From the NCBI GenBank assembly GCA_949297365.1, contig CASFSL010000003.1:1-64000 (forward strand): a stretch of DNA of 64,000 nucleotides, read 5' to 3'. The position numbers were made by a program, and so were the translations under genes. Below, one piece after another: positions 1 through 64,000 of this stretch (the stretch's first letter is position 1; each line of letters starts with the position of its first letter). The stretch is from an uncultured Bacteroidales bacterium. GTDB taxonomy: Bacteria > Bacteroidota > Bacteroidia > Bacteroidales > UBA932. Below the pieces are notes generated by a model. It was not told the DNA's origin and searched no databases. It saw nothing but the letters and a program-made list of their open reading frames with translations.

Positions 1-2123
1 ACCCATCCTTCGGGAGCGGGCAGAAGAGCCCTGCGGGAAAGCCTCATCTTGCCGGTCTTCTGGTCGATCTCGAGGAGCTTGACATCCACCTCGTCACCTA
101 CCTGAAGCACATCCTCCACCTTGTCGACCTTCTTGTAGTCGAGCTCGGAAATGTGCAGCAGACCTTCCTTGCCGGGCAGGATCTCCACGAAGGCACCGAA
201 TTCGAGTATCGATACGACCTTGCCATGATAGGTCTCGCCGACCTCGGGCACAGTGGTGATGGCCTTGATGCGTGCCAGAGCGGCATCCATCGAATCCTTG
301 TTCTCGCCGAAGATATCGATGATACCCTTGTCACCTTCCTCAGTGATGGTGATGGTGGTACCGGTAGTCTTCTGGATATCCTGGATAACCTTGCCGCCGG
401 TGCCGATAACGGCTCCGATAAACTCGGAAGGAATGGTAATCTGAACGATACGGGGTACGTTGGGACGGTAATCGGCGCGGGGCTCGGAGATGGTCTTGAG
501 CATCTCGCCCATGATGTGCGCACGTCCTTCCTTGGCCTGGGCAAGAGCCTGCTCGAGAACCTCATAGGGAAGGCCGTCCACCTTGATATCCATCTGGGTG
601 GCGGTAATTCCGTCCTTGGTTCCGGTCACCTTGAAGTCCATGTCTCCGAGGTGGTCCTCGTCACCGAGAATATCGGAGAGCACCACGAACTTGCCTGTCT
701 TCTCATCGGAGATAAGACCCATGGCGATACCTGCTACGGGCTTCTTGATCTTCACGCCGCAGTCCATCAGTGCCAGTGTACCGGCGCAGACTGTAGCCAT
801 GGATGAAGAGCCGTTGGACTCGAGGATGTCGGACACCACGCGGACGGCATAGGGATTCTCCTCACCTACGGGCACTACGGGCTTCAGGGCCCTCCATGCC
901 AGGTTGCCGTGGCCTATCTCCCTGCGGCCCACACCTCTCTGGGGCTTAGCCTCGCCGGTGGCGAAGGGAGGGAAGTTGTAGTGCAGCACGAACTGCTGGG
1001 TGTCCTGTACCAGTACCTCGTCGAGCTCCTTCATGTCCATCTTGGTACCGAGGGTGACAGTCGACAGGGACTGGGTCTCACCACGGGTGAAAATGGCCGA
1101 GCCGTGCGCTCCGGGCAGATAGCCCACCTCGCACCAGATAGGGCGGATCTCAGTGGTGCTGCGGCCGTCGAGGCGCACACCCTCGTCTATGATCATGCGG
1201 CGCATGGCTTCTTTCTCCACTGCACCGTAATATCTTGCCACCATCATCTCCTTCTCCTCTCTCTCCTCCTCGGGGATGGTCTCCATGAACTCCTCCTTCA
1301 AGGCATCGAAAGCATCCTCACGCTCATGCTTTGCCAGACCGCTCTTGGCGATGGCGTAGCACTTGTCATAGCAGTAGTCATGAACAGCCTTGCGCAGGTC
1401 CTCGTCATTGACCTCGTGGCAGTAAGCCTTCTTCTCCCCCTTGCCTGTCTCCTCCATCAGCTCCTTCTGGGCGCGGCACTGGCCCTTGATGGCCTCGTGG
1501 GCACACTTGATGGCCTCGAGCATCTCGGCCTCGCTCACCTCGTTCATCTCGCCCTCCACCATCATGATATTCTCTTCGGTGGCGGCTACTATCAGGTCTA
1601 TGTCAGCATCCTTTACGATGTCGAAAGTAGGGTTGATCACGAACTTGCCGCCGATGCGGGCCACTCTTACCTCCGAGATGGGTCCGTGCCAGGGTATGTC
1701 GCTCACTGCCAGTGCGGCGGAAGCGGCCAGTCCTGCATAGGAATCAGGCATGTTCTGCTTGTCAGCTGAAATCAGGAGCACGTTTACAAACACCTCGGCA
1801 TGGAAATCATCCGGGAAGAGGGGACGCAGAGCCCTGTCCACCAGTCTGGCCACCAGGATTTCCGAATCCGAAGCGCGGCCCTCCCTCTTGAGGAATCCGC
1901 CGGGATAGCGGCCTGCAGCAGCATATTTTTCCTTGTACTCCACCGACAGAGGCATGAAATCAACATCCTCCTTGGCATCCTTTGCACATGTGACTGTAGC
2001 CAGCAGCATGGTACCGCCGACCTTTACGACTACCGAACCGGCTGCCTGCTTGGCGAGTTTGCCGGTCTCGATCTCAATGATCGTTCCATCACCCATTGTG
2101 ATGGTCTTCTTAACTATATTCAT
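1..2123 (-). CDS. pnp: polyribonucleotide nucleotidyltransferase (PNPase), 3' end off window
   Basis: Phosphorolytic 3'-5' exoribonuclease of mRNA decay. The minus-strand frame opens with [14 protein letters not shown] and stays open to the left edge, giving about 707 codons. Two RNase PH domains are visible, the first with [10 protein letters not shown] and the second with FTRGETQSL and [20 protein letters not shown] segment follows ([16 protein letters not shown]), then an S1 domain ([26 protein letters not shown]). The family is usually 700-760 residues, so only the tail is missing. It lies directly downstream of rpsO, the classic arrangement, with a terminator-like hairpin between them. 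No promoter of the TAnnTTTG type is obvious in the 108-bp gap, so read-through from rpsO is likely. Confidence 0.97.
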
Positions 2124-2173
2124 ATTGTCCTTAAATTGTGTCTGCCTTATGAGAGCCGGTCACAGCTACTAAG

Positions 2174-2207
2174 AAAAAGGGGCTGCCCAGTCTGTCTTGA
2201 CAACCCC
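2174..2207 (-). terminator. hairpin with T-run between rpsO and pnp
   Basis: On the minus strand GGGGTTG and CAGCCCC form a 7-bp stem (one G-T pair) around a 15-base loop. The run TTTTT follows. It sits between the rpsO stop and the pnp start, so it probably makes pnp expression depend on read-through. Confidence 0.7.
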
Positions 2208-2231
2208 GTTTCTCTTACGATGCCAAAGCCG

Positions 2232-2507
2232 TTACTTACGTAAGTTGAGCGCTTTGACAATCTCTCTGTATCTCTCAATATCTTTGGCCTTCAGGTAGTC
2301 GAGGAGGCGGCGCCTCTTACCTACAAGACGGAGCAGGGCACGCTGGGTGCCGAAGTCCTTCTTGTTGTTGCGAAGGTGTTCTGTCAGATGAGCGATACGG
2401 TAGGAAAATAGAGCAATCTGACTCTCAGCCGAGCCGGTGTCCGTATTAGACTTCCCGTATTTAGCGAAAATCTCTTGCTTCTTGTCTGCTGCAAGATACT
2501 CTGCCAT
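2232..2507 (-). CDS. rpsO: 30S ribosomal protein S15
   Basis: Small-subunit protein that binds 16S rRNA in the central domain early in assembly. It is 91 residues, near the usual 89. The S15 signature is clear: GSAESQIALFSYRIAHLTEHL followed by KKDFGTQRALLRLVGKRRRLLDYL. The start MAEYLAADKK is favoured by the family length and by a TATCTTTG promoter element about 57 bp upstream. The neighbour pnp follows on the same strand. Confidence 0.98.
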   Translation of the reverse strand: MAEYLAADKKQEIFAKYGKSNTDTGSAESQIALFSYRIAHLTEHLRNNKKDFGTQRALLRLVGKRRRLLDYLKAKDIERYREIVKALNLRK

Positions 2508-2563
2508 AAACCTTTAAAGTGTTAAAATATTAAAAATTACGTTTACCCCGAAAATCGGGACTG

Positions 2564-2571
2564 CAAAGATA
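2564..2571 (-). promoter_or_regulatory. -7 promoter element of rpsO
   Basis: TATCTTTG on the minus strand matches the Bacteroidota -7 consensus TAnnTTTG and leaves a leader of roughly 50 bases before rpsO. Confidence 0.65.
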
Positions 2572-2587
2572 TGCAATTAAAATCAAA

Positions 2588-2627
2588 TTCCGCTACTTTT
2601 GCAGACAATTTTATTTCAATCTTTTAC
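2588..2627. repeat. 40-bp direct repeat, copy A, at the 3' end of the NVEALA cassette
   Basis: 37 of 40 bases match 4551..4590 in the same orientation, and the two copies start 1,963 bp apart. The copy contains TACTTTTG, a plus-strand -7 promoter motif, and overlaps the stop codon of the thioredoxin-like gene. From here the motif would drive transcription antisense to the cassette. Confidence 0.85.
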
Positions 2628-3175
2628 AAAGAGTCCACTGCCCTGATGAACAGATTCCACAGACTGTTTGAAAACAACGGATTGCCCACAAACACCGGCC
2701 TGCCGTCAGCATCCGTGAGAAAATAATGAAACCTGTTGTCATCAGGAACAAAATCATTCAATTCCATAAATGTTCCCTGCACGTCCACCAATACGGGCCA
2801 CTTGAATGCTTTTCTCCTGAGAAGTTCCATTATCTCCTGGACCTGCTCCTGAGACGGCGAGAAAATGACCTCCACATCAAAATTACGGCGGGTCTCGGCC
2901 AGGCGGTATAAGGTATCCAGTCCTTCCAACCTGTCTATTCGGCAACTGCCGCATTCTTCCGGCCCGTAAAATATGACAAACTTCGCCTTTGCAATACAGT
3001 CCGGTCTATAAACGGATACATGGCCGCCGTCAACCGACAGACATCCTTCCGGCAAAACAAACTGAGCCTCTGACATTTTTCTAAGCACTTTGTCAGTTGT
3101 ATTCAGTCCGCATGTGTTCAGTGCCACAGCACATAACAAGATTGCAGCCGAATGCTTTACAAATCTCAAATCCAT
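2624..3175 (-). CDS. thioredoxin-fold secreted protein of an NVEALA cassette
   Basis: 183 residues. A hydrophobic N-terminus (residues about 8-20, ending ALNTC) suggests export, perhaps as a lipoprotein although the lipobox is not ideal. The core VIFYGPEECGSCR resembles the beta strand and CxxC of thioredoxin-like folds, followed by a helix and later YFLTDADGRPVFVGNPL, as in TlpA-like proteins. The usual cis-Pro segment is not obvious. The start overlaps the end of the propeller gene by 10 bases, so the two are probably translationally coupled. A periplasmic thiol or redox role linked to the Cys-rich NVEALA peptide is an inference; the exact substrate is unknown. Confidence 0.7.
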   Translation of the reverse strand: MDLRFVKHSAAILLCAVALNTCGLNTTDKVLRKMSEAQFVLPEGCLSVDGGHVSVYRPDCIAKAKFVIFYGPEECGSCRIDRLEGLDTLYRLAETRRNFDVEVIFSPSQEQVQEIMELLRRKAFKWPVLVDVQGTFMELNDFVPDDNRFHYFLTDADGRPVFVGNPLFSNSLWNLFIRAVDSL

Positions 3176-4188
3176 GGCGAAAGGTCGTAAATGCGGAAGC
3201 CGTCATAGTCATATCCGGCGAACACGGCTTCCTTCGTGTCTGGATTCAGCAGAAAGCACTTGTTCTCTCCTTGTAGCTCCAGCACCGTCTCCAGTTCCAG
3301 CCTGCCATTGAAAATCAGCAGCTTGTCACTATCTGTATACACATCGCGCACGGCATCATAATGCCAATACAGCAGCACAAAACGGTCTCCGGCCACAGCT
3401 GCGCCTGCGAACGAACATTCGTCTCCGACATTTGCCTGGTAGATGAGCTGGTCCGGCTTTTTCTCCACGTACACCTTCTTCACCAGCCGTCCGTCACGCA
3501 CATCGTGAAGCCACAGCACTGGATGCATCAGGTCATATATCAGCACCTTGGAGGAGTCGCCGCTGAACACCTCACCTGTCTGGACAGGCGGCGAATACAT
3601 AAGCTGTCCCTCTATCGCCTCATTCAGATCCTCATCCCACCCCTGAAGCCATACCGTACTGTCCGAGCCGTCTTCGCAAAAATAATACCTGTTGTTAAAA
3701 GCACTGCACAGCCAACGACCGTCTCCGAGCGGATATGCCGCCCGCATCATCGTCGGAAACGACTTCAGCAGCGTAACGTCCACACCGTAATCATGCAGGC
3801 AGACATCCATCCGCGACACTGTCCCCCTTTCCCAATCCAGGGCATAAAAAGACAACGTGTCGTCAGTCTGAGAAATGAATCCTCCGTACTCATGTCCGAG
3901 GAACTCACCCGGCCCGTTGCCTATCCTGCCCAGTTTCGCAAGCGGACGGCACTGCCCGTCCATCAGCAGGAACACGCACTCATTCCGCCACAAATCCCCG
4001 ACAATAAAATCCCCCGCCATCGCGATAGGCGCAAGACTGCCCGAATACATATACTCGTCCCCCTCCAGCACACGGACCGGGGTCAGTTCCACGGCATCGG
4101 GCAGCCTCTTCAGCACAGTCACGTTACCATCATCCCGGCAACTTAAAAGCACTAACGAGAATGCAATTGTCAATAGTACTTTTCTCAT
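3166..4188 (-). CDS. six-bladed beta-propeller lipoprotein (BF2992-like)
   Basis: About 340 residues. The signal peptide has a clear lipobox (LLSC near residue 17), giving a surface or periplasmic lipoprotein. Features of the Bacteroidales propeller family are seen: LGRIGNGPGEFLG near residue 90, then repeated blade-like strands ending with DYDGFRIYDLSPW. The ATG at 4188 shares one base with the TGA of the upstream peptide gene (TGATG), a strong sign of translational coupling; a GTG one codon earlier is the alternative start. The family is widespread next to NVEALA peptides, but its ligand is not known. Two further relatives lie at 51050 and 54701. Confidence 0.75.
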   Translation of the reverse strand: MRKVLLTIAFSLVLLSCRDDGNVTVLKRLPDAVELTPVRVLEGDEYMYSGSLAPIAMAGDFIVGDLWRNECVFLLMDGQCRPLAKLGRIGNGPGEFLGHEYGGFISQTDDTLSFYALDWERGTVSRMDVCLHDYGVDVTLLKSFPTMMRAAYPLGDGRWLCSAFNNRYYFCEDGSDSTVWLQGWDEDLNEAIEGQLMYSPPVQTGEVFSGDSSKVLIYDLMHPVLWLHDVRDGRLVKKVYVEKKPDQLIYQANVGDECSFAGAAVAGDRFVLLYWHYDAVRDVYTDSDKLLIFNGRLELETVLELQGENKCFLLNPDTKEAVFAGYDYDGFRIYDLSPWI

Positions 4189-4496
4189 CACGGGCGCACT
4201 GTTCCTGGACCTGGTATTAAATAATCATCACCCTTATCCGATCCACTACTAACAACACAGTGACTTGAAGTCCCTTTTGCTAGCCCTGGTGTCCATTCAC
4301 ATGGCCCGCATTTATAAAAATGATAATTCCCATTATCCTTGCACTGCGAGAAACACTCAACGATGTTCCCGCCGCTGGCCTGCTCGTTCAATGCCGCAGC
4401 ATTTGCTGAAAAGAAGTCCTCCTCGGATTTTGCACTGGCTGTCGAGAGCAGCGTCACAACCGCTGCCGATACGACTAAATAGATAATTTTTTTCAT
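4188..4496 (-). CDS. NVEALA-type small secreted Cys-rich peptide
   Basis: 102 residues. The N-terminal signal peptide (about residues 1-23) is followed by EEDFFSANAAALNE, a close variant of the FFxxNVEALA motif that names the family. The mature part has five cysteines, arranged as CFSQC, CGPC and a lone C, and ends with a Gly/Pro-rich tail. It is the first gene of a three-gene coupled cassette with a propeller lipoprotein and a thioredoxin-fold protein. Members are known only as small exported Bacteroidales proteins of unknown role. CGPC is also the thioredoxin active-site motif, which may be coincidence in so short a protein. Confidence 0.75.
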   Translation of the reverse strand: MKKIIYLVVSAAVVTLLSTASAKSEEDFFSANAAALNEQASGGNIVECFSQCKDNGNYHFYKCGPCEWTPGLAKGTSSHCVVSSGSDKGDDYLIPGPGTVRP

Positions 4497-4550
4497 TTCG
4501 TTTTATTTTTATTGGTTTATGACCTCACAATATAATAAAAATAAATCAGT

Positions 4551-4590
4551 TTCCGCTACTTTTGCAGATAATTTTATTTCAAGATTTTAC
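4551..4590. repeat. 40-bp direct repeat, copy B, upstream of the YgjP-like gene
   Basis: Partner of 2588..2627 with three mismatches. Here TACTTTTG (4557..4564) is correctly placed as the -7 promoter element of the metallopeptidase gene that begins at 4592, so this is probably the original, functional copy. Confidence 0.85.
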
Positions 4591-4591
4591 G

Positions 4592-5197
4592 ATGATGGCG
4601 GATGCGGCCCGGAAGAAGATAATTCAGGTTCCCGGAATAGGGGAAGTGCTGCTGGTCAAGCGGCCTGGCACAGCGAGGCTGCGCATAAGCGTGTCGCCAC
4701 GCCGGGGAGTCGTGGTCTCGATGCCATGGATGCTGCCGTACGCTATCGCAGAGAAGTTCCTTCTGTCCAAGCGGCAGTGGGTCGCGGATGCTTTGGAACG
4801 ACAGGCCGGACAGATGCACAGAGCCGCTGAGAGCGGAAGGACAGCCACCGTTCCTGACGATCCTGCAGAACTGGAAAGAATGCGCGAAGCGGCCCGCGCG
4901 GCACTCGTTCCCAAACTGCTGTCGGCCGCAGCAAGGTACGGATTTCCCTTCAAGGGCCGGGTAGCCATAAAGAACAACGTGTCCAACTGGGGGTCATGCT
5001 CCTCGAAGGGCAATATCAACCTCAACATGCGCCTGATTCTCCTCCCGGAGCATCTGCAGGACTACGTCATACTGCACGAACTCTGCCACCTCCGTTACCC
5101 GGACCACGGCCCGGCCTTCCACGCCCTGCTGGACTCCCTGCTCGGCGGCCGGGAGACAACATTCAGCCGCGAACTCAACGAATGGAAAATCCGCTGA
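4592..5197 (+). CDS. YgjP/SprT-like zinc metallopeptidase (M48-related, DUF45)
   Basis: About 201 residues. The C-terminal half carries the family signature: NWGSCSSKGNINLN, then the zinc site HELCHLRYPDHGPAFH with the HExxH histidines and a third His downstream. The N-terminal half has the beta-rich segment KRPGTARLRISVSPRRG typical of YgjP-like proteins. ATG ATG occurs at 4592 and 4595; an in-frame TTG at 4562 lies inside the promoter element and is rejected. Cytoplasmic; the substrate in Bacteroidota is not established. It is probably monocistronic and faces a convergent barrel gene only 6 bases away. Confidence 0.85.
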   Translation: MMADAARKKIIQVPGIGEVLLVKRPGTARLRISVSPRRGVVVSMPWMLPYAIAEKFLLSKRQWVADALERQAGQMHRAAESGRTATVPDDPAELERMREAARAALVPKLLSAAARYGFPFKGRVAIKNNVSNWGSCSSKGNINLNMRLILLPEHLQDYVILHELCHLRYPDHGPAFHALLDSLLGGRETTFSRELNEWKIR

Positions 5198-5203
5198 TCC
5201 TTA

Positions 5204-5887
5204 TCAGAAGCGGTAGCCGATACCGGCAGTAAGTCCGCCATACATAGAACCGTACTCAATACGGCCATACAGTTTTCTGCCGACGGTAAGACCTATCAGA
5301 CACAGATCCGGCATAAACACAGCTTTCGTCACAAAGTCTCCCTGACCAGCCGAATCGTAAGAAAAAGCATTTGTATGGACTATACCGACACCGGCCCCGA
5401 CAGCCGAATACATCCTCACCCACTTGCGGTTCAGCCAGTAGAACCTCACCTTGACCGTCACGGATGTCATGTGGAACTTCTCCGTATACGCATACAGTTT
5501 TGTATCCTCGTACCTCATCGGCATCCTGTAATCCGAATAGTTGACTGCCGCTCCCACATTGAGCCAGCTCAGAAAATTGTATCCGTATTCGGCACGGAGA
5601 TTCGGAATCATCTTCATCTTTCCGAACCGCTCTACTGCGGCAGCCGGTTTCACGCCGCTACCGTCGTCCGTCAAGGCATCCTCCAATATATTGGCAAGTC
5701 CTGCAAGTCCGTTCAACATACCCATATAGCCATACATCAGATATGCAGTCGGGAAACCCACACTGACATCCACCTCATGCGTACCGGTATAATCGACCCA
5801 CTTGGGATGATGATCTGACTCAGACTGCGAGAACAAAGGAAGAGTGGCTGAAACTGCCAGAAAAAGAAGCGCATACAATTTTTTCAT
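5204..5887 (-). CDS. small outer-membrane beta-barrel protein
   Basis: 227 residues with a signal peptide (MKKLYALLFLAVSATLPLFS). Alternating aromatic/polar strands follow, and the C-terminus GGLTAGIGYRF ends in aromatic-x-Phe as expected for a Bam-inserted barrel. The segment VRFYWLNRKWVRMYSAVGAGVG resembles VRFVWVHTNLVRLYSGIGLGVS in the protein at 38070, so the two are paralogues. No specific porin or enzyme family is recognised. The single gene is convergent with the YgjP-like gene and divergent from the thiamine operon. Confidence 0.65.
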   Translation of the reverse strand: MKKLYALLFLAVSATLPLFSQSESDHHPKWVDYTGTHEVDVSVGFPTAYLMYGYMGMLNGLAGLANILEDALTDDGSGVKPAAAVERFGKMKMIPNLRAEYGYNFLSWLNVGAAVNYSDYRMPMRYEDTKLYAYTEKFHMTSVTVKVRFYWLNRKWVRMYSAVGAGVGIVHTNAFSYDSAGQGDFVTKAVFMPDLCLIGLTVGRKLYGRIEYGSMYGGLTAGIGYRF

Positions 5888-5952
5888 ATATTCTTAAGGT
5901 TAATAAACTTCAACAAATTTAACAAAACAAATTTAACAAAACAAATATCGCT

Positions 5953-5960
5953 TATCTTTG
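5953..5960 (+). promoter_or_regulatory. -7 promoter element of the thiamine operon
   Basis: TATCTTTG lies just before the TPP riboswitch. The preceding A-rich stretch contains two tandem copies of AAATTTAACAAAAC. Confidence 0.7.
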
Positions 5961-5969
5961 CAACAGGAA

Positions 5970-6056
5970 AAGAGGGGTGCCTCACGAGGCGTTGCCCGGA
6001 GGCTGAGATTACACCCGTCGAACCTGATACGGTCAGTACCGTCGTAGGGACTTTTC
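5970..6056 (+). promoter_or_regulatory. TPP riboswitch (THI element)
   Basis: The conserved elements appear in order: GGGGTGCC, GGCTGAGATTACACCC, then GAACCTGATACGGTCAG TACCGTCGTAGGGA. It binds thiamine diphosphate and should repress the downstream thiE-thiC-THI4 operon when the cofactor is plentiful. About 60 bases separate it from the thiE start. Confidence 0.95.
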
Positions 6057-6118
6057 GAGTGCAAGGCTCTTCCGCCGCACATCTGCGGCATCTCTCCGTT
6101 CCGGATAATTTTTGAGAA

Positions 6119-6763
6119 ATGAGCTTTCAAGTACAGTTTATCACCCATTTCACGGAGACCATCTCCTACCTGGACTCCGTGCGTATCGCCCTCGAAGGGG
6201 GGTGCCGCTGGATACAGCTGCGCATGAAACACGCAACGGAGGCAGAGGTGCGGGAGACCGCCGGGAAGGCCCTGCCTCTCTGCAGGCAGTACGGCGCGAC
6301 GCTTATCCTGGACGACCACGTGGAGCTGGTCCGGGAGACCGGAGCCGACGGGGTACACTTAGGACTGACCGACATGCCGGTGGCCGAGGCCAGGAAGATT
6401 TTACCCAAGGAACAATATATAATAGGAGGCACCGCGAATACCCTCGACGACATCCGCCTGCACGCCCGGGCGGGAGCGGACTACATCGGCTGCGGCCCGC
6501 TGCGCTTCACCACGACGAAAGACAAAGACAAACTGGCCCCCGTCTTGGGCATAGACGGCTACCGTAGGCTGATGGACGGGATGCGGCTGGAGGGCATAAC
6601 CCTGCCGGTGGTGGGCATCGGAGGCGTCACGGTGGAGGACATCCCCGCGCTGGCCAGAGCCGGGCTGAGCGGCATTGCCCTGAGCGGCAGCATCCTGCGG
6701 GCAGACAACCCCGTAGAGGAGATGAGGAGGGTCATGGCTGCCGCCTCGGTGACATTGGAATGA
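6119..6763 (+). CDS. thiE: thiamine phosphate synthase
   Basis: Joins hydroxymethylpyrimidine diphosphate with thiazole phosphate (or its carboxylate tautomer) to make thiamine phosphate. 214 residues, the usual length. The TIM-barrel signatures are WIQLRMKHA near the N-terminus, LILDDHVEL, DGVHLGLTDM, DYIGCGPLRFTTTK (phosphate and substrate loop) and PVVGIGGVTVEDI. First gene after the TPP riboswitch. A second, more divergent ThiE relative lies at 10239, and this copy looks like the orthodox enzyme. Confidence 0.93.
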   Translation: MSFQVQFITHFTETISYLDSVRIALEGGCRWIQLRMKHATEAEVRETAGKALPLCRQYGATLILDDHVELVRETGADGVHLGLTDMPVAEARKILPKEQYIIGGTANTLDDIRLHARAGADYIGCGPLRFTTTKDKDKLAPVLGIDGYRRLMDGMRLEGITLPVVGIGGVTVEDIPALARAGLSGIALSGSILRADNPVEEMRRVMAAASVTLE

Positions 6764-6785
6764 GAGCACATCTGAAAGAAAATAA

Positions 6786-8531
<1,746 letters not shown>

Positions 8532-8544
8532 ATTATATACCACA

Positions 8545-9318
8545 ATGATTGAGACAAAAGTTTCCAGAGGTATCATCAGTACCTATTTCGACAAACTCCA
8601 GGACTGCCTCGAGCTGGATGCCGCCATCGTGGGCGGAGGTCCCTCGGGCATAGTGGCCGCCTACTACCTGGCCAAGGCAGGGCTCAAGGTGGCCCAGTTC
8701 GACCGCAAGCTGGCTCCCGGCGGAGGCATGTGGGGCGGTGCCATGATGTTCAACCAGATCGTAATCCAGGAGGAGGCCATGCACATCGTGCGCGACTTCG
8801 AGATCAACCATACTCCCTACGGGGACGGTCTCTACACCATGGACTCGGTCGAGAGCACCTCTTCCCTGCTCTATCACGCCGTACACGCCGGGGCGCACAT
8901 CTTCAACTGCTACTCGGTAGAGGACGTGATCTTCAAGGACGGCAAGGTCAGCGGAGTGGTGGTCAACTGGACTCCCGTGCTCCGCGAGGGCCTGCACGTG
9001 GACCCGCTGAACATCATGGCCAAGGTCGTAGTGGACGGCACCGGCCATGACAGCGAGATAGCCGCCACCGTCGCCCGCAAGAACGGCATCCGCCTGGCCA
9101 CCGAGACCGGCGGGGTCATCGGAGAACGCTCTCTCGATGTAACCTCCGGAGAACAGGAAGTCGTAAACGGCACCAAGGAGATCTTCCCCGGCCTCTACGT
9201 CTGCGGTATGGCTGCCTCCGCCGTCTCCGGCACGCCCCGCATGGGTCCCATCTTCGGCGGTATGCTCCTCTCCGGCAAGAAAGTCGCCGACGAGATCATC
9301 GCCCGACTTAAGAAGTAA
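8545..9318 (+). CDS. sulfide-dependent adenosine diphosphate thiazole synthase (THI4 family)
   Basis: Makes the thiazole precursor from NAD and glycine. 257 residues from MIETKVSRGI. The FAD/NAD-binding N-terminus reads AAIVGGGPSGIVAAYYLAK, followed by APGGGMWGGAM as in THI4 proteins. At the position of the yeast sulfur-donating Cys205 the motif is EGLHVDP, with His at about residue 151. This matches the archaeal-type enzymes that use free sulfide and turn over repeatedly. An in-frame upstream extension to 8383 lies wholly inside thiC and is rejected. It replaces ThiG/ThiH/ThiS in this operon. Confidence 0.93.
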   Translation: MIETKVSRGIISTYFDKLQDCLELDAAIVGGGPSGIVAAYYLAKAGLKVAQFDRKLAPGGGMWGGAMMFNQIVIQEEAMHIVRDFEINHTPYGDGLYTMDSVESTSSLLYHAVHAGAHIFNCYSVEDVIFKDGKVSGVVVNWTPVLREGLHVDPLNIMAKVVVDGTGHDSEIAATVARKNGIRLATETGGVIGERSLDVTSGEQEVVNGTKEIFPGLYVCGMAASAVSGTPRMGPIFGGMLLSGKKVADEIIARLKK

Positions 9319-9338
9319 CCTAGAATTATTATACAGAA

Positions 9339-9375
9339 AAATCCCGGAGCAGACACTGAATCTGTTCCGGGATTT
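9339..9375 (+). terminator. terminator hairpin after the thiamine operon
   Basis: AAATCCCGGAGCAGA pairs with TCTGTTCCGGGATTT around a 7-base loop, with one mismatch in a 15-bp stem. The T-run is short, and the hairpin may work in both directions. Confidence 0.8.
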
Positions 9376-9459
9376 ATCGTTACGTACACTACTGGAGAGC
9401 AGCCATTCCTCCGATAAAAGCGGATAATATGTAAATTTAGCGAATTATCAACAGCGAAA

Positions 9460-9491
9460 TTTGCATTGGTGATTCAGCAGGGGTATTTTTG
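9460..9491 (+). promoter_or_regulatory. -33/-7 promoter of the lipoprotein gene
   Basis: TTTG (9460..9463), a 20-base spacer, then TATTTTTG (9484..9491): a near-ideal Bacteroidota sigma-ABfr promoter 28 bases before the start codon. Confidence 0.7.
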
Positions 9492-9519
9492 AACCGGCAT
9501 TAAATATCGATTAAGACTT

Positions 9520-10245
9520 ATGAGAAAATCTGTTTTTTATCTATGCGCCGCAATCGCGGCCGCAACAGTTATCGCAGGATGCAGCAAGAGCTCTCCGGAG
9601 ACAGAAGGAAACGAACCCACACCGCCGTCTACAGAAGACTCCACCACTACCGCCATGACCTTGGAGGACTGGTGCGGAACATATGAGGTTCAGTGTACAA
9701 AGACCATTGTCTTCACTCATTCTGAGACCGGGAACAATATCTACGAGCTGGTGGACGAGCCTCAGACATTTGAGATAACCATATCCATGACCGGAACATC
9801 AGAGGCCGACAGCACGGTCGAATTTACAGGCTGGAGCGCCCTTGATTTTACTGAGGAATTCACAATCTATCCGGGTCTCATGAAACTGACCCCCGAAGGC
9901 AGTCTCAAAATACTGGCAAACGGGAGGACTGAGGAAAAAGACGTATTCGGATTCAGCCAGTCATGGCTCACATACGCACAACTGGAGGGAGTGCAGGGAT
10001 ACGAGGACGGAGACATCGAGGTGGTAAACAACTTTCCCTACGCATTCGAGATAATAAATGACGGCACATCCATCACATCAAAGAGCGCAGTAGGCTATCT
10101 GAATGAAGAGCATACAGCAAAAGCGACAGTCGTAGGCATGGAAGTTGTCGGATACGACCCCAACGGTCAGATATACTACTACAATATATTCCAGTCAGTA
10201 CTGAAAATTCCGGCAGGAGAATTCACTTTCACGAAGATTCAATAG
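9520..10245 (+). CDS. hypothetical lipoprotein
   Basis: 241 residues. The signal peptide has the lipobox VIAGC (Cys near residue 21), followed by an acidic Ser/Thr/Pro-rich spacer (about residues 22-48) of the kind seen in Bacteroidota surface lipoproteins. The rest alternates beta-prone segments with no recognised motif and ends GEFTFTKIQ. It has its own promoter and is monocistronic. The last 7 bases overlap the end of the convergent ThiE-like gene. No function can be assigned. Confidence 0.7.
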   Translation: MRKSVFYLCAAIAAATVIAGCSKSSPETEGNEPTPPSTEDSTTTAMTLEDWCGTYEVQCTKTIVFTHSETGNNIYELVDEPQTFEITISMTGTSEADSTVEFTGWSALDFTEEFTIYPGLMKLTPEGSLKILANGRTEEKDVFGFSQSWLTYAQLEGVQGYEDGDIEVVNNFPYAFEIINDGTSITSKSAVGYLNEEHTAKATVVGMEVVGYDPNGQIYYYNIFQSVLKIPAGEFTFTKIQ

Positions 10246-10835
10246 GCAGAATTCATCAGGTTCCTGAGCCGTTCGGACAGTGCCGCACAATTATGGTCCA
10301 GTCTGAACGGCTCCCAGATATAGCCGAGGACAGCAGCACCGCCGAATCCGGCATCGGGCAACAGTCCTATGTTGTCGGCGGACACTCCTCCTAGCGCGAA
10401 TACCCTGTCATTGACAATGCCTGACTTGGATTTGATATCCTCAAGGGAGAAATGAGAACTGTAGCCCCGCTTCGATATACTGTCGAACACAGGGCTTAGG
10501 AACATATAGTCGCACTGTCCGGCATATCTTCCGAGCTCCTCAAAAGAGTGGCAGGAGCGGCTGACCAGGCCGGCAAATCCGGAAGGCGGCACGGGATTAC
10601 GGCTGTTGAGATGCACGCCTCCCAGCCCGTAGCGGAGAACCAGGTCATGACAGTCGTGCAGGGATATCCGGCTGTAGTACCGCGCCGGGACAGCCTCCAG
10701 CAGAACCGACACATCTTCCGCATGAGCTCCCGGCTTACGGACATGCACCCGCCATGCACCGGCATCAAGCAAAGCCGTCACAGCCTCCGCTTCCCCGGGC
10801 AAAAACTCCGGATCGGTTATGACAATTACCCTCAT
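10239..10835 (-). CDS. second thiamine-phosphate-synthase-like protein (ThiE/TenI family)
   Basis: 198 residues from MRVIVITDPEF. The ThiE/TenI fold is recognised by WRVHVRKPGA, RISLHDCHDL, GGVHLNSRN, CDYMFLSPVFDSISKRGY and VFALGGVSADNI. Several positions differ from the orthodox enzyme: HLNSRN replaces HLGQxD, and the pyrophosphate-loop residues after SPVF are altered. It may therefore be TenI-like, or act in precursor salvage. The start overlaps the thiD stop by 4 bases (ATGA), so the two are coupled. A longer frame to 10991 lies inside thiD and is rejected. Confidence 0.8.
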   Translation of the reverse strand: MRVIVITDPEFLPGEAEAVTALLDAGAWRVHVRKPGAHAEDVSVLLEAVPARYYSRISLHDCHDLVLRYGLGGVHLNSRNPVPPSGFAGLVSRSCHSFEELGRYAGQCDYMFLSPVFDSISKRGYSSHFSLEDIKSKSGIVNDRVFALGGVSADNIGLLPDAGFGGAAVLGYIWEPFRLDHNCAALSERLRNLMNSAY

Positions 10836-11629
10836 CTGTAAAAATGTCTGAGAGGTCCGTGACCATGACCGATACGCAGAGATGCTGCGGCCACAATAGC
10901 ATTGTGGACATAAGCGACAGCAGTCTGAACAGCCTCCCGCAGCGGCAGACCTGAGCCCAGAAAAGTGGCGATTGAGGAAGACAGGGTACATCCCGTTCCG
11001 TGCAGATTGTCGGTCAATACCCGCTCGGACGTAATATGCACCAGCCCGTCAAGATCACAAAGAACATCCACAGAAGTATTGTCTGCATCCAGATCTCCTC
11101 CCTTGACCAGAAAAGCACAGCCGTAACGGTCGCGGAGCTGCACAGCTGCCCGGTTCATGTCCTCAACGGACTGTATCCGGAAACCGGCCAGGCGCGAGGC
11201 CTCATCAATATTGGGAGTCACCAGATGCGATTTCGGAAAGATACATGAGCACAGGGCATCCACGGCTTCGGGCATGGTCAGCGAGTCCTTGCTGGTCGAG
11301 ACCATAACCGGGTCAGTCACCACATACAATACCGGATGTACCGACAACTGAGCGGCTATAGCCTTGACTATGGATACAGTACCTGTCATACCTATCTTCA
11401 CGGCATCCACGGCCAGATCTGACATTACCGCATCTATCTGTTGTCCGACAATCTCAGCCGGTACATATTCCACAGCCTTGACACCCTGGGTATTCTGAAC
11501 AGTTACAGCCGTAATGGCCGCAGCGGCATAACCTCCGCAGGCCGATATCGCCTTGATATCAGCCTGGATTCCGGCTCCACCAGAGGGGTCGGAACCGGCT
11601 ATTGACAATACTATCGGGTAATCTTTCAT
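10832..11629 (-). CDS. thiD: hydroxymethylpyrimidine/phosphomethylpyrimidine kinase
   Basis: Phosphorylates HMP and HMP-P for coupling to thiazole. 265 residues, usual length. Ribokinase-fold signatures are IAGSDPSGGAGIQADIK at the N-terminus, VTVQNTQGV, AVKIGMTG, VTDPVM and the C-terminal anion hole LHGTGCTLSSSIATFL. It forms a two-gene operon with the ThiE-like gene. A TATCTTTG element ends only four bases before the ATG, so any mRNA from it would be nearly leaderless. No TPP riboswitch precedes it. Confidence 0.96.
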   Translation of the reverse strand: MKDYPIVLSIAGSDPSGGAGIQADIKAISACGGYAAAAITAVTVQNTQGVKAVEYVPAEIVGQQIDAVMSDLAVDAVKIGMTGTVSIVKAIAAQLSVHPVLYVVTDPVMVSTSKDSLTMPEAVDALCSCIFPKSHLVTPNIDEASRLAGFRIQSVEDMNRAAVQLRDRYGCAFLVKGGDLDADNTSVDVLCDLDGLVHITSERVLTDNLHGTGCTLSSSIATFLGSGLPLREAVQTAVAYVHNAIVAAASLRIGHGHGPLRHFYR

Positions 11630-11633
11630 ACCA

Positions 11634-11641
11634 CAAAGATA
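11634..11641 (-). promoter_or_regulatory. possible -7 promoter element at thiD
   Basis: TATCTTTG on the minus strand, four bases before the thiD ATG. It matches the consensus but leaves almost no leader. Confidence 0.45.
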
Positions 11642-11677
11642 CGGCTGATTCAGGAAAATGCCGCTTCATTTTTTCAG

Positions 11678-11756
11678 AAAAGTTCGGAGTAAACTCACTA
11701 AAAAGTTCGGAGCAAAACAGCCGAAAAGTTCGGAGCAAACTTGCCAAAAAGTTCGG
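11678..11756. repeat. four iterons of AAAAGTTCGG with exact 23-bp period
   Basis: AAAAGTTCGG starts at 11678, 11701, 11724 and 11747. The first three continue as AGYAAA. The last one abuts the promoter of the ATPase gene and lies in the -33/-7 spacer. Exact spacing near two helical turns suggests protein binding on one face of the DNA, possibly autoregulation. Confidence 0.85.
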
Positions 11757-11763
11757 AATTGCT

Positions 11764-11771
11764 TATTTTTG
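11764..11771 (+). promoter_or_regulatory. -7 promoter element of the ATPase gene
   Basis: TATTTTTG matches TAnnTTTG and leaves about 20 bases of leader before the ATG at 11794. The fourth iteron lies directly upstream. Confidence 0.65.
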
Positions 11772-11793
11772 CAAAAGGATAAAGAATTGGACA

Positions 11794-13074
11794 ATGGATA
11801 ATAAGCACTACAGACCTAGAATCTGCGATACTCTCCTGCAAAAAAAGTTGAGGACCAGCGGAGCCGTGCTGATAACAGGCCCGAAATGGTGCGGCAAGAC
11901 CTGGACCGGGCTTAACGCCGCAAACAGTGTAATATACATGCAGGACACCGATAAAAGGGCATCCTACTTGAAAATGGCACAGACTGTTCCGTCTATGCTT
12001 CTGCAGGGTGAAAAACCGCGTCTGATAGATGAGTGGCAGACCGCCACAGTGCTCTGGGACGCAGTACGCTTCGCGGTGGACCAAAACCCGGCTAAAGGAC
12101 AGTTCATCCTGACCGGTAGTGTGGTCGTAGACGATTCAGATGACACCGGACAGATCGAGCATACCGGCACAGGGCGCATATCCAGTCTGAGAATGCGTCC
12201 GATGAGTCTTTTTGAAAGCGGGGAATCCAACGGCACTGTCTCACTCAAAAGCCTCTTCGACGGAAATACAGGCATAGCCTCAACAAGCAGTCTGACCATT
12301 GAGGATCTGGCTTACGCCATCTGTCGCGGAGGCTGGCCTGCTGCCATGGGTATGGACAGGGATGATGCACTGGAGGTCGTATTCGACTACTATGACGCCC
12401 TGGCGGAAAGAGACACATCCTCAGTAGACAAGTCTCAGAAAGACCCGGGCCGGGTCCGCAGCATCATGCGTTCACTGGCCCGGAACATATCCACGATGAC
12501 CACAGACAAAACAATAATCGGCGATGTCAAAGCCAACGACATATCCATGAGCGACAAAACTCTGGAAATATATCTCAGAGCCCTGCGCAGACTCTATGTT
12601 ATAGAAGACATCAAGGCATGGCAGCCCTCGCTGCGCTCCAAGACCGGCATACGGACTTCCGACAAACGCCAATTTGTTGACCCGTCCATAGCTGTAGCCG
12701 CCCTGGGCATCAGTCCTGCCGCCATACTCGAAGATTTCTGCTATTTCGGATTCCTCTTTGAATCCTTATGTTCCCGCGACCTGAGAATCTATTCAGAATC
12801 CATGAGGGGTACTATAAAACATTACCACGACAACAATAATCTTGAAGCTGACTTGATTATCAGTCTGAATGACGGCAGATGGGCTGCAGTAGAGGTCAAA
12901 CTGGGCAGCAGGGAAATAGAAGAGGGAGCGGAACACTTGAAAAAACTGGCCGCCAATATCAACACAGAAAAATTTCCGGCCCCTTCGTTCTTAATGGTCC
13001 TGACAGGTGGAGAATTTGCCTACAGAAGAGAAGACGGTGTGCTGATAGTGCCTGTCGGCTGCCTGCGGGACTGA
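11794..13074 (+). CDS. AAA_14 / DUF4143 ATPase
   Basis: 426 residues from MDNKHYRPRICD. Walker A is GPKWCGKTWTG (about residue 29), Walker B is RLIDEWQ, and sensor-like FILTGSVV follows. The C-terminal DUF4143 region ends with a PD-(D/E)xK-like pattern: LEADLIISLNDG then AAVEVKLGSREIEEG. The family is abundant and often multi-copy in Bacteroidota and archaea, with unknown biological role. An in-frame extension to 11602 runs through the iteron repeats and promoter and is rejected as non-coding. The gene stands alone, divergent from thiD. Confidence 0.85.
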   Translation: MDNKHYRPRICDTLLQKKLRTSGAVLITGPKWCGKTWTGLNAANSVIYMQDTDKRASYLKMAQTVPSMLLQGEKPRLIDEWQTATVLWDAVRFAVDQNPAKGQFILTGSVVVDDSDDTGQIEHTGTGRISSLRMRPMSLFESGESNGTVSLKSLFDGNTGIASTSSLTIEDLAYAICRGGWPAAMGMDRDDALEVVFDYYDALAERDTSSVDKSQKDPGRVRSIMRSLARNISTMTTDKTIIGDVKANDISMSDKTLEIYLRALRRLYVIEDIKAWQPSLRSKTGIRTSDKRQFVDPSIAVAALGISPAAILEDFCYFGFLFESLCSRDLRIYSESMRGTIKHYHDNNNLEADLIISLNDGRWAAVEVKLGSREIEEGAEHLKKLAANINTEKFPAPSFLMVLTGGEFAYRREDGVLIVPVGCLRD

Positions 13075-13076
13075 CA

Positions 13077-13108
13077 CAAAAAAGGGGGCGGACTGTCAAT
13101 CCACCCCC
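13077..13108 (-). terminator. terminator of glyA
   Basis: On the minus strand GGGGGTGGA and TCCGCCCCC form a 9-bp stem (one mismatch), followed by seven T. It may also stop the convergent ATPase gene. Confidence 0.8.
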
Positions 13109-13161
13109 GTTAAATTCTATCTGCTTAAGTTCGTAAAATGTATCAAAATGCGTACATTTTG

Positions 13162-14442
13162 TTACCAGACGTTCAAAGGACGGCCGGCAACAAGAGAATG
13201 CGCAGCATTCTTGACCTTCTCGATGACTGCCTCGTTCTCAACATCTGAAAGCACCTCATCGATAAGTTCGACGATAGCCTCCATATCCTTTTCCACCAGA
13301 CCTCTGGATGTGATGGCGGGTGTACCTACACGGATACCCGAAGTTGTGAACGGAGTACGGCTGTCGAAAGGCACCATGTTCTTATTGACAGTGATGTCGG
13401 CACGCACGAGGGTCTTCTCGGCCACCTTGCCTGTCAGATCGGGGAACTTGGTACGGAGGTCGATCAGCATCAAGTGGTTGTCAGTACCGCCGGAAACGAT
13501 CTTGTAACCTCTGTCGATGAATGCCTGGGCCATGGCTGCGGCATTCTTCTTGACCTGCATCTGATACTCCTTGAACTCAGGCTGGAGAGCCTCGTAGAAT
13601 GCCACGGCCTTGGCTGCGATGCAGTGCTCGAGGGGACCGCCCTGCACACCAGGGAATACAGCCGAGTTGATAAGCTGGGACATCATCTTGATCTGACCCT
13701 TAGGAGTCTTCAGGCCCCAAGGATTCTCAAAGTCCTTGCCGATGATGATGGCACCGCCACGGGGTCCGCGGAGAGTCTTGTGTGTAGTAGTAGTCACGAT
13801 GTGGGCATACTTCACAGGGTTGTCCAGCAGACCTGCTGCGATAAGTCCTGCCGGATGAGCCATATCGACCATGAAGATGGCACCTACCTTGTCGGCTATC
13901 TCGCGCATCCTCTTCCAGTCCCACTCGCGGGAATAGGCAGAGGCACCTCCGACAATCAGCTTGGGCCTGCACTCGAGGGCTGTCTTCTCCATCTGGTCGT
14001 AGTCCACACGGCCTGTCTCCTCGTTCAGCTTGTACGCTACGGGATGATAGTTGATACCGGACATATTGACGGGTGAGCCGTGAGTAAGGTGCCCGCCGTG
14101 AGCCAGGTCCAGACCCATGAAAGTGTCACCGGGCTTGAGACATGCCATGAATACCGCCATGTTGGCCTGAGCACCGGAGTGAGGCTGTACATTGGCAAAC
14201 TCAGCTCCATAGAGTTCCTTGAGACGGTCGATGGCCAGCTGCTCTACCTGGTCCACGACCTCGCATCCGCCGTAGTAGCGGGCTCCGGGATAACCCTCAG
14301 CGTATTTGTTTGTCAGGCAAGAGCCGAGTGCGGCCAGAACGTTGTCACTGACAAAGTTTTCAGAGGCGATCAGCTCTATTCCGTGAAGCTGTCTGCTCTC
14401 CTCTTTCTTGATAAGTTCTGATATTTGCAGATCCTGTTTCAT
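13162..14442 (-). CDS. glyA: serine hydroxymethyltransferase
   Basis: PLP enzyme that interconverts serine and glycine and supplies methylene-tetrahydrofolate. 426 residues, usual length. It shows [13 protein letters not shown] at the N-terminus, the [11 protein letters not shown] segment, [15 protein letters not shown] and the PLP lysine in [15 protein letters not shown]. Monocistronic, with a strong terminator. It is divergent from the TrmH-type gene across a 68-bp gap with a promoter on the plus strand. A minus-strand TACTTTG is one base short of the usual -7 consensus. Confidence 0.97.
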
Positions 14443-14471
14443 ATTGTTTGGTTAAACTGATTTTTTCATTT

Positions 14472-14479
14472 TAACTTTG
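14472..14479 (+). promoter_or_regulatory. -7 promoter element of the TrmH-type gene
   Basis: TAACTTTG matches TAnnTTTG, 31 bases before the ATG at 14511. Confidence 0.55.
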
Positions 14480-14510
14480 CAAAGTACGCAAAAATTTACC
14501 GTTTGACAAA

Positions 14511-15056
14511 ATGTTTAGGAAATTATTGAACAGCGAGCTGGGAAGACCTGACGTCGAGGAATATAAAACCTTGTCTAAAAGCCCTATAACCGTAGTCCTG
14601 GACAATGTGAGGAGCCGGCACAATATCGGTTCGGCTTTCCGCACCTGCGACGCTTTCCGCGCCTCGGGGATAGTGCTGTGCGGGATAAGCACCACATCTC
14701 CCGCCCCGGAGATTCACAAATCCGCCCTGGGGGCCGAGTTCTCTGTGGACTGGATATGGCGGCAGGACACCGTGGAGGCAGTCAGAGAACTGAAGGCGCA
14801 GGGATACACCGTCATAGGAGTGGAACAGACCGAAGACTCAATATCCACCGATGATTTCCTCTACGGAAGAAGGGAACTTGACCCTGCCGGGAGATACGCA
14901 GTAATCTTCGGCAACGAAGTCCACGGCATCTCTCAGGAGGCAGTGGACCTGTGCGATTTCACTCTGGAGATTCCCCAGTACGGCACCAAGCACTCGCTCA
15001 ACGTATCCGTGGCCATAGGCATAGTCCTCTATGTCCTCGGGCGCGGACTGCACTAA
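14511..15056 (+). CDS. SpoU/TrmH-family RNA 2'-O-methyltransferase
   Basis: SAM-dependent ribose methylase with a trefoil-knot (SPOUT) fold. 181 residues. The three SpoU motifs are seen: NVRSRHNIGSAFRTCDAF (about residues 32-49), VIFGNEVHGISQEAVDLCD (about 131-149) and IPQYGTKHSLNVSVAIGIV near the C-terminus. The short form lacks the N-terminal substrate domain of the rRNA enzymes, so a tRNA target such as G18 is plausible but unproven. The stop codon overlaps that of the convergent TPR gene by three bases or so, with no terminator between them. Confidence 0.88.
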   Translation: MFRKLLNSELGRPDVEEYKTLSKSPITVVLDNVRSRHNIGSAFRTCDAFRASGIVLCGISTTSPAPEIHKSALGAEFSVDWIWRQDTVEAVRELKAQGYTVIGVEQTEDSISTDDFLYGRRELDPAGRYAVIFGNEVHGISQEAVDLCDFTLEIPQYGTKHSLNVSVAIGIVLYVLGRGLH

Positions 15057-15325
15057 GGATTCATCAGGTCAGTATTGACAAAGCGGATAATGTCGTAGAT
15101 GGACTCTATCGCAGCGGCTGCGGGTCCCTCCGGCTCTATCAGCTTGGCCCTGTTGTAGGCATTGATGGCGTCCCCCCACAGCTCATGTCGGCGGTAGATA
15201 CCTCCCAACAGGAACCACGCCTGGGGATTCTGAGGCTCTGCCTCCAGAAGCCGTTCTATCTCGTCCCTGGCATCGTCCAGACGGCCGGCCGCTATCAGTT
15301 TCTCTATCTCAGTTATAGTAGCCAT
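15053..15325 (-). CDS. small TPR-repeat protein at the end of the rnf operon
   Basis: 90 residues, no signal peptide. Two tetratricopeptide-like helices pairs are visible: AGRLDDARDEIERLLEAEPQNPQ and WFLLGGIYRRHELWGDAINAYNRAKLIEPE (shown here only in part as motif). The gene follows rnfA by 3 bases and is most likely co-transcribed. A role as assembly or interaction factor for Rnf is only an inference from position. Confidence 0.75.
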   Translation of the reverse strand: MATITEIEKLIAAGRLDDARDEIERLLEAEPQNPQAWFLLGGIYRRHELWGDAINAYNRAKLIEPEGPAAAAIESIYDIIRFVNTDLMNP

Positions 15326-15328
15326 ACT

Positions 15329-15928
15329 CTATACCAGTCCGCTGAATCCCATGAACGCCATGGCCAGGATACCGGCCGTGACCAGTGCGATGGGAGTACC
15401 TTTGAATGCCTTGGGAACGGATACCAGGTCCAGCTGCTCGCGGATACCGGCGAAGAGCACCATCGCCACTCCGAAGCCCAGTGCGCTGGATGCGGCGTAG
15501 ACTACGGTCTCGCCCAGATTGAGCAGATGAGCCTCACCGCCGAAGGTGAACTCTTTGGTCACCACGCTGATAGCCACTCCGAGCACAGTACAGTTGGTGG
15601 TAATCAGGGGCAGGAAGATACCCAGGGCCTGATACAGCGAGGGTGATATCTTCTTGAGGATGATCTCGACCATCTGCACGAGGGCCGCAATCACCAGGAT
15701 GAAGACTATCGTCCTCATGAACGTGATGTCCAGACTGGCCAGTATATAATGGTCTATGAGATATGTGACCAGAGTAGACAGGGTGATGACGAACACCACT
15801 GCGGCGGACATGCCCGTGGCCGTACTGACCTTATTGGAGACACCCAGGAACGGGCAGATGCCGAGGAACTGGGCCAGTACGATATTGTTGACAAATACCG
15901 CCGATATGATTATTATCAGATATTCCAT
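15329..15928 (-). CDS. rnfA: Rnf electron transport complex subunit A
   Basis: Integral membrane subunit of the ion-translocating ferredoxin:NAD oxidoreductase. 199 residues with six predicted helices. Family segments are NNIVLAQFLGICPFLGVS near the N-terminus and LPLITTNCTVLGVAI, holding a conserved Cys thought to coordinate a membrane [2Fe-2S] centre with RnfE. It is close in sequence style to rnfE next door. It follows rnfE by 6 bases. Confidence 0.95.
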   Translation of the reverse strand: MEYLIIIISAVFVNNIVLAQFLGICPFLGVSNKVSTATGMSAAVVFVITLSTLVTYLIDHYILASLDITFMRTIVFILVIAALVQMVEIILKKISPSLYQALGIFLPLITTNCTVLGVAISVVTKEFTFGGEAHLLNLGETVVYAASSALGFGVAMVLFAGIREQLDLVSVPKAFKGTPIALVTAGILAMAFMGFSGLV

Positions 15929-15934
15929 AATGTA

Positions 15935-16525
15935 TTAAGCCTTTTTTTGAGTAAGTTTTCTAAATACCACCATGAGGTAGCCCAGTACGATGAATCCTCC
16001 GGGTGCCAGGACGAAAGCCAGCATACCGTCTCCGCCCTCGGCGAGCTTCATGCCGAAGAACGACAGATTGCCAAGCAGCTCGCGCACCATACCGATGACT
16101 GTCAGGGCCAGCGTGAAACCGAGTCCGATACCGATACCGTCACAGGCCGAGTCCAGGGGAGTATTCTTGTTGGCGAACGCCTCCGCCCTGCCGAGGATGA
16201 TGCAGTTGACCACAATCAGCGGGATGAACAGGCCCAGGGCCGCATACAGGTCAGGCACATAGGCCTGCATCAGGAGCTCCAGGACCGTAACGAACGAGGC
16301 TATGATGACGATGTAGGCCGGGATACGGACCTTGTCGGGGATCATCTTGGCCAGAAGCGAGATGAATACGTTGGAGAGAATGAGGACGAAAGTAGTGGCG
16401 AGACCCATTCCCATACCGTTTATCGCGGAGGTAGTGGTACCGATGGTGGGACACATACCGAGCACGAGGATAAACGTAGGATTATCCTTGATGATGCCGT
16501 TGGCTATAATTCTCAGTTTACTCAT
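15935..16525 (-). CDS. rnfE: Rnf electron transport complex subunit E
   Basis: Membrane subunit, homologous to RnfA. 196 residues. Typical segments are NPTFILVLGMCPTIGTTTSA (N-terminal) and IPLIVVNCIILGRAEAFA. The conserved cysteines fit the RnfA/RnfE [2Fe-2S] site. It ends with the basic FRKLTQKKA. It lies between rnfG and rnfA with 6-base gaps. Confidence 0.95.
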   Translation of the reverse strand: MSKLRIIANGIIKDNPTFILVLGMCPTIGTTTSAINGMGMGLATTFVLILSNVFISLLAKMIPDKVRIPAYIVIIASFVTVLELLMQAYVPDLYAALGLFIPLIVVNCIILGRAEAFANKNTPLDSACDGIGIGLGFTLALTVIGMVRELLGNLSFFGMKLAEGGDGMLAFVLAPGGFIVLGYLMVVFRKLTQKKA

Positions 16526-16531
16526 ATTCCG

Positions 16532-17110
16532 CTATTTTGAGTTGTTGTCCATAATCTTCTGAAATACCCTCCAGGCTCTGTCCACCGCATCGCAGTAAGC
16601 CCTGGAGGTAATGGTGGAGGCCGTGATGGCGTCCACGTCCCCGCCGTCCTTGGCCACGCTGAGCCTGAAAGAAGACGGATTCTTGCCTACAAACTGGGAA
16701 TAGAAGGCAGGCTCCGTCATCTTCGCGCCCAGACCGGGGGTCTCGGCATGGGATATGACGGAAGTACCCATGATGTTGCCGTCCATGTCAAAGCCTACCA
16801 TGATGTTGATCGTGCCGCTGAATCCCTTGGATGTAAAGGACTCTACCGCATAGCCCACAGCCTGGCCGTCCTTACGGGCCGGATATACCGCGACTTCCTT
16901 TCCGTCTATCTCCACCGTCATCTTCTCGGATGACGGCGCGTTGTCAAACTCCGGTGTCACCAGAGCGATGGCATTGTTGGTCTTCTTGATCTGCTCCTGG
17001 TCTATCTTGCCTTTAGTCATCACGTATACTCCTCCGAGCAGAGCGGAGCACACCAGACATACCAGAGACAGGCAGAGGACCATGCTGCGAAGTGTGGATT
17101 CCTTAGGCAT
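16532..17110 (-). CDS. rnfG: Rnf electron transport complex subunit G (FMN-binding)
   Basis: 192 residues: one N-terminal transmembrane helix (about residues 10-30) and a periplasmic FMN-binding domain. The flavinylation site is VDAITASTITSRA, in which a Thr is expected to carry covalently linked FMN. ISHAETPGLGAKM is another family mark. The start overlaps the end of rnfD by 8 bases, implying coupled translation. The flavin is attached by an ApbE-type transferase that is not in this window. Confidence 0.95.
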   Translation of the reverse strand: MPKESTLRSMVLCLSLVCLVCSALLGGVYVMTKGKIDQEQIKKTNNAIALVTPEFDNAPSSEKMTVEIDGKEVAVYPARKDGQAVGYAVESFTSKGFSGTINIMVGFDMDGNIMGTSVISHAETPGLGAKMTEPAFYSQFVGKNPSSFRLSVAKDGGDVDAITASTITSRAYCDAVDRAWRVFQKIMDNNSK

Positions 17111-18107
17111 GACTCACCTCCTTCCCGAACCTTGCGGGCTTGATGTATTTGTTGAGTAAGGGTACTATCGAGTTCATAATGAGTATCGCAAACGAGACTC
17201 CCTCGGGATACGAGCCGAAGTAACGGATAAGCACCGTGAGCACTCCGATGCCGATACCGTAGATGACCATTCCCTTGACCGCCATGGGCGAGGTCACGTA
17301 GTCGGTGGCCATGAATACCGAACCGAGCAGAACGCCTCCTGTCAGGATATTGAACAGAGGGTCGGTGTACTGGGACGGATCGATCAGCCAGAAGATACCG
17401 GTCATCACGGCCACGGTCAGGATGATAGTAACGGGGATGTGCGGACGGATGACCCTGCGTACCAGCAGATATATGAAACCGAGGATGATGGCCAGCGCGG
17501 AGGCCTCTCCGGCCGAGCCGCCTGCCCTGGCAAAAAGCATCTGCCCGTAGGTCAGGTCAGGGTTGGCGGAGAGAATCTGGTCCACTGTCATGCCCTGCGC
17601 AAGTCCCTCCTTGACCAAAGCCAGCGGAGTCGCGCCGGTGACGGCATCCACTCCGGGGCGGAACCAGGAAGCGGGCACAGTCCAGTCCGTCATGATCACA
17701 GGGAAGGATATCAGCAGGAAGACACGGCCCACCAGCGCGGGGTTGAAGATATTGTGACCCAATCCGCCGAATGTCATCTTGGCCACACCTATGGCCACCA
17801 CGGCTCCTATCACTATCACCCACCAGGGTGCTGTCGGAGGCAGGTTGAGAGCCAGCAGGACTCCGGTCACGGCTGCGGACAGGTCGGTTACGGTCACCTT
17901 GGTCCGCATCAGATATTTCTGAATGAGGAACTCCACACCCATACATGCTATCACACCCACCAGCAGCAGCTTTATGGCGGAGAGACCGTAGAAGTACACG
18001 GCCACCAGCATCGAGGGAGCAAGGGCGATAAGCACGTCCTTCATGATCTTCCTCGTGCTCTCATCTCCATGAACATGGGGTGCGGGAGATACTATCAGTT
18101 TTCTCAT
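17103..18107 (-). CDS. rnfD: Rnf electron transport complex subunit D
   Basis: Membrane subunit related to NqrB, 334 residues and about nine helices. The N-terminus begins MRKLIVSPAPHVHGDESTRK. The covalent FMN motif is VDAVTGATPLALVK, with Thr in GATPL. Further family marks are FGGLGHNIFNPALVGRVFLL and VFMATDYVTSPM. It follows rnfC by 22 bases, the only real gap inside the operon core. Confidence 0.95.
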   Translation of the reverse strand: MRKLIVSPAPHVHGDESTRKIMKDVLIALAPSMLVAVYFYGLSAIKLLLVGVIACMGVEFLIQKYLMRTKVTVTDLSAAVTGVLLALNLPPTAPWWVIVIGAVVAIGVAKMTFGGLGHNIFNPALVGRVFLLISFPVIMTDWTVPASWFRPGVDAVTGATPLALVKEGLAQGMTVDQILSANPDLTYGQMLFARAGGSAGEASALAIILGFIYLLVRRVIRPHIPVTIILTVAVMTGIFWLIDPSQYTDPLFNILTGGVLLGSVFMATDYVTSPMAVKGMVIYGIGIGVLTVLIRYFGSYPEGVSFAILIMNSIVPLLNKYIKPARFGKEVSHA

Positions 18108-18129
18108 ATTCTTATAATGGTTTAATCAG

Positions 18130-19467
18130 TTACTTCTTGGGACGGCTCCGCATGATGCGCATGACATCGGCCTTCGCGGTCCGGATGTAGTCCAGCAGGG
18201 GGATGTAGGCCGGGCAGGTGAACATACAGCATCCGCACTCGATGCAGTCGTAGACTTTATTGTGCTCCAGATCCTCCATACGGCCTGCACGGGCGAGCTT
18301 GTTGAGCAGATAAGGCTCCAGTCCCATCGGACAGGCCTGCACGCACTTGCCGCAGCGGATACACTCACTCTCCTCCATGCGCTTGGTCTGCTTCTCTGTG
18401 AGCAGCAGCAGGGATGAGGTGCTCTTGACGGAAGCAGCGGAGAGATTGGCCACGGCCTTGCCCATCATAGGGCCGCCGCTGATTATCTTGGCCGTCTTCT
18501 GAGGTATGCCTCCGACAGCCTCGAGAATCTTCTCAAAAGGAGTTCCCACCCTGAGCAGATAGTTGTGCTGGGAGTCCAGACACTCTCCGGTAACCGTCAT
18601 CACGCCCTCGAACAGAGGTTTATTCTTCTGAACAGCCTCATATACGGCAAACGATGTGCCGACATTCTGAACCACCACACCGGCATCGATAGGCAGTCCC
18701 ATGGAAGGTACTTTGCGGCCGGTCACAGCATCGATGAGCTGCTTCTCACCTCCCTGTGGATATTTCTTGCGCAGAGAGACCACTTTTATCTCCGGATACG
18801 AGGAGGCTGTCAGCTCTCTCATCTTCTTTATGGCCTCGGGTTTGTTGTCCTCTATACCGATGTAGCCTTCAACAACACCCAGGGCCTTCATCATGATACG
18901 GGCTCCGAGCAGCACTTCCTCGGCATGTTCGATCATCAGGCGGTAGTCGGAGGTCAGATACGGCTCGCACTCGGCACCGTTGATGATAAGGAACTCCGCT
19001 TTCTTACCCGGAGGAGGAGACAGCTTCACGTGAGTCGGGAAAGACGCACCTCCCAGACCTACGACTCCGCAGTCCGCTATCCTCTTTATAATCTCGGCCG
19101 GAGACAGGGTTATATCCCTGACGATGTCCGGTGTACGGTCTATGGACTCCTCCCACTCGTCACCTTCCACGTCTATGATCACGTGCATCACCGGATTGCC
19201 CGCCAGGTCGGCGTATGGCTCGACGGCAGCGACGGTACCGGAGACGGAACTGTGGATATTGGCGGAAATAAATCCTGCGGAAGCCCCTATCAGCTGTCCT
19301 GTCCTGACCTTGTCGCCTTTCTGAACGAGAGGCTTGGCTGGAGCTCCCAGATGCTGGGACATGGATATGTACATCCTCTGAGGCAGAGGGAATGTCTCTA
19401 TCGCTGAGTCTGCGGATATCTTGCAGTCATGCGGGTGAACGCCACCCATTGAAAATGTACGTCTCAT
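18130..19467 (-). CDS. rnfC: Rnf electron transport complex subunit C (NADH-side, Fe-S)
   Basis: 445 residues. Cytoplasmic subunit with the NADH/FMN site: GGASFPTHVKL and INGAECEPYLTSDYRLM. Two [4Fe-4S] motifs occur near the C-terminus, CIRCGKCVQACPMGL and CIECGCCMFTCPAYIP. The N-terminal biotin-like/SLBB region has MYISMSQHLGAPAKPLV. It starts within the end of rnfB (4-base ATGA overlap). The length is normal for the short RnfC type without the long Ala/Lys tail of gamma-proteobacteria. Confidence 0.96.
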   Translation of the reverse strand: MRRTFSMGGVHPHDCKISADSAIETFPLPQRMYISMSQHLGAPAKPLVQKGDKVRTGQLIGASAGFISANIHSSVSGTVAAVEPYADLAGNPVMHVIIDVEGDEWEESIDRTPDIVRDITLSPAEIIKRIADCGVVGLGGASFPTHVKLSPPPGKKAEFLIINGAECEPYLTSDYRLMIEHAEEVLLGARIMMKALGVVEGYIGIEDNKPEAIKKMRELTASSYPEIKVVSLRKKYPQGGEKQLIDAVTGRKVPSMGLPIDAGVVVQNVGTSFAVYEAVQKNKPLFEGVMTVTGECLDSQHNYLLRVGTPFEKILEAVGGIPQKTAKIISGGPMMGKAVANLSAASVKSTSSLLLLTEKQTKRMEESECIRCGKCVQACPMGLEPYLLNKLARAGRMEDLEHNKVYDCIECGCCMFTCPAYIPLLDYIRTAKADVMRIMRSRPKK

Positions 19468-20330
19468 TGCTTGTCAGTTTTTGGTTCTTCCGCGGGAGCG
19501 GCAGCCGGTTTGGGAGGGAAATTGACGGCATGGATGGCTCCTGTAGGACACTCGGCCACACATTTGCGGCAGAGCTTGCATTTATTGAAATCTATATAAG
19601 CCAGATTGTTCTCGACGGTAATGGCTCCGAACGGGCAGACCTTCTCGCACTTGCGGCAGCCGATGCAGGCAGCGGAGCAGGCCTTGCGGGCCACGGCTCC
19701 CTTGTCCTGGCTCATGCAGGACACATATACGCGGCGGTTCTTAGGGCCTTTGTTGCGCAGTTCGATGATACCCTTGGGACAGGCTCTTACACAGGCTCCG
19801 CAGGCAGTACACTTTTCCTCGTCCACCTCAGGGATAAGGGTCTCGGGGTTGACCTTTATGGCTCCGAACGGACAGGCACGCTCACAGTCCCCTCCTCCCA
19901 GGCAGCCGAAACGGCAACCTGTGTCACCCGCATAAAGCGAGCTGATGATACGGCATGAGACCGAGCCGTCGTACTCATTGACACGCACTCTGTTCTGACA
20001 TGTGCCGTTGCACCTTACCACGGCCACCATAGGAGCCTTCTCCTCGGCCTGCACACCCATCGCGGCCGCCACCTTCTGCATGACGGCATTGCCGCCAACG
20101 GGACAGAACTTGCCGTCAAGCGAGCGGGACTTCACACATGCCTCGGCAAAGGCCCTGCAGCCGGCAAAGCCGCAGCCTCCGCAGTTGGCTCCGGGCATCG
20201 TGGCCTCGACAACATCGATGAGCGGGTCCTCCTCCACGTTGAATTTCTTGGCGACGAGAAAGAGCACCACCGCGAGCAACAGGCCCAATACGCTGAGAGT
20301 GATGACTGTAAAAATAAATGTTGTACCCAT
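19464..20330 (-). CDS. rnfB: Rnf electron transport complex subunit B (ferredoxin-side)
   Basis: 288 residues. An N-terminal transmembrane helix (about 5-27) is followed by the four-Cys cluster domain MPGANCGGCGFAGCRAFAEA ... FCPVGG. Several ferredoxin-type motifs follow: CLGGGDCERACPFGAI, CTACGACVRACPKGII, CIGCRKCEKVCPFGAI and CKLCRKCVAECPTGAI. It takes electrons from reduced ferredoxin into the complex. First structural rnf gene after the RseC-like gene. Confidence 0.96.
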   Translation of the reverse strand: MGTTFIFTVITLSVLGLLLAVVLFLVAKKFNVEEDPLIDVVEATMPGANCGGCGFAGCRAFAEACVKSRSLDGKFCPVGGNAVMQKVAAAMGVQAEEKAPMVAVVRCNGTCQNRVRVNEYDGSVSCRIISSLYAGDTGCRFGCLGGGDCERACPFGAIKVNPETLIPEVDEEKCTACGACVRACPKGIIELRNKGPKNRRVYVSCMSQDKGAVARKACSAACIGCRKCEKVCPFGAITVENNLAYIDFNKCKLCRKCVAECPTGAIHAVNFPPKPAAAPAEEPKTDKQ

Positions 20331-20336
20331 CTGCTG

Positions 20337-20765
20337 TTATTTTATCTTTTCTACAGTAAATATGAATCCTGAGTTGAGCTTGTCCCTGAACTGAGCCAGC
20401 ACCAGATAGTACAGAGCCACGAATCCCAGGGCTCCGAGTCCGGTCACCAGCTCATTTTCAAAAAACATAGGCAAAGTTAATAATAAAACCAATAAAATGA
20501 ACAGCGGAATCAGATAAGCTATCAAAACTGCCTTGAAGCCCTGACCCTGTCGTATTATCACATTGACCTCGTCTCCTACGGCGATGCTTCCGTCATCTGG
20601 ACGGCGTACCGGGATGATGCGGGTCTTTCCGTCCGAGGCTCCGCATACCGCCTTGGCCTGACATCCCGAGCAGGCCGTCTGCGTCAGGATCTGAACCTTA
20701 ATCTGTGAGCCGGACACGCCCACCACCCTGCCGGCATGTCTTATCTCTGCATCTGTCTGTTTCAT
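20337..20765 (-). CDS. RseC/SoxR-reducing-system family membrane protein
   Basis: 142 residues. The N-terminal half has clustered cysteines in QTACSGCQAKAVCG, as in RseC; two transmembrane helices follow (about residues 75-95 and 103-122). In Bacteroidota this gene regularly heads the rnf cluster and may act in cluster delivery or regulation of Rnf; that role is inferred from synteny. It overlaps the upstream DUF3108 gene by 4 bases. Confidence 0.85.
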   Translation of the reverse strand: MKQTDAEIRHAGRVVGVSGSQIKVQILTQTACSGCQAKAVCGASDGKTRIIPVRRPDDGSIAVGDEVNVIIRQGQGFKAVLIAYLIPLFILLVLLLTLPMFFENELVTGLGALGFVALYYLVLAQFRDKLNSGFIFTVEKIK

Positions 20766-21613
20766 TTCTTTTTATTTTTAACCACTTTGCAATCTTCCAA
20801 CGGATATCGGAGTCCCTCCCAGTCCGCCAGCCGTCCGAAGACCGAACCGACGATGATAGGAGACTCGAACAGCAGGGGCACCCGGTTCATGTCGTCCGAG
20901 ACCCAGATATACATCTCCTGCTCTCCGGTGAACACCTCTCCGGCCACTACTTTGGCCGCGAATTTCATCGTCCTGTAGACTCCGAGCCCCGGTACGCGCT
21001 TCTCCTCCCTGCCGATATAGCGGAAATATATGTCGAATATCTCCTCGTCTATGGCGAAGGAGACGGGATTGTTGACTCCCTGCTCCAGTGCCTCGAAATC
21101 CATGTTCCGGGCATTGTAGAACAGGGTAAGGATGTCAAACGTACATTCGTTTCCAGGCAGCAGGGTATCCAGCGACCGCCTGGCCCACTCTATCCTGGCC
21201 TCTATGGCATGGGTGCTGTCGTCCCAGTTGTAGGTGTTCTTTATGGTATACTTGCCCTCATGTATGTCCCTGTGGAAATACACCGGACGGACACTGTCCT
21301 CGTAAAAAACGGACTCGTAGGTATCCCTGACCTTGAAGAACACATCCCAGAAACGGTAGGTGCTGCCGGTAGCCACCGGGTGCAGCAGATGTCTGCCGCC
21401 TCTCTCCCCTCCGTCATGGAGCGTCACCGTGGCCGAGCCTACGTCAGTCCTGATGCCCAGCCATTTGTAATGGATAATATATGTCAGTCTCTCGTCCTGT
21501 CCGAACGCATGTTCCTCCGCCAGATCCGGGTGGACCGGGAAGCACTGCCCCGAAAGAGAGACAGATGGTGTCACTGCGAGCAGCAGTACAAGGATGTATC
21601 TAAAAGTCCTCAT
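20762..21613 (-). CDS. DUF3108 exported protein
   Basis: 283 residues with a signal peptide ending near SLSGQ. It matches the DUF3108 pattern of Bacteroidota: GQDERLTYIIHYKWLGIRTDVGSA, a central CTFDILTLFYNARNMD, then RVPLLFESPIIVGSVFGRL and a Lys-rich end. Predicted periplasmic, largely beta. Function unknown. It overlaps dnaB by 14 bases upstream and the RseC-like gene by 4 bases downstream, within a long tightly packed minus-strand gene run. Confidence 0.8.
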   Translation of the reverse strand: MRTFRYILVLLLAVTPSVSLSGQCFPVHPDLAEEHAFGQDERLTYIIHYKWLGIRTDVGSATVTLHDGGERGGRHLLHPVATGSTYRFWDVFFKVRDTYESVFYEDSVRPVYFHRDIHEGKYTIKNTYNWDDSTHAIEARIEWARRSLDTLLPGNECTFDILTLFYNARNMDFEALEQGVNNPVSFAIDEEIFDIYFRYIGREEKRVPGLGVYRTMKFAAKVVAGEVFTGEQEMYIWVSDDMNRVPLLFESPIIVGSVFGRLADWEGLRYPLEDCKVVKNKKK

Positions 21614-23084
21614 CGAACTCGGAGTTGTTCATACTGGACTCAATATACGCGTCCGATGCCGGCTCCAGATCCCCGAATCCGCCCTCGTTGGCATCCACGA
21701 AACGGGCCTCGGAGGCACGGAAGCGCATGGGAACGTCAGCCGTGGAGCCGTTACGGTGCTTGGCTATGATGATCTGGGCCTCTCCCGGCACGGCTGACTC
21801 ACTTTCAGTTCCGTAATACTCCGGACGGTGTATGAACATCACTATGTCGGCATCCTGCTCTATTGCTCCCGACTCGCGGAGGTCGCTGAGCTGGGGACGC
21901 TTGTTGCCGCCGCGGGTCTCGACGGCACGGCTGAGCTGGGAAAGGGCTATCACCGGTATGTCCAGTTCCTTGGCTATGGCCTTGAGCGAGCGCGAGATAT
22001 TGGACACCTCCTGCTCCCTCATGCCGCGCAGCTCCGGAGGACCGGTCATGAGCTGAAGGTAGTCTATGATGATGAGCTTGACTCCGGCGTTGCGCACCAG
22101 GCGGCGGGCCTTGGAGCGCAGCTCATATATCGAAAGCGACGGAGTGTCGTCAATGTAAAGCGGAGCCGAAGCCAGATCCTTTATCCGCTCGTGAAGCTGG
22201 ACCAGCTCGTACTCCTGCAGTTTCTTTCCTCCGCGTATCTTCTCCGAAGAGAGTCCGGTCTCGGAGACCAGAAGTCTCTTGACCAGCTGCTTGGATGACA
22301 TCTCAAGCGAGAAGAACGCGACCGGTATCCGATGATCCACCGTCATATTGCGGGCCATGGTCAGCACGAAGGCCGTCTTACCCATGGCGGGACGGGCCGC
22401 TATGATCACCAGGTCCGAAGCCTGCCAGCCGAGGGTAATTCTGTCTATCCCGGTATAGCCGGAAGCCACACCGCTCAGACCGTCAGTCCGCTCCTGGTTG
22501 GCCTCTATCTCCATCACTGCCTCCTTGATGACGTCCTGCACAGGCTGGGTCTCCCGCTTCATGTTCTTCTCCGCCAGATTGAACAGTTTCTGCTGGGCTC
22601 CGTCCAGCAGGTCGTCCACAGGGATGCCGTCATCGAACGAGTCCCTCTGTACCTGAGCCGATATGGTTATCAGTTCTCTCTGTATGTATTTCTGGAGCAG
22701 TATCTTCACATGGTAGTCCACATGAGCGGCCGCACCCACCTTTGACGACAGCAGACTCAGGTAATACGGTCCGCCTATCTCTTCCAACGAGCCGTCCTTC
22801 TTCAACTGCTCCGCCACTGTGTATATATCCACCGGATCATGCGCCAGCGAAAGGCTGGATATCGCAGAGAATATCTTCCGGTGCGCATCCTTATAAAAAC
22901 AGTCAGCCGTCAGAGAATCAAGCACATCCGGCACAGCGTTGGGTTCGATGAGCATGGCGCCCAGCACAGCCTCCTCTACATCCAGAGCCTGAGGCGGTTT
23001 CTTACCGGCCTCCAGACCGACAGCATCCAGGGAGACTTCTTTCTTACTTTTAGGTTTAGTAGTTTTAACAGGCATGGTCTTCAA
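21600..23084 (-). CDS. dnaB: replicative DNA helicase DnaB
   Basis: Hexameric helicase of the replication fork. 494 residues. The N-terminal domain has PPQALDVEEAVLGAMLIEPNAVP. The RecA-like domain has Walker A AARPAMGKTAFVLTMA, Walker B LIIIDYLQLMTG, and EISRSLK-like and DADIVMFIHRPEYYG segments. The start ATGAAGACC is used; a second Met three codons later is equally possible. No intein is present in the P-loop. It is in the middle of a long co-directional run. Confidence 0.97.
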   Translation of the reverse strand: MKTMPVKTTKPKSKKEVSLDAVGLEAGKKPPQALDVEEAVLGAMLIEPNAVPDVLDSLTADCFYKDAHRKIFSAISSLSLAHDPVDIYTVAEQLKKDGSLEEIGGPYYLSLLSSKVGAAAHVDYHVKILLQKYIQRELITISAQVQRDSFDDGIPVDDLLDGAQQKLFNLAEKNMKRETQPVQDVIKEAVMEIEANQERTDGLSGVASGYTGIDRITLGWQASDLVIIAARPAMGKTAFVLTMARNMTVDHRIPVAFFSLEMSSKQLVKRLLVSETGLSSEKIRGGKKLQEYELVQLHERIKDLASAPLYIDDTPSLSIYELRSKARRLVRNAGVKLIIIDYLQLMTGPPELRGMREQEVSNISRSLKAIAKELDIPVIALSQLSRAVETRGGNKRPQLSDLRESGAIEQDADIVMFIHRPEYYGTESESAVPGEAQIIIAKHRNGSTADVPMRFRASEARFVDANEGGFGDLEPASDAYIESSMNNSEFDEDF

Positions 23085-23087
23085 TGA

Positions 23088-24263
23088 TTAGAGTTTATCC
23101 AACGCCCTGATCACGGCGTTCACGGCCATATCCGCCTCTTCCATGCTTATGCACAGCGGGGGCGCGATACGGAAAGATGTGGGATTGTAGAGGAAATAAT
23201 CGCTCACCGCTCCCTCGTCCAGCAGCAGGCCCAGCATCCGCGAGGCATAGTCCTCCCGGCCCAGATCCACTGCCAGCAGCAGGCCGGAGCGGCGTATCTC
23301 CCTGACAGCAGGATGAGAGCGGAGCGCATCCTCTATATACTGCCCCTTGGTCTCGGCCTGAGCCACCCAGTCCTCCCGCAGCAGCACCTTGAGCGAGGCA
23401 AGCGCGGCGGCACAGCACACCGGATGTCCTCCGAATGTAGTGATATGCCCGAGAACAGGATTGCAGGTAAATGCGTCCAGCCTCCGTTTGGAAGAGACTA
23501 CTCCTCCCAGAGGCATACCGCCGCCGAGAGCCTTGGCCAACACGAGGATGTCCGGCACCACTCCGTACTTCTCGAATGCGAACATCCTGCCGGTGCGGCC
23601 GAACCCGGTCTGCACCTCATCGAATACCAGCAGTGCACCGGTCTCGTCGCAGCGTGTCCGCAGGGCCTGCAGGAAACCGTCCTCTGGTACGATCACCCCC
23701 GCCTCACCCTGTACCGGCTCCACTATCACGCACGCCGTCTGCTCCGTTATCCGGGCCAGATCCTCCACCACGTTGAAGCGCAGATGGTCCACATCCGGCA
23801 GCAGCGGTCCGAACACGCTCTGACGCTCCGGATCCGTCATAAGGCTCAGCGAAGTATGGGAAGATCCGTGATAACAGTGTACGAACGAAGCCATGCGCCG
23901 GCGGCCTGTAAGCCGCTTGGCCAGTTTCAAGGCCGCATCCACGGCCTCCGAGCCGGAATTGACATAGTAGATGCAGTCCAGCGACGGCGGCAGAATGGAT
24001 GTGAGCAGAGATGCGTGCAGCACCTGCGGGGCCTGTATCATCTCCCCGTAGACCATCAGGTGAAAATAATTCTCAGCCTGTGCGCGCACGGCGGCCGTCA
24101 CGTCAGGATGATGATGACCTATGTTGCTGACACACACACCGGACACCATATCCAGATACCTGCGGTCTCCGGAATAGATAAAAACACCATCCGCCCTGTC
24201 TACCTCAATAGCCAAAGGGGATGGTGATGTCTGTCCTACGTGTTGGAAAAACGTGCGTATCAT
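23088..24263 (-). CDS. class III PLP aminotransferase (acetylornithine/ornithine type)
   Basis: 391 residues. Class III signatures are YYVNSGSEAVDAALKLAKR (PLP phosphate), HCYHGSSHTSLS, VIVEPVQGEAGV, LVFDEVQTGFGRTG (Asp to the PLP ring nitrogen) and the Schiff-base Lys in LVLAKALGGGMPLGG. The last part GHITTFGGHPVCCAAAL is also typical. The substrate cannot be told from sequence; no arginine biosynthesis genes are adjacent. The start overlaps the stop of the zinc-ribbon gene by 4 bases. Confidence 0.88.
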   Translation of the reverse strand: MIRTFFQHVGQTSPSPLAIEVDRADGVFIYSGDRRYLDMVSGVCVSNIGHHHPDVTAAVRAQAENYFHLMVYGEMIQAPQVLHASLLTSILPPSLDCIYYVNSGSEAVDAALKLAKRLTGRRRMASFVHCYHGSSHTSLSLMTDPERQSVFGPLLPDVDHLRFNVVEDLARITEQTACVIVEPVQGEAGVIVPEDGFLQALRTRCDETGALLVFDEVQTGFGRTGRMFAFEKYGVVPDILVLAKALGGGMPLGGVVSSKRRLDAFTCNPVLGHITTFGGHPVCCAAALASLKVLLREDWVAQAETKGQYIEDALRSHPAVREIRRSGLLLAVDLGREDYASRMLGLLLDEGAVSDYFLYNPTSFRIAPPLCISMEEADMAVNAVIRALDKL

Positions 24264-25099
24264 TGCTTGTCTGCGGACGAGCTGTCCTCTTCAAAATCGG
24301 GACTCACCAGAATCCTGCCGCAGTACTCGCATACGATTATCTTCTTGTTCTGTGCTATATCCAGCTGCCTCTGAGGGGGTATCTTGTTGAAGCATCCGCC
24401 GCAGGCATCCCTCTTGACAGTCACGACGGCCAGTCCGTTGTGGGCGTTGGCCCTCACTTTCTCATAAGCGGCCAGTGTCCTGGCATCGATGGAGGCCTTG
24501 AGCTCGGCAATCTCCTTTGTAAGCCTCTCCTCCTCCCTGGCGGTCTCCTCAGTGATGGACTCGCACTCCTTCTTCTTCTCCTCCAGATCCGACTCCTTCT
24601 GGCTGACGGCATTCTGTGTCGCCGTCACAGCGGCCTTAAGTTCGTCCACACGGGCCTTCTTCTCATTGATGCGCTTGGCAGCCAGCTCCAGCTCAAGCTG
24701 CTGATACTCCAGCTCACGGGAGATGGACACATACTCCCTGTTGTTCTTGACATTGGCCTGCTGCTCCTGATACTTGGCTATGGAAGCCCTGTTGTTGTCA
24801 GCCTCTATCTTCTTCTGGGCCATATATTTCTCAGCCTCGACTATTTCCTCGCGAAGCTTGCCCACACGGGTCTTCAGACCTGCTATCTCGTCCTCCAGAT
24901 CCCTGATCTCATCGGGAAGCTCTCCCAACAGCATATGAATCTCATCTATCTTCGAGTCCTTCTGCTGAATCATGTACAATGTGTGAAGCTTGTGCTCCAT
25001 CCCGGCATCGGTGTCATTGATGCTCTTGGAAAGAGAAACGAATGTCTCACGCCTGTCGATGGGAGTGTCCACCAAATTTTTCTGTCTTGTTGTAGCCAT
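24260..25099 (-). CDS. coiled-coil protein with C4-type zinc ribbon
   Basis: 279 residues. Residues about 40-205 are a long heptad-rich coiled coil full of Glu, Lys and Leu. The C-terminus is a zinc ribbon with DACGGCFNKIPPQ and IVCEYCGRILV, giving two CxxC pairs. This is the CT398/FlgN-like family that commonly lies next to nif3, as here (6-base gap). It may bind nucleic acid or act as an adaptor; the role is not established. Confidence 0.88.
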   Translation of the reverse strand: MATTRQKNLVDTPIDRRETFVSLSKSINDTDAGMEHKLHTLYMIQQKDSKIDEIHMLLGELPDEIRDLEDEIAGLKTRVGKLREEIVEAEKYMAQKKIEADNNRASIAKYQEQQANVKNNREYVSISRELEYQQLELELAAKRINEKKARVDELKAAVTATQNAVSQKESDLEEKKKECESITEETAREEERLTKEIAELKASIDARTLAAYEKVRANAHNGLAVVTVKRDACGGCFNKIPPQRQLDIAQNKKIIVCEYCGRILVSPDFEEDSSSADKQ

Positions 25100-25105
25100 A
25101 TCTGT

Positions 25106-25882
25106 CTAAAAATAATATACCGGATTAACAATACTTTTCTCTGCAATCTGAACCGCAAAGTTAGGAATTTTTTCCCTAACGGTATCATATATTACGCCCA
25201 CAATCCCTGACTCGCTCTCAAAATGTCCTATGTCAGCAATCATCATGCCGTCAGGAGCATAAAAATCATGGTAGGATATATCCGCGCTCACATATACATC
25301 CGCACCAGCCTCATGAGCCCGGCCGATCAGCGAATGTCCGCTGCCTCCGCAGAGCGCGACCCTGGACACGGGAGCATCCGGCAGCCTGGAATGGCGTACT
25401 ACGTTCAGGCCCAAAGCTGACTTCATCGCCTTGAGAAAATCCTCCGCACTCACAGGCGAAGGCAGCTCGCCTATCACACCCAGTCCGTTACCGTCAGCGT
25501 CACTGTCCAGCACGCGCACATTGCGCAGCCCCATCAGCGAGGCCGTATGTCCGCTGACTCCGCACAGGACCTTGTCCATGTTGGTGTGACAGGCATAGAC
25601 CGTTATTCCGTGACGGATGGCTTCCATGACAGTCCTGCCGGTGTCAGTGGCCATGGAGATCTTACTGATACCTCTGAAGATAAGAGGATGATGAGTTATC
25701 ACCATATCCGCACCGACCTCCACAGCCTCCGCTATGAGAGCCGGAGTACAGTCAAAGCCTATCAGCGCCTTGTGAACCTCACTCTCCCCGTTCCCGATAC
25801 AGAATCCGGAATTGTCCCAGGACTCCTGAAGACCGAGAGGTGCCATTGCCTCTATGACCGATGCTATTTCCGCTGCTTTCAT
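25106..25882 (-). CDS. Nif3-like dinuclear metal-centre protein
   Basis: 258 residues, the short form without the PII-like insert. Metal-binding residues are visible in VITHHPLIFRGI, YACHTNMDKV and the C-terminal IADIGHFESESGIVG. The N-terminus QESWDNSGFCIG is typical. GTP cyclohydrolase-like activity has been proposed for relatives, but the family is not settled. It lies between the zinc-ribbon gene and a MerR-like regulator, a conserved neighbourhood in the phylum. Confidence 0.93.
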   Translation of the reverse strand: MKAAEIASVIEAMAPLGLQESWDNSGFCIGNGESEVHKALIGFDCTPALIAEAVEVGADMVITHHPLIFRGISKISMATDTGRTVMEAIRHGITVYACHTNMDKVLCGVSGHTASLMGLRNVRVLDSDADGNGLGVIGELPSPVSAEDFLKAMKSALGLNVVRHSRLPDAPVSRVALCGGSGHSLIGRAHEAGADVYVSADISYHDFYAPDGMMIADIGHFESESGIVGVIYDTVREKIPNFAVQIAEKSIVNPVYYF

Positions 25883-25885
25883 ATT

Positions 25886-26236
25886 CTAAAACCTGCTGTT
25901 CAATAACTGTGATATCTCCATAAGGGACTCTTTTATGCCGCGCAGACGCTCCACCGCCTCAGTCCGGTAGTCCAGGCCCTCCTTATTGACCTTCATCCGG
26001 GCCGCCGCTCCCTCCAGAGTCATCCTCTGGTCCTTTACCAGATGATGGATGATCCTGAGATTCTCCACATCGGCGGGAGTGAACTTCCTGTTGCCCTTTT
26101 TATTTCTCTCCGGTCTTACGAACTCCGGGAACGAGTCCGACCAGAAACGCACCAGAGAAGTGCTCTCTCCCAGTATCTCAGCAACTTCTCCGATACTGTA
26201 ATACAACTTCTCCGGTTTGTATTCCTTGTACGGCAT
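25886..26236 (-). CDS. MerR-family transcriptional regulator
   Basis: 116 residues from MPYKEYKPEKL. The N-terminal winged helix is YYSIGEVAEILGESTSLVRFW, followed by the wing RNKKGNRKFTPADVENL and a C-terminal helix. No metal-binding cysteines are present, so it is not a classical metal sensor. An in-frame extension to 26386 overlaps the M23 gene and is rejected. It lies 10 bases after an M23 peptidase gene and 3 bases before nif3. Confidence 0.9.
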   Translation of the reverse strand: MPYKEYKPEKLYYSIGEVAEILGESTSLVRFWSDSFPEFVRPERNKKGNRKFTPADVENLRIIHHLVKDQRMTLEGAAARMKVNKEGLDYRTEAVERLRGIKESLMEISQLLNSRF

Positions 26237-26246
26237 AATTTTGTAT

Positions 26247-27176
26247 TTAATCCAGGGACTGCCCGGTATTGACTGCATACATAAGCAGTTCCCCATATCT
26301 TTCAGTATCCAGTTCAGCGTTGAAAAAGCACAGCGGGTCCAACTGGCGTCCGTCCAGCAGCACCTCATAATGCAGATGAGGCGCAAAGGAAGTCCCGGTA
26401 TTGCCGGTACGCGCTATCACATCCCCCCGGCTTACTCTCTGACCCTTCCGCACCAGCACGTCGGACAGATGCGCATAGACAGTCTCGTAGCCATTACCGT
26501 GATCAAGTATTATCCTGGTCCCCTGCAGTTTCATAGCCCTCTCCACCGAAGCGACCCTGCCATCGGCCGTAGCCACCACCTCTATACCGGCCGGAGCCAC
26601 CAGATCCAACCCTCCGTGAAAGACCATTTTTTTATAAAACGGATGCATCTTACGTCCCAGCGAGGCTCCTACATTGCCCAGAGGGAAATCGGCTATCGGC
26701 AGGATAGAAGGAATATCCCTGAGAACACCGTCTCCTATCGCCGTAAGTGAATCAGTGACAGACTCCAGCAAAGCACTGCAGCTGTACACCTCCTCCCACA
26801 GCCGGTCTATCATACGGGATGTATGCTGAATATACCCCCCGGACATCGTGTCCGGCACAAACGAGTAATTGGGGAAATTGGTGTTGAACAGTTCCCTGTA
26901 TATGTCCTCGTCCTTGAGTTCCAGCTCGCCCAACACACCTTCCAGCAGTTCGGTCTGACCGGCCAGTTCCTCATACTCCTCCTCTATCAGACGCCTCTCG
27001 GAAATCATCCGCTTCTCCTCCTCCGAGGAAAAAAACAATATGAATATCAGATAATACAAAAACACCAGGGCAAGGGTATATCCCATGAACTTGAGAACCC
27101 GCAGAATATGATATATCGCCGGGTGCTTGTCCTCAACATAGTCCAGAAGTTCCTTATCGTACTTAAGCCTGCCCAT
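26247..27176 (-). CDS. M23 (LytM-type) peptidoglycan endopeptidase, membrane anchored
   Basis: 309 residues. One transmembrane helix (about 32-50) is followed by a short coiled coil (52-90). The C-terminal LytM domain has the zinc ligands in FHGGLDLVAP and APHLHYEV, with the TVYAHLSDVLV segment between. Catalytic residues are intact. It cuts or regulates peptidoglycan cross-links in the periplasm. It is tandem with a second M23 gene only 4 bases upstream, and the two share their architecture. Confidence 0.9.
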   Translation of the reverse strand: MGRLKYDKELLDYVEDKHPAIYHILRVLKFMGYTLALVFLYYLIFILFFSSEEEKRMISERRLIEEEYEELAGQTELLEGVLGELELKDEDIYRELFNTNFPNYSFVPDTMSGGYIQHTSRMIDRLWEEVYSCSALLESVTDSLTAIGDGVLRDIPSILPIADFPLGNVGASLGRKMHPFYKKMVFHGGLDLVAPAGIEVVATADGRVASVERAMKLQGTRIILDHGNGYETVYAHLSDVLVRKGQRVSRGDVIARTGNTGTSFAPHLHYEVLLDGRQLDPLCFFNAELDTERYGELLMYAVNTGQSLD

Positions 27177-27180
27177 ACCG

Positions 27181-28176
27181 TCAGCTCATAGGCTTCTCGT
27201 TGGAGGAATCGATGATGGCTGCGTAATCCTCCGGAAGGATGTCCTTGTTGTAATAATTGACAGGATTGACGTGCTTGCCCATATAGATTACCTCATAATG
27301 AAGATGCGTGCCGGTCGAACGGCCCGTATTGCCCATCTCGGCTATCTGCTGTCCTCTCTGCACCTCCTGTCCCTTCTCCACCAACGCCTTGCTCAGATGC
27401 GCGTAACGGGTCTGATAACCGAAACCATGGTCTACCAGCACATATCTGCCGTAACCTCCGGCATCATAGCCAACGGCCTTGACGACTCCGTTGCCGGTCA
27501 CATACACAGGCTCGCCGTCCTTGCCGGACTTTGGAGCCAGGTCCACGCCCTTATGCTGTCTGTGACGGTTCCTAAGTATGGGGTCCACGCGTACACCGAA
27601 ACCGGAGGCCTGCCGCACATGCGAATAATTCACGGGCGGTATGGTAGGGGCACACAGTGCCATCTCGGCGGCTCTTTCAGATATAAGCGCCACCTGGTCA
27701 AATGACTTGGACTGTATATAGGCTTTCTTAAGCAGTATCTCCGAGCGCATCACAGCAGATGTCAGGGTACCGGTATAGTCCCGGCTCCGTATGTCCGCAT
27801 AACGGTCTACACCGCCGTATCCGGCATTGCGTATGTCATCGGGAATAGTCTCCATGCCGAAGACCGAACGATACAGCATATTGTCTCTCCTCTCCATGTC
27901 CAGCAGTGACTGGTCGGCAGCCTCAAGCCTGCGCTCCAGCAGATTCAGCTTGGAACGCCACTCACTGTAGTCCCTATAGACAATCATGCCCTTCGGAGTA
28001 CGGGTATGAAAGACATCCGTGATAAGATAGAGAGACAGGACAAAAACAGAGATGCTGGACACAGCATACGATACGACCGTCCTGATATACCGCTTGGTGG
28101 TGGAAGGCTGCTCCACCTCCTCATACTCAAGGGTCTCGCGGTTCAGGATATACTGTCTGTCTATTTTCTTGCGCAT
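27181..28176 (-). CDS. M23 (LytM-type) peptidoglycan endopeptidase, membrane anchored
   Basis: 331 residues. Cytoplasmic head, transmembrane helix (about 32-52), coiled coil (65-95), then a LytM domain with QHKGVDLAPKSG and GTHLHYEVIYMG, the HxxxD and HxH zinc motifs. It is intact. The N-terminal segment EYEEVEQPSTTKRYIR is typical of Bacteroidota M23 proteins. A TATTTTTG promoter lies 27 bases upstream, probably starting the transcript that runs through the second M23, merR, nif3 and beyond. Confidence 0.9.
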   Translation of the reverse strand: MRKKIDRQYILNRETLEYEEVEQPSTTKRYIRTVVSYAVSSISVFVLSLYLITDVFHTRTPKGMIVYRDYSEWRSKLNLLERRLEAADQSLLDMERRDNMLYRSVFGMETIPDDIRNAGYGGVDRYADIRSRDYTGTLTSAVMRSEILLKKAYIQSKSFDQVALISERAAEMALCAPTIPPVNYSHVRQASGFGVRVDPILRNRHRQHKGVDLAPKSGKDGEPVYVTGNGVVKAVGYDAGGYGRYVLVDHGFGYQTRYAHLSKALVEKGQEVQRGQQIAEMGNTGRSTGTHLHYEVIYMGKHVNPVNYYNKDILPEDYAAIIDSSNEKPMS

Positions 28177-28202
28177 ATTTACTACTTAGCCGAATCAAGC
28201 AG

Positions 28203-28210
28203 CAAAAATA
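28203..28210 (-). promoter_or_regulatory. -7 promoter element before the M23 pair
   Basis: TATTTTTG on the minus strand, 27 bases before the ATG of the M23 gene at 28176. Confidence 0.6.
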
Positions 28211-28231
28211 TAAAAAATATCGGAAGATGTC

Positions 28232-29188
28232 CTATTTTTCGGGACAATCCCTGTGATTTTTCCGCCAAAGCTGCCAGGAGTTGAAAATATTCTGCCAGAC
28301 AGCATAAGTTCCGGGAGCGAGAGATGATATGGGATTAAGGTACGTATATGCCATCCAGATGGCCAGGACACTGTTTTTCTGTCCAAGAGCCTGACCGGCG
28401 GTAATGGTGTCTCCCAAAGCCTTGCCGGTACGCTTCCCGAACCAGAACTGAACTATGCAGGTCAGCAAAGCCGCGCCTGCTATCATCCACAGGACAGCTG
28501 CGGGAGCCGTGCTGTTGTGCATTGAGCGCACTGTCTGTCCGATAGCGAGCGAGAGAGCCACCGCCCAAAGATAGAACGCGATGCCCGCACGGGCCTTGAA
28601 GAAATCATGGGCCTTGGACCAGATATACTTGAGCAGCACTGCCAGCAGGAAGGGACATATCAGCAGCGGAAAGACCTTTGAGAGAATCTTCAGAAATGCC
28701 GGGAAGAATCCCATTTCGGAATGAACCTCAATCAATGGAAAGACAACGGGCACGAAGACCGCCGCCAGAATATTGGACATGAGGTTATAAAGTGTAATGC
28801 GCGCAGCACTGCCACCCAGTTTGTCCGTGACGACTGCAGCGGCTGTGGCAGTCGGGCATATCAGACATACCATCGCCCCCTCGAATATCTCCCGGTAGAC
28901 CTCATTCATCGGTACCAATATCAGCACGGCCGCCATGGACAGCGCGGAGAGTGTCTGGAAAGCCAGTATGATCCAGTGCCACTTCGTCAGACGCAGGTCC
29001 TTCAGGTCTATCTTGCAGAAAGTCAGAAAAAGCTGTATGAAAATCAGCGACGGTGTCAGGATATCCACCGCCACCCAGACCGCCGGTTTAAGCGGAGCAA
29101 GAAAACCGGCATAGTGAAACAGAAAATATCCGCCGGCACCTGCCGCCATGGCAATCGGAAGAGTCCAGTCCTTGAGAAAACGCATCAT
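28232..29188 (-). CDS. BASS-family (bile acid:sodium symporter-like) transporter
   Basis: 318 residues, about nine or ten hydrophobic helices. The family core VCLICPTATAAAVVTDKLGG and the later ITAGQALGQKNSVLAIWMA correspond to the two crossing-helix motifs of BASS transporters. The start overlaps the thiN stop by 4 bases. Because of that coupling to thiamine pyrophosphokinase, transport of thiamine or a precursor is a testable guess; the sequence itself does not show the substrate. Confidence 0.8.
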   Translation of the reverse strand: MMRFLKDWTLPIAMAAGAGGYFLFHYAGFLAPLKPAVWVAVDILTPSLIFIQLFLTFCKIDLKDLRLTKWHWIILAFQTLSALSMAAVLILVPMNEVYREIFEGAMVCLICPTATAAAVVTDKLGGSAARITLYNLMSNILAAVFVPVVFPLIEVHSEMGFFPAFLKILSKVFPLLICPFLLAVLLKYIWSKAHDFFKARAGIAFYLWAVALSLAIGQTVRSMHNSTAPAAVLWMIAGAALLTCIVQFWFGKRTGKALGDTITAGQALGQKNSVLAIWMAYTYLNPISSLAPGTYAVWQNIFNSWQLWRKNHRDCPEK

Positions 29189-29892
29189 AGCAATATCTCC
29201 GTCTCAAGTCTTCTGCCGTGCCATCCGGGCAGATACATCAGTGCCTTGGCCGGATGACTGAGCCTCAGTTCCACCCTGCCGCCGGAAGCCCTGTTCAAAG
29301 TGGCCTTCCACCACATATCGAACCTGACATCCCCAGTAGGATACTCCAGTCCGGCACTGTCTATTCTGAGGGTCTGGTCAAAGGCAAATATGGAGACCGG
29401 CTGGCCGGCAGGAAGGCTGAACGCACATGAGTCCAGCACCGGCACGAACAAACCGTAATCCGTCATCATGGAAAGCCGCCCGGGAGACCCGCAGGTATAC
29501 AGATACTGCGCGAAGTCGGCCAGCAGGGAGATATTGCCGAGCGTGTGGTCCTCGCGCTTGCCGGTAGCCCCGAACACGGTTATGGAAAAATCCGGAATGT
29601 GCCGGCCTGTGCCCGTCCGAAGCAGGGCGCAGACGCATCGGAAAGCCTTGGAGAGGTCATTGCTTTCCTGCTCCCCTATGTGAAACAGTTGGTCGGAAAG
29701 TTCATCCCTGACATCCTCCGACAGCGAATCCATATCCCCTACCACAAACTCCGGCCGGCGGAACCGCATGAACGAGGCCGCCGCACCATCGCAGCAGACC
29801 ACCACATCACAGGAGAGAAGGCAGTCCCTGACCTCCGCATTGCCGGGGAAATCCCCGTCACACAATATCGCATAAGAAACTGACGGTCTCAT
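29185..29892 (-). CDS. thiN: thiamine diphosphokinase
   Basis: Transfers diphosphate from ATP to thiamine, giving the active cofactor. 235 residues. Signatures are VVCCDGAAASF, FVVGDMDSLS, ESNDLSKAF and FGATGKREDHTLGN, covering the nucleotide and metal sites. It completes the thiamine pathway started by the riboswitch operon 20 kb away. It sits 3 bases after the LptF-Fmt fusion and overlaps the BASS gene. Confidence 0.94.
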   Translation of the reverse strand: MRPSVSYAILCDGDFPGNAEVRDCLLSCDVVVCCDGAAASFMRFRRPEFVVGDMDSLSEDVRDELSDQLFHIGEQESNDLSKAFRCVCALLRTGTGRHIPDFSITVFGATGKREDHTLGNISLLADFAQYLYTCGSPGRLSMMTDYGLFVPVLDSCAFSLPAGQPVSIFAFDQTLRIDSAGLEYPTGDVRFDMWWKATLNRASGGRVELRLSHPAKALMYLPGWHGRRLETEILL

Positions 29893-29895
29893 CCC

Positions 29896-32331
29896 TTATC
29901 CCCTCCATCCTGCCAGGAAACTGGCCGCCGGCATAGTCTTCTTCCCGGGAGCCTGAAGTTCCTTTACAGACAATATGCCCTCACCGCAACGGACTGCAAG
30001 CAGGGACTTGCGGTCAGTATATACCGTACCGGGGGCCGAGTTCAGAAAATCCTCCGGAAGACCGTCTCCGCTTAAAACCTCTGTTTCGTAGATTTTCAAT
30101 TCCAGTTCCTGCCCGCCCATATGCAGGAGGCCGTGAGCACCAGGCTTCGGCGCCAGTCCGCGCACCAGATTGTGTATCCGCTCCGCGCTGAGAGTCCAGT
30201 CTATCTCCCCTGTCTGACGGCTCAGCTTCGGCGCAGACATCCTCGCGGGCGTAAGCGACGAAGTATCCTGCGGCCTCGGCTCCGCCGTTCCGTTGACCAG
30301 CGCGTCAACTGTCCTAAGTACCAGAGCCGCTCCCCTGACCATCAGACGGTCATAAAGTCTGCCGACATTGTCCTCAGGCAGTATCTCCTCCTCTTCCTGG
30401 AACAGAATAGAGCCCGTGTCCATATGCTCGTCCAGCAGGAACGTAGTCACTCCTGTCCGCGTCTCACCGTTGATTACCGCCCAGTTGATGGGGGCCGCTC
30501 CACGGTAAGAGGGAAGAAGGGAGGCATGGAGGTTGAATGTGCCCAGACGGGGCATGGACCACACTGCCTTGGGCAGCATCCTGAATGCCACTACGACGAA
30601 CATATCGGCCCCGAGAGCTTCCAGTTCCTTCAGGAAACCGGGATCCTTGAGGGACTCCGGCTGCAGCAGGGGCAGGGAATGCTCCTCGGCATACTGCTTT
30701 ACAGGGCTGCAGCCTATCTTCTGTCCCCTGCCGATCTTACGGTCAGGAACAGTCACCACGCCCAGAACATTGTATCCGCCCTCCACCAACGCCTTCAATG
30801 ACTCCACGGCAAATTCAGGCGTACCCATGAATACTATACCGGCCTTGCGGCCACGGCTGAGGGCTCCGTCAGTAGAACCCGTACTGCGTTTCTTCTTACT
30901 TCCGAACATCTTGGCGAAAAATTTCTTAACCGGCAGGATATAGGTCTCCATATTGAAGATAGAGGAATCCTTTGTGGATTTCCACGTAAGGAACACACCT
31001 ATGGGCAACAGCACCAGCGAGGATATGAACGCTCCCAGTTCCGGCGATATGACTCCGTCCCTGGCCAGTTTCTTTCCGGAGATATCCACCACCCAGTACA
31101 GCACGAAGAACAGAGCCGACACTATCACCGGCGTACCCAGACCGCCCTTGCGGATAATAGCTCCAAGAGGCGCACCTATAAAGAAAAATATAAAACATGC
31201 GAAGGACAGCGTGAACTTTCTCAGATATTCCAGGTCTATCCTCCTGAGGTAATACGTGTACTGATTCACCTCCCGGTGGTATCCGTTCATGGTCTGAATC
31301 GCTTTCTGAACAGAACTTATGGCATCCTCCACCGCTTTCAGTTCTCTCTGCGTATCAGTCCACTTCAAAGTATCCAACGGGAACACGGCAGCACTGTCCA
31401 GTTCCTTATTCTTGGCCGTATCCAGCTGCCGGGCGGACCTCATGTACAGGTCGTACACCACTTCTTTTCTCTGAAGCGCCGCAGTGGAGTCATAAAGATG
31501 TCCCAGAGAATCCCGGTCTACGCGCAGCTGCTGCAGATTCTTGGCCATGATCTCATTGCCGTAACGGGTATCCTCCGACTTCTGGAACGCATAGTTTTCC
31601 AGGGCTATGACTATCTCCTGCATCTCGAAGTCCACCTGCTGAAGAACATAGGAGGTGTCACGGGCCGTCCTGGTATTGTCCTCCTCGTATGAGACTCCGT
31701 GGTACAGAGTAAACACCAGGGCCTTCTTGTCGGGCGTGGAGCGTATCATACCTGAGTCAGCAACGGCCAGAGATATATTGCCCTTGTTCTTGGTGTGATT
31801 GTAGATCATCACATCGTACATCATGCCGGTTTCCTTGTTGTTGGAGTTGACTCTGAGAGAATAACCGTCGATACCGTTGTAGAATGTACCGGTCGGTATC
31901 TTTATCTCGTCCTTTGTCCGGGCAATATCGTACTGCAGGGTATATATCTTATTGTATGCCAGCGGTATAAGGTTGTTGGACACAAAGAACGCCGCCACAC
32001 TGATGGCAAATGCCACGAATATCAGCGGGAGGAATATTCTCTGGAGGGAGATTCCGGCGGCCTTCATGGCCAGCAGTTCGTTGTTCTCTCCCAGGTTGCC
32101 GAATGTCATGATGGAGGCCAGCAGAGTGGCCAGCGGCATGGAGAGCGGCAGGATGGTCGCCGAGCCCCAGCCCAGGAACTCCATGATGACCCAGAAACTC
32201 AGACCCTTGCCCACCAGTTCGTCGATGTAAAGCCACAGGAACTGCATCACCAGTATGAATACGGTGATGAAGAACGTCATCACGAACGGTCCCAGAAAGG
32301 ACTTGAGTATGAACAGGTCGAGTTTCTTCAT
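29896..32331 (-). CDS. fusion: LptF/LptG-family permease + methionyl-tRNA formyltransferase
   Basis: 811 residues in one uninterrupted frame. Residues 1-455 are an LptF/G permease: FILKSFLGPF, helices at about 12-35, 55-78, 98-120, then a periplasmic beta-jellyroll, and helices at 372-450 with IFFFIGAPLGAIIRKGGLG. A basic linker follows (456-496, FGSKKKRS). Residues 497-811 are formyltransferase: GIVFMGTPEFAV, FNLHASLLPSYRGAAPINW with Asn600 and His602, and LDEHMDTG with Asp638, matching the catalytic Asn/His/Asp triad. Both functions look intact. The Fmt part would face the cytoplasm. Met475 could give a free Fmt by internal initiation. lptG is at 35026, so the Lpt pair is complete. Confidence 0.92.
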   Translation of the reverse strand: MKKLDLFILKSFLGPFVMTFFITVFILVMQFLWLYIDELVGKGLSFWVIMEFLGWGSATILPLSMPLATLLASIMTFGNLGENNELLAMKAAGISLQRIFLPLIFVAFAISVAAFFVSNNLIPLAYNKIYTLQYDIARTKDEIKIPTGTFYNGIDGYSLRVNSNNKETGMMYDVMIYNHTKNKGNISLAVADSGMIRSTPDKKALVFTLYHGVSYEEDNTRTARDTSYVLQQVDFEMQEIVIALENYAFQKSEDTRYGNEIMAKNLQQLRVDRDSLGHLYDSTAALQRKEVVYDLYMRSARQLDTAKNKELDSAAVFPLDTLKWTDTQRELKAVEDAISSVQKAIQTMNGYHREVNQYTYYLRRIDLEYLRKFTLSFACFIFFFIGAPLGAIIRKGGLGTPVIVSALFFVLYWVVDISGKKLARDGVISPELGAFISSLVLLPIGVFLTWKSTKDSSIFNMETYILPVKKFFAKMFGSKKKRSTGSTDGALSRGRKAGIVFMGTPEFAVESLKALVEGGYNVLGVVTVPDRKIGRGQKIGCSPVKQYAEEHSLPLLQPESLKDPGFLKELEALGADMFVVVAFRMLPKAVWSMPRLGTFNLHASLLPSYRGAAPINWAVINGETRTGVTTFLLDEHMDTGSILFQEEEEILPEDNVGRLYDRLMVRGAALVLRTVDALVNGTAEPRPQDTSSLTPARMSAPKLSRQTGEIDWTLSAERIHNLVRGLAPKPGAHGLLHMGGQELELKIYETEVLSGDGLPEDFLNSAPGTVYTDRKSLLAVRCGEGILSVKELQAPGKKTMPAASFLAGWRG

Positions 32332-32351
32332 CCTGCAGAACAGTATATCTG

Positions 32352-34979
32352 TCAGCCTATCTTATTGACGGATTCAATCATGGCTGTCAAAGCCGCTACA
32401 AGTCCGTCAGGATCCTTGCCTCCTGCGGTAGCCAGGAAGGGCTGACCGCCTCCGCCTCCCTTGATATGCGCTGCGGCGGCCTTCACATCCTTGCCTGCAT
32501 GAGCTCCGGCAGCCACCAGGTCATCCGTGTACATCATAAGCAGCGAGGGCTTGCGGTCGGGGGTCATAATCGCGGCAACCATGGCAGCGCGTGTATTCTC
32601 CTTCCGCAGTTCAAAGGCCACTTCCTTAATAATATCGGGCGAATATACTCCGGTCAGGGAGAACAGACGCACTCCGGAAGGTGTCATCTCGCTCTTTTCC
32701 GTCAGGTTCTTCTTGAGGGCAGCGGCTCTCTCACGGGCCACCTCCTCGAGGGAATGGCGGAATGAATCATTCTCGGCCACGAGCTTCTTGATACCGGTGA
32801 TAATATCCGGGGTATTCTCCAGGAAGGAGCGCACTGCGTTGATCTGGTCCTCGACTCCGTCGAAAAGGTCCTCCACATAACTGCCCGTAACGGCCTGTAT
32901 CCTGCGTACACCTGCCGCAACGGCCGACTCAGAGACTATCTTGAGCATACCGATACGGCCGGTCGAGGAAGTGTGGGTTCCTCCGCAGAGCTCCACTGAG
33001 TCTCCGAAGCGGATTACGCGCACCTTGTCCCCGTATTTTTCTCCGAAAAGAGCCATCGCACCCATGTCCTTTGCCTCGGCTATAGGCACATCCCGGAACT
33101 CCTGACGGGGATAATCCTCACGTATAAGACGGTTGACCATCCTCTCCACCTCGCGCAGTTTCTCAGCGGATATCTTCTCGTAGTGAGAAAAGTCAAAACG
33201 GAAATACGCGGGGCATACGTAGGAACCCTTCTGCTCTATATGAGTACCCAGCACGGAACGCAGGGCCTGGTGCAGCAGGTGGGTGGCCGAATGGTTGTTG
33301 GCCGTCTCCTGCCGTTTCTGAGCGTCCACACAGGCGTGGAACACCGCCTCCGGCTCCGAAGGAATCCGGTCCGCGATATGTATACTGAGATTATTCTCCT
33401 TGATAGTGTTGAGAACAAGCGTCTTCTCACCTGAGGGAGAGACTATGGTTCCGCAGTCTCCGACCTGTCCGCCGCTCTCGGCGTAGAAGGGAGTACGGTC
33501 GAATACCAACTGGTAGACCTCCTTGCCCTTGGTCTTGACGGTACGGTACTTGACTATGCGCACATCCGTCTCCAGAGTGTCGTAACCTACGAAAGAATGA
33601 TCCTCTGTCCCGTCCAGCACCATCCAGTCTCCGGCCTCCACTGCGGCGGCGTTACGGGCCCTGGCCTTCTGCTTTCCAAGCTCGGTCTCAAACTCCTCCA
33701 GGTCGATAGTATATCCGTTTTCCCTGGCAATCAGTTCGCTCAGGTCAATCGGGAAACCGAATGTATCATAAAGTACGAATGCATCCTTGCCGGAGATGCG
33801 CCTGGTATCCGCACAGCGTTCCATCACCGCGTTGATGAGCCCTATACCCTTGGCCAGGGTGCGCAGGAAAGCCTCCTCCTCCTCGCGGATGACCTTCTCG
33901 ATGAGCGTCTGCTGCCGGCTGAGTTCGGGATAGGCATCACCCATGACATCCACCAGCACCGGTACCAGACGGCACAGGAAAGGCTCTGTGAATCCCAGGA
34001 AAGTATAACCGTAACGGACTGCCCTGCGCAGGATGCGCCGGATGACGTAACCGGCCTTGACGTTGGAAGGCAGCTGCCCGTCAGCTATCGAGAACGAGAT
34101 GGCCCTGATATGGTCCGCCACAACTCTCATCGCCACGTCCACCTGCTCTGACTCCGCACCGTACTTGTGTCCGGACAGCTCTCCTATCTTGGCGATGATA
34201 CTCTGGAACATATCGCCATCGTAGTTGCTCTTGTTGCCGTTGACGGCCATTACCAGACGCTCGAAGCCCATGCCGGTATCCACATGCCTGTGCGGCAAAA
34301 GCTCCAGAGAGCCGTCAGCCTTGCGGTTGTACTGGATAAACACCAGATTCCATATCTCGATGACCAGAGGATCGCTCTTGTTGACCAGTTCCCGACCGGG
34401 CACGGCCTGTCTGTCCCTATCGTCCCTGAGGTCGATATGTATCTCGCTGCACGGGCCGCACGGACCTGTATCGCCCATCTCCCAGAAATTGTCCTTCTTG
34501 TTGCCGTAGAGGATACGGTCCTCGGGCAGATACTGCTTCCATATCTCCAGAGCCTCGGAGTCGGGACCCAAGCCGTCCTTGTCATACCCCTCGAACACCG
34601 TTGCATAAAGACGCTCCTTATCCAGTTTGTACACCTCGGTCAGAAGTTCCCATGCCCATGCAATCGCCTCTTTCTTGAAATAGTCGCCGAAACTCCAGTT
34701 GCCCAGCATCTCGAACATGGTGTGATGATAGGAATCGTGGCCCACCTCCTCCAGGTCATTGTGCTTGCCACTCACTCTTAGGCACTTCTGGCTGTCCGCC
34801 ACCCTTGGATAGAGTATGGGAGAATTACCGAGGAACCAGTCCTTGAACTGATTCATACCGGCATTGGTGAACATAAGCGTGGGATCTCCCTTTACGACCA
34901 TGGGCGCAGAGGGAACTATCTTGTGACCCTTCGATGCGAAGAAGTCCAGGAACTGCTGTCTAATCTCTTTTGAAGTCAT
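32352..34979 (-). CDS. alaS: alanyl-tRNA synthetase
   Basis: 875 residues from [19 protein letters not shown], the standard start. Class II catalytic core: [21 protein letters not shown] and [16 protein letters not shown]. The editing domain has the zinc/catalytic residues [10 protein letters not shown] and [13 protein letters not shown]. The C-terminal DHHA1 region ends [16 protein letters not shown]. All domains are intact. A TATCTTTG element lies 28 bases upstream, so it has its own promoter although it is between lptG and the lptF-fmt gene. An extension to 35060 overlaps lptG and is rejected. Confidence 0.97.
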
Positions 34980-35006
34980 ATTAATGAACTGATCAGTTGT
35001 AAACTG

Positions 35007-35014
35007 CAAAGATA
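35007..35014 (-). promoter_or_regulatory. -7 promoter element of alaS
   Basis: TATCTTTG on the minus strand in the 46-bp gap between lptG and alaS. Confidence 0.65.
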
Positions 35015-35025
35015 CATATTTCTGT

Positions 35026-36129
35026 TTATTTCGGAGCCATACGGTAGAGGACTGCCGCAATCACCGCATACAGGATATTGGGCAGCCACATGGCCAGCCA
35101 TGGCGGGAGAGTATCGGTTATCACGAACATCTGGCTGAAACGCAGGAACAGGATGTAGGAGAAACTCAGTCCGATACCCAGTCCCAGGTTAAGTCCTATG
35201 CCTCCGCGCCGTTTCTTGGATGAAAGCGACACTCCTATCAGTGTCAGGATAAATGCGGAGAACGGCACTGCGAAACGGGTGTGTTTCTCGATAAGGGAGT
35301 ATTTGACCATACTGTCCCCGCGCATCCTCTGCATATCGATAAGATCCTGCAGCTCCTTATAGCTGAGAGTCTCCACTGTATTTTCCCTTCGGTAAAAATC
35401 ATCCAGCTTGAGACTGATGACTGTATCCAGCTGCTTTCCGAAAGTTATCGTCTGCTGCGAGGTGGTGTAGTCCCTGAGAGTATAGTTCTTCAGCCGCCAT
35501 CCCCCGGTAGTGGAATCCCAGGCCGCGCTCTCCGCCGAGAGCTTGGACAGCAGGTGACTGTCCTCGGTGGTCTCCAGAGTGAACTTGTAGGCGGTATTGT
35601 TCCACGTACTGAACGACTCCACATAGACGAACTCCCCGGGCGCAATCTGATAATGTATGTTGCGGTTGGTATTGTAGAACTTCTGTCCTTTTATATACTG
35701 CTCCTCAAAGGCCAGCCTTTTCTCATTTGCGCTGGGTATTACGAAAAGATTGAGGGAGAGACTCATCGCCGCGATCAGCAAGGCTGACAGGAAATACGGA
35801 TACATCAGCCTGCCGAAACTGACTCCCCCGGACAGCATGGCTATGATCTCACTGTTGCCGGCCAGCTTCGAAGTGAAAAAAATCACCGTGATAAAGACGA
35901 AAAGCGGACTGAACATATTGATGAAGTACGGGATGAAGTTGAAGTAATAGTCCACCACTATCGCCTTCAGGGGAGCCTCCTTGTCCACGAAGTCATCTAT
36001 CTTCTCGCTTATGTCGAAGATGATCACGATTACGATGATGAGCAGCAGAGCCATAAAGAAAGTTCCGATGAACTTCCTTATGATGTACCTGTCCAGGAGT
36101 CTTACTTTAAATGTACTCAGTATGTTCAT
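35026..36129 (-). CDS. LptF/LptG-family LPS export permease
   Basis: 367 residues. Inner-membrane part of the Lpt transporter that lifts lipopolysaccharide to the periplasmic bridge. Helices occur at about 18-40, 60-85, 100-122 and three near the C-terminus; the periplasmic domain lies between about 130 and 275. Typical segments are [34 protein letters not shown] and [26 protein letters not shown] (partly quoted). It is probably the LptG partner of the fused LptF at 29896. It follows tgt by 11 bases. Confidence 0.92.
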
Positions 36130-36140
36130 GCTCGCTTCGG

Positions 36141-37271
36141 TTATAGGCGGTTCTGCAGTTTCTTAACCGCCGCTTCCTTCCACTGGTAAAAATCTCCGTC
36201 CTCTATATGCTGCCTCGCTTTTGAGACGACATCCAGATAGAATGCCAGATTGTGCTCGCTGGCAATCTGTGCGGCAAGCATCTCCCCGGCAATGAAAAGA
36301 TGACGCAGATAAGCTTTCGTGTAGGCGGTGTCAACAAAGGACGTGCCATTAGGATCTATCGGAGAAAAATCCCTCTCCCATTTCCGGTTACGCATATTCA
36401 TCCGGCCCTCCCATGTGAAGAGCATCCCGTTGCGGCCGTTGCGGGTGGGCATCACGCAGTCGAACATGTCGATACCGCGGGCAATGCCCTCCAGCAGGTT
36501 CTCAGGTGTACCGACTCCCATCAGATACCGTGGCCGGTCCTTGGGCAGTATCGGATGCACCACCTCTATCATCTCATACATCACTTCCGTAGGTTCTCCT
36601 ACCGAAAGCCCGCCTATGGCATAGCCCTCACGGTCAAACGAGGCCACGAACTCAGCCGCCTCAGCCCTCATATCAGGATACACACAGCCTTGTATGATGG
36701 GGAAAAATGTCTGAGAATACCCGTAAAGCGGCTCGGTACTGTCAAAGCGGGCGATTCCCCTTTTAAGCCACTCTTTGGTAAGATCCAGGGACTTCCGGGC
36801 ATAAGCGCGGTCAGCGTCTCCGGGCGTGCATTCGTCCAGAGCCATGATGATATCGGCTCCTATCACGCGCTGAGTATCCACATTGTTCTCGGGGGTGAAA
36901 CTATGGGCCGAACCGTCTATGTGCGAGCGGAAAGTACATCCTTCGGGTGTGAGCTTGCGGCTGTCCGCCAGGGAGAACACCTGGAATCCGCCGCTGTCGG
37001 TAAGTATCGGACGGTCCCAGCCTATGAAACTGTGCAGGCCTCCGGCCTCCCTGAGCACGTCCAGTCCCGGACGCAGATACAGATGGTACGTATTGCCCAG
37101 GATAATCTGAGCCTGTATATCGCTTTTAAGATCCCGATGATACACGCCCTTGACCGAACCGACAGTCCCCACCGGCATGAATATCGGTGTCTCTATCGTC
37201 CCGTGATCTGTCTCTATCCTGCCTCTGCGGGCATTGGACTGCGGATCTGTCTTAAGCAACGTAAATCTCAT
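36141..37271 (-). CDS. tgt: queuine tRNA-ribosyltransferase (tRNA-guanine transglycosylase)
   Basis: Exchanges the wobble guanine of GUN anticodons for preQ1. 376 residues from MRFTLLKTDPQS. Catalytic and substrate motifs are ILTDSGGFQVFSL, AIGGLSVGEPTEVM and FDCVMPTRNGRNGMLF. In the zinc region the usual CxCxxC is replaced by DPNGTSFVDTAYTKAYLRHLF, with no cysteines, while the final His remains. This looks like a zinc-site variant, perhaps general in the phylum. The start at 37271 is preferred over one 10 codons upstream inside the preceding lipoprotein gene. Confidence 0.95.
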   Translation of the reverse strand: MRFTLLKTDPQSNARRGRIETDHGTIETPIFMPVGTVGSVKGVYHRDLKSDIQAQIILGNTYHLYLRPGLDVLREAGGLHSFIGWDRPILTDSGGFQVFSLADSRKLTPEGCTFRSHIDGSAHSFTPENNVDTQRVIGADIIMALDECTPGDADRAYARKSLDLTKEWLKRGIARFDSTEPLYGYSQTFFPIIQGCVYPDMRAEAAEFVASFDREGYAIGGLSVGEPTEVMYEMIEVVHPILPKDRPRYLMGVGTPENLLEGIARGIDMFDCVMPTRNGRNGMLFTWEGRMNMRNRKWERDFSPIDPNGTSFVDTAYTKAYLRHLFIAGEMLAAQIASEHNLAFYLDVVSKARQHIEDGDFYQWKEAAVKKLQNRL

Positions 37272-37275
37272 CGGA

Positions 37276-38058
37276 CTATTCCCTCCAGAATTCTGTTTCA
37301 CCCATGTAGTTTACCGTCACCTCGGTGCCTGACATGGCCGGAGACAGCCGTACCTCTATATCCTCCGAACGCTGCATCCCTCCGGATATATCCATATGAA
37401 GATCGAATCCACCGTTGAAAAAATGAAACAAAGGTCCGCGGCTGAGTACCGCCATCGTCGGCTCCGCTGTCGAGAAAACGACTTCCACCACGGTATTACC
37501 TTCCCGGCTGGAAGTATGTTCTGTATAATCGCCCTCAACGGTCACCTCGTAGACATAACCATACCCGCACGAATCGGCAAGAGCCACATGCATCTCCATG
37601 GTATTCAAGGAATAGGGAGCATCCAGCCTGGTTGTCTGAAAGTCCACATCCACATCCCACTCATCCGGGCCGGTGCAGGAGACTGTAGCCGCCACCCCGT
37701 TGAAAGTACATTCCCAGACAGAACCTTCGTCGAGAATGGAATTACCGTCAAATACAAACTCGCCCCGTCCATCGGCAAGAACGCATTTATCGTCGTAAAG
37801 ACGCACCTTATACTCAGGAAAATACATATCCTCCAGCTCATATCTTCCATATTGGTCGGCTCTCACGTACATATCCACCTTCAAAGCCCTGTCCAACACT
37901 GAAAGAACCGGAGAGAGCACATAGTCACCGGTAACGCAATAGACGTAGTAAGCCTCCTCGACAATATTTACATACCTCTCCTCCGAACTGTCCACCTTGC
38001 ATCCCGCCACTGCCATAAGAGCCGCTGCCGCCAACCATATCTTTATAGCATTTTTCAT
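37276..38058 (-). CDS. hypothetical lipoprotein
   Basis: 260 residues. The signal peptide has lipobox AVAGC (Cys near residue 20). The body is beta-rich with several Tyr/Asp-rich strands (YVNIVEEAYYVYC near residue 30) and four more cysteines. No known family is recognised. It lies 11 bases after an outer-membrane barrel gene and 4 bases before tgt, so it is probably co-transcribed with both. A partnership with the barrel is inferred only from position. Confidence 0.65.
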   Translation of the reverse strand: MKNAIKIWLAAAALMAVAGCKVDSSEERYVNIVEEAYYVYCVTGDYVLSPVLSVLDRALKVDMYVRADQYGRYELEDMYFPEYKVRLYDDKCVLADGRGEFVFDGNSILDEGSVWECTFNGVAATVSCTGPDEWDVDVDFQTTRLDAPYSLNTMEMHVALADSCGYGYVYEVTVEGDYTEHTSSREGNTVVEVVFSTAEPTMAVLSRGPLFHFFNGGFDLHMDISGGMQRSEDIEVRLSPAMSGTEVTVNYMGETEFWRE

Positions 38059-38069
38059 GATTCCCTGTT

Positions 38070-38717
38070 TTAGAATTTATATCCGATTCCCAGCGAGAAC
38101 GCACCGGTATTACCCAATGACACCTCCGCTATGCCGTAGACAAATGTTCCGACAGTAATGCCTATGGGCGTCAGCGCAAATGCCGGGAGCAGAGTCATGT
38201 CCGTGCCGCGCAGCCCGGTCTCGGTTAAGAACGAGACTCCGAGACCGATGCCGGAATACAGCCGCACCAGATTGGTATGCACCCACACAAACCGGACATA
38301 AGGCATGACGGATATCTGATTGTCACTGCTCTTGAAAGCCAGACTACCGGTATATTTGTCAAAATAATTACGATAGTATCCGGAATACGTCACCACTCCG
38401 GAAAGCTCGAACCACTTACGGAAACGGTACGTATATGTCAGTCCTACAGCCCCCGACAGATAACCGTCACCACCGTAATACCGGCTGTCGGCTATCTCGC
38501 CGGCTATGGTTCCGTAACCGTAGATACCGTAGTCTTCGCTCAGACCGTTGTTGATCGTAACCGCGTCAAAAGGCATGGCTCCCCAGGTAAGCCGGAGCTC
38601 GCTGCCCTGCCAGAATTCAAAGTCCTCACGGCCACGGGCAGAAATATCGGCGATACTTCCCGATGCGAGCATCAGAAATACCGCCGATATCAATATCCTG
38701 GACATACGTCTTCTCAT
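38070..38717 (-). CDS. small outer-membrane beta-barrel protein
   Basis: 215 residues with a signal peptide (about 1-27). Repeated amphipathic strands include LSGAVGLTYTYRFRKWFELSG, and the protein ends AFSLGIGYKF, a typical barrel terminus. It is a paralogue of the protein at 5204: VRFVWVHTNLVRLYSGIG and the C-terminal strands align. The function is unknown. It is followed by a lipoprotein gene in a likely operon. Confidence 0.65.
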   Translation of the reverse strand: MRRRMSRILISAVFLMLASGSIADISARGREDFEFWQGSELRLTWGAMPFDAVTINNGLSEDYGIYGYGTIAGEIADSRYYGGDGYLSGAVGLTYTYRFRKWFELSGVVTYSGYYRNYFDKYTGSLAFKSSDNQISVMPYVRFVWVHTNLVRLYSGIGLGVSFLTETGLRGTDMTLLPAFALTPIGITVGTFVYGIAEVSLGNTGAFSLGIGYKF

Positions 38718-38732
38718 AGACAGGCGTATGTG

Positions 38733-39686
38733 TTATTTACCCAGTTTCGCAGCAATAGCCTTGAGCATGTCGTCAACCATGGCGTCGAGATGCCACTGAG
38801 GATTCCAGCCCCACTCCTCGCGGGCGCAGCTGTCGTCCATCATATTGGGCCATGAGTCGGCGATGGCTGCCTTCACGGGATCCACATTGTAATCAAAGGT
38901 AGCAGAAGGTATGCGCTCCTTGATCTTCGCGAACAGTTCCTTGGGGCAGAAGCTCATGCAGGTGATGTTGAAACTGTTGCGGTGTTTCAGCTTAGAAGGG
39001 TCGGCCTCCATGAGCTGGGTCACTGCATTCAGTGCGTCAGGCATGTAGAGCATGTCCATGTAGCTGTCTTCGGGAATAGGGCAGGTATAGTGGCCTGTCT
39101 TGAGTATCTCGTAGAAGACCTCTACGGCATAGTCAGTGGTACCGCCGCCGGGCAGGCAGCCGTTGGAGATGATGCCTGGGAAGCGCACGCTTCTGGCATC
39201 CACTCCGAAACGGTGGAAATAGTAATCTGAGAGCAGCTCGCCGGTAACCTTGCACACACCGTAGATGGTGTCAGGTCTCATGACTGTGTCCTGAGGAGTC
39301 TTGTCATGAGGAGTGCTGACTCCGAATGCTCCGATGGAGCTCGGGGTGAACACTGCGGTCTTGAACTCCTTGGCAAGGGTCAGGGAGTTGACCAGAGCCC
39401 CCATGTTGATCTTCCAGGCCAGCTCGGGATTCTTCTCACCCGTAGCCGAAAGAAGGGCCACCAGATTGAAGATTGCGTCTATGTTATGGTCCTTGACGGC
39501 CTGACCGAAAGCGTTGAAATCAAGAGCATCCAGTTTGATAGCCCTGGCGTAGGAAGCTATCTTGGCTACGGCATCGTCCTTGAGATCCGCACCGATTACA
39601 TTGTCTTCCCCATAATGTTTCTGGAGGTGGGGTACCAGCTCGGTGCCGATCTGTCCGCCGGCGCCTACAACTAATATACGTTTCAT
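38733..39686 (-). CDS. NAD-dependent L-threonine 3-dehydrogenase (SDR type)
   Basis: 317 residues. Extended short-chain dehydrogenase: VVGAGGQIGTELVPHL (NAD site), FTPSSIGAFGVSTP, and the YGVCK catalytic Tyr/Lys. The C-terminal NMMDDSCAREEWGWNPQ is characteristic of the epimerase-like threonine dehydrogenases that oxidise L-threonine to 2-amino-3-ketobutyrate. The partner Kbl ligase is not in the window. It has its own TATTTTTG promoter in the 53-bp gap after the S9 peptidase gene. Confidence 0.9.
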   Translation of the reverse strand: MKRILVVGAGGQIGTELVPHLQKHYGEDNVIGADLKDDAVAKIASYARAIKLDALDFNAFGQAVKDHNIDAIFNLVALLSATGEKNPELAWKINMGALVNSLTLAKEFKTAVFTPSSIGAFGVSTPHDKTPQDTVMRPDTIYGVCKVTGELLSDYYFHRFGVDARSVRFPGIISNGCLPGGGTTDYAVEVFYEILKTGHYTCPIPEDSYMDMLYMPDALNAVTQLMEADPSKLKHRNSFNITCMSFCPKELFAKIKERIPSATFDYNVDPVKAAIADSWPNMMDDSCAREEWGWNPQWHLDAMVDDMLKAIAAKLGK

Positions 39687-39721
39687 ATACCGTTAACTTT
39701 ATTTGTTGTTTTATCAAACTG

Positions 39722-39729
39722 CAAAAATA
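39722..39729 (-). promoter_or_regulatory. -7 promoter element of the threonine dehydrogenase gene
   Basis: TATTTTTG on the minus strand, 36 bases before the ATG. Confidence 0.6.
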
Positions 39730-39739
39730 CAAAAACTTT

Positions 39740-41827
39740 TTAATCTTTCAGCCACTGGTCGAACCAGGCGAAGAAGTCACGCTGCCAGTGGACGGCGTTC
39801 TGAGGCCTGAGTATCCAGTGGTTCTCCTCGGGGAAGAGCAGCATACGCGAGGGAACTCCCATCATCTGCGCGGCGTTGAAGGCGGCCATGCCCTGCTCTA
39901 CGGGCACGCGGTAGTCCATCTCGCCGTGAGTAACCATGATCGGGGTCTTCCAGTTGCGGATGAGCTTGTGGGGAGAATTGACGTAGTGTCTGCGGGCCGC
40001 GGGCTTCTCGAGATCCCAGGGAGCACCGCCGTTCTCCCAGTAAGGGAACCACATCTCCTCGGTCATCATGTACATCTGCTCCTGATTGAAGATGCCGGCA
40101 TGGGCCAGGAAAGCATCGAAGTCATCGGGATGAGCTCCGGCGAGGTAGTAGATCGAATAACCTCCGAAGCTGGCTCCCGAAGCGCCCATCTTGCCTACAT
40201 ACGGCTCCTGCTTCATCTCGTAGACGGCTGACATATAGTCGTCGATGCACTGGCCGGCGTAGTCCTGAGACACGTCATCGCACCATTTCTGGCCGAACGA
40301 CATGGTGCCGCGCCTGTTGGGCAGGATGACGATATAGCCCTGGGCGGCCATCAGCTTGAAGTTCCAGCGAGTAGACCAGCTCTGGCTGAGGCACTGCTGA
40401 GGACCTCCGGTGCAGAAGAGCATGGTCGGATATACCTTCGTAGAGTCGAATCCGGCAGGATAAACTACCCAGGTGAGCATCTTCAGGCCGTCTGTGGTAG
40501 GTACCCAGCGGAGCTCGTATGTCTCCTGGGCCAACCGGGCGTAGATATCGTCATTCTCGTGGGTGAGGTAGGTGAACGAGCCGTCGGCCAGAGATACAGC
40601 CACAATCTCATCGGGTCTGCTCATGGACTGGCAGGTAGTCAGCAGACGGTCAGTGCCCATCTCCGTCACTCCGCCGAAGTCAAACCAGAGATCATCTGGG
40701 GTAATGCGGGTGATGTTGCCCTCAAGGTCTACTGAATAAATAGCCTGCAGGGCAAATGTCAGGGCGTTGAAATAGAGTCCGCTGCCGTCGGCCTTCCATA
40801 CGGGCGACATGGCTCCGTGGTCAAAGCCTACGGTAAGTTCCTTCTTCTCACGGGAAGCCAGGTCGATGACGAAAAGCCTGGTACGGTCGGCCTCGAAACC
40901 GGCTCTCTCCATGCTCAGCCATGCAATGCTCTTTCCGTCGGGAGAGAACACCGGGTCGGTATCGTAGCCGTTCATGCCCTCTGTGAGATTCTCGCAGGTG
41001 CCGTCAGCCACATTGTAGAGATAGATGTCGGTATTGGTGGAGAAAGCGTATTCCTTGCCGGTCAGTTTGCGGCAGGCGTAAGCGATCCACTGTCCGTCAG
41101 GACTCCAGGAGAGCTGCTCCAGTCCGCCGAAGGGCAGTGTGGGAAGTTCGAATTTGGTGCCCTCAATGATATCCTTGCCGGGGGCAACTTTCAGGCTGTT
41201 GCCGGAGCGGGTCACGTCGGCCACGAAGGTGTGTGGAATGGTCTCCACGAAGCAGTCCCAGTGACGGTACATCAGGTCGTCTATCTCACGTCCCGAGGAC
41301 TTGGGAAGATCGGGATACAGGTCGGTCGGTTTGGTAGCGTACTGCACCTGGGCGATGTACATCACCTTCGTCTGGTCGGGGGAGAGCTTGAACTCGGAGA
41401 TACCTCCGGGAATGTCGCTTACCTGACGGGCACCCTTGCCGTCGGCCTTCATCGACCAGATCTGGCCGTCACGCAGATAAAGTATCGTCGAGCCGTCACC
41501 GTACCAGCGGGCATTGTTCGCACTGGAATTGAAATGGGTTATCTGCCTGTTGCCTGTGCCGTCGGCGTTCATTACATAGAGCTGCCGCACGCTGCGGTTC
41601 TCCTCTATGCTGGTGTAGGTCACTCCATAGAGTATCTTCTTGCCGTCCGGAGAGAGCTGGGGATCGGAGACACGTCCGAGCCGGAGCATAATCTCGGGAG
41701 TGAACTTGCCGTCCACAATCTCAAGCGGTTCTTTCTCAATGACGGACTGCCTGCCCTTGGCGGAGCCGTCCGCACAGAATGTCATTGCCATCAGGAATGT
41801 CGAAAGTAATATTAAAGGTTTTCTCAT
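39740..41827 (-). CDS. S9 family serine peptidase (DPP5-like)
   Basis: 695 residues with a signal peptide (about 1-23), so periplasmic. An N-terminal beta-propeller (about 45-420) has repeated DPQLSPDGKKILY-type WD-like blades. The alpha/beta-hydrolase domain has GASFGGYS with the nucleophile Ser, GEMDYRVPVEQG with Asp and EENHWIL with His, so the triad is intact. The length and domain layout match the dipeptidyl-peptidase 5 type of Bacteroidota that releases dipeptides from oligopeptides. POT transporters in this window could import the products. Confidence 0.9.
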   Translation of the reverse strand: MRKPLILLSTFLMAMTFCADGSAKGRQSVIEKEPLEIVDGKFTPEIMLRLGRVSDPQLSPDGKKILYGVTYTSIEENRSVRQLYVMNADGTGNRQITHFNSSANNARWYGDGSTILYLRDGQIWSMKADGKGARQVSDIPGGISEFKLSPDQTKVMYIAQVQYATKPTDLYPDLPKSSGREIDDLMYRHWDCFVETIPHTFVADVTRSGNSLKVAPGKDIIEGTKFELPTLPFGGLEQLSWSPDGQWIAYACRKLTGKEYAFSTNTDIYLYNVADGTCENLTEGMNGYDTDPVFSPDGKSIAWLSMERAGFEADRTRLFVIDLASREKKELTVGFDHGAMSPVWKADGSGLYFNALTFALQAIYSVDLEGNITRITPDDLWFDFGGVTEMGTDRLLTTCQSMSRPDEIVAVSLADGSFTYLTHENDDIYARLAQETYELRWVPTTDGLKMLTWVVYPAGFDSTKVYPTMLFCTGGPQQCLSQSWSTRWNFKLMAAQGYIVILPNRRGTMSFGQKWCDDVSQDYAGQCIDDYMSAVYEMKQEPYVGKMGASGASFGGYSIYYLAGAHPDDFDAFLAHAGIFNQEQMYMMTEEMWFPYWENGGAPWDLEKPAARRHYVNSPHKLIRNWKTPIMVTHGEMDYRVPVEQGMAAFNAAQMMGVPSRMLLFPEENHWILRPQNAVHWQRDFFAWFDQWLKD

Positions 41828-41860
41828 CAGTATAATAATTTAATGATCTGTCAAGGTACA

Positions 41861-42544
41861 TCACGAGCGGAGCTGCGATATCCAGCCGGTGAGCGCGTCC
41901 CACCAGCCGACAATAGTGTGCCAGTACTCCGGGAATATATAAGTCACTGCATCAACTATGCCCATGCGTATAGTCAGCAGGATGACGGTGGCGTTGAAGA
42001 GCCTCCATGCAGCGATGAACATATAGGAACGGACATATCCCTGTCCCTGTATGTCCGTCTGATAGTTACCGGTCTGCCTCCAGAAGCAGGTAAAGTGAAA
42101 TGCCGCCGTAAAGCCGATGAAGATGTCGAAGATGTAATACATCTCCTCCGAGCCGAGTATGCGCAGCAGCATGAACAGGTAAGTGAATATCGGGAAGCAG
42201 TACGGTGCCAGACTGATGAAGATACTGCCGAACCTTCTGCGTCCGCTGTGATATATCACTCCGGTGCCGTTGTCGGAAGCCTGGAAGGAGTTGATCTTCC
42301 GGAAAAACATCATGCCCACTATCGTATGGGTCAGCTCATGGGAGAAGGTCTGAAGCCATTTCTCATTCTTGCGCACCGGCGGGATAAGCATGATCAGGAA
42401 ATACGCCAGGGCACCGCAGCCGAACCACAGATACATCTTATACGCCCTCACCGAGTCCATGAACACCGACGGAATATTGAAGATGATTACCGCCAGGCAG
42501 AATATGACGATAATAAAATAAAGTATCCTTGAAACAATTCTCAT
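41861..42544 (-). CDS. M50-like integral membrane metallopeptidase
   Basis: About 227 residues from MRIVSRILYF; most of the chain is hydrophobic with about six helices. The zinc motif HELTH occurs near residue 70, just after a helix, as in site-2 protease relatives. No clear second motif (NxxPxxxLDG) is visible, so catalytic ability is uncertain. A TAAATTTG promoter at 42574 lies so near that the upstream Met at 42571 would be at or before the transcript start, which favours 42544. It is divergent from the SIMPL gene. Confidence 0.75.
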   Translation of the reverse strand: MRIVSRILYFIIVIFCLAVIIFNIPSVFMDSVRAYKMYLWFGCGALAYFLIMLIPPVRKNEKWLQTFSHELTHTIVGMMFFRKINSFQASDNGTGVIYHSGRRRFGSIFISLAPYCFPIFTYLFMLLRILGSEEMYYIFDIFIGFTAAFHFTCFWRQTGNYQTDIQGQGYVRSYMFIAAWRLFNATVILLTIRMGIVDAVTYIFPEYWHTIVGWWDALTGWISQLRS

Positions 42545-42573
42545 ACTTTGTAAAAGTTTAACATTAAGCACGG

Positions 42574-42581
42574 CAAATTTA
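42574..42581 (-). promoter_or_regulatory. -7 promoter element of the M50-like gene
   Basis: TAAATTTG on the minus strand, 30 bases before the ATG at 42544. Confidence 0.55.
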
Positions 42582-42601
42582 GAAAAATTTAAATAAATCC
42601 G

Positions 42602-42609
42602 TATATTTG
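42602..42609 (+). promoter_or_regulatory. -7 promoter element of the SIMPL/GH5 operon
   Basis: TATATTTG, 26 bases before the ATG at 42635. Divergent with the M50-like promoter 21 bases away. Confidence 0.6.
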
Positions 42610-42634
42610 TCAGATGTACTAAGATTTATACGCT

Positions 42635-43390
42635 ATGGAAGGGATTAAAAACGGCAGTCCTCAACAGGAAAAGGACAGACAGACCAAGGTAAAGCTGACT
42701 TTTGACGGAGGCTCGATAATGATCGGGCTGATAGTTCTCGGATGGTTCATCTACGCCGGCATCGGACGCTTCGCGGACAGGGACCGCAGCGTAGTGGTCA
42801 AGGGCCTCTCGGAAAGGGAGGTGGCAGCGGACCAGGTAATCTGGCCTCTGGCCTACAGGCTGGCCGGCAACGACCTGCGCTCGCTGTACAACGAGATAGA
42901 GCGGTCCAACACCGTCATCGTGGACTTCCTCACATCCAACGGCATCCCTCAGGAGGAGATAACCGTAGCTCCGGCATCGGTAACGGACCTTCAGGCCGAA
43001 AGATACAGCTACAACAACGAAGACCCCAACCGCTACAAGGCCGTCTCTGTAGTGACAGTCGCTTCCGACAAGATAGACCTGGTGCGCGGACTGATGAGCA
43101 GGCAGGGCGACCTGCTCAAGAAAGGCGTGGTGATAGCAGGTGACGACTACCAGTTCCAGACCGTATTCTCTTTCAACGGACTCAACGACATAAAGCCGGA
43201 GATGGTCGCCGAAGCCACTCAGAATGCAAGAGCAACTGCCCAGAAGTTTGCGGAGGACTCCGACAGCAGGATCGGCAAGATACGCTCGGCCTCACAGGGA
43301 CAGTTCTCGATTTCCAACCGGGACCAGAACACTCCGCACATCAAGGTAGTAAGAGTGGTCACAACCATAGAGTATTCTCTTAAAGACTAG
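42635..43390 (+). CDS. SIMPL-domain (DUF541) membrane-anchored protein
   Basis: 251 residues. Short cytoplasmic N-terminus, one transmembrane helix (about 28-46), then the SIMPL domain on the periplasmic side: RSVVVKGLSEREVAADQVIWPL near residue 50, followed by the paired alpha-beta unit ending HIKVVRVVTTIEYSL. Relatives are widespread and poorly understood. First gene of a plus-strand operon with the S24/GH5 gene (6-base gap) and a porin. Confidence 0.85.
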   Translation: MEGIKNGSPQQEKDRQTKVKLTFDGGSIMIGLIVLGWFIYAGIGRFADRDRSVVVKGLSEREVAADQVIWPLAYRLAGNDLRSLYNEIERSNTVIVDFLTSNGIPQEEITVAPASVTDLQAERYSYNNEDPNRYKAVSVVTVASDKIDLVRGLMSRQGDLLKKGVVIAGDDYQFQTVFSFNGLNDIKPEMVAEATQNARATAQKFAEDSDSRIGKIRSASQGQFSISNRDQNTPHIKVVRVVTTIEYSLKD

Positions 43391-43396
43391 AAGGAG

Positions 43397-45229
43397 ATGG
43401 CAACATTCAACGCGATTGACTATACAGACGCCGCCGGGAGACTGGCTTCCGGGGCATTCGTCAGAGTTCCTGTCTCAGGCAGCGGTATGCGCCCGTTCCT
43501 CAGACCGGACGAGGACTCAGTCCTGCTTGCTCCCGTAAAACTGTCCGGGCACAATTACAGCCAGTGGGAACTCAACGCATTCCAATCACGCTGCGGCAAT
43601 CCGGACAGAAGATACCGTAACCGCTCCTGCGCCAGCGGACGCATCACCATCCGGCGCCGGGATGTGGTGCTGGTACGGCATAAGGACGGCATGACCCCGG
43701 CACTTATGCGGGTGGTCCATGTCTGGGGTACCCTGCTGCTTCTGAGAGAGGACAGCTCATACTCCCCCTACGAAAGTGCCACAGTATCCGACGTACTCGG
43801 CGTAGTCATTGAGGGCACATGCCGCGGCGGAAGGCATTTCAACTCCGCTTCAAGAAAATGGAGATACGCGTCAAAGGCCTGGACCGCCTCATACAGGCCC
43901 CGGCTATGGGCAGGCAGGATCAGGAAATCTCCCACAAGGTCCGCCATATCCATGCTGGCCGTCCTGACCGCAGTGGTGATTCTCTCCTGCGTGGACAGAG
44001 GAAGACATGACATCATCCGGATAGAGGACGGTCAGTTCATCAAACACGAACAGCCGTATTACTTTATAGGTACCAACTTCTGGTACGGGCCGATACTGGC
44101 CTCGGAAGGCAGCGGAGGCGACCGGGAGCGTCTGACCCGCGAGCTGGACAGCCTGTGCTCGATGGGAGTGCGCAACCTACGCGTGCTGGTGGGCTCCGAC
44201 GGAGAACGCGGCGTATATACCAAAGTGGAGCCGACGCTCCAGTATGCTCCGGGCAAGTATAACGACACCCTGCTCCGGGGGCTGGATTATTTCCTCGTAG
44301 AGCTGGGAAAACGGGACATGGAGGCCGTACTCTATCTGGGCAATGCCTGGGAATGGAGCGGCGGCTATTCGCAGTATCTCAAGTGGGCCGGTTACGGAGA
44401 CATCCCCCTGCCCCGTGTGGCCGGCTATAACGAATACGTGGACTACGTCTCCAACTTCATGAAGTCCGACTCGGCCATGGGTATGTTCCGCCGCTACGTG
44501 ATGGACATTGTCTCGCGCACCAACACCGTCACCGGCAAGGCATACCGCGATGACCCGGCCATCTTCTCGTGGCAGATATGCAACGAGCCCAGACCTTTCG
44601 GAGAGGAGAACAAGGAGACGTTCAGGACCTGGCTGACAGAGACGGCCGAGATTATCAAGGCCATCGACCCCAACCATCTGGTATCGGTCGGCAGTGAGGG
44701 AAAGTACGGCTGCGAGGTGGACCTGAGCCTCTGGGAAGAGATAGGCCGCTCACCTTATATAGATTATCTGAACATCCACATCTGGCCGTTCAACTGGGGC
44801 TGGACCTCCCGCGATGACATGAACGACGGCACGGTAGAGCCGGCCATAGCCCTCTCGCTGGAATATCTGGACGAGCACATGGAAGTGGCCCGCAGGCTCC
44901 ACAAGCCTCTGGTGGTGGAGGAATTCGGCTTCCCGAGGGACAGCGTGGGCTTCTCGCGCAGCACATCCGTCAGCATGAGAGACCGCTACTACGAGGCCAT
45001 GCTGTCGCAGATGAACGGACAGAAAGCCTCAGGAACTCTCCTTGCCGGCTTTAACTTCTGGGGCTGGGGCGGTCTCGCGATACCCTCACAGGACCACCTG
45101 ATGTGGCAGCCCGGAGACGACTACACCGGAGATCCGGCCCAGGAAGAGCAGGGCCTGTATTCCGTCTTCGCCTCCGACACATCCACTGTATCCATAATCA
45201 GAAAATACGCACTGACTGTTAACGAATAG
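43397..45229 (+). CDS. fusion frame: degenerate S24/S26-like domain + GH5 (mannanase-type) glycoside hydrolase
   Basis: 610 residues in one frame. Residues about 17-140 resemble the S24/S26 peptidases of Bacteroidota (VPVSGSGMRPFLRPDED, RRRDVVLVRHKDG, SDVLGVVIEG). The catalytic Ser of GxSM is Gly30, and the His/Lys before RVV is Met104, so it looks inactive; a basic insert fills about 48-87. A basic stretch and a hydrophobic segment follow (MLAVLTAVVILSC, Met186). Residues about 205-610 are GH5: YYFIGTNFWYG, SWQICNEPRP (acid/base Glu397) and LVVEEFGFPRD (nucleophile Glu509), as in endo-beta-1,4-mannanases. Met186 (43952) would start a normal lipoprotein GH5, so two products from one frame are possible. 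Confidence 0.85.
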   Translation: MATFNAIDYTDAAGRLASGAFVRVPVSGSGMRPFLRPDEDSVLLAPVKLSGHNYSQWELNAFQSRCGNPDRRYRNRSCASGRITIRRRDVVLVRHKDGMTPALMRVVHVWGTLLLLREDSSYSPYESATVSDVLGVVIEGTCRGGRHFNSASRKWRYASKAWTASYRPRLWAGRIRKSPTRSAISMLAVLTAVVILSCVDRGRHDIIRIEDGQFIKHEQPYYFIGTNFWYGPILASEGSGGDRERLTRELDSLCSMGVRNLRVLVGSDGERGVYTKVEPTLQYAPGKYNDTLLRGLDYFLVELGKRDMEAVLYLGNAWEWSGGYSQYLKWAGYGDIPLPRVAGYNEYVDYVSNFMKSDSAMGMFRRYVMDIVSRTNTVTGKAYRDDPAIFSWQICNEPRPFGEENKETFRTWLTETAEIIKAIDPNHLVSVGSEGKYGCEVDLSLWEEIGRSPYIDYLNIHIWPFNWGWTSRDDMNDGTVEPAIALSLEYLDEHMEVARRLHKPLVVEEFGFPRDSVGFSRSTSVSMRDRYYEAMLSQMNGQKASGTLLAGFNFWGWGGLAIPSQDHLMWQPGDDYTGDPAQEEQGLYSVFASDTSTVSIIRKYALTVNE

Positions 45230-45235
45230 CCGGTA

Positions 45236-46408
45236 ATGAAAAGACTTATCCTGTTGATTGCCGTCATGGCAGCGGCTGTTTCAGCATACGCGGCCCGGAC
45301 ATGGTCGCTTACAGACACCCTTCTGGACGGCAAGGTCTCCGAGACTTTCCTGCACAACCACGACATGGCCTTCCAGATGCGCGGATCGCTCAGGGCTGAT
45401 ATGCCACGGGGCGAAGATCCCTCCGTCCATTTCCGCATGGACAACTTCCGCTGGAATATCGAAGGCAGAGTCGGCAAGAACCGGGAGATCTACTACCAGT
45501 TCCGCCAGAGCTTCAACGCCAACTTCCGCTCCAATACATTTGACAACCTGCTGGAATCCATAGACTACGCCTACATGGCCTGGACTCCGGTCCGCCGGTT
45601 TACCCTGACTTTCGGCAAGCAGGTCATGGCCCTCGGAGGCCAGGAAGCCTGGGCTGCCCCGGTGTATGTCATGCAGTACAGCGACTTCGGCGGCAGTTTC
45701 CCCTGCTATCAGCTCGGAATCATGGGCACCTGGCACATCACTCCTACGCAGGACCTTGCCGTACAGGTCTCCAATCTCAGGGGAGTATCGGACGGAGAGT
45801 ATTTCCACGGAGGTCTGCCTGATGGAGTAGAGTCATCCAGAGCTCCCTTCCTGTACACCCTCAACTGGAACGGCAACTTCCTGGACAATGCCCTGGAATT
45901 CCGCTGGTCGGCCTCCTACGGCTCCCAGGCGGTCGGGAAAGACCTGTGGATCATCGAGCTGGGCCAGTCCTACCGCAGCGACTGGTGGGGAGTCTATTTT
46001 GACCTTATATATTCCCGTCAGGACCTGGATGCCAACGGCATACTCAGCCGGGCCTCTGTCTTCCCCGACGGACTGAGCCGTACTCTGGAGAACGTGGAGT
46101 ACTTCTCCGCAATAGGCTACCTGCACCTGTTCTTCAGCCCCTCGTTCTCGGCATTCCTGAAAGGCTCCATCGAGCACGGCAGCCTGTACAGACCTTACGG
46201 AGATGTACCGACAGGCCTGTGCCGCTCCAGCTGGAACGCACAGGCCTGCCTCGAATACATGCCTACCAAGAGCCGGGATTTCCGCTTCTTCCTGCACTAC
46301 AACTACTACAGTGCCTCCCCCACCGGCTACGGCACCGCCCTGGGCATCACATCCGCGCAGGAGCACAGGCTTTCACTCGGACTTATCTACATTATGAATA
46401 TTTTCTAA
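45236..46408 (+). CDS. porin (phosphate-selective porin O/P-like)
   Basis: 390 residues with a signal peptide ending near SAYAA. A long barrel with alternating strands: FRMDNFRWNIEGRVGKN, YFQFRQSFN-like strands, FTLTFGKQVMALGGQEAW, and a terminal strand RLSLGLIYIMNIF. The FGKQ-type motif is typical of OprO/OprP-like porins. The substrate is not deducible; position after the GH5 gene suggests passage of oligosaccharide products, an inference. It is the last gene of the SIMPL-GH5 operon. Confidence 0.8.
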   Translation: MKRLILLIAVMAAAVSAYAARTWSLTDTLLDGKVSETFLHNHDMAFQMRGSLRADMPRGEDPSVHFRMDNFRWNIEGRVGKNREIYYQFRQSFNANFRSNTFDNLLESIDYAYMAWTPVRRFTLTFGKQVMALGGQEAWAAPVYVMQYSDFGGSFPCYQLGIMGTWHITPTQDLAVQVSNLRGVSDGEYFHGGLPDGVESSRAPFLYTLNWNGNFLDNALEFRWSASYGSQAVGKDLWIIELGQSYRSDWWGVYFDLIYSRQDLDANGILSRASVFPDGLSRTLENVEYFSAIGYLHLFFSPSFSAFLKGSIEHGSLYRPYGDVPTGLCRSSWNAQACLEYMPTKSRDFRFFLHYNYYSASPTGYGTALGITSAQEHRLSLGLIYIMNIF

Positions 46409-46416
46409 AACTTTTT

Positions 46417-46424
46417 TATATTTG
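46417..46424 (+). promoter_or_regulatory. -7 promoter element of the POT transporter pair
   Basis: TATATTTG, 38 bases before the ATG at 46462. Confidence 0.6.
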
Positions 46425-46461
46425 CAACCGCTACAAAAATTATTAATTTAAATTCATACTT

Positions 46462-48114
46462 ATGCTTCTATTTATCGTCATGACGGTACTGCTTCTCGCG
46501 GCTGCGGGATTTGTGTACTACACCAACCGTCACGGCCAGCCCAAGGGTCTGATACCCGCCGCGCTGGCAAACATGGGAGAGCGTTTCGGATTCTACATCA
46601 TGATGGCTATCCTGACCCTCTTCATCTCATCGAAATTCGGTCTCAACAAGACTCAGACAGGTCTGATCTACTCCGTCTTCTATGCGGCCATCTATCTGCT
46701 GGCACTCGTAGGAGGCATCATCGCCGACAGGACCAGGAACTACAAAGGAACTATTCTGGCAGGTCTTATTCTGATGGCCGTAGGCTATTTCATCATTGCA
46801 TGGCCTACCGAGACCCCCGTCTCCAACATGGCCGTCATCCTGACCCTGACATGTTTCGGCCTCCTTGTCATCGCATTCGGTAACGGTCTGTTCAAAGGCA
46901 ACCTCCAGGCCGTGGTCGGACAGCTCTACGACAATGAGAAATACGCCAAGAAACGCGACGTGGGTTTCCAGATCTTCTACATGTTCATAAACATCGGAGG
47001 TTTCTTCGCTCCTTTCATCGCCATCGGTATCCGCAACTGGTGGCTCGGCAAGCAGGGATTCGCCTACAATGCCGACCTTCCGGAGCTCTGCCATCAGTGG
47101 CTGCGCGCAGCTGACGGCGGCACGGCCATGACCGAGCAGGCTTCCGGCCGTCTGATGGAACTGGCATCCCAGGTATCCGGGGGCACAGCCTATACAGCCG
47201 ACACCATCGGTGACTTCGTTAACAGCTACCTCAACGTGTTCAGTACCGGTTTCCATTATGCGTTCGCCGCAGCCATCGTGGCTATGCTGATTTCACTCGT
47301 GATCTTCCTCGCCAACCGCAGGAGACTTCCCGACCACAGCAAGAAAGCAGCTGCGAAAGAGGGCAGTAACAACGCACAGGCTCCTACAGTTGAGGAAGTC
47401 AAGATGGATGCCAAGGAAGTGCGCCAGCGTATATATGCTCTGTTCGCTGTATTCGCGGTAGTTATCTTCTTCTGGTTCTCTTTCCATCAGAACGGATATT
47501 CCCTGACCTATTTTGCCCGTGACTATATCAACCTGGATGTCATCAATATCGACCTCGGCTTCACTCAGATAGTGGGAGCGGAGATCTTCCAGTCCGTCAA
47601 TCCTTTCTTCGTAGTATTCCTGACACCTATCATCATCGGTATCTTCGGATGGCTGCGCAACCGTGACAAAGAGCCGTCCACTCCTATGAAGATCGGTATC
47701 GGCATGGGGATCGCCGCTGTGGCCTATATCTTCCTTACCATCTGTTCAGCCGGTCTTCCTACAAGTGAAGAAGTGGCCGCAATGGGAGGTCTGGACGCAT
47801 CGCAGAGACTTTCTCCGCTGGTTATGGTGGCCATGTATTTCATTCTCACCACGGCAGAACTGTTCATCAGCCCTCTCGGACTGTCATTCGTGTCAAAAGT
47901 AGCGCCTCCTCATCTGCAGGGTATCATGCAGGGCTGCTGGCTCGCGGCGACAGCTATCGGCAACCAGCTGCTGTTCATCGGAGGCATACTCTACGACTCA
48001 ATCCCTCTGTGGGCCACATGGTGCGTGTTCGTCGCAGCATGTCTCATCTCCATGGGTGCGATGCTCGGCATGGTACGCTGGCTCGAGAGAATCACTGAAG
48101 GTAAAAAAGCTTAA
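46462..48114 (+). CDS. POT-family peptide transporter
   Basis: 550 residues, about 14 hydrophobic helices. Proton-dependent oligopeptide transporter fold: GQPKGLIPAALANMGERFGFY near residue 25, GLFKGNLQAVVGQLY (about residue 145) and FYMFINIGGFFAPF. In the usual ExxER motif the first Glu is Asn (NMGER). An extra N-terminal hydrophobic stretch (1-22) precedes the family start, which the second copy lacks. First of two tandem paralogues; imports di- and tripeptides by family. Confidence 0.9.
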   Translation: MLLFIVMTVLLLAAAGFVYYTNRHGQPKGLIPAALANMGERFGFYIMMAILTLFISSKFGLNKTQTGLIYSVFYAAIYLLALVGGIIADRTRNYKGTILAGLILMAVGYFIIAWPTETPVSNMAVILTLTCFGLLVIAFGNGLFKGNLQAVVGQLYDNEKYAKKRDVGFQIFYMFINIGGFFAPFIAIGIRNWWLGKQGFAYNADLPELCHQWLRAADGGTAMTEQASGRLMELASQVSGGTAYTADTIGDFVNSYLNVFSTGFHYAFAAAIVAMLISLVIFLANRRRLPDHSKKAAAKEGSNNAQAPTVEEVKMDAKEVRQRIYALFAVFAVVIFFWFSFHQNGYSLTYFARDYINLDVINIDLGFTQIVGAEIFQSVNPFFVVFLTPIIIGIFGWLRNRDKEPSTPMKIGIGMGIAAVAYIFLTICSAGLPTSEEVAAMGGLDASQRLSPLVMVAMYFILTTAELFISPLGLSFVSKVAPPHLQGIMQGCWLAATAIGNQLLFIGGILYDSIPLWATWCVFVAACLISMGAMLGMVRWLERITEGKKA

Positions 48115-48120
48115 TATACA

Positions 48121-49800
48121 ATGTTCAAAGGTCAACCAAAAGGCCTATATGCGCTCGCCCTCGCCAACACGGGCGAGCGCTTTGGCTATTACACGATGCT
48201 CGCGATCTTCACCCTGTTCCTGCAGGCGAAGTTCGGTTTCTCGGAGGCTGTGACCTCCAACATCTACGCAGGCTTCCTGGCAGCAGTTTACTTCATGCCG
48301 TTCATCGGAGGCATACTCGCCGACAAGTTCGGCTACGGAAAGATGGTCGTTTCCGGTATCATAGTCATGTTCGCGGGATACTTCTGCCTGGCCATACCGA
48401 CAGGCGGAGACCTGATGGGAAAGATAGCCATGTTCGGCTCGCTGCTGCTTATCGCGGTAGGTACCGGCCTGTTCAAGGGCAATCTGCAGGTGATGGTCGG
48501 CAACCTCTACGACGACCCCAAGTACTCGTCCAAGAGGGATGCCGCATTCTCGCTGTTCTACATGGCCATCAACATCGGCTCGCTCTTCGCTCCCACGGCA
48601 GCAACCAAGATTACCGAGTTCTGCCTCAGACAGGAGGGGCTCGTCTACAACGGTGAGATTCCGGCCCTGGCCAATCAGTACCTGGCCGGTGCCTCTTCCA
48701 TGGCTCCCGATGCTCTCAGCCGCTTCCAGACTCTGGCCTCAGCCCAGGGCGTGACGGACGTGACCGACCTGACTGCATTTTCCCAGCACTACATCGACAC
48801 CCTCGCCGGGGCCTATCACTGGGGCTTCGCCGTGGCCTGCGTGTCGCTGGTACTCTCTATCCTGATCTACTTCGGCTTCCGCAAGAGCTTCAAGCACGCA
48901 GACGTGACCCAGCGTGAACTGGAGGCCAAGAGCACCCAGCCCGTCGTCGAGCTCACCAAGGAGCAGACCAAGTCCCGTATCACCGCCCTGCTGCTCGTGT
49001 TCGCAGTGGTCATCTTCTTCTGGATGGCCTTCCAGCAGAACGGTCTCACCCTGACTTTCTTCGCCCGTGACTATACGGCTACCGAGATGACCGGTCTGTC
49101 GAGGATTCTGGCCAATGTGCTGAACCTCGTGCTGATCATCATCGCTGTGTACGGAGCCTTCGCCATCTTCCAGTCCGAGAAGAAGCGCAGCAAGCTCATT
49201 GCCGGCCTGGTGACACTGGCCTCCATCGTGGCCCTGATATTCAGCTACCGCTCCCTCGGTGACAAGCCCGTGACCCTGCTGCCCCAGATATTCCAGCAGT
49301 TCAACCCGTTCTTCGTAGTGGCCCTGACCCCTGTGTCCATGGCCGTCTTCGGAGCTCTGGCAGCCAAGGGCAAGGAGCCTTCCGCACCCCGCAAGATCGG
49401 TATCGGTATGTTCATCGCCGCCCTCGGCTTCCTGATTATGGTCTTCGGCTCTCTCGGCCTGCCTACCCCGGATGCCCTGAAGGAAGGCGCGACATTCCAG
49501 CGTGTTACTCCCAACGTGCTGATATCCACCTATCTCGTGCTGACATTCGCCGAGCTCTTCCTCTCCCCGATGGGTATTTCCTTCGTGTCGAAGGTCGCTC
49601 CTCCCAAGTACAAGGGCATGATGATGGGTCTCTGGTTCGTGGCCACCGCCATCGGCAACTACATGGTGTCCATCATCGGCATGCTCTGGGGCGGTCTGCC
49701 TCTCTGGGTGCTGTGGTCTATCCTCATTGCCCTCTGCGTCATCTCCGCCGTCTTCATCTTCTCCATCATGAAGAAGCTGGAAAGCGCCACCAAGGACTAA
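48121..49800 (+). CDS. POT-family peptide transporter, second copy
   Basis: 559 residues. Same fold as its neighbour: GQPKGLYALALANTGERFGYY at residues 4-24, GLFKGNLQVMVGNLY, FYMAINIGSLFAPT, and a C-terminal LTFAELFLSPMGISFVSKVAPP. It too has NxGER in place of ExxER. It follows the first copy by 6 bases and both read from one promoter, ending at a strong terminator. The pair probably arose by tandem duplication followed by wide divergence. Confidence 0.92.
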   Translation: MFKGQPKGLYALALANTGERFGYYTMLAIFTLFLQAKFGFSEAVTSNIYAGFLAAVYFMPFIGGILADKFGYGKMVVSGIIVMFAGYFCLAIPTGGDLMGKIAMFGSLLLIAVGTGLFKGNLQVMVGNLYDDPKYSSKRDAAFSLFYMAINIGSLFAPTAATKITEFCLRQEGLVYNGEIPALANQYLAGASSMAPDALSRFQTLASAQGVTDVTDLTAFSQHYIDTLAGAYHWGFAVACVSLVLSILIYFGFRKSFKHADVTQRELEAKSTQPVVELTKEQTKSRITALLLVFAVVIFFWMAFQQNGLTLTFFARDYTATEMTGLSRILANVLNLVLIIIAVYGAFAIFQSEKKRSKLIAGLVTLASIVALIFSYRSLGDKPVTLLPQIFQQFNPFFVVALTPVSMAVFGALAAKGKEPSAPRKIGIGMFIAALGFLIMVFGSLGLPTPDALKEGATFQRVTPNVLISTYLVLTFAELFLSPMGISFVSKVAPPKYKGMMMGLWFVATAIGNYMVSIIGMLWGGLPLWVLWSILIALCVISAVFIFSIMKKLESATKD

Positions 49801-49826
49801 CCGCGCACAGCCGCATCACATACAGG

Positions 49827-49862
49827 TCCCCGCAGGAAATTCCTCCCTGCGGGGATTTTTTA
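49827..49862 (+). terminator. strong terminator after the POT pair
   Basis: TCCCCGCAGG and CCTGCGGGGA form a perfect 10-bp stem around a 9-base loop, followed by a run of T. Confidence 0.92.
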
Positions 49863-49939
49863 TAAAAGCACACGAATTTAAAAACGTAAAAAGTTTTTGA
49901 CAAATGAGTTGCCTGTATGTCGGGCTCGGTATTATTGAG

Positions 49940-49947
49940 TAAATTTG
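49940..49947 (+). promoter_or_regulatory. -7 promoter element of rhuM
   Basis: TAAATTTG, 26 bases before the ATG at 49974. Confidence 0.55.
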
Positions 49948-49973
49948 CGGTAGGACAAATAACAGTGAACATT

Positions 49974-51005
49974 ATGGTGAAAGAAAGTTCTGAATTGCAG
50001 AGTGGAGGTGAGGTCATCATTTTCAATACTGAAGACGGTGATGTACAGGTGCAGGTGGACACGGTAAAAGAAACTGTATGGATGACACAAAAAGGAATGG
50101 CCGAATTATTCGGTGTATCTGTTCCGGCAATTAACCAGCATGTGAAGAATGTGTATCAGGAAGGTGAGTTGTTGGAAGCGGCAACTGTTAAGAAAAACTT
50201 AATAGTTCAGTCAGAGGGCTCGCGCAAAGTGCAGCGTAATGTAGATTATTATAATCTCGACATGATTATAGCTGTCGGCTACCGTGTTAACAGCAAGAGG
50301 GCCACCGCCTTCCGCATCTGGGCAACCAAGGTGCTGAGAGATTATCTCATAAAGGGTTTCGCTCTTGATGACAACCGCTTCAAGAAAGGACAGTCACTCA
50401 CCCATTTCAAAGAACTTATCGACCGCATCCGTGAGATAAGACTATCGGAGAAAGTATTCTACCAGCAGATTAAGGATATTTACAAGCTGAGCGAGGATTA
50501 TGATCCGAATGATGAAAGTACGGTCATGTTCTTCAAGAGAGTGCAGAACAAACTGTTATGGGCAGTAAGCGGTAAGACAGCGGCGGAACTGATATATTAC
50601 AGGGCCAATTCTGATTTGCCGCAGATGGGGCTGACTTCAACGGAAGTTGATGGTATCGTCAAGTCCACTGATGTCGGAATAGGGAAAAATTATCTGTCAA
50701 AGGAAGAAATAGAGGCTCTGAAACTGATAGTGGAACAGTATCTGTCATTTGCAGAGGCGCAGGCGCAGGCGCACAGGCCTATGTATATGAAAGACTGGAT
50801 GGAGAATCTTGACCTGATATTGCAGATGAACAGGAGGGATATTCTTGACGGGCCGGGAAGAATATCTGCTGAACTTGCCAAGAAAAAAGTCAGACAAGTG
50901 TTCTCAGAGTATAAGGAGAAACAGAGACATCTTGAAAAAATAGAGAGTTTAAAGGAACTGGAACGTGACTTGTCAGAATATAGAAGATCTTCTGATTGCA
51001 TTTGA
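49974..51005 (+). CDS. RhuM-family (virulence RhuM) protein
   Basis: 343 residues from MVKESSELQSGGE. The family pattern is clear: ETVWMTQKGMAELFGVSVPAINQHVKN (helix-turn-helix-like, about residues 35-60), NVDYYNLDMIIAVGYRVNS, and RATAFRIWATKVLRDYLIKGFALDD. The C-terminal part is helical (PMYMKDWMENLDLILQMNRRDIL). Members are often in islands and phages and resemble antirepressor domains; role unknown. Base composition is visibly poorer in GC than the flanking POT gene, which suggests transfer. A start at 49917 precedes the promoter and is rejected. Confidence 0.9.
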   Translation: MVKESSELQSGGEVIIFNTEDGDVQVQVDTVKETVWMTQKGMAELFGVSVPAINQHVKNVYQEGELLEAATVKKNLIVQSEGSRKVQRNVDYYNLDMIIAVGYRVNSKRATAFRIWATKVLRDYLIKGFALDDNRFKKGQSLTHFKELIDRIREIRLSEKVFYQQIKDIYKLSEDYDPNDESTVMFFKRVQNKLLWAVSGKTAAELIYYRANSDLPQMGLTSTEVDGIVKSTDVGIGKNYLSKEEIEALKLIVEQYLSFAEAQAQAHRPMYMKDWMENLDLILQMNRRDILDGPGRISAELAKKKVRQVFSEYKEKQRHLEKIESLKELERDLSEYRRSSDCI

Positions 51006-51009
51006 CGTA

Positions 51010-51051
51010 GGAAAAACCGTATATTTGTGGATAAATGGAAAAACCGTATAT
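51010..51051. repeat. 15-bp direct repeat spanning promoter and start of the propeller gene
   Basis: GGAAAAACCGTATAT occurs at 51010..51024 and 51037..51051, exactly 27 bp apart. The first copy becomes the promoter element TATATTTG (51020..51027); the second ends in the start codon ATG of the propeller gene. Confidence 0.75.
51020..51027 (+). promoter_or_regulatory. -7 promoter element of the second propeller gene
   Basis: TATATTTG; the transcript should begin near 51033, which makes the ATG at 51050 more likely than that at 51035. Confidence 0.55.
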
Positions 51052-52183
51052 GAGGATTATGTTCTGGATCTTGTCGTCGGCGGTGCTGGCGGCCGGTGTT
51101 CTGTGTGCCGGAGGGTGTGCGCAGAAGGGACCGATAGAGGGGGAGTACATCGATATGGCGGACTACGACGTGCCGGTGACGGAGGCCGTGGAGGTGCCGC
51201 ACGTGATGGACGGGACGCTGGCTTTCGGGGCTACGGATGTGCTGCTGGTGGATTCGGTGCTGCTGATAGTCCGGCAGTTCAGCGATCATTTCATTCATCT
51301 GGTGGATCTCCGTTCGGGTGAGACCGTCGCTAAGGTGCAGCATGTCGGACGCGGCCCCGGAGAGGCGGTCAATACGTTCTGTGCCGGCGTGTCCGGGGAC
51401 GGGGAATATTTCTGGGCCCATGACATGCAGCTGGGCCGCATCAATGTGTACCGCATGAGCGATGTGCTTTCGGGCAACGGTATGCCCTCACGCAGCCTGA
51501 CTTTCGAGGACCGTTTCAGTCAGGGTCACGTGATGGATGTAGTCTTGGCCGAAGGCAGGATATACACGGCTCCGGAAGGCATAACTGATGATGTAAGCCG
51601 ATTTGTGGTGTATGACAGCACGTTCAACAATCCGCAGGGTATGGGTGAGTGGCCTGCTCTGGAGGGCACTGCCGGTCTGCCCGGTCCGGCCTATTCGTCT
51701 GTATTTGAAGGTTCTCTGGCATATATCCCGGGAGCGGGCCGTCTGGCCGTCGCCCATCATTACGAGCCTCTGGTCAGCATCTACTCCATGGACGGGGCCC
51801 TGCTTTCCAACACCTGGGGGCCGGATGGGTTCATGCAGGAGTTCAACGTCAATGAGAACAATGCGACGCAGTACGGGGATGTCGTTATGTACGGTTCTAT
51901 GGTAGGATGGGAAGAGGAAGTCAGGTCGCTCTATTCAACTCTGAGGAGTCATGAAGGGCGGCTGTATGCACTTTTTACAGGAGAGAGAATGTCTGCTGTG
52001 CCGGAAGATGCAGCTGTGGAAGAGCCTGCTGCGGGCAGCCGTATCATAGTCCTGGACAGTAACGGAGTGCCGCTGGAGGAAATCCGGACAGGCCGGGTGC
52101 TCATGAGATTTGATATTGACCCTGAGACCCGGGATATCTGGGGATTTGACGGGGACTATAATTTATACCATTACAAATATTGA
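51050..52183 (+). CDS. six-bladed beta-propeller lipoprotein (BF2992-like)
   Basis: 377 residues from MRIMFWILSSAVLAAG. The signal peptide ends in CAGGC, a likely lipobox. After IDMADYDVP the blades begin; VQHVGRGPGEAVN is the same motif as IGRIGNGPGEFLG-like segments in the relative at 3166. It ends DIWGFDGDYNLYHYKY. Codons favour G-ending triplets in the first part, unlike the neighbours. No NVEALA peptide or thioredoxin-like gene is linked here; instead a small secreted protein and a TapB-like protein follow, with a 5-base gap. Confidence 0.72.
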   Translation: MRIMFWILSSAVLAAGVLCAGGCAQKGPIEGEYIDMADYDVPVTEAVEVPHVMDGTLAFGATDVLLVDSVLLIVRQFSDHFIHLVDLRSGETVAKVQHVGRGPGEAVNTFCAGVSGDGEYFWAHDMQLGRINVYRMSDVLSGNGMPSRSLTFEDRFSQGHVMDVVLAEGRIYTAPEGITDDVSRFVVYDSTFNNPQGMGEWPALEGTAGLPGPAYSSVFEGSLAYIPGAGRLAVAHHYEPLVSIYSMDGALLSNTWGPDGFMQEFNVNENNATQYGDVVMYGSMVGWEEEVRSLYSTLRSHEGRLYALFTGERMSAVPEDAAVEEPAAGSRIIVLDSNGVPLEEIRTGRVLMRFDIDPETRDIWGFDGDYNLYHYKY

Positions 52184-52188
52184 CAGAT

Positions 52189-52572
52189 ATGAAGCACACC
52201 TTCAGAATTATTATCATGACGGCGCTCCTGACAATGTCCGCTGCTGCTGCCGATGCGCAGATTCTCCTTGGCGGAGGCGGGCTTGAGCCTCTGGACAGGG
52301 AGACGGTGATTACCGACCTGTCTTCCCCGGCCGGCAGCGGCAACCTGTTTGTGAGCATCAGCGTGGACTGTCCCGACGGCTCCGACTCGACATACTACTA
52401 CGTCACCTCTTCCTATGAAGCTGCATGTGAGGCTGCTGGCATCAAGCTTTCCGAACTGACGAATATGATGCAGTTTACCGACGAGGGTTATATCCGCAGC
52501 TATCTGGAGCATTTCCTCGGACGTTTTCCCAAGATAGACTTGTGGATAAGCCTGTCCGCCACAAAAGAGTGA
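52189..52572 (+). CDS. small secreted protein, unknown family
   Basis: 127 residues from MKHTFRIIIMTALL. The signal peptide (about 1-24, cut near ADAQ) is followed by ILLGGGGLEPLDRETVITDL. The mature part has two cysteines and a helical C-terminal half (IRSYLEHFLGRFPKID). No known domain is recognised. It is probably co-transcribed with the propeller gene upstream. The in-frame TTG at 52180 overlaps the preceding stop and is not chosen. Confidence 0.6.
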   Translation: MKHTFRIIIMTALLTMSAAAADAQILLGGGGLEPLDRETVITDLSSPAGSGNLFVSISVDCPDGSDSTYYYVTSSYEAACEAAGIKLSELTNMMQFTDEGYIRSYLEHFLGRFPKIDLWISLSATKE

Positions 52573-52604
52573 TTCCGTTGTCAATAACATAAAACGCACA
52601 TAGT

Positions 52605-53339
52605 ATGAAAAGAACCTTTACTCTGGCCCTGAGCCTTGTGTTGATGTCCGTGATGGCCCTCGGGCAAAGCCTTGAACCGTTTTTCTCCTCAAAGCCGGGC
52701 CGCGTGCTCGTCTATGAAAACCTGGATGCGGACGGCAATCTGATATCTGTCAATGCCGACTCGCTGGCCGTGATGACCGGAGACTTCGAGGAGGGACAGG
52801 CGACAGTTGTCTCCACCATCATCAATCAGGGAGACTCCAGCCGTTTCCGTTCAAAAGTCCTGATGAAATTCGACCGGGGTGAGGTGATAATGGACATGGC
52901 CGCCCTCATGGAAGAGGCCATGCAGGAAGGCATGAGGCAGTCCATGGACGCGATGGGCGGCGGCGAGGATGCGGAGAGCCAGGCAGCCATGAATGAGATT
53001 CTGGACAGGACCACTGTCACCGGTGAATGCCGGGGAATACCGGAGGAGCTGTCTGTGGGCATGGAACTGACTGATTACGAAATAGAGATAAAAGTCATGT
53101 TCATCACCTCCAAGATGGGCTGCAGGGACCGGAAAGTCATCGGCCGGGAGTCCGTAACCACTCCTGCGGGGACATTCGACTGCTATGTGGTGGAGGAGAC
53201 TATGACGGCCAAGGCCATGATGGTCAATGAAAAGACCCGTCAGGTGTCGTGGTACGCCCGCGGCATCGGCCTGGTCAGGCAGCAGACCTTTGACAAGAAA
53301 AAACTCACCGGCACCACCATACTCACCTCCATCCGCTGA
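52605..53339 (+). CDS. TapB/DUF3108-like exported protein
   Basis: 244 residues with a signal peptide ending near ALGQS. The pattern resembles TapB-like proteins: KPGRVLVYENLDADGNLIS near residue 30, a Met/Glu-rich helix with GGGEDAES (about 95-130), then GRESVTTPAGTFDCYVVEE and WYARGIGLVRQQTFDKK. It is periplasmic with unknown function. The fold is probably related to the DUF3108 protein at 20762. It lies 32 bases after the small secreted protein gene. Confidence 0.65.
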   Translation: MKRTFTLALSLVLMSVMALGQSLEPFFSSKPGRVLVYENLDADGNLISVNADSLAVMTGDFEEGQATVVSTIINQGDSSRFRSKVLMKFDRGEVIMDMAALMEEAMQEGMRQSMDAMGGGEDAESQAAMNEILDRTTVTGECRGIPEELSVGMELTDYEIEIKVMFITSKMGCRDRKVIGRESVTTPAGTFDCYVVEETMTAKAMMVNEKTRQVSWYARGIGLVRQQTFDKKKLTGTTILTSIR

Positions 53340-53364
53340 CACCCACCATCAAACACCAGGAATC

Positions 53365-54468
53365 ATGAACCTAAAGTCCACTGTATTCACTATAATCCTG
53401 ATCGCTGCGGCATACATCAGCTCGTCGGCGGCGACAGACACCCTCAGCACCGTAAGAGATGACCGGAAGGACAGCAAGCTCGTCCGTTTCCTTTCGGAAA
53501 AGGTAAGCGTAAGCGGCTATGCCCAGGCCGGATACCAGTACGACACCTACGACATGGCGCATGAAGGGGCATTCAACAAGTTCAATCTGTACAGGGCAAT
53601 GATCATCGCCGACATCAAGCCGATCAAGCATCTGGATCTCTACTTCATGGCCGACGTGTCCAAATTCAAGCTGCACGAACTGTTCATCCGATACAACCCG
53701 GTCGATGCGTTCTACATCAGGCTCGGACAGTACAAGACCCCATTCACGATTGAGAGCAATATGTCTCCCTCCGTCCTGGAAATAATAAAAGGCGCCCAGG
53801 CAGTCCAGTACCTTGCAGGTATCAACGGTTCGGACACATGTTTCGGAGGAGGAGCCGGCAGGGATCTGGGTCTGGAAGTAGGAGGCGCATTTCTGAAAAT
53901 AGGAAAGGACAACCGCAATCTGATAGAATACAGAGTAGGTATCTTCAACGGAGAACCGTTCAACACGGCCGAGACCAACAACCGGAAGGACGTGGTGGCA
54001 AGCCTGGCTCTCAGACCTGCGAGCATACTCAAGCTGCACGGTTCAGTCTATATCGGAGAAGGGACGGCACAGAGGGACAGCCCCTATGGAAGTTTCAAGG
54101 CCGGGGAGACATACCGGAGGGACAGATGGAGCGCAGGACTGGAACTGAAGGCAGGGCCGGTATATCTCAGGAGTGAATACATGGAAGGTCTCGACGCATC
54201 CGTCCGGAGCCGGGGCGCATACGCCACACTGACCGGATCTCCCGCAAAATTTCTGGACATAGTGGCATCGGTGGATTATCTGGACCGGAATATCGCCCTG
54301 AGCGACTGGCAGTGCAACTACATCTTCGGACTTCAGTGGAACATCTACCGCAAATGCCGTCTCCAGGCGCAGTACGTCTACCAGCAGCGTTCCAAGGACA
54401 GCAAGGGCATCTACAGCGGCATCCCCTCCTCGCACATGATCATCACGCAGCTTCAAGTCGGCTTCTGA
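53365..54468 (+). CDS. porin (phosphate-selective porin O/P family)
   Basis: 367 residues from MNLKSTVFTIILIAAAYISS; the signal peptide is cut near SSAAT. The N-terminal strand VSGYAQAGYQYDTYD and the family motif FYIRLGQYKTPFTIESNMSP (about residues 115-134) are clear. The barrel ends HMIITQLQVGF with terminal Phe. Different from the porin at 45236 but the same broad family. Its substrate is unknown. A frame extending to 53227 overlaps the TapB-like gene and is rejected. Confidence 0.85.
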   Translation: MNLKSTVFTIILIAAAYISSSAATDTLSTVRDDRKDSKLVRFLSEKVSVSGYAQAGYQYDTYDMAHEGAFNKFNLYRAMIIADIKPIKHLDLYFMADVSKFKLHELFIRYNPVDAFYIRLGQYKTPFTIESNMSPSVLEIIKGAQAVQYLAGINGSDTCFGGGAGRDLGLEVGGAFLKIGKDNRNLIEYRVGIFNGEPFNTAETNNRKDVVASLALRPASILKLHGSVYIGEGTAQRDSPYGSFKAGETYRRDRWSAGLELKAGPVYLRSEYMEGLDASVRSRGAYATLTGSPAKFLDIVASVDYLDRNIALSDWQCNYIFGLQWNIYRKCRLQAQYVYQQRSKDSKGIYSGIPSSHMIITQLQVGF

Positions 54469-54700
54469 TGCGCGACATCAACAGTAAGCAGGCGAGCACC
54501 CATTTCCCAGAAAAGCCTGTAAATTAATACATTCCAAAAACAACGAGTAACTTTAGTCGGGTTCGGAGCCACCCGAAAGAACACTCTGTTTTGTAACTAA
54601 CTGATTACTGAGCGTTTACGAAACGCCCCCGCTGCAGTACTTACAGTTAGCGAATATATGCGGCCTGTCACCTGCCATTCAAATCAAGTACTCTCAACGG
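54469..54700. other. non-coding gap between convergent genes
   Basis: No credible gene. Two small inverted repeats are visible: TCGGGT/ACCCGA near 54558-54578 and GCGTTT/AAACGC near 54613-54627. Neither has a good T-run, so they are only weak terminator candidates. No tRNA cloverleaf can be drawn. Confidence 0.4.
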
Positions 54701-55822
54701 CTACAACGGCAACGTCATAAAAATTATCTCATTTTCCGGATAAGGTCTGTCGATCGGAGATGCCAAAAATATCAACTCATTCCGGTCGTAACCCAAAAAC
54801 GTTACGAAATCCCATCTGTCCGCAAAACCATCAAAAAGCCCCATCAGATATAACGTATGAGTATCCTGATCCACGATAAAATTAGATGTTTCTCCATTAG
54901 CATACTCATCATCCGGCATAGCCCAGACTCTTTCCATAAGGCCGCAGGCATATCTGTCTCCGATGACTACCGGAGACCTCAGATAAAGATTTTCATACTC
55001 AGAAAGAGCCTTGACATCCAGGTCCAGTCTGTATTCCTTGACAATATGACCGTCAAACCGATCCAGCAGATATACTCTCGGCGGATGAACACTGTTCACC
55101 ATATAGCCTTCTGCAACATTCTGAAACTTCGGCACACCGACATACATCTTCCTTTCCACGCCAGGTCTCGGAAACAGTACCAGACTCTCTTCAGAAAGAT
55201 TCCAGTCCATTGCAACCACCTCCTTCTCTGGCAACGAATATGGCGTATCACCACCTATTCCAAGCAGATAACCGCAATTGGCCAACGGGACAATGCTCTC
55301 AATCGGGAAGTCCACATGTCTTCTTCTGACAAGATTGCCGTCATGGTCATAACACAGGACCTTCCGGCCGGCACTGTCCGCCACAAATATTTCCGACCCG
55401 TTCCAGAACATATCCGCTACAGAAAGGTAGGTCTGTGAATAATCCGGAGCACCTTCATTCACAACCTCCACATAATTGGTCCTGCGTATCTCCGGCAGCT
55501 CATCACGCGTATAACCCAACCGTCCCAGATGCGCTCCGCTCTCATCAAAGATTTCTATTTCAGGGATATGGCGTTTAATACTATAGTCGTACCACTCGTA
55601 TAGTACATAAAGTCTGTTCCAGGCACGCAGTACTTTTATCAAATGCCATTCCTTATCCCAGTCCAGCAGCACAGTCCGCATCTCCATCTTCTCAAGATCC
55701 AGGCTGTCAAATGGCAGTATCCGATAATCTGACATATCCACCGTATCCACAGGGTAATCCTGCGCGGACAATACCGGAATCTGCAATAAGAGCAGGGCTA
55801 TAAAACAAACTGTCTTCCTCAT
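54701..55822 (-). CDS. six-bladed beta-propeller exported protein (BF2992-like)
   Basis: 373 residues from MRKTVCFIALLLLQI. The signal peptide ends SAQDY with no lipobox, so this relative is soluble or barrel-bound in the periplasm. VDMSDYRILPFD corresponds to IDMADYDVP of the gene at 51050. Blade-like repeats include IEIFDESGAHLGRLGYTRDE, IFVADSAGRKVLCYDHDGNL and VYLLDRFDGHIVKEY. The TATCTTTG element at 55837 excludes the Met at 55849. Monocistronic. Confidence 0.7.
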   Translation of the reverse strand: MRKTVCFIALLLLQIPVLSAQDYPVDTVDMSDYRILPFDSLDLEKMEMRTVLLDWDKEWHLIKVLRAWNRLYVLYEWYDYSIKRHIPEIEIFDESGAHLGRLGYTRDELPEIRRTNYVEVVNEGAPDYSQTYLSVADMFWNGSEIFVADSAGRKVLCYDHDGNLVRRRHVDFPIESIVPLANCGYLLGIGGDTPYSLPEKEVVAMDWNLSEESLVLFPRPGVERKMYVGVPKFQNVAEGYMVNSVHPPRVYLLDRFDGHIVKEYRLDLDVKALSEYENLYLRSPVVIGDRYACGLMERVWAMPDDEYANGETSNFIVDQDTHTLYLMGLFDGFADRWDFVTFLGYDRNELIFLASPIDRPYPENEIIFMTLPL

Positions 55823-55836
55823 AAATACATTTTTCT

Positions 55837-55844
55837 CAAAGATA
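55837..55844 (-). promoter_or_regulatory. -7 promoter element of the third propeller gene
   Basis: TATCTTTG on the minus strand, 15 bases before the ATG at 55822. Confidence 0.6.
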
Positions 55845-55863
55845 GGCATTTTTCAACAATAAA

Positions 55864-55895
55864 CCGCCGGCCCTGGAAATCTCCGGAACCGGCGG
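55864..55895 (-). terminator. terminator of the peroxiredoxin-thioredoxin operon
   Basis: CCGCCGG and CCGGCGG form a perfect 7-bp stem, followed on the minus strand by TTTATTGTTG. It lies 30 bases after the thioredoxin stop. Confidence 0.65.
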
Positions 55896-55924
55896 CATAT
55901 CAATCAGACTATTCTAAAATTTGT

Positions 55925-56398
55925 TTACTTCAACAGGTGCTCGTCGATAATCTGCTTGAGCTGGGCTTTTGACGGAGCACCCGGGCTCATCGACGGCTCA
56001 CCGTCGGCGGGGATGAAGAGCAGGGTGGGCACCGAACGGATTCCGAAGGCACCGGCGAGCTCGCGCTCCTGGTCCACGTCCACCTTGTAGATTACGAGTC
56101 TGTCGCCGTACTCCTTGGCAAGTTCCTCGAGCACGGGGCTCAGGGCCTTGCAGGGGCCGCACCAGGTGGCGAAGAAGTCCACGATGGCGGGCTTGGTCCC
56201 CTCGTATTTCCAGGCCTGTGAATCGGCCTCGTAGTTCCACACTTTCTGCAGAAATTCAGCTTTGGTCAGATGTATTGTTCCTGTTTCCATTTTTTCCTCG
56301 TTTTTTCCGGACTCCCTCTCCTGTCCGTATGCCGTCAGAGGCAGGGCGGACAGAAGCAGGGTTCCGGCCATAAGCAGTGTTGTAGCTATCCGTTTCAT
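55925..56398 (-). CDS. periplasmic thioredoxin
   Basis: 157 residues from MKRIATTLLMAGTLL. The signal peptide runs to about TAYGQ, so it is exported. The thioredoxin domain has FFATWCGPCKALSPVLEEL (WCGPC active site), the cis-Pro in IRSVPTLLFI and a C-terminal helix. It reduces periplasmic disulfides or a partner peroxidase by family. The start codon shares one base with the stop of the peroxiredoxin gene (TAATG), so they are coupled, although the peroxiredoxin appears cytoplasmic. Confidence 0.92.
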   Translation of the reverse strand: MKRIATTLLMAGTLLLSALPLTAYGQERESGKNEEKMETGTIHLTKAEFLQKVWNYEADSQAWKYEGTKPAIVDFFATWCGPCKALSPVLEELAKEYGDRLVIYKVDVDQERELAGAFGIRSVPTLLFIPADGEPSMSPGAPSKAQLKQIIDEHLLK

Positions 56399-57135
56399 TA
56401 TTTTCTGTAAATTTTGTCCTCTATCTTCTCCTTGGGGAGCTGACGGGTACAGAAGAACCAGTCGTAGCACTTCAGATCCTTGTCGTCTCCGTCCATCCGG
56501 CTCTTGGCCACTCCGCAGGAACCGGCCGTGGGCACTATCACCTCATCTCCGGGCTGCCAGTCGGCGGGCAGGGCGACACCGAACTCATCGGCGGTCTGCA
56601 GTCCCACCAGTACTCTCTTGAGCTCATCAAAATTCCTGCCAAGCGAGAGGGGATAGTAGATGATGGTGCGGATTACGTTCTTCGGGTCGATGAAGAAGAC
56701 GGCGCGGACGGCCTGGGTGGCACTCTCGCCGGGCTGGATCATGCCGTACTTGCGGGCGATGTCCATGGTGATGTCCTCGATCAGGGGGAACTTCACCTCG
56801 ACGTTCTTCATGCCCTTGTACTGGATCTTCTCCTGGATGGTGCGCAGCCAGGCGATGTGGCTGTAGAGTCCGTCCACGGAGAGGCCGATGAGCTGGGTAC
56901 CCAGGGCCTCGAACTCGGCGGCACGGGAGGCGAAGGTCATGAACTCGGAGGTGCAAACGGGGGTGAAGTCGGCTGGATGGCTGAAGAGAATCTTCCATTT
57001 GCCCTTGAAATCCTCGGGGAAGCGGATCCTGCCCTGGGTGGTCACGGCCTCGAAAGCGGGGGCCTGATCGCCGATGCGGGGCATGGGATAATACTGCTGC
57101 TGTGTCTGATTCTGAATGTTGTTGTTGCTGTCCAT
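56398..57135 (-). CDS. peroxiredoxin (Prx6/archaeal AhpC-like)
   Basis: 245 residues. The peroxidatic site is FSHPADFTPVCTSEF (Cys near residue 61). The Prx6-type middle IYYPLSLGRNFDEL and the long C-terminal arm with VPTAGSCGVAKSR and LKCYDWFFC give extra cysteines as in archaeal homologues. It reduces hydrogen peroxide and alkyl peroxides. No export signal. A TATCTTTG promoter is 51 bases upstream, and an OxyR-like site lies beyond it next to the divergent oxyR, implying peroxide induction. Confidence 0.94.
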   Translation of the reverse strand: MDSNNNIQNQTQQQYYPMPRIGDQAPAFEAVTTQGRIRFPEDFKGKWKILFSHPADFTPVCTSEFMTFASRAAEFEALGTQLIGLSVDGLYSHIAWLRTIQEKIQYKGMKNVEVKFPLIEDITMDIARKYGMIQPGESATQAVRAVFFIDPKNVIRTIIYYPLSLGRNFDELKRVLVGLQTADEFGVALPADWQPGDEVIVPTAGSCGVAKSRMDGDDKDLKCYDWFFCTRQLPKEKIEDKIYRK

Positions 57136-57185
57136 AACTATTACTTTTTAATGATTAATATTCCGTTGTGTTTTGTTTTACGGTG

Positions 57186-57193
57186 CAAAGATA
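57186..57193 (-). promoter_or_regulatory. -7 promoter element of the peroxiredoxin operon
   Basis: TATCTTTG on the minus strand in the prx-oxyR intergenic region. Confidence 0.65.
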
Positions 57194-57237
57194 TGGCGGC
57201 GGTTTTGATAAATCAAATCGATATTTTTTATATTCTC

Positions 57238-57252
57238 ATAGATAATTTCTAT
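57238..57252. promoter_or_regulatory. OxyR-like operator half (ATAG-N7-CTAT)
   Basis: ATAGATAATTTCTAT is a 15-bp dyad matching the ATAG-N7-CTAT unit of OxyR sites. It lies 45 bases upstream of the prx -7 element and 14 bases before the oxyR start, suiting activation of one gene and repression of the other. A degenerate GATA-N7-TATT lies 18 bp away. Confidence 0.6.
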
Positions 57253-57265
57253 ATTCGCCGGCAGT

Positions 57266-58276
57266 ATGAAGACAGACTCCAACCTCAGCATTACCGCCCT
57301 GCGCTACATCGTCGCAGTGGACACCCACCGCAACTTCGTCCGGGCCGCCGAGGCCTGCGGCGTCACCCAGCCGACCCTCAGCGCGGGCATCCGCAGCATA
57401 GAGACCGCCCTGGACGTGACCATATTTGACCGCGGAGCCCATCCCGTCCGACCCACCGCCCTCGGAGAGAAGATCATCGCCCAGGCCCGGGTGACCCTGC
57501 ACAACGCCTCTCAGATCGAGGAGATAGTCGCCGTCGAGAAGGGAGACGAGAGCGGAGAGGCCGTCATGGGCATCATCCCGACCATTGCCCCCTACATCCT
57601 CCCCGGACTCTTCCGGAGGATGCACGAAGAGCACCCGTCCATACATCTGCGCGTGTCCGAGATGCGCACCCGCTTCATCGTGGAGAAACTGCTGGCGGCG
57701 GAGATTGACATGGCCATCCTGGCCACTCCGCTGGAGCAAAAGGGCCTGCTGGAAATACCATTGTACTATGAGAAATTCGTGGCGTACATCTCCCCGTCCG
57801 ACGAGCTGCACGCCATGAGCGAAGTGCCGGCCGACCGTCTGGCCTCCGACCGCCTGTGGATACTCGAGGAGGGCCACTGCCTCCGCAGCCAGGTCTTCAA
57901 CTTCTGCCACAGCCGCCGGACCCGCACCGAATACCAGGCCGGCAGCATAGACACCCTCGTGCGGATAGTGGACACCAACGGCGGCTACACCGTCATCCCC
58001 GAGCTGCACGCCGCATTCCTCACCGAAGAGCAGCGCGGGAACCTCAGGCCCATCGTCCGGCAGAACGGCGGGACACCGGCCACTGACATTGCTCCCTCAG
58101 GCGGCATCCCGTCCTCCGGCTGCCCCACCTGTGTCCCCGTCCGCGAAGTCTCCCTCGTCATCCGCGAGGACTTCGTCCGCGAACGCCTGCTCAACGTCAT
58201 CGCCGGCTGCATCAGGCACATCGTCCCGGAAGAGATGCTCGACTCGCGGCTCAAACGCTTCGCCATCAAACTCTAA
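57266..58276 (+). CDS. oxyR: LysR-type peroxide regulator OxyR
   Basis: 336 residues. The N-terminal helix-turn-helix is FVRAAEACGVTQPTLSAGIRSIE. The sensor domain has the OxyR redox cysteines in EEGHCLRSQVFNFC, the GHCL and FC spacing of the family. The C-terminal part is longer by about 20 residues than the 310-residue type, with an insert SGGIPSSGCPTCVP that adds two cysteines. It is divergent from the peroxiredoxin gene it likely controls. Confidence 0.93.
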   Translation: MKTDSNLSITALRYIVAVDTHRNFVRAAEACGVTQPTLSAGIRSIETALDVTIFDRGAHPVRPTALGEKIIAQARVTLHNASQIEEIVAVEKGDESGEAVMGIIPTIAPYILPGLFRRMHEEHPSIHLRVSEMRTRFIVEKLLAAEIDMAILATPLEQKGLLEIPLYYEKFVAYISPSDELHAMSEVPADRLASDRLWILEEGHCLRSQVFNFCHSRRTRTEYQAGSIDTLVRIVDTNGGYTVIPELHAAFLTEEQRGNLRPIVRQNGGTPATDIAPSGGIPSSGCPTCVPVREVSLVIREDFVRERLLNVIAGCIRHIVPEEMLDSRLKRFAIKL

Positions 58277-58363
58277 AGCATTCTCATATCCTCCCCGGCC
58301 CTCCGACGGAGGGCGACCCGGGGCCGCGAGTTCGAGGAACAACCCGGAAGGTCCGGGCATGAA

Positions 58364-58389
58364 AAAAGGTCAGCGGTAAACTGACCTTT
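58364..58389 (-). terminator. duplicated tRNA terminator (unit 1)
   Basis: AAAGGTCAG and CTGACCTTT form a perfect 9-bp stem, with T-run on the minus strand. A copy of the terminator that follows tRNA-Gly. Confidence 0.75.
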
Positions 58390-58392
58390 AGA

Positions 58393-58412
58393 GCGGAAAA
58401 CGAGACTCGAAC
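58393..58412 (-). pseudogene. 3' fragment of a tRNA-Gly gene
   Basis: Twenty bases are identical to 58550..58569, the acceptor 3' strand and T-arm of tRNA-Gly. The rest of the cloverleaf is missing, so it is not a functional tRNA. Confidence 0.75.
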
Positions 58413-58447
58413 CCACGTCTGCGACGTGGACACGCGCCTTTTTTACA

Positions 58448-58621
<174 letters not shown>

Positions 58622-58632
58622 GATTGGGACGG

Positions 58633-58663
58633 CAAAGATAGGCATTAATTTTTTATTTCCAAA
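58633..58663 (-). promoter_or_regulatory. -33/-7 promoter of tRNA-Gly
   Basis: On the minus strand TTTG, a 19-base spacer, then TATCTTTG (58633..58640), starting transcription about six bases before the tRNA. Confidence 0.75.
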
Positions 58664-58689
58664 CTTTTTGACAACATTTTTAAAATTTG

Positions 58690-59257
58690 GGCAATCGGGC
58701 TGCGGATAGAAGTATTTTGGAATGACTATCCGCAGTATTCCGCATAGCGGTGAGAGTACCCCATGAAGCACCACCCGGTTCGTCAAGACTCTGAATTCCA
58801 GGCATATTCCTCTGACGTAGGTGCCCTATGGCCTGAAAAAACAGACCATAGGGCAACCGTCATATTCAATAGTCGCTGATTGGCAGCCGGTTATGATTGA
58901 TGCCAGTGCCTTATGGGTCAGGTTGAGAGCCGCTGGATGCTTACGATCAATGATCAGGGCGCAATCCCGCCGGCGCAACATACTGCGCCAGGTATCCAGC
59001 CGCCAAGTACAACCGCCCGGCCCATCTCTCAGCCCCGTTCTTCCGATCCACTCCTCCCGACATCCTCACGTTGCTTTTTAGTTGTACTGCAACCACCTGA
59101 TTGACCGGGCATTGCATTTTGCGTAAAATATTAAGTGACGGCAAAAAGGCTCATTCTGAGAGGAATCCGCCCCACTTAAAATATCGGCTGATGGATAAAG
59201 TGTTTATATCCAAGCACATGCAACTCTACTAAAAAGCAACGTGAAGGCTGCAGGAGG
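58690..59257. other. hairpin-rich non-coding stretch between tRNA-Gly and yraN
   Basis: No protein family is recognised in any frame. Perfect inverted repeats are CTGCGGATAG (58700..58709 with 58726..58735), TGCCCTATGG (58823..58832 with 58847..58856), GCTGGAT (58932..58938 with 58994..59000) enclosing GGCGCA (58972..58977 with 58984..58989), and a wide pair at 59066/59228. It could be a structured RNA or remains of a mobile element; not tmRNA, RNase P RNA or SRP RNA by their signature motifs. Confidence 0.5.
59066..59244. repeat. 17-bp perfect inverted repeat pair
   Basis: TCACGTTGCTTTTTAGT at 59066..59082 is the exact reverse complement of 59228..59244. 145 bp lie between. TGCAAC-like bases also flank both arms. 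It may be the ends of a small non-autonomous element. Confidence 0.7.
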
Positions 59258-59293
59258 TATCTTTGCGGATAATCATTATTTTGGTTATCTTTG
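59258..59293 (+). promoter_or_regulatory. double -7 motif upstream of yraN
   Basis: TATCTTTG at 59258..59265 and again at 59286..59293. The TTTG of the first, 20 bases before the second, also serves as a -33 element. Confidence 0.65.
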
Positions 59294-59319
59294 TGCGATA
59301 TTATAAAAATAAGGAGAGG

Positions 59320-59904
59320 ATGAGGCGTAGGAACAGAATGCAGAGGCCCGTCAACATAGGCGGGACTGGAAGGGAAAGGAAATCCGGACGTAGAGCCGGA
59401 ACACCGCATGACGGCAGAGCCGGACGAGGTGATATAAGGTACGGACACATGATGAGAGAGGCAAGGCACGGAGACAATGCCGGCGACTGCACACGGGAAG
59501 ATGACAAGACCGCAAGCGGCAATGTCGGCATAGGAAGAGCAGGCGAGAACGCGGCTTTGGAATACCTTTTGCAGAACGGATATAAGTTGCTTGAAAGAAA
59601 CTGGCATTGCAGGCATAAGGAAGTTGACCTGATAGTCGGGCATGAAGACGGCATCCATATCGTCGAGGTGAAAACGAGGACCGGACCGACATGCCTGGAG
59701 CCTGAGCGGGCTGTGAACTACAGAAAACAGCGCAACCTGAAAGCTGCGGCAGGAGCCTACCTCCGGGCACGGAAGATGCAGGCAGACATCCATTTCGACA
59801 TCATATCCGTCATACTCGACAGAGAGCGCAGTATCCGCCGTATAAGTTTCATCAAGGACGCATTCTTTCCGATTGAGAATGAGAGACAGAGCATAACTAT
59901 ATAA
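59320..59904 (+). CDS. YraN-family (UPF0102) nuclease-like protein with N-terminal extension
   Basis: 194 residues from MRRRNRMQRP, the ATG following an unusual Shine-Dalgarno-like AAGGAGAGG. The YraN domain begins near residue 72: VGIGRAGENAALEYLLQNGY, HKEVDLIVGHEDG and IHIVEVKTRTG, giving the PD-(D/E)xK-like E, D and ExK residues. The first 70 residues are Arg/Gly-rich and not part of the family (usual length about 120). The role in DNA processing is not settled. It heads an apparent operon with manC, arcA and pheS. Confidence 0.88.
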   Translation: MRRRNRMQRPVNIGGTGRERKSGRRAGTPHDGRAGRGDIRYGHMMREARHGDNAGDCTREDDKTASGNVGIGRAGENAALEYLLQNGYKLLERNWHCRHKEVDLIVGHEDGIHIVEVKTRTGPTCLEPERAVNYRKQRNLKAAAGAYLRARKMQADIHFDIISVILDRERSIRRISFIKDAFFPIENERQSITI

Positions 59905-59915
59905 AAGAACCTGAT

Positions 59916-61010
59916 ATGGACAAGAACTTCTATTGCGTGATTATGGCCGGAGGGGTCGGAAGCCGTTTCTGGCCTATAAGCAGAAACGCATTACCCAAAC
60001 AGTTCCTCGACATTCTGGGAATAGGAAAGAGTTTTCTACAGCTCACATACGACCGTTTCACAAAGATTGTCCCTAAAGAGAATATCATAGTGGTGACCTC
60101 AGCCGCCTACGCCAACCTGGTACAGCAGCATCTGCCTGACCTTCCGTCCGAGAACATCCTGGCGGAGCCCTACAGGCGCAACACCGCCCCGTGCATAGCC
60201 TATGCAGCCACAAAGATACGCCACCAGAATCCGAACGCCACAATGGTTGTAGCTCCATCAGACCATTTCATATCCAACGACGCACTGTTTATAGACACTA
60301 TCTCTGCAGCGCTGAAATATGCATCGGAGAAAGACGAGCTGTTCACACTCGGCATTGACCCTACCCGTCCTGAGACAGGGTACGGATACATCCAATGCAA
60401 CATGAAGCAGTCCAAGACCATTGACGGCAACATCGCATACAAGGTGAAGACTTTCACGGAAAAGCCCAGTGAGGATCTTGCCAAAGTATTCGTAGACAGT
60501 GGAGAATTTCTCTGGAACTCCGGCATTTTCGTATGGAATGTATCGGCCATATGCTCTGCCTTAGAGAAGTGGCTACCCGAGGTGTACTCTCTGTTCAGGG
60601 AGGGGGACAGATACTACGACACACCCAATGAACTGGATTTCATAACCAGAATATACGAGGACTGTCCTGCCATCTCTATCGACTATGGAGTAATGGAGAA
60701 GACAAGCCGCGCCTGGGTATTCCAGGCCTCGTTCGGATGGTCCGACCTTGGTACGTGGGAATCTCTTTACCTCCATGCAGAGAAGGACGCCAACGGCAAT
60801 CTCATCAAATGCAACGACAGCCTGATAGACTCCACATCCGGCAGTGTCATCATCTCCCGCGAGAAAGACAAACTGGTAGTGGTCAAAGGTATGAAGGACT
60901 ATCTCATCATCAACACCGACGATGTTCTGATGATATGCCCCAGGGACGGAGCCAAGTTCAAGGAGATCATCACGGACTTGGCCGTCAATGAGAAATCGAA
61001 ATTCATGTAA
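59916..61010 (+). CDS. manC: mannose-1-phosphate guanylyltransferase
   Basis: Makes GDP-mannose for glycan synthesis. 364 residues, the form without the C-terminal isomerase domain. The nucleotidyltransferase signature is IMAGGVGSRFWPISR, with PKQFL following. Further marks are APSDHFI, GYGYIQC, FTEKP and WNSGIFVW. The C-terminal left-handed helix region starts near residue 280. It lies 11 bases after yraN. Confidence 0.95.
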   Translation: MDKNFYCVIMAGGVGSRFWPISRNALPKQFLDILGIGKSFLQLTYDRFTKIVPKENIIVVTSAAYANLVQQHLPDLPSENILAEPYRRNTAPCIAYAATKIRHQNPNATMVVAPSDHFISNDALFIDTISAALKYASEKDELFTLGIDPTRPETGYGYIQCNMKQSKTIDGNIAYKVKTFTEKPSEDLAKVFVDSGEFLWNSGIFVWNVSAICSALEKWLPEVYSLFREGDRYYDTPNELDFITRIYEDCPAISIDYGVMEKTSRAWVFQASFGWSDLGTWESLYLHAEKDANGNLIKCNDSLIDSTSGSVIISREKDKLVVVKGMKDYLIINTDDVLMICPRDGAKFKEIITDLAVNEKSKFM

Positions 61011-61027
61011 AATCAAAGGAAAACCAT

Positions 61028-62305
61028 ATGACAGACAAAAAACCATTGAAAATAAACATCCAGTCCGAGATAGGAGATCTTGAGGCCGTGTTGCTCCATA
61101 CACCAGGAGCGGAAGTTGAGAACATGACTCCCAAAATGGCCCAGAGAGCCCTTTACAGCGACATTCTCAACCTCTCGATCGCACAGGAAGAATACAAGCA
61201 GCTCAGCGGTGTGCTGTCCCGGCTCGCGAAAGTCTACAGCGTCCACGACCTGCTTGTAAAAGTGCTTGACAACGAAGTTGAGAGACAGGCACTTGTCGGC
61301 AAGATCTGCGTTATGGAGCAGGTCACCGACTACTTCGACATGCTCATGGAGATGTCCTCAACCAGACTGGCAAAGGTACTCATCGAGGGACTTCCGGCCA
61401 AAATCAACACCCTGACATCGTTCCTCAACGAGGACTATTACGCCCTCTTCCCTCTCTATAACTTCTATTTCACCCGCGACGCGGCTGTGACAATAGGCGA
61501 CAACGCCCTCATCTGCAAGATGGCCAACAAGGTGAGAATGCGCGAGTCCCTGATTATGGAGGCCATCTACAAGGGCAGCGGTGAGTTTGAGTGCGGCATC
61601 ATCAACGCATACGACCACCAGCCGGGCAACACCAATCTATATATGGAAGGCGGTGACATACTCATTGCCAGAGATGACATTCTGCTGATAGGCAACGGCA
61701 TGAGAACCAGCACCCAGGGCATAGACATGCTGGCGTCAAGACTGGGAGCACTCGCACCCGAAGGACGGCGACATATCATCGTGCAGCAGCTTCCTCACTC
61801 CCCTGAGTCGTTTATCCATCTCGACATGGTATTCACCCTGCTCGACAGGGACAAATGCATGGTGTTCGAGCCTCTCATCCTGGGAGACAACCAGTATCAG
61901 ACAGTCCACATCACCATGGAGAACGGCAAGGTGGTCAAGATCAACAGCGTATCCAACATCCTCTCCGTCCTGCGCAGGCTAGGCATGGATCTGGAGCCGA
62001 TCATCTGCGGCGGTGAGGCCGACGAATGGGATCAGGAGAGAGAGCAGTGGCACAGCGGAGCGAACTTCTTCGCATTCGCACCCGGCAAGGTCATATCCTA
62101 CGCGCGTAATACCCACACCCTTGACGAGCTGGCTAAGCACGGCTTCGAAATCATCCCGGCATGGGATTTCATCGATGGCAAGGCCTCTGTGGAAGGCGAC
62201 AAGAGATGCGTCATCACCATAGAAGGCTCGGAACTGCCCCGTGGAGGCGGCGGAGCCCGCTGCATGACCATGCCTCTGTCACGCAAAGCGGTAAAATGGG
62301 AATAA
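61028..62305 (+). CDS. arcA: arginine deiminase
   Basis: Hydrolyses arginine to citrulline and ammonia. 425 residues. Guanidino-modifying fold with LYNFYFTRDAAVTIG, YMEGGDILI, SFIHLDMVFTLLD and the catalytic Cys in GGGARCMTMPL near the C-terminus; the Asp/His/Cys set is intact. The other arc genes (ornithine transcarbamylase, carbamate kinase, antiporter) are not adjacent, so an ATP-yielding pathway cannot be claimed from the window. It follows manC by 17 bases. Confidence 0.95.
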   Translation: MTDKKPLKINIQSEIGDLEAVLLHTPGAEVENMTPKMAQRALYSDILNLSIAQEEYKQLSGVLSRLAKVYSVHDLLVKVLDNEVERQALVGKICVMEQVTDYFDMLMEMSSTRLAKVLIEGLPAKINTLTSFLNEDYYALFPLYNFYFTRDAAVTIGDNALICKMANKVRMRESLIMEAIYKGSGEFECGIINAYDHQPGNTNLYMEGGDILIARDDILLIGNGMRTSTQGIDMLASRLGALAPEGRRHIIVQQLPHSPESFIHLDMVFTLLDRDKCMVFEPLILGDNQYQTVHITMENGKVVKINSVSNILSVLRRLGMDLEPIICGGEADEWDQEREQWHSGANFFAFAPGKVISYARNTHTLDELAKHGFEIIPAWDFIDGKASVEGDKRCVITIEGSELPRGGGGARCMTMPLSRKAVKWE

Positions 62306-62335
62306 CACATAACTCACAGTCATATACGATAAACG

Positions 62336-63364
62336 ATGCTCAACGAGAAGATTGAAAGCATCCTGAAAGAAATTCAGGATGCCAAAGCCAAGAGTGAAAA
62401 GGAAATAGAAGAGTTAAGAATCCATCTTCTGGGAAAGAAGGGCGAGATCACCCAACTTTTCGACGAGTTCAGGACCATCTCGGCCGACCGCAAGAGGGAG
62501 TTCGGACAGAAGCTGAACAACCTCAAGAACATGGCGACAGCCAAGATTGAGGAACTTCGGGCAAAGGCGGGCGAGTCCACGGAAGGCTCTGTCCCCTCAT
62601 TCGACATGACCATGCCCGGAGACCATTTCGAGTTGGGAACCCGTCACCCTATCTCCATCACCCGCGAGGAAATAATCTCCATCTTCCGCAAGCAGGGCTA
62701 TGCCCTGGCGGAAGGCCCCGAGATAGAGGACGACCATCACGTCTTCGAGGCCCTCAACTTCCCTCCGGACCATCCGGCCAGGGACATGCAGGACACATTC
62801 TTCATCTCATCAGGAGTCAATCCGATACTGCTGCGCACCCACACCAGCTCAGTGCAGGTGAGGACCATGGAGACCCGCAAGCCCCCGATCAGGGTTATCT
62901 GCCCGGGCAGAGTATTCCGCAACGAGGCCATCTCCGCCCGCGCCCACTGCATCTTCCATCAGGTGGAAGGCCTTTACGTAGACAAGAACGTCTCATTCGC
63001 TGACCTCAAGCAGACCATCCTGATCTTCGTAAGGGAGATGTTCGGGCCGGACACCAAGATCCGTATGCGTCCCTCCTACTTCCCCTTCACCGAGCCGAGC
63101 ACCGAGGTTGACATCAGCTGCAACATCTGCGGCGGCAAGGGCTGCAATATCTGCAAGGGCACCGGCTGGCTGGAGATTATGGGTGCCGGCATGGTTGACC
63201 CCAACGTACTGGAAGCCTGCGGCATCGACCCCAAGGAGTACACCGGATTCGCTTTCGGAATGGGTGTGGAGCGCATCGCCATGCTCAAATGGCAGGTCAA
63301 GGATCTCCGCCTCTACTTTGAGAACGATATCCGCTTCCTCCGCGAATTCGAGACAGCGATGTAA
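62336..63364 (+). CDS. pheS: phenylalanyl-tRNA synthetase alpha subunit
   Basis: 342 residues. N-terminal coiled coil (about 1-85), then the class II catalytic core: PGDHFELGTRHPI, AEGPEIEDDHHVFEALNFP, ARDMQDTFFI, LLRTHTSSVQ, ICPGRVFRNE and FGMGVERIAMLKW. A Cys-rich insert ISCNICGGKGCNICKGTGWLE holds two CxxC-type pairs, as in several bacterial PheS. The beta subunit is not in the window. It follows arcA by 30 bases. Confidence 0.97.
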   Translation: MLNEKIESILKEIQDAKAKSEKEIEELRIHLLGKKGEITQLFDEFRTISADRKREFGQKLNNLKNMATAKIEELRAKAGESTEGSVPSFDMTMPGDHFELGTRHPISITREEIISIFRKQGYALAEGPEIEDDHHVFEALNFPPDHPARDMQDTFFISSGVNPILLRTHTSSVQVRTMETRKPPIRVICPGRVFRNEAISARAHCIFHQVEGLYVDKNVSFADLKQTILIFVREMFGPDTKIRMRPSYFPFTEPSTEVDISCNICGGKGCNICKGTGWLEIMGAGMVDPNVLEACGIDPKEYTGFAFGMGVERIAMLKWQVKDLRLYFENDIRFLREFETAM

Positions 63365-63393
63365 GAAAATTTGGAGAATTGAAAAATTGTTCT

Positions 63394-63401
63394 CATATTT
63401 G
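63394..63401 (+). promoter_or_regulatory. near-consensus -7 element for the SAM-II/metK leader
   Basis: CATATTTG differs from TAnnTTTG at one base. The transcript would begin near 63407, just ahead of the riboswitch. Confidence 0.4.
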
Positions 63402-63426
63402 CGCCCGCTTTCGGAAAGAGAGCAGA

Positions 63427-63478
63427 GTTTGTGGACAGATTTGACTGCTTGCAACCACAATAAAAAATGCTAAAATGA
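63427..63478 (+). promoter_or_regulatory. SAM-II riboswitch
   Basis: P1 is TTGTGG (63429..63434) with CCACAA (63455..63460). The loop is ACAGATTTGACTGCTTGCAA and the 3' side AATAAAAAATGCTAAAATG. These match the SAM-II pattern GATTTAAC...TTGCAA...GATAAA...GCTAAA. It binds S-adenosylmethionine, the product of the metK enzyme downstream, giving feedback control. Confidence 0.82.
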
Positions 63479-63506
63479 TTCTTTCATACAGTTAGTGTTT
63501 TGTCAA

Positions 63507-63550
63507 ATCTCTCCGTAGACTCACACGGATGAGATTTATTTTTTTATTAT
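63507..63550 (+). terminator. terminator/attenuator between SAM-II and metK
   Basis: AAATCTCTCCGT pairs with ACGGATGAGATTT (one bulged T), followed by TTTATTTTTTT. It ends 15 bases before the metK ATG, leaving no room for another promoter, so attenuation by the riboswitch is likely. Confidence 0.75.
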
Positions 63551-63565
63551 AACACTTGAGAAGCC

Positions 63566-64000
63566 ATGTCATACTTTTTCACTTCAGAATCAGTTTCAGA
63601 AGGCCATCCAGACAAAGTGGCCGACCAGATATCGGACGCCATTCTCGATGACTTCCTGCGTCAGGACTCCGAGGCCAAAGTGGCCTGCGAGACCTTCGTA
63701 AGCACAGGACTCGTCGTTATCTGCGGCGAGGTACGCTCCGAGAACGCATACGTGGACATACAGCACGTGACCAGAGGAGTCATAGACCGCATCGGCTATA
63801 CCAAGGCCGACTACATGTTCGACTCCAAGTCATGCGGAATACTCTCTGCACTGCACGAGCAGTCTCCCGACATCAACAGAGGTGTTGTCAATGAGGTCAA
63901 GGAGGAACAGGGTGCCGGAGATCAGGGCATGATGTTCGGATATGCCTGCAACGACACCGAGGAATACATGCCTCTGCCGTTGACCCTGGCCCACATCACC
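63566..64000 (+). CDS. metK: S-adenosylmethionine synthetase, 3' part off window
   Basis: Makes SAM from methionine and ATP. 145 codons are visible. The N-terminal domain reads [20 protein letters not shown], then [18 protein letters not shown] and the loop [19 protein letters not shown], all intact family motifs. The start MSYFFTSES is the normal one. It is preceded by a SAM-II riboswitch and a terminator hairpin, so it is probably controlled by its own product. Confidence 0.97.

Follow-up and report, generated by a model that had tools for sequence, protein, structure and literature searches.

A predicted fusion of an LptF/LptG-family permease to methionyl-tRNA formyltransferase in a family of gut Bacteroidales

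Introduction

Methionyl-tRNA formyltransferase (Fmt) is a general enzyme of translation and is regarded as soluble; the Fmt chains that we found in the PDB are free-standing proteins of 314-322 residues. The permeases LptF and LptG, which have both ends facing the cytoplasm, are subunits of the lipopolysaccharide (LPS) exporter LptB2FG. Joined proteins that touch on one or the other of these fields are known. LysX of mycobacteria couples a membrane lipid protein to a lysyl-tRNA synthetase, and both halves serve one pathway. ArnA uses a sugar nucleotide substrate, and its formyltransferase domain acts on aminoarabinose. In cyanobacteria, aminoacyl-tRNA synthetases have repeatedly become membrane-anchored by fusion to the CAAD domain, and the GluRS-CAAD fusion probably came from neighbouring genes (PMC4893482). 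A published description of a permease joined to Fmt was not found among the open-licence papers that we searched, judged by titles and listings.

Here we describe such a gene in a window of 64,000 nucleotides, the whole stretch of DNA that was analysed. Its enzyme part shares with E. coli Fmt (1FMT/2FMT, TIGR00460) the full two-domain enzyme, the catalytic residues, a TM-score of 0.90 and about 40% identity, but lies at the C-terminus of a membrane protein. The permease part shares a near-full LptF_LptG profile with LptF/LptG, and a second permease and LptB are encoded in the genome. However, it places 455 residues before the enzyme, compared with 366 in 6MIT chain F, has a helical insert at residues 266-325 and, unlike LptF/LptG of LptB2FG, carries a 315-residue enzyme on its C-terminus. 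The likeness to the CAAD systems is that of a tRNA enzyme anchored to the membrane by repeated fusion; the CAAD anchor is a CURT1-like domain, whereas here the anchor would be a transporter subunit and the enzyme Fmt. ArnA likewise has an Fmt-like domain in lipid A biology, but the fusion scores far under the ArnA cut-off. As in LysX, a membrane lipid protein is joined to a tRNA enzyme; unlike in LysX, we know of no pathway that the two halves share.

Results

The fusion gene lies in a run of same-strand genes (29185-37301) in which tRNA and translation genes (tgt, alaS, fmt) are interspersed with LPS export permeases. The features are as follows.

29185..29892, reverse strand: thiamine pyrophosphokinase, directly downstream of the fusion
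29896..32331, reverse strand: lpt-fmt fusion gene, 811 codons plus stop, ATG start (from the ORF, domains and relatives)
29899..30840, reverse strand: methionyl-tRNA formyltransferase domain, residues 498-811, with Asn600, His602 and Asp638 (from Pfam, NCBIfam and structure matches)
30841..30966, reverse strand: junction, residues 456-497, with a basic helix (461-476) and a low-confidence tether (478-493) (from the model and relatives' linkers)
30967..32331, reverse strand: LptF/LptG-family permease domain, residues 1-455 (from Pfam and the AlphaFold model; topology inferred from the family)
32352..35060, reverse strand: alaS, alanyl-tRNA synthetase, directly upstream of the fusion
35026..36129, reverse strand: a further LptF/LptG-family permease that leans towards LptG and presumably partners the fusion in the export complex
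36141..37301, reverse strand: tgt, queuine tRNA-ribosyltransferase

Pfam matched the fusion to LptF_LptG (residues 8-451; profile positions 3-353 of 353, 249 bits), Formyl_trans_N (499-670) and Formyl_trans_C (702-808), all far over their cut-offs, and to no further family at E 0.001; CAAD/CURT1 was absent. The NCBIfam model of Fmt, TIGR00460, scored it at 252.4 bits (cut-off 201.5) over profile positions 3-304 of 315. The ORF, Pfam and TIGR00460 therefore agree with the preliminary description, which had reported one 811-residue frame containing a complete permease and a complete Fmt. For the permease, NCBIfam scored LptF at 146 (cut-off 230) above LptG at 106 (cut-off 240). Both are below cut-off and therefore we file it only under the joint LptF/LptG family. 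The second permease leans the other way (LptG 181, LptF 144, both below the curated cut-offs), and LptB was found in the same genome with 365 bits; together with the fused permease these would presumably form an export complex. The start codon of alaS is uncertain, the listed TTG overlapping the upstream gene.

The proposed catalytic residues Asn600, His602 and Asp638, which presumably equate to residues 106, 108 and 144 of E. coli Fmt, proved invariant in 50/50 fusions and 26/26 separate Fmt copies of alignment A2, for which 50 of the 74 available fused rows were taken after near-duplicates were dropped. The GRG loop of the Fmt domain was likewise invariant in all 50 fusions. Fmt structures were the top rows of a Foldseek search, with E. 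coli Fmt matched at a TM-score of 0.90 by target and 40-42% identity.

The preliminary description had also raised the matter of a separate fmt elsewhere in the genome. A PF00551 profile search of the genome found no second Fmt: its two matches were the fusion and a 202-aa frame whose best family is PurN (146.8 bits, cut-off 150.1; fmt 64.3). Moreover, no second long Fmt match was present among those listed for 24 fused genomes, down to E of about 2e-5. The genome encodes a deformylase and one tRNA-Met with a GGGCTCATAACCC anticodon arm, which we take to be an initiator hallmark. By these signs the fused Fmt would formylate initiator Met-tRNA.

The frame is shared by relatives. Among 59 genomes searched, 17 of the 18 other members of the genus carry it open and full-length, with 67-95% identity, and six further genera of the family each contribute one genome that carries it. 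The remaining genome of the genus (G005, 81% complete) had neither a permease nor an Fmt match. Since the junction is open in 17/18 relatives, read error is in practice ruled out and the frame across the junction, as first described, is genuine. We therefore rejected assembly error. Although the source genome is in 51 contigs, an assembly or frameshift artefact is scarcely conceivable given that the junction is likewise open in many genomes, with named fused records from different hosts and projects. These include Candidatus Cryptobacteroides faecigallinarum and Muribaculum sp. An289 (L142), the latter not labelled as a MAG in its title.

Across 398 genomes of the family, the fusion was found without a stop in at least 145 (the source genome included) among 150 rows listed, two of the 145 covering only residues 1-757 and 1-750. 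Five of the 150 have one or two stops inside and all of these belong to genus g4. A recheck of 31 genomes revealed a broken frame in G410 and, in the large genus g46, several loci that end at a contig edge (G374, G250, G395 and G329). G335 (95% complete) and G104 had no permease-Fmt match, which may reflect a missing contig or loss. At the level of sequence, then, the two-domain fusion is genuine and widely shared among relatives.

The genes are separate but adjacent in Bacteroidales bacterium CF (a complete genome), Tidjanibacter, Alistipes and Odoribacter, as in many other relatives, where they often overlap; they are not neighbours everywhere, G060 and G065 having them on different contigs. 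Overall, 154 loci, duplicates and edge-cut loci included, were classed as 86 fused, 39 split and 29 other. Outside the family, no fusion was seen among the matches listed for 146 genomes from the order's other families (149 order genomes searched) or for 117 other genomes of the phylum; a few genomes in these surveys had no match to the permease, and a fusion interrupted by a long insert might escape detection. The nearest case outside the family, G048, has two separate genes with 24 bases between them. Thus the statement that the two parts are normally separate stands for the sampled Bacteroidota at large, but fails within the family, where the fused form is common. Two long frames came up in the wider searches. 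That of 922 aa in G454 was rejected as another fusion, being a permease, a stop and then a separate further frame, and G631 has a 948-aa frame at its Fmt match.

AlphaFold, given a 120-row alignment, modelled the two domains confidently (pLDDT 92.5, as against 62.4 with a 14-row alignment). At a pTM of 0.61, the model does not fix how they sit against each other. The permease is predicted to have six long helices (3-41, 46-82, 96-138, 327-392, 399-424 and 430-454), with a beta domain (strands 157-243) and a helical insert (266-325). The six helices and periplasmic beta domain by which LptF/LptG are recognised were found in the predicted model only. The 50 Foldseek rows shown included no LptF/G chain, whereas a sequence search does find LptF chains. 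Because both ends of LptF/LptG permeases are cytoplasmic, the enzyme would be suspended on the cytoplasmic side of the inner membrane; in the model about 40 residues separate it from the last membrane helix. The cytoplasmic placement of Fmt proposed earlier is thus what a six-helix LptF/G fold implies, the topology coming from family knowledge and the model.

The junction is modelled as a basic amphipathic helix (461-476) followed by a stretch with pLDDT <50 (478-493). To compare junctions we used 81 fusions, the 86 fused loci minus five duplicates, among which some near-identical rows remain. The span from permease to Fmt is 26-43 residues and is 27 in 46/81, while the net charge of the linker is +3 to +10 in every one. 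The 46 linkers of 27 residues are more amphipathic than shuffled versions (median z 2.3 vs 1.4). By eye, the unfused permeases of relatives mostly have similar basic tails, and so the linker is probably the permease's old C-terminal tail.

A further suggestion had been that Met475 gives free Fmt by internal initiation. As a conserved feature this did not hold up: an aligned Met is present in only 5/81 fusions (L003, L004, L005, L008 and L013). We scanned for start codons from 12 codons before the linker through the first Fmt codons. At least one ATG occurs there in 70/81 fusions, often at -7, -5, -20 or -22 from the Fmt domain, whereas ATG is absent in 11/81 and ATG, GTG and TTG are all absent in 5/81. 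Met502 (in IVFMG), present in all 81 junctions, was left out of the scan because a start there would lose the first strand of Fmt. Nor was there excess synonymous conservation at the junction: with an expectation specific to pair and residue, and with pairs of at least 0.75 synonymous identity excluded, identity was 0.83-1.11 of that expected (7th to 86th percentile), compared with up to the 95th percentile before correction. The strongest stretch of the gene was codons 15-46 (about 32194-32289), at up to 1.40 of expected in the genus of the window. Single species might nevertheless initiate internally.

The split loci bear on how the fusion arose. At most of them the closest ATG of fmt overlaps the end of the permease gene or lies no more than about 30 nt beyond it; no fmt ATG was found in four, the genes are more than 1 kb apart in L139, L148 and L151, and L059 and L067 are broken frames. 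Permease and fmt share a frame with stops between them at L035, L039, L046-L048, L113 and L115-L118. A tree of 101 rows, 65 of them fused, was built after removal of 14 duplicates or near-duplicates and of short-match rows. It requires at least three changes between fused and split states, or four without the long row L070, and a single clade of all 65 fusions was rejected (p-AU 1.7e-6, L070 excluded). This hinges on L049, which comes from one 80% complete MAG (G099), because without it a single origin is not rejected (p 0.10). Therefore, if that MAG is sound, the tree points to two or more independent fusions.

Some LptF/LptG permeases are themselves extended. The permease frames of L141, L154, L133 and L145 are 638-658 aa long, with 170-191 residues beyond the Pfam domain, and in L070 a tail of about 144 residues precedes a separate fmt. 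The tails of the first four, all from Bacteroidota, matched no further family above cut-off. Other open frames of 600-713 aa suggest that long permease tails are common.

Discussion

We consider it likely that the gene encodes one bifunctional chain, derived from neighbouring operon genes, in which Fmt is tethered to the membrane and both halves keep their old jobs. The N-terminal half would serve the lipopolysaccharide exporter LptB2FG as an ordinary LptF/LptG-family subunit. The last third, attached to the basic C-terminal tail of the permease, would be the sole methionyl-tRNA formyltransferase of the cell and would formylate initiator Met-tRNA on the cytoplasmic side of the inner membrane. 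Such a chain could have arisen when co-directional neighbours that overlapped, or nearly so, lost the intervening stop, and this may have happened more than once in the family if MAG G099, with its isolated fusion, is reliable. The tether may be tolerated, or mildly useful through a fixed 1:1 supply, rather than a regulatory link. That a single chain is made in vivo, is active, sits at the membrane and joins the export complex is what we infer from sequence and models.

The long chain might alternatively be made and soluble Fmt then released, by proteolysis of the tether or by internal translation starts. The low-confidence stretch 478-493 could be cut, an ATG lies in the scanned stretch of 70/81 fusions and Met502 in 81/81 junctions, and split relatives begin their separate fmt at the same place. 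Yet the ATG position is not conserved (the Met475-aligned Met in 5/81), 11/81 fusions have no ATG and 5/81 no ATG, GTG or TTG in that stretch, and synonymous conservation at the junction stays within the 7th-86th percentile, against as much as 1.4-fold near the real start; we regard release as unlikely. Still less probable, in our judgement, is a tether that is itself functional, localising formylation to ribosomes making envelope proteins or coupling initiation to LPS export. The fusion is kept across many species and would be recurrent if L049 is sound, the linker is basic and of 27 residues in 46/81, the gene run mixes tgt, alaS and fmt with lpt genes, and CAAD anchoring of aminoacyl-tRNA synthetases offers the nearest precedent (PMC4893482). 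However, genes that lie side by side can easily fuse more than once for that reason alone, relatives manage with the two genes apart, and the linker is not necessarily an adaptation to fusion because the permeases of unfused relatives, by eye, also carry basic tails. Equally doubtful is the stronger proposal that formylation in a large clade of gut Bacteroidales is obligately membrane-bound in the LPS exporter, links initiation to outer-membrane assembly and was selected repeatedly.

The Fmt-like part might instead have been redirected to formylate a sugar of LPS or lipid A, as in ArnA, whose formyltransferase domain is a structural relative; the partner in the fusion is, after all, an LPS exporter. 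The NCBIfam scores led us to judge this function unlikely (fmt 252 vs ArnA 140, with a cut-off of 777). Moreover, this is the only Fmt found, while a deformylase and an initiator-type tRNA remain, and the GRG loop is conserved in 50/50 fusions, which makes such a role highly improbable.

The bifunctional chain that we favour has some wider bearing. As far as the searches reach, a large clade has Fmt only inside a membrane transporter and so offers a natural experiment, asking whether formylation tolerates, or profits from, fixation at the membrane. It is also a hazard for annotation, in that fmt may seem absent from carrier genomes or the permease may be misnamed, and the carriers are a group of mostly uncultured gut Bacteroidales. 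Lastly, genus g2 shows the fused and split forms together (L052 in G067 and L021 in G019), which is useful for dating the change.
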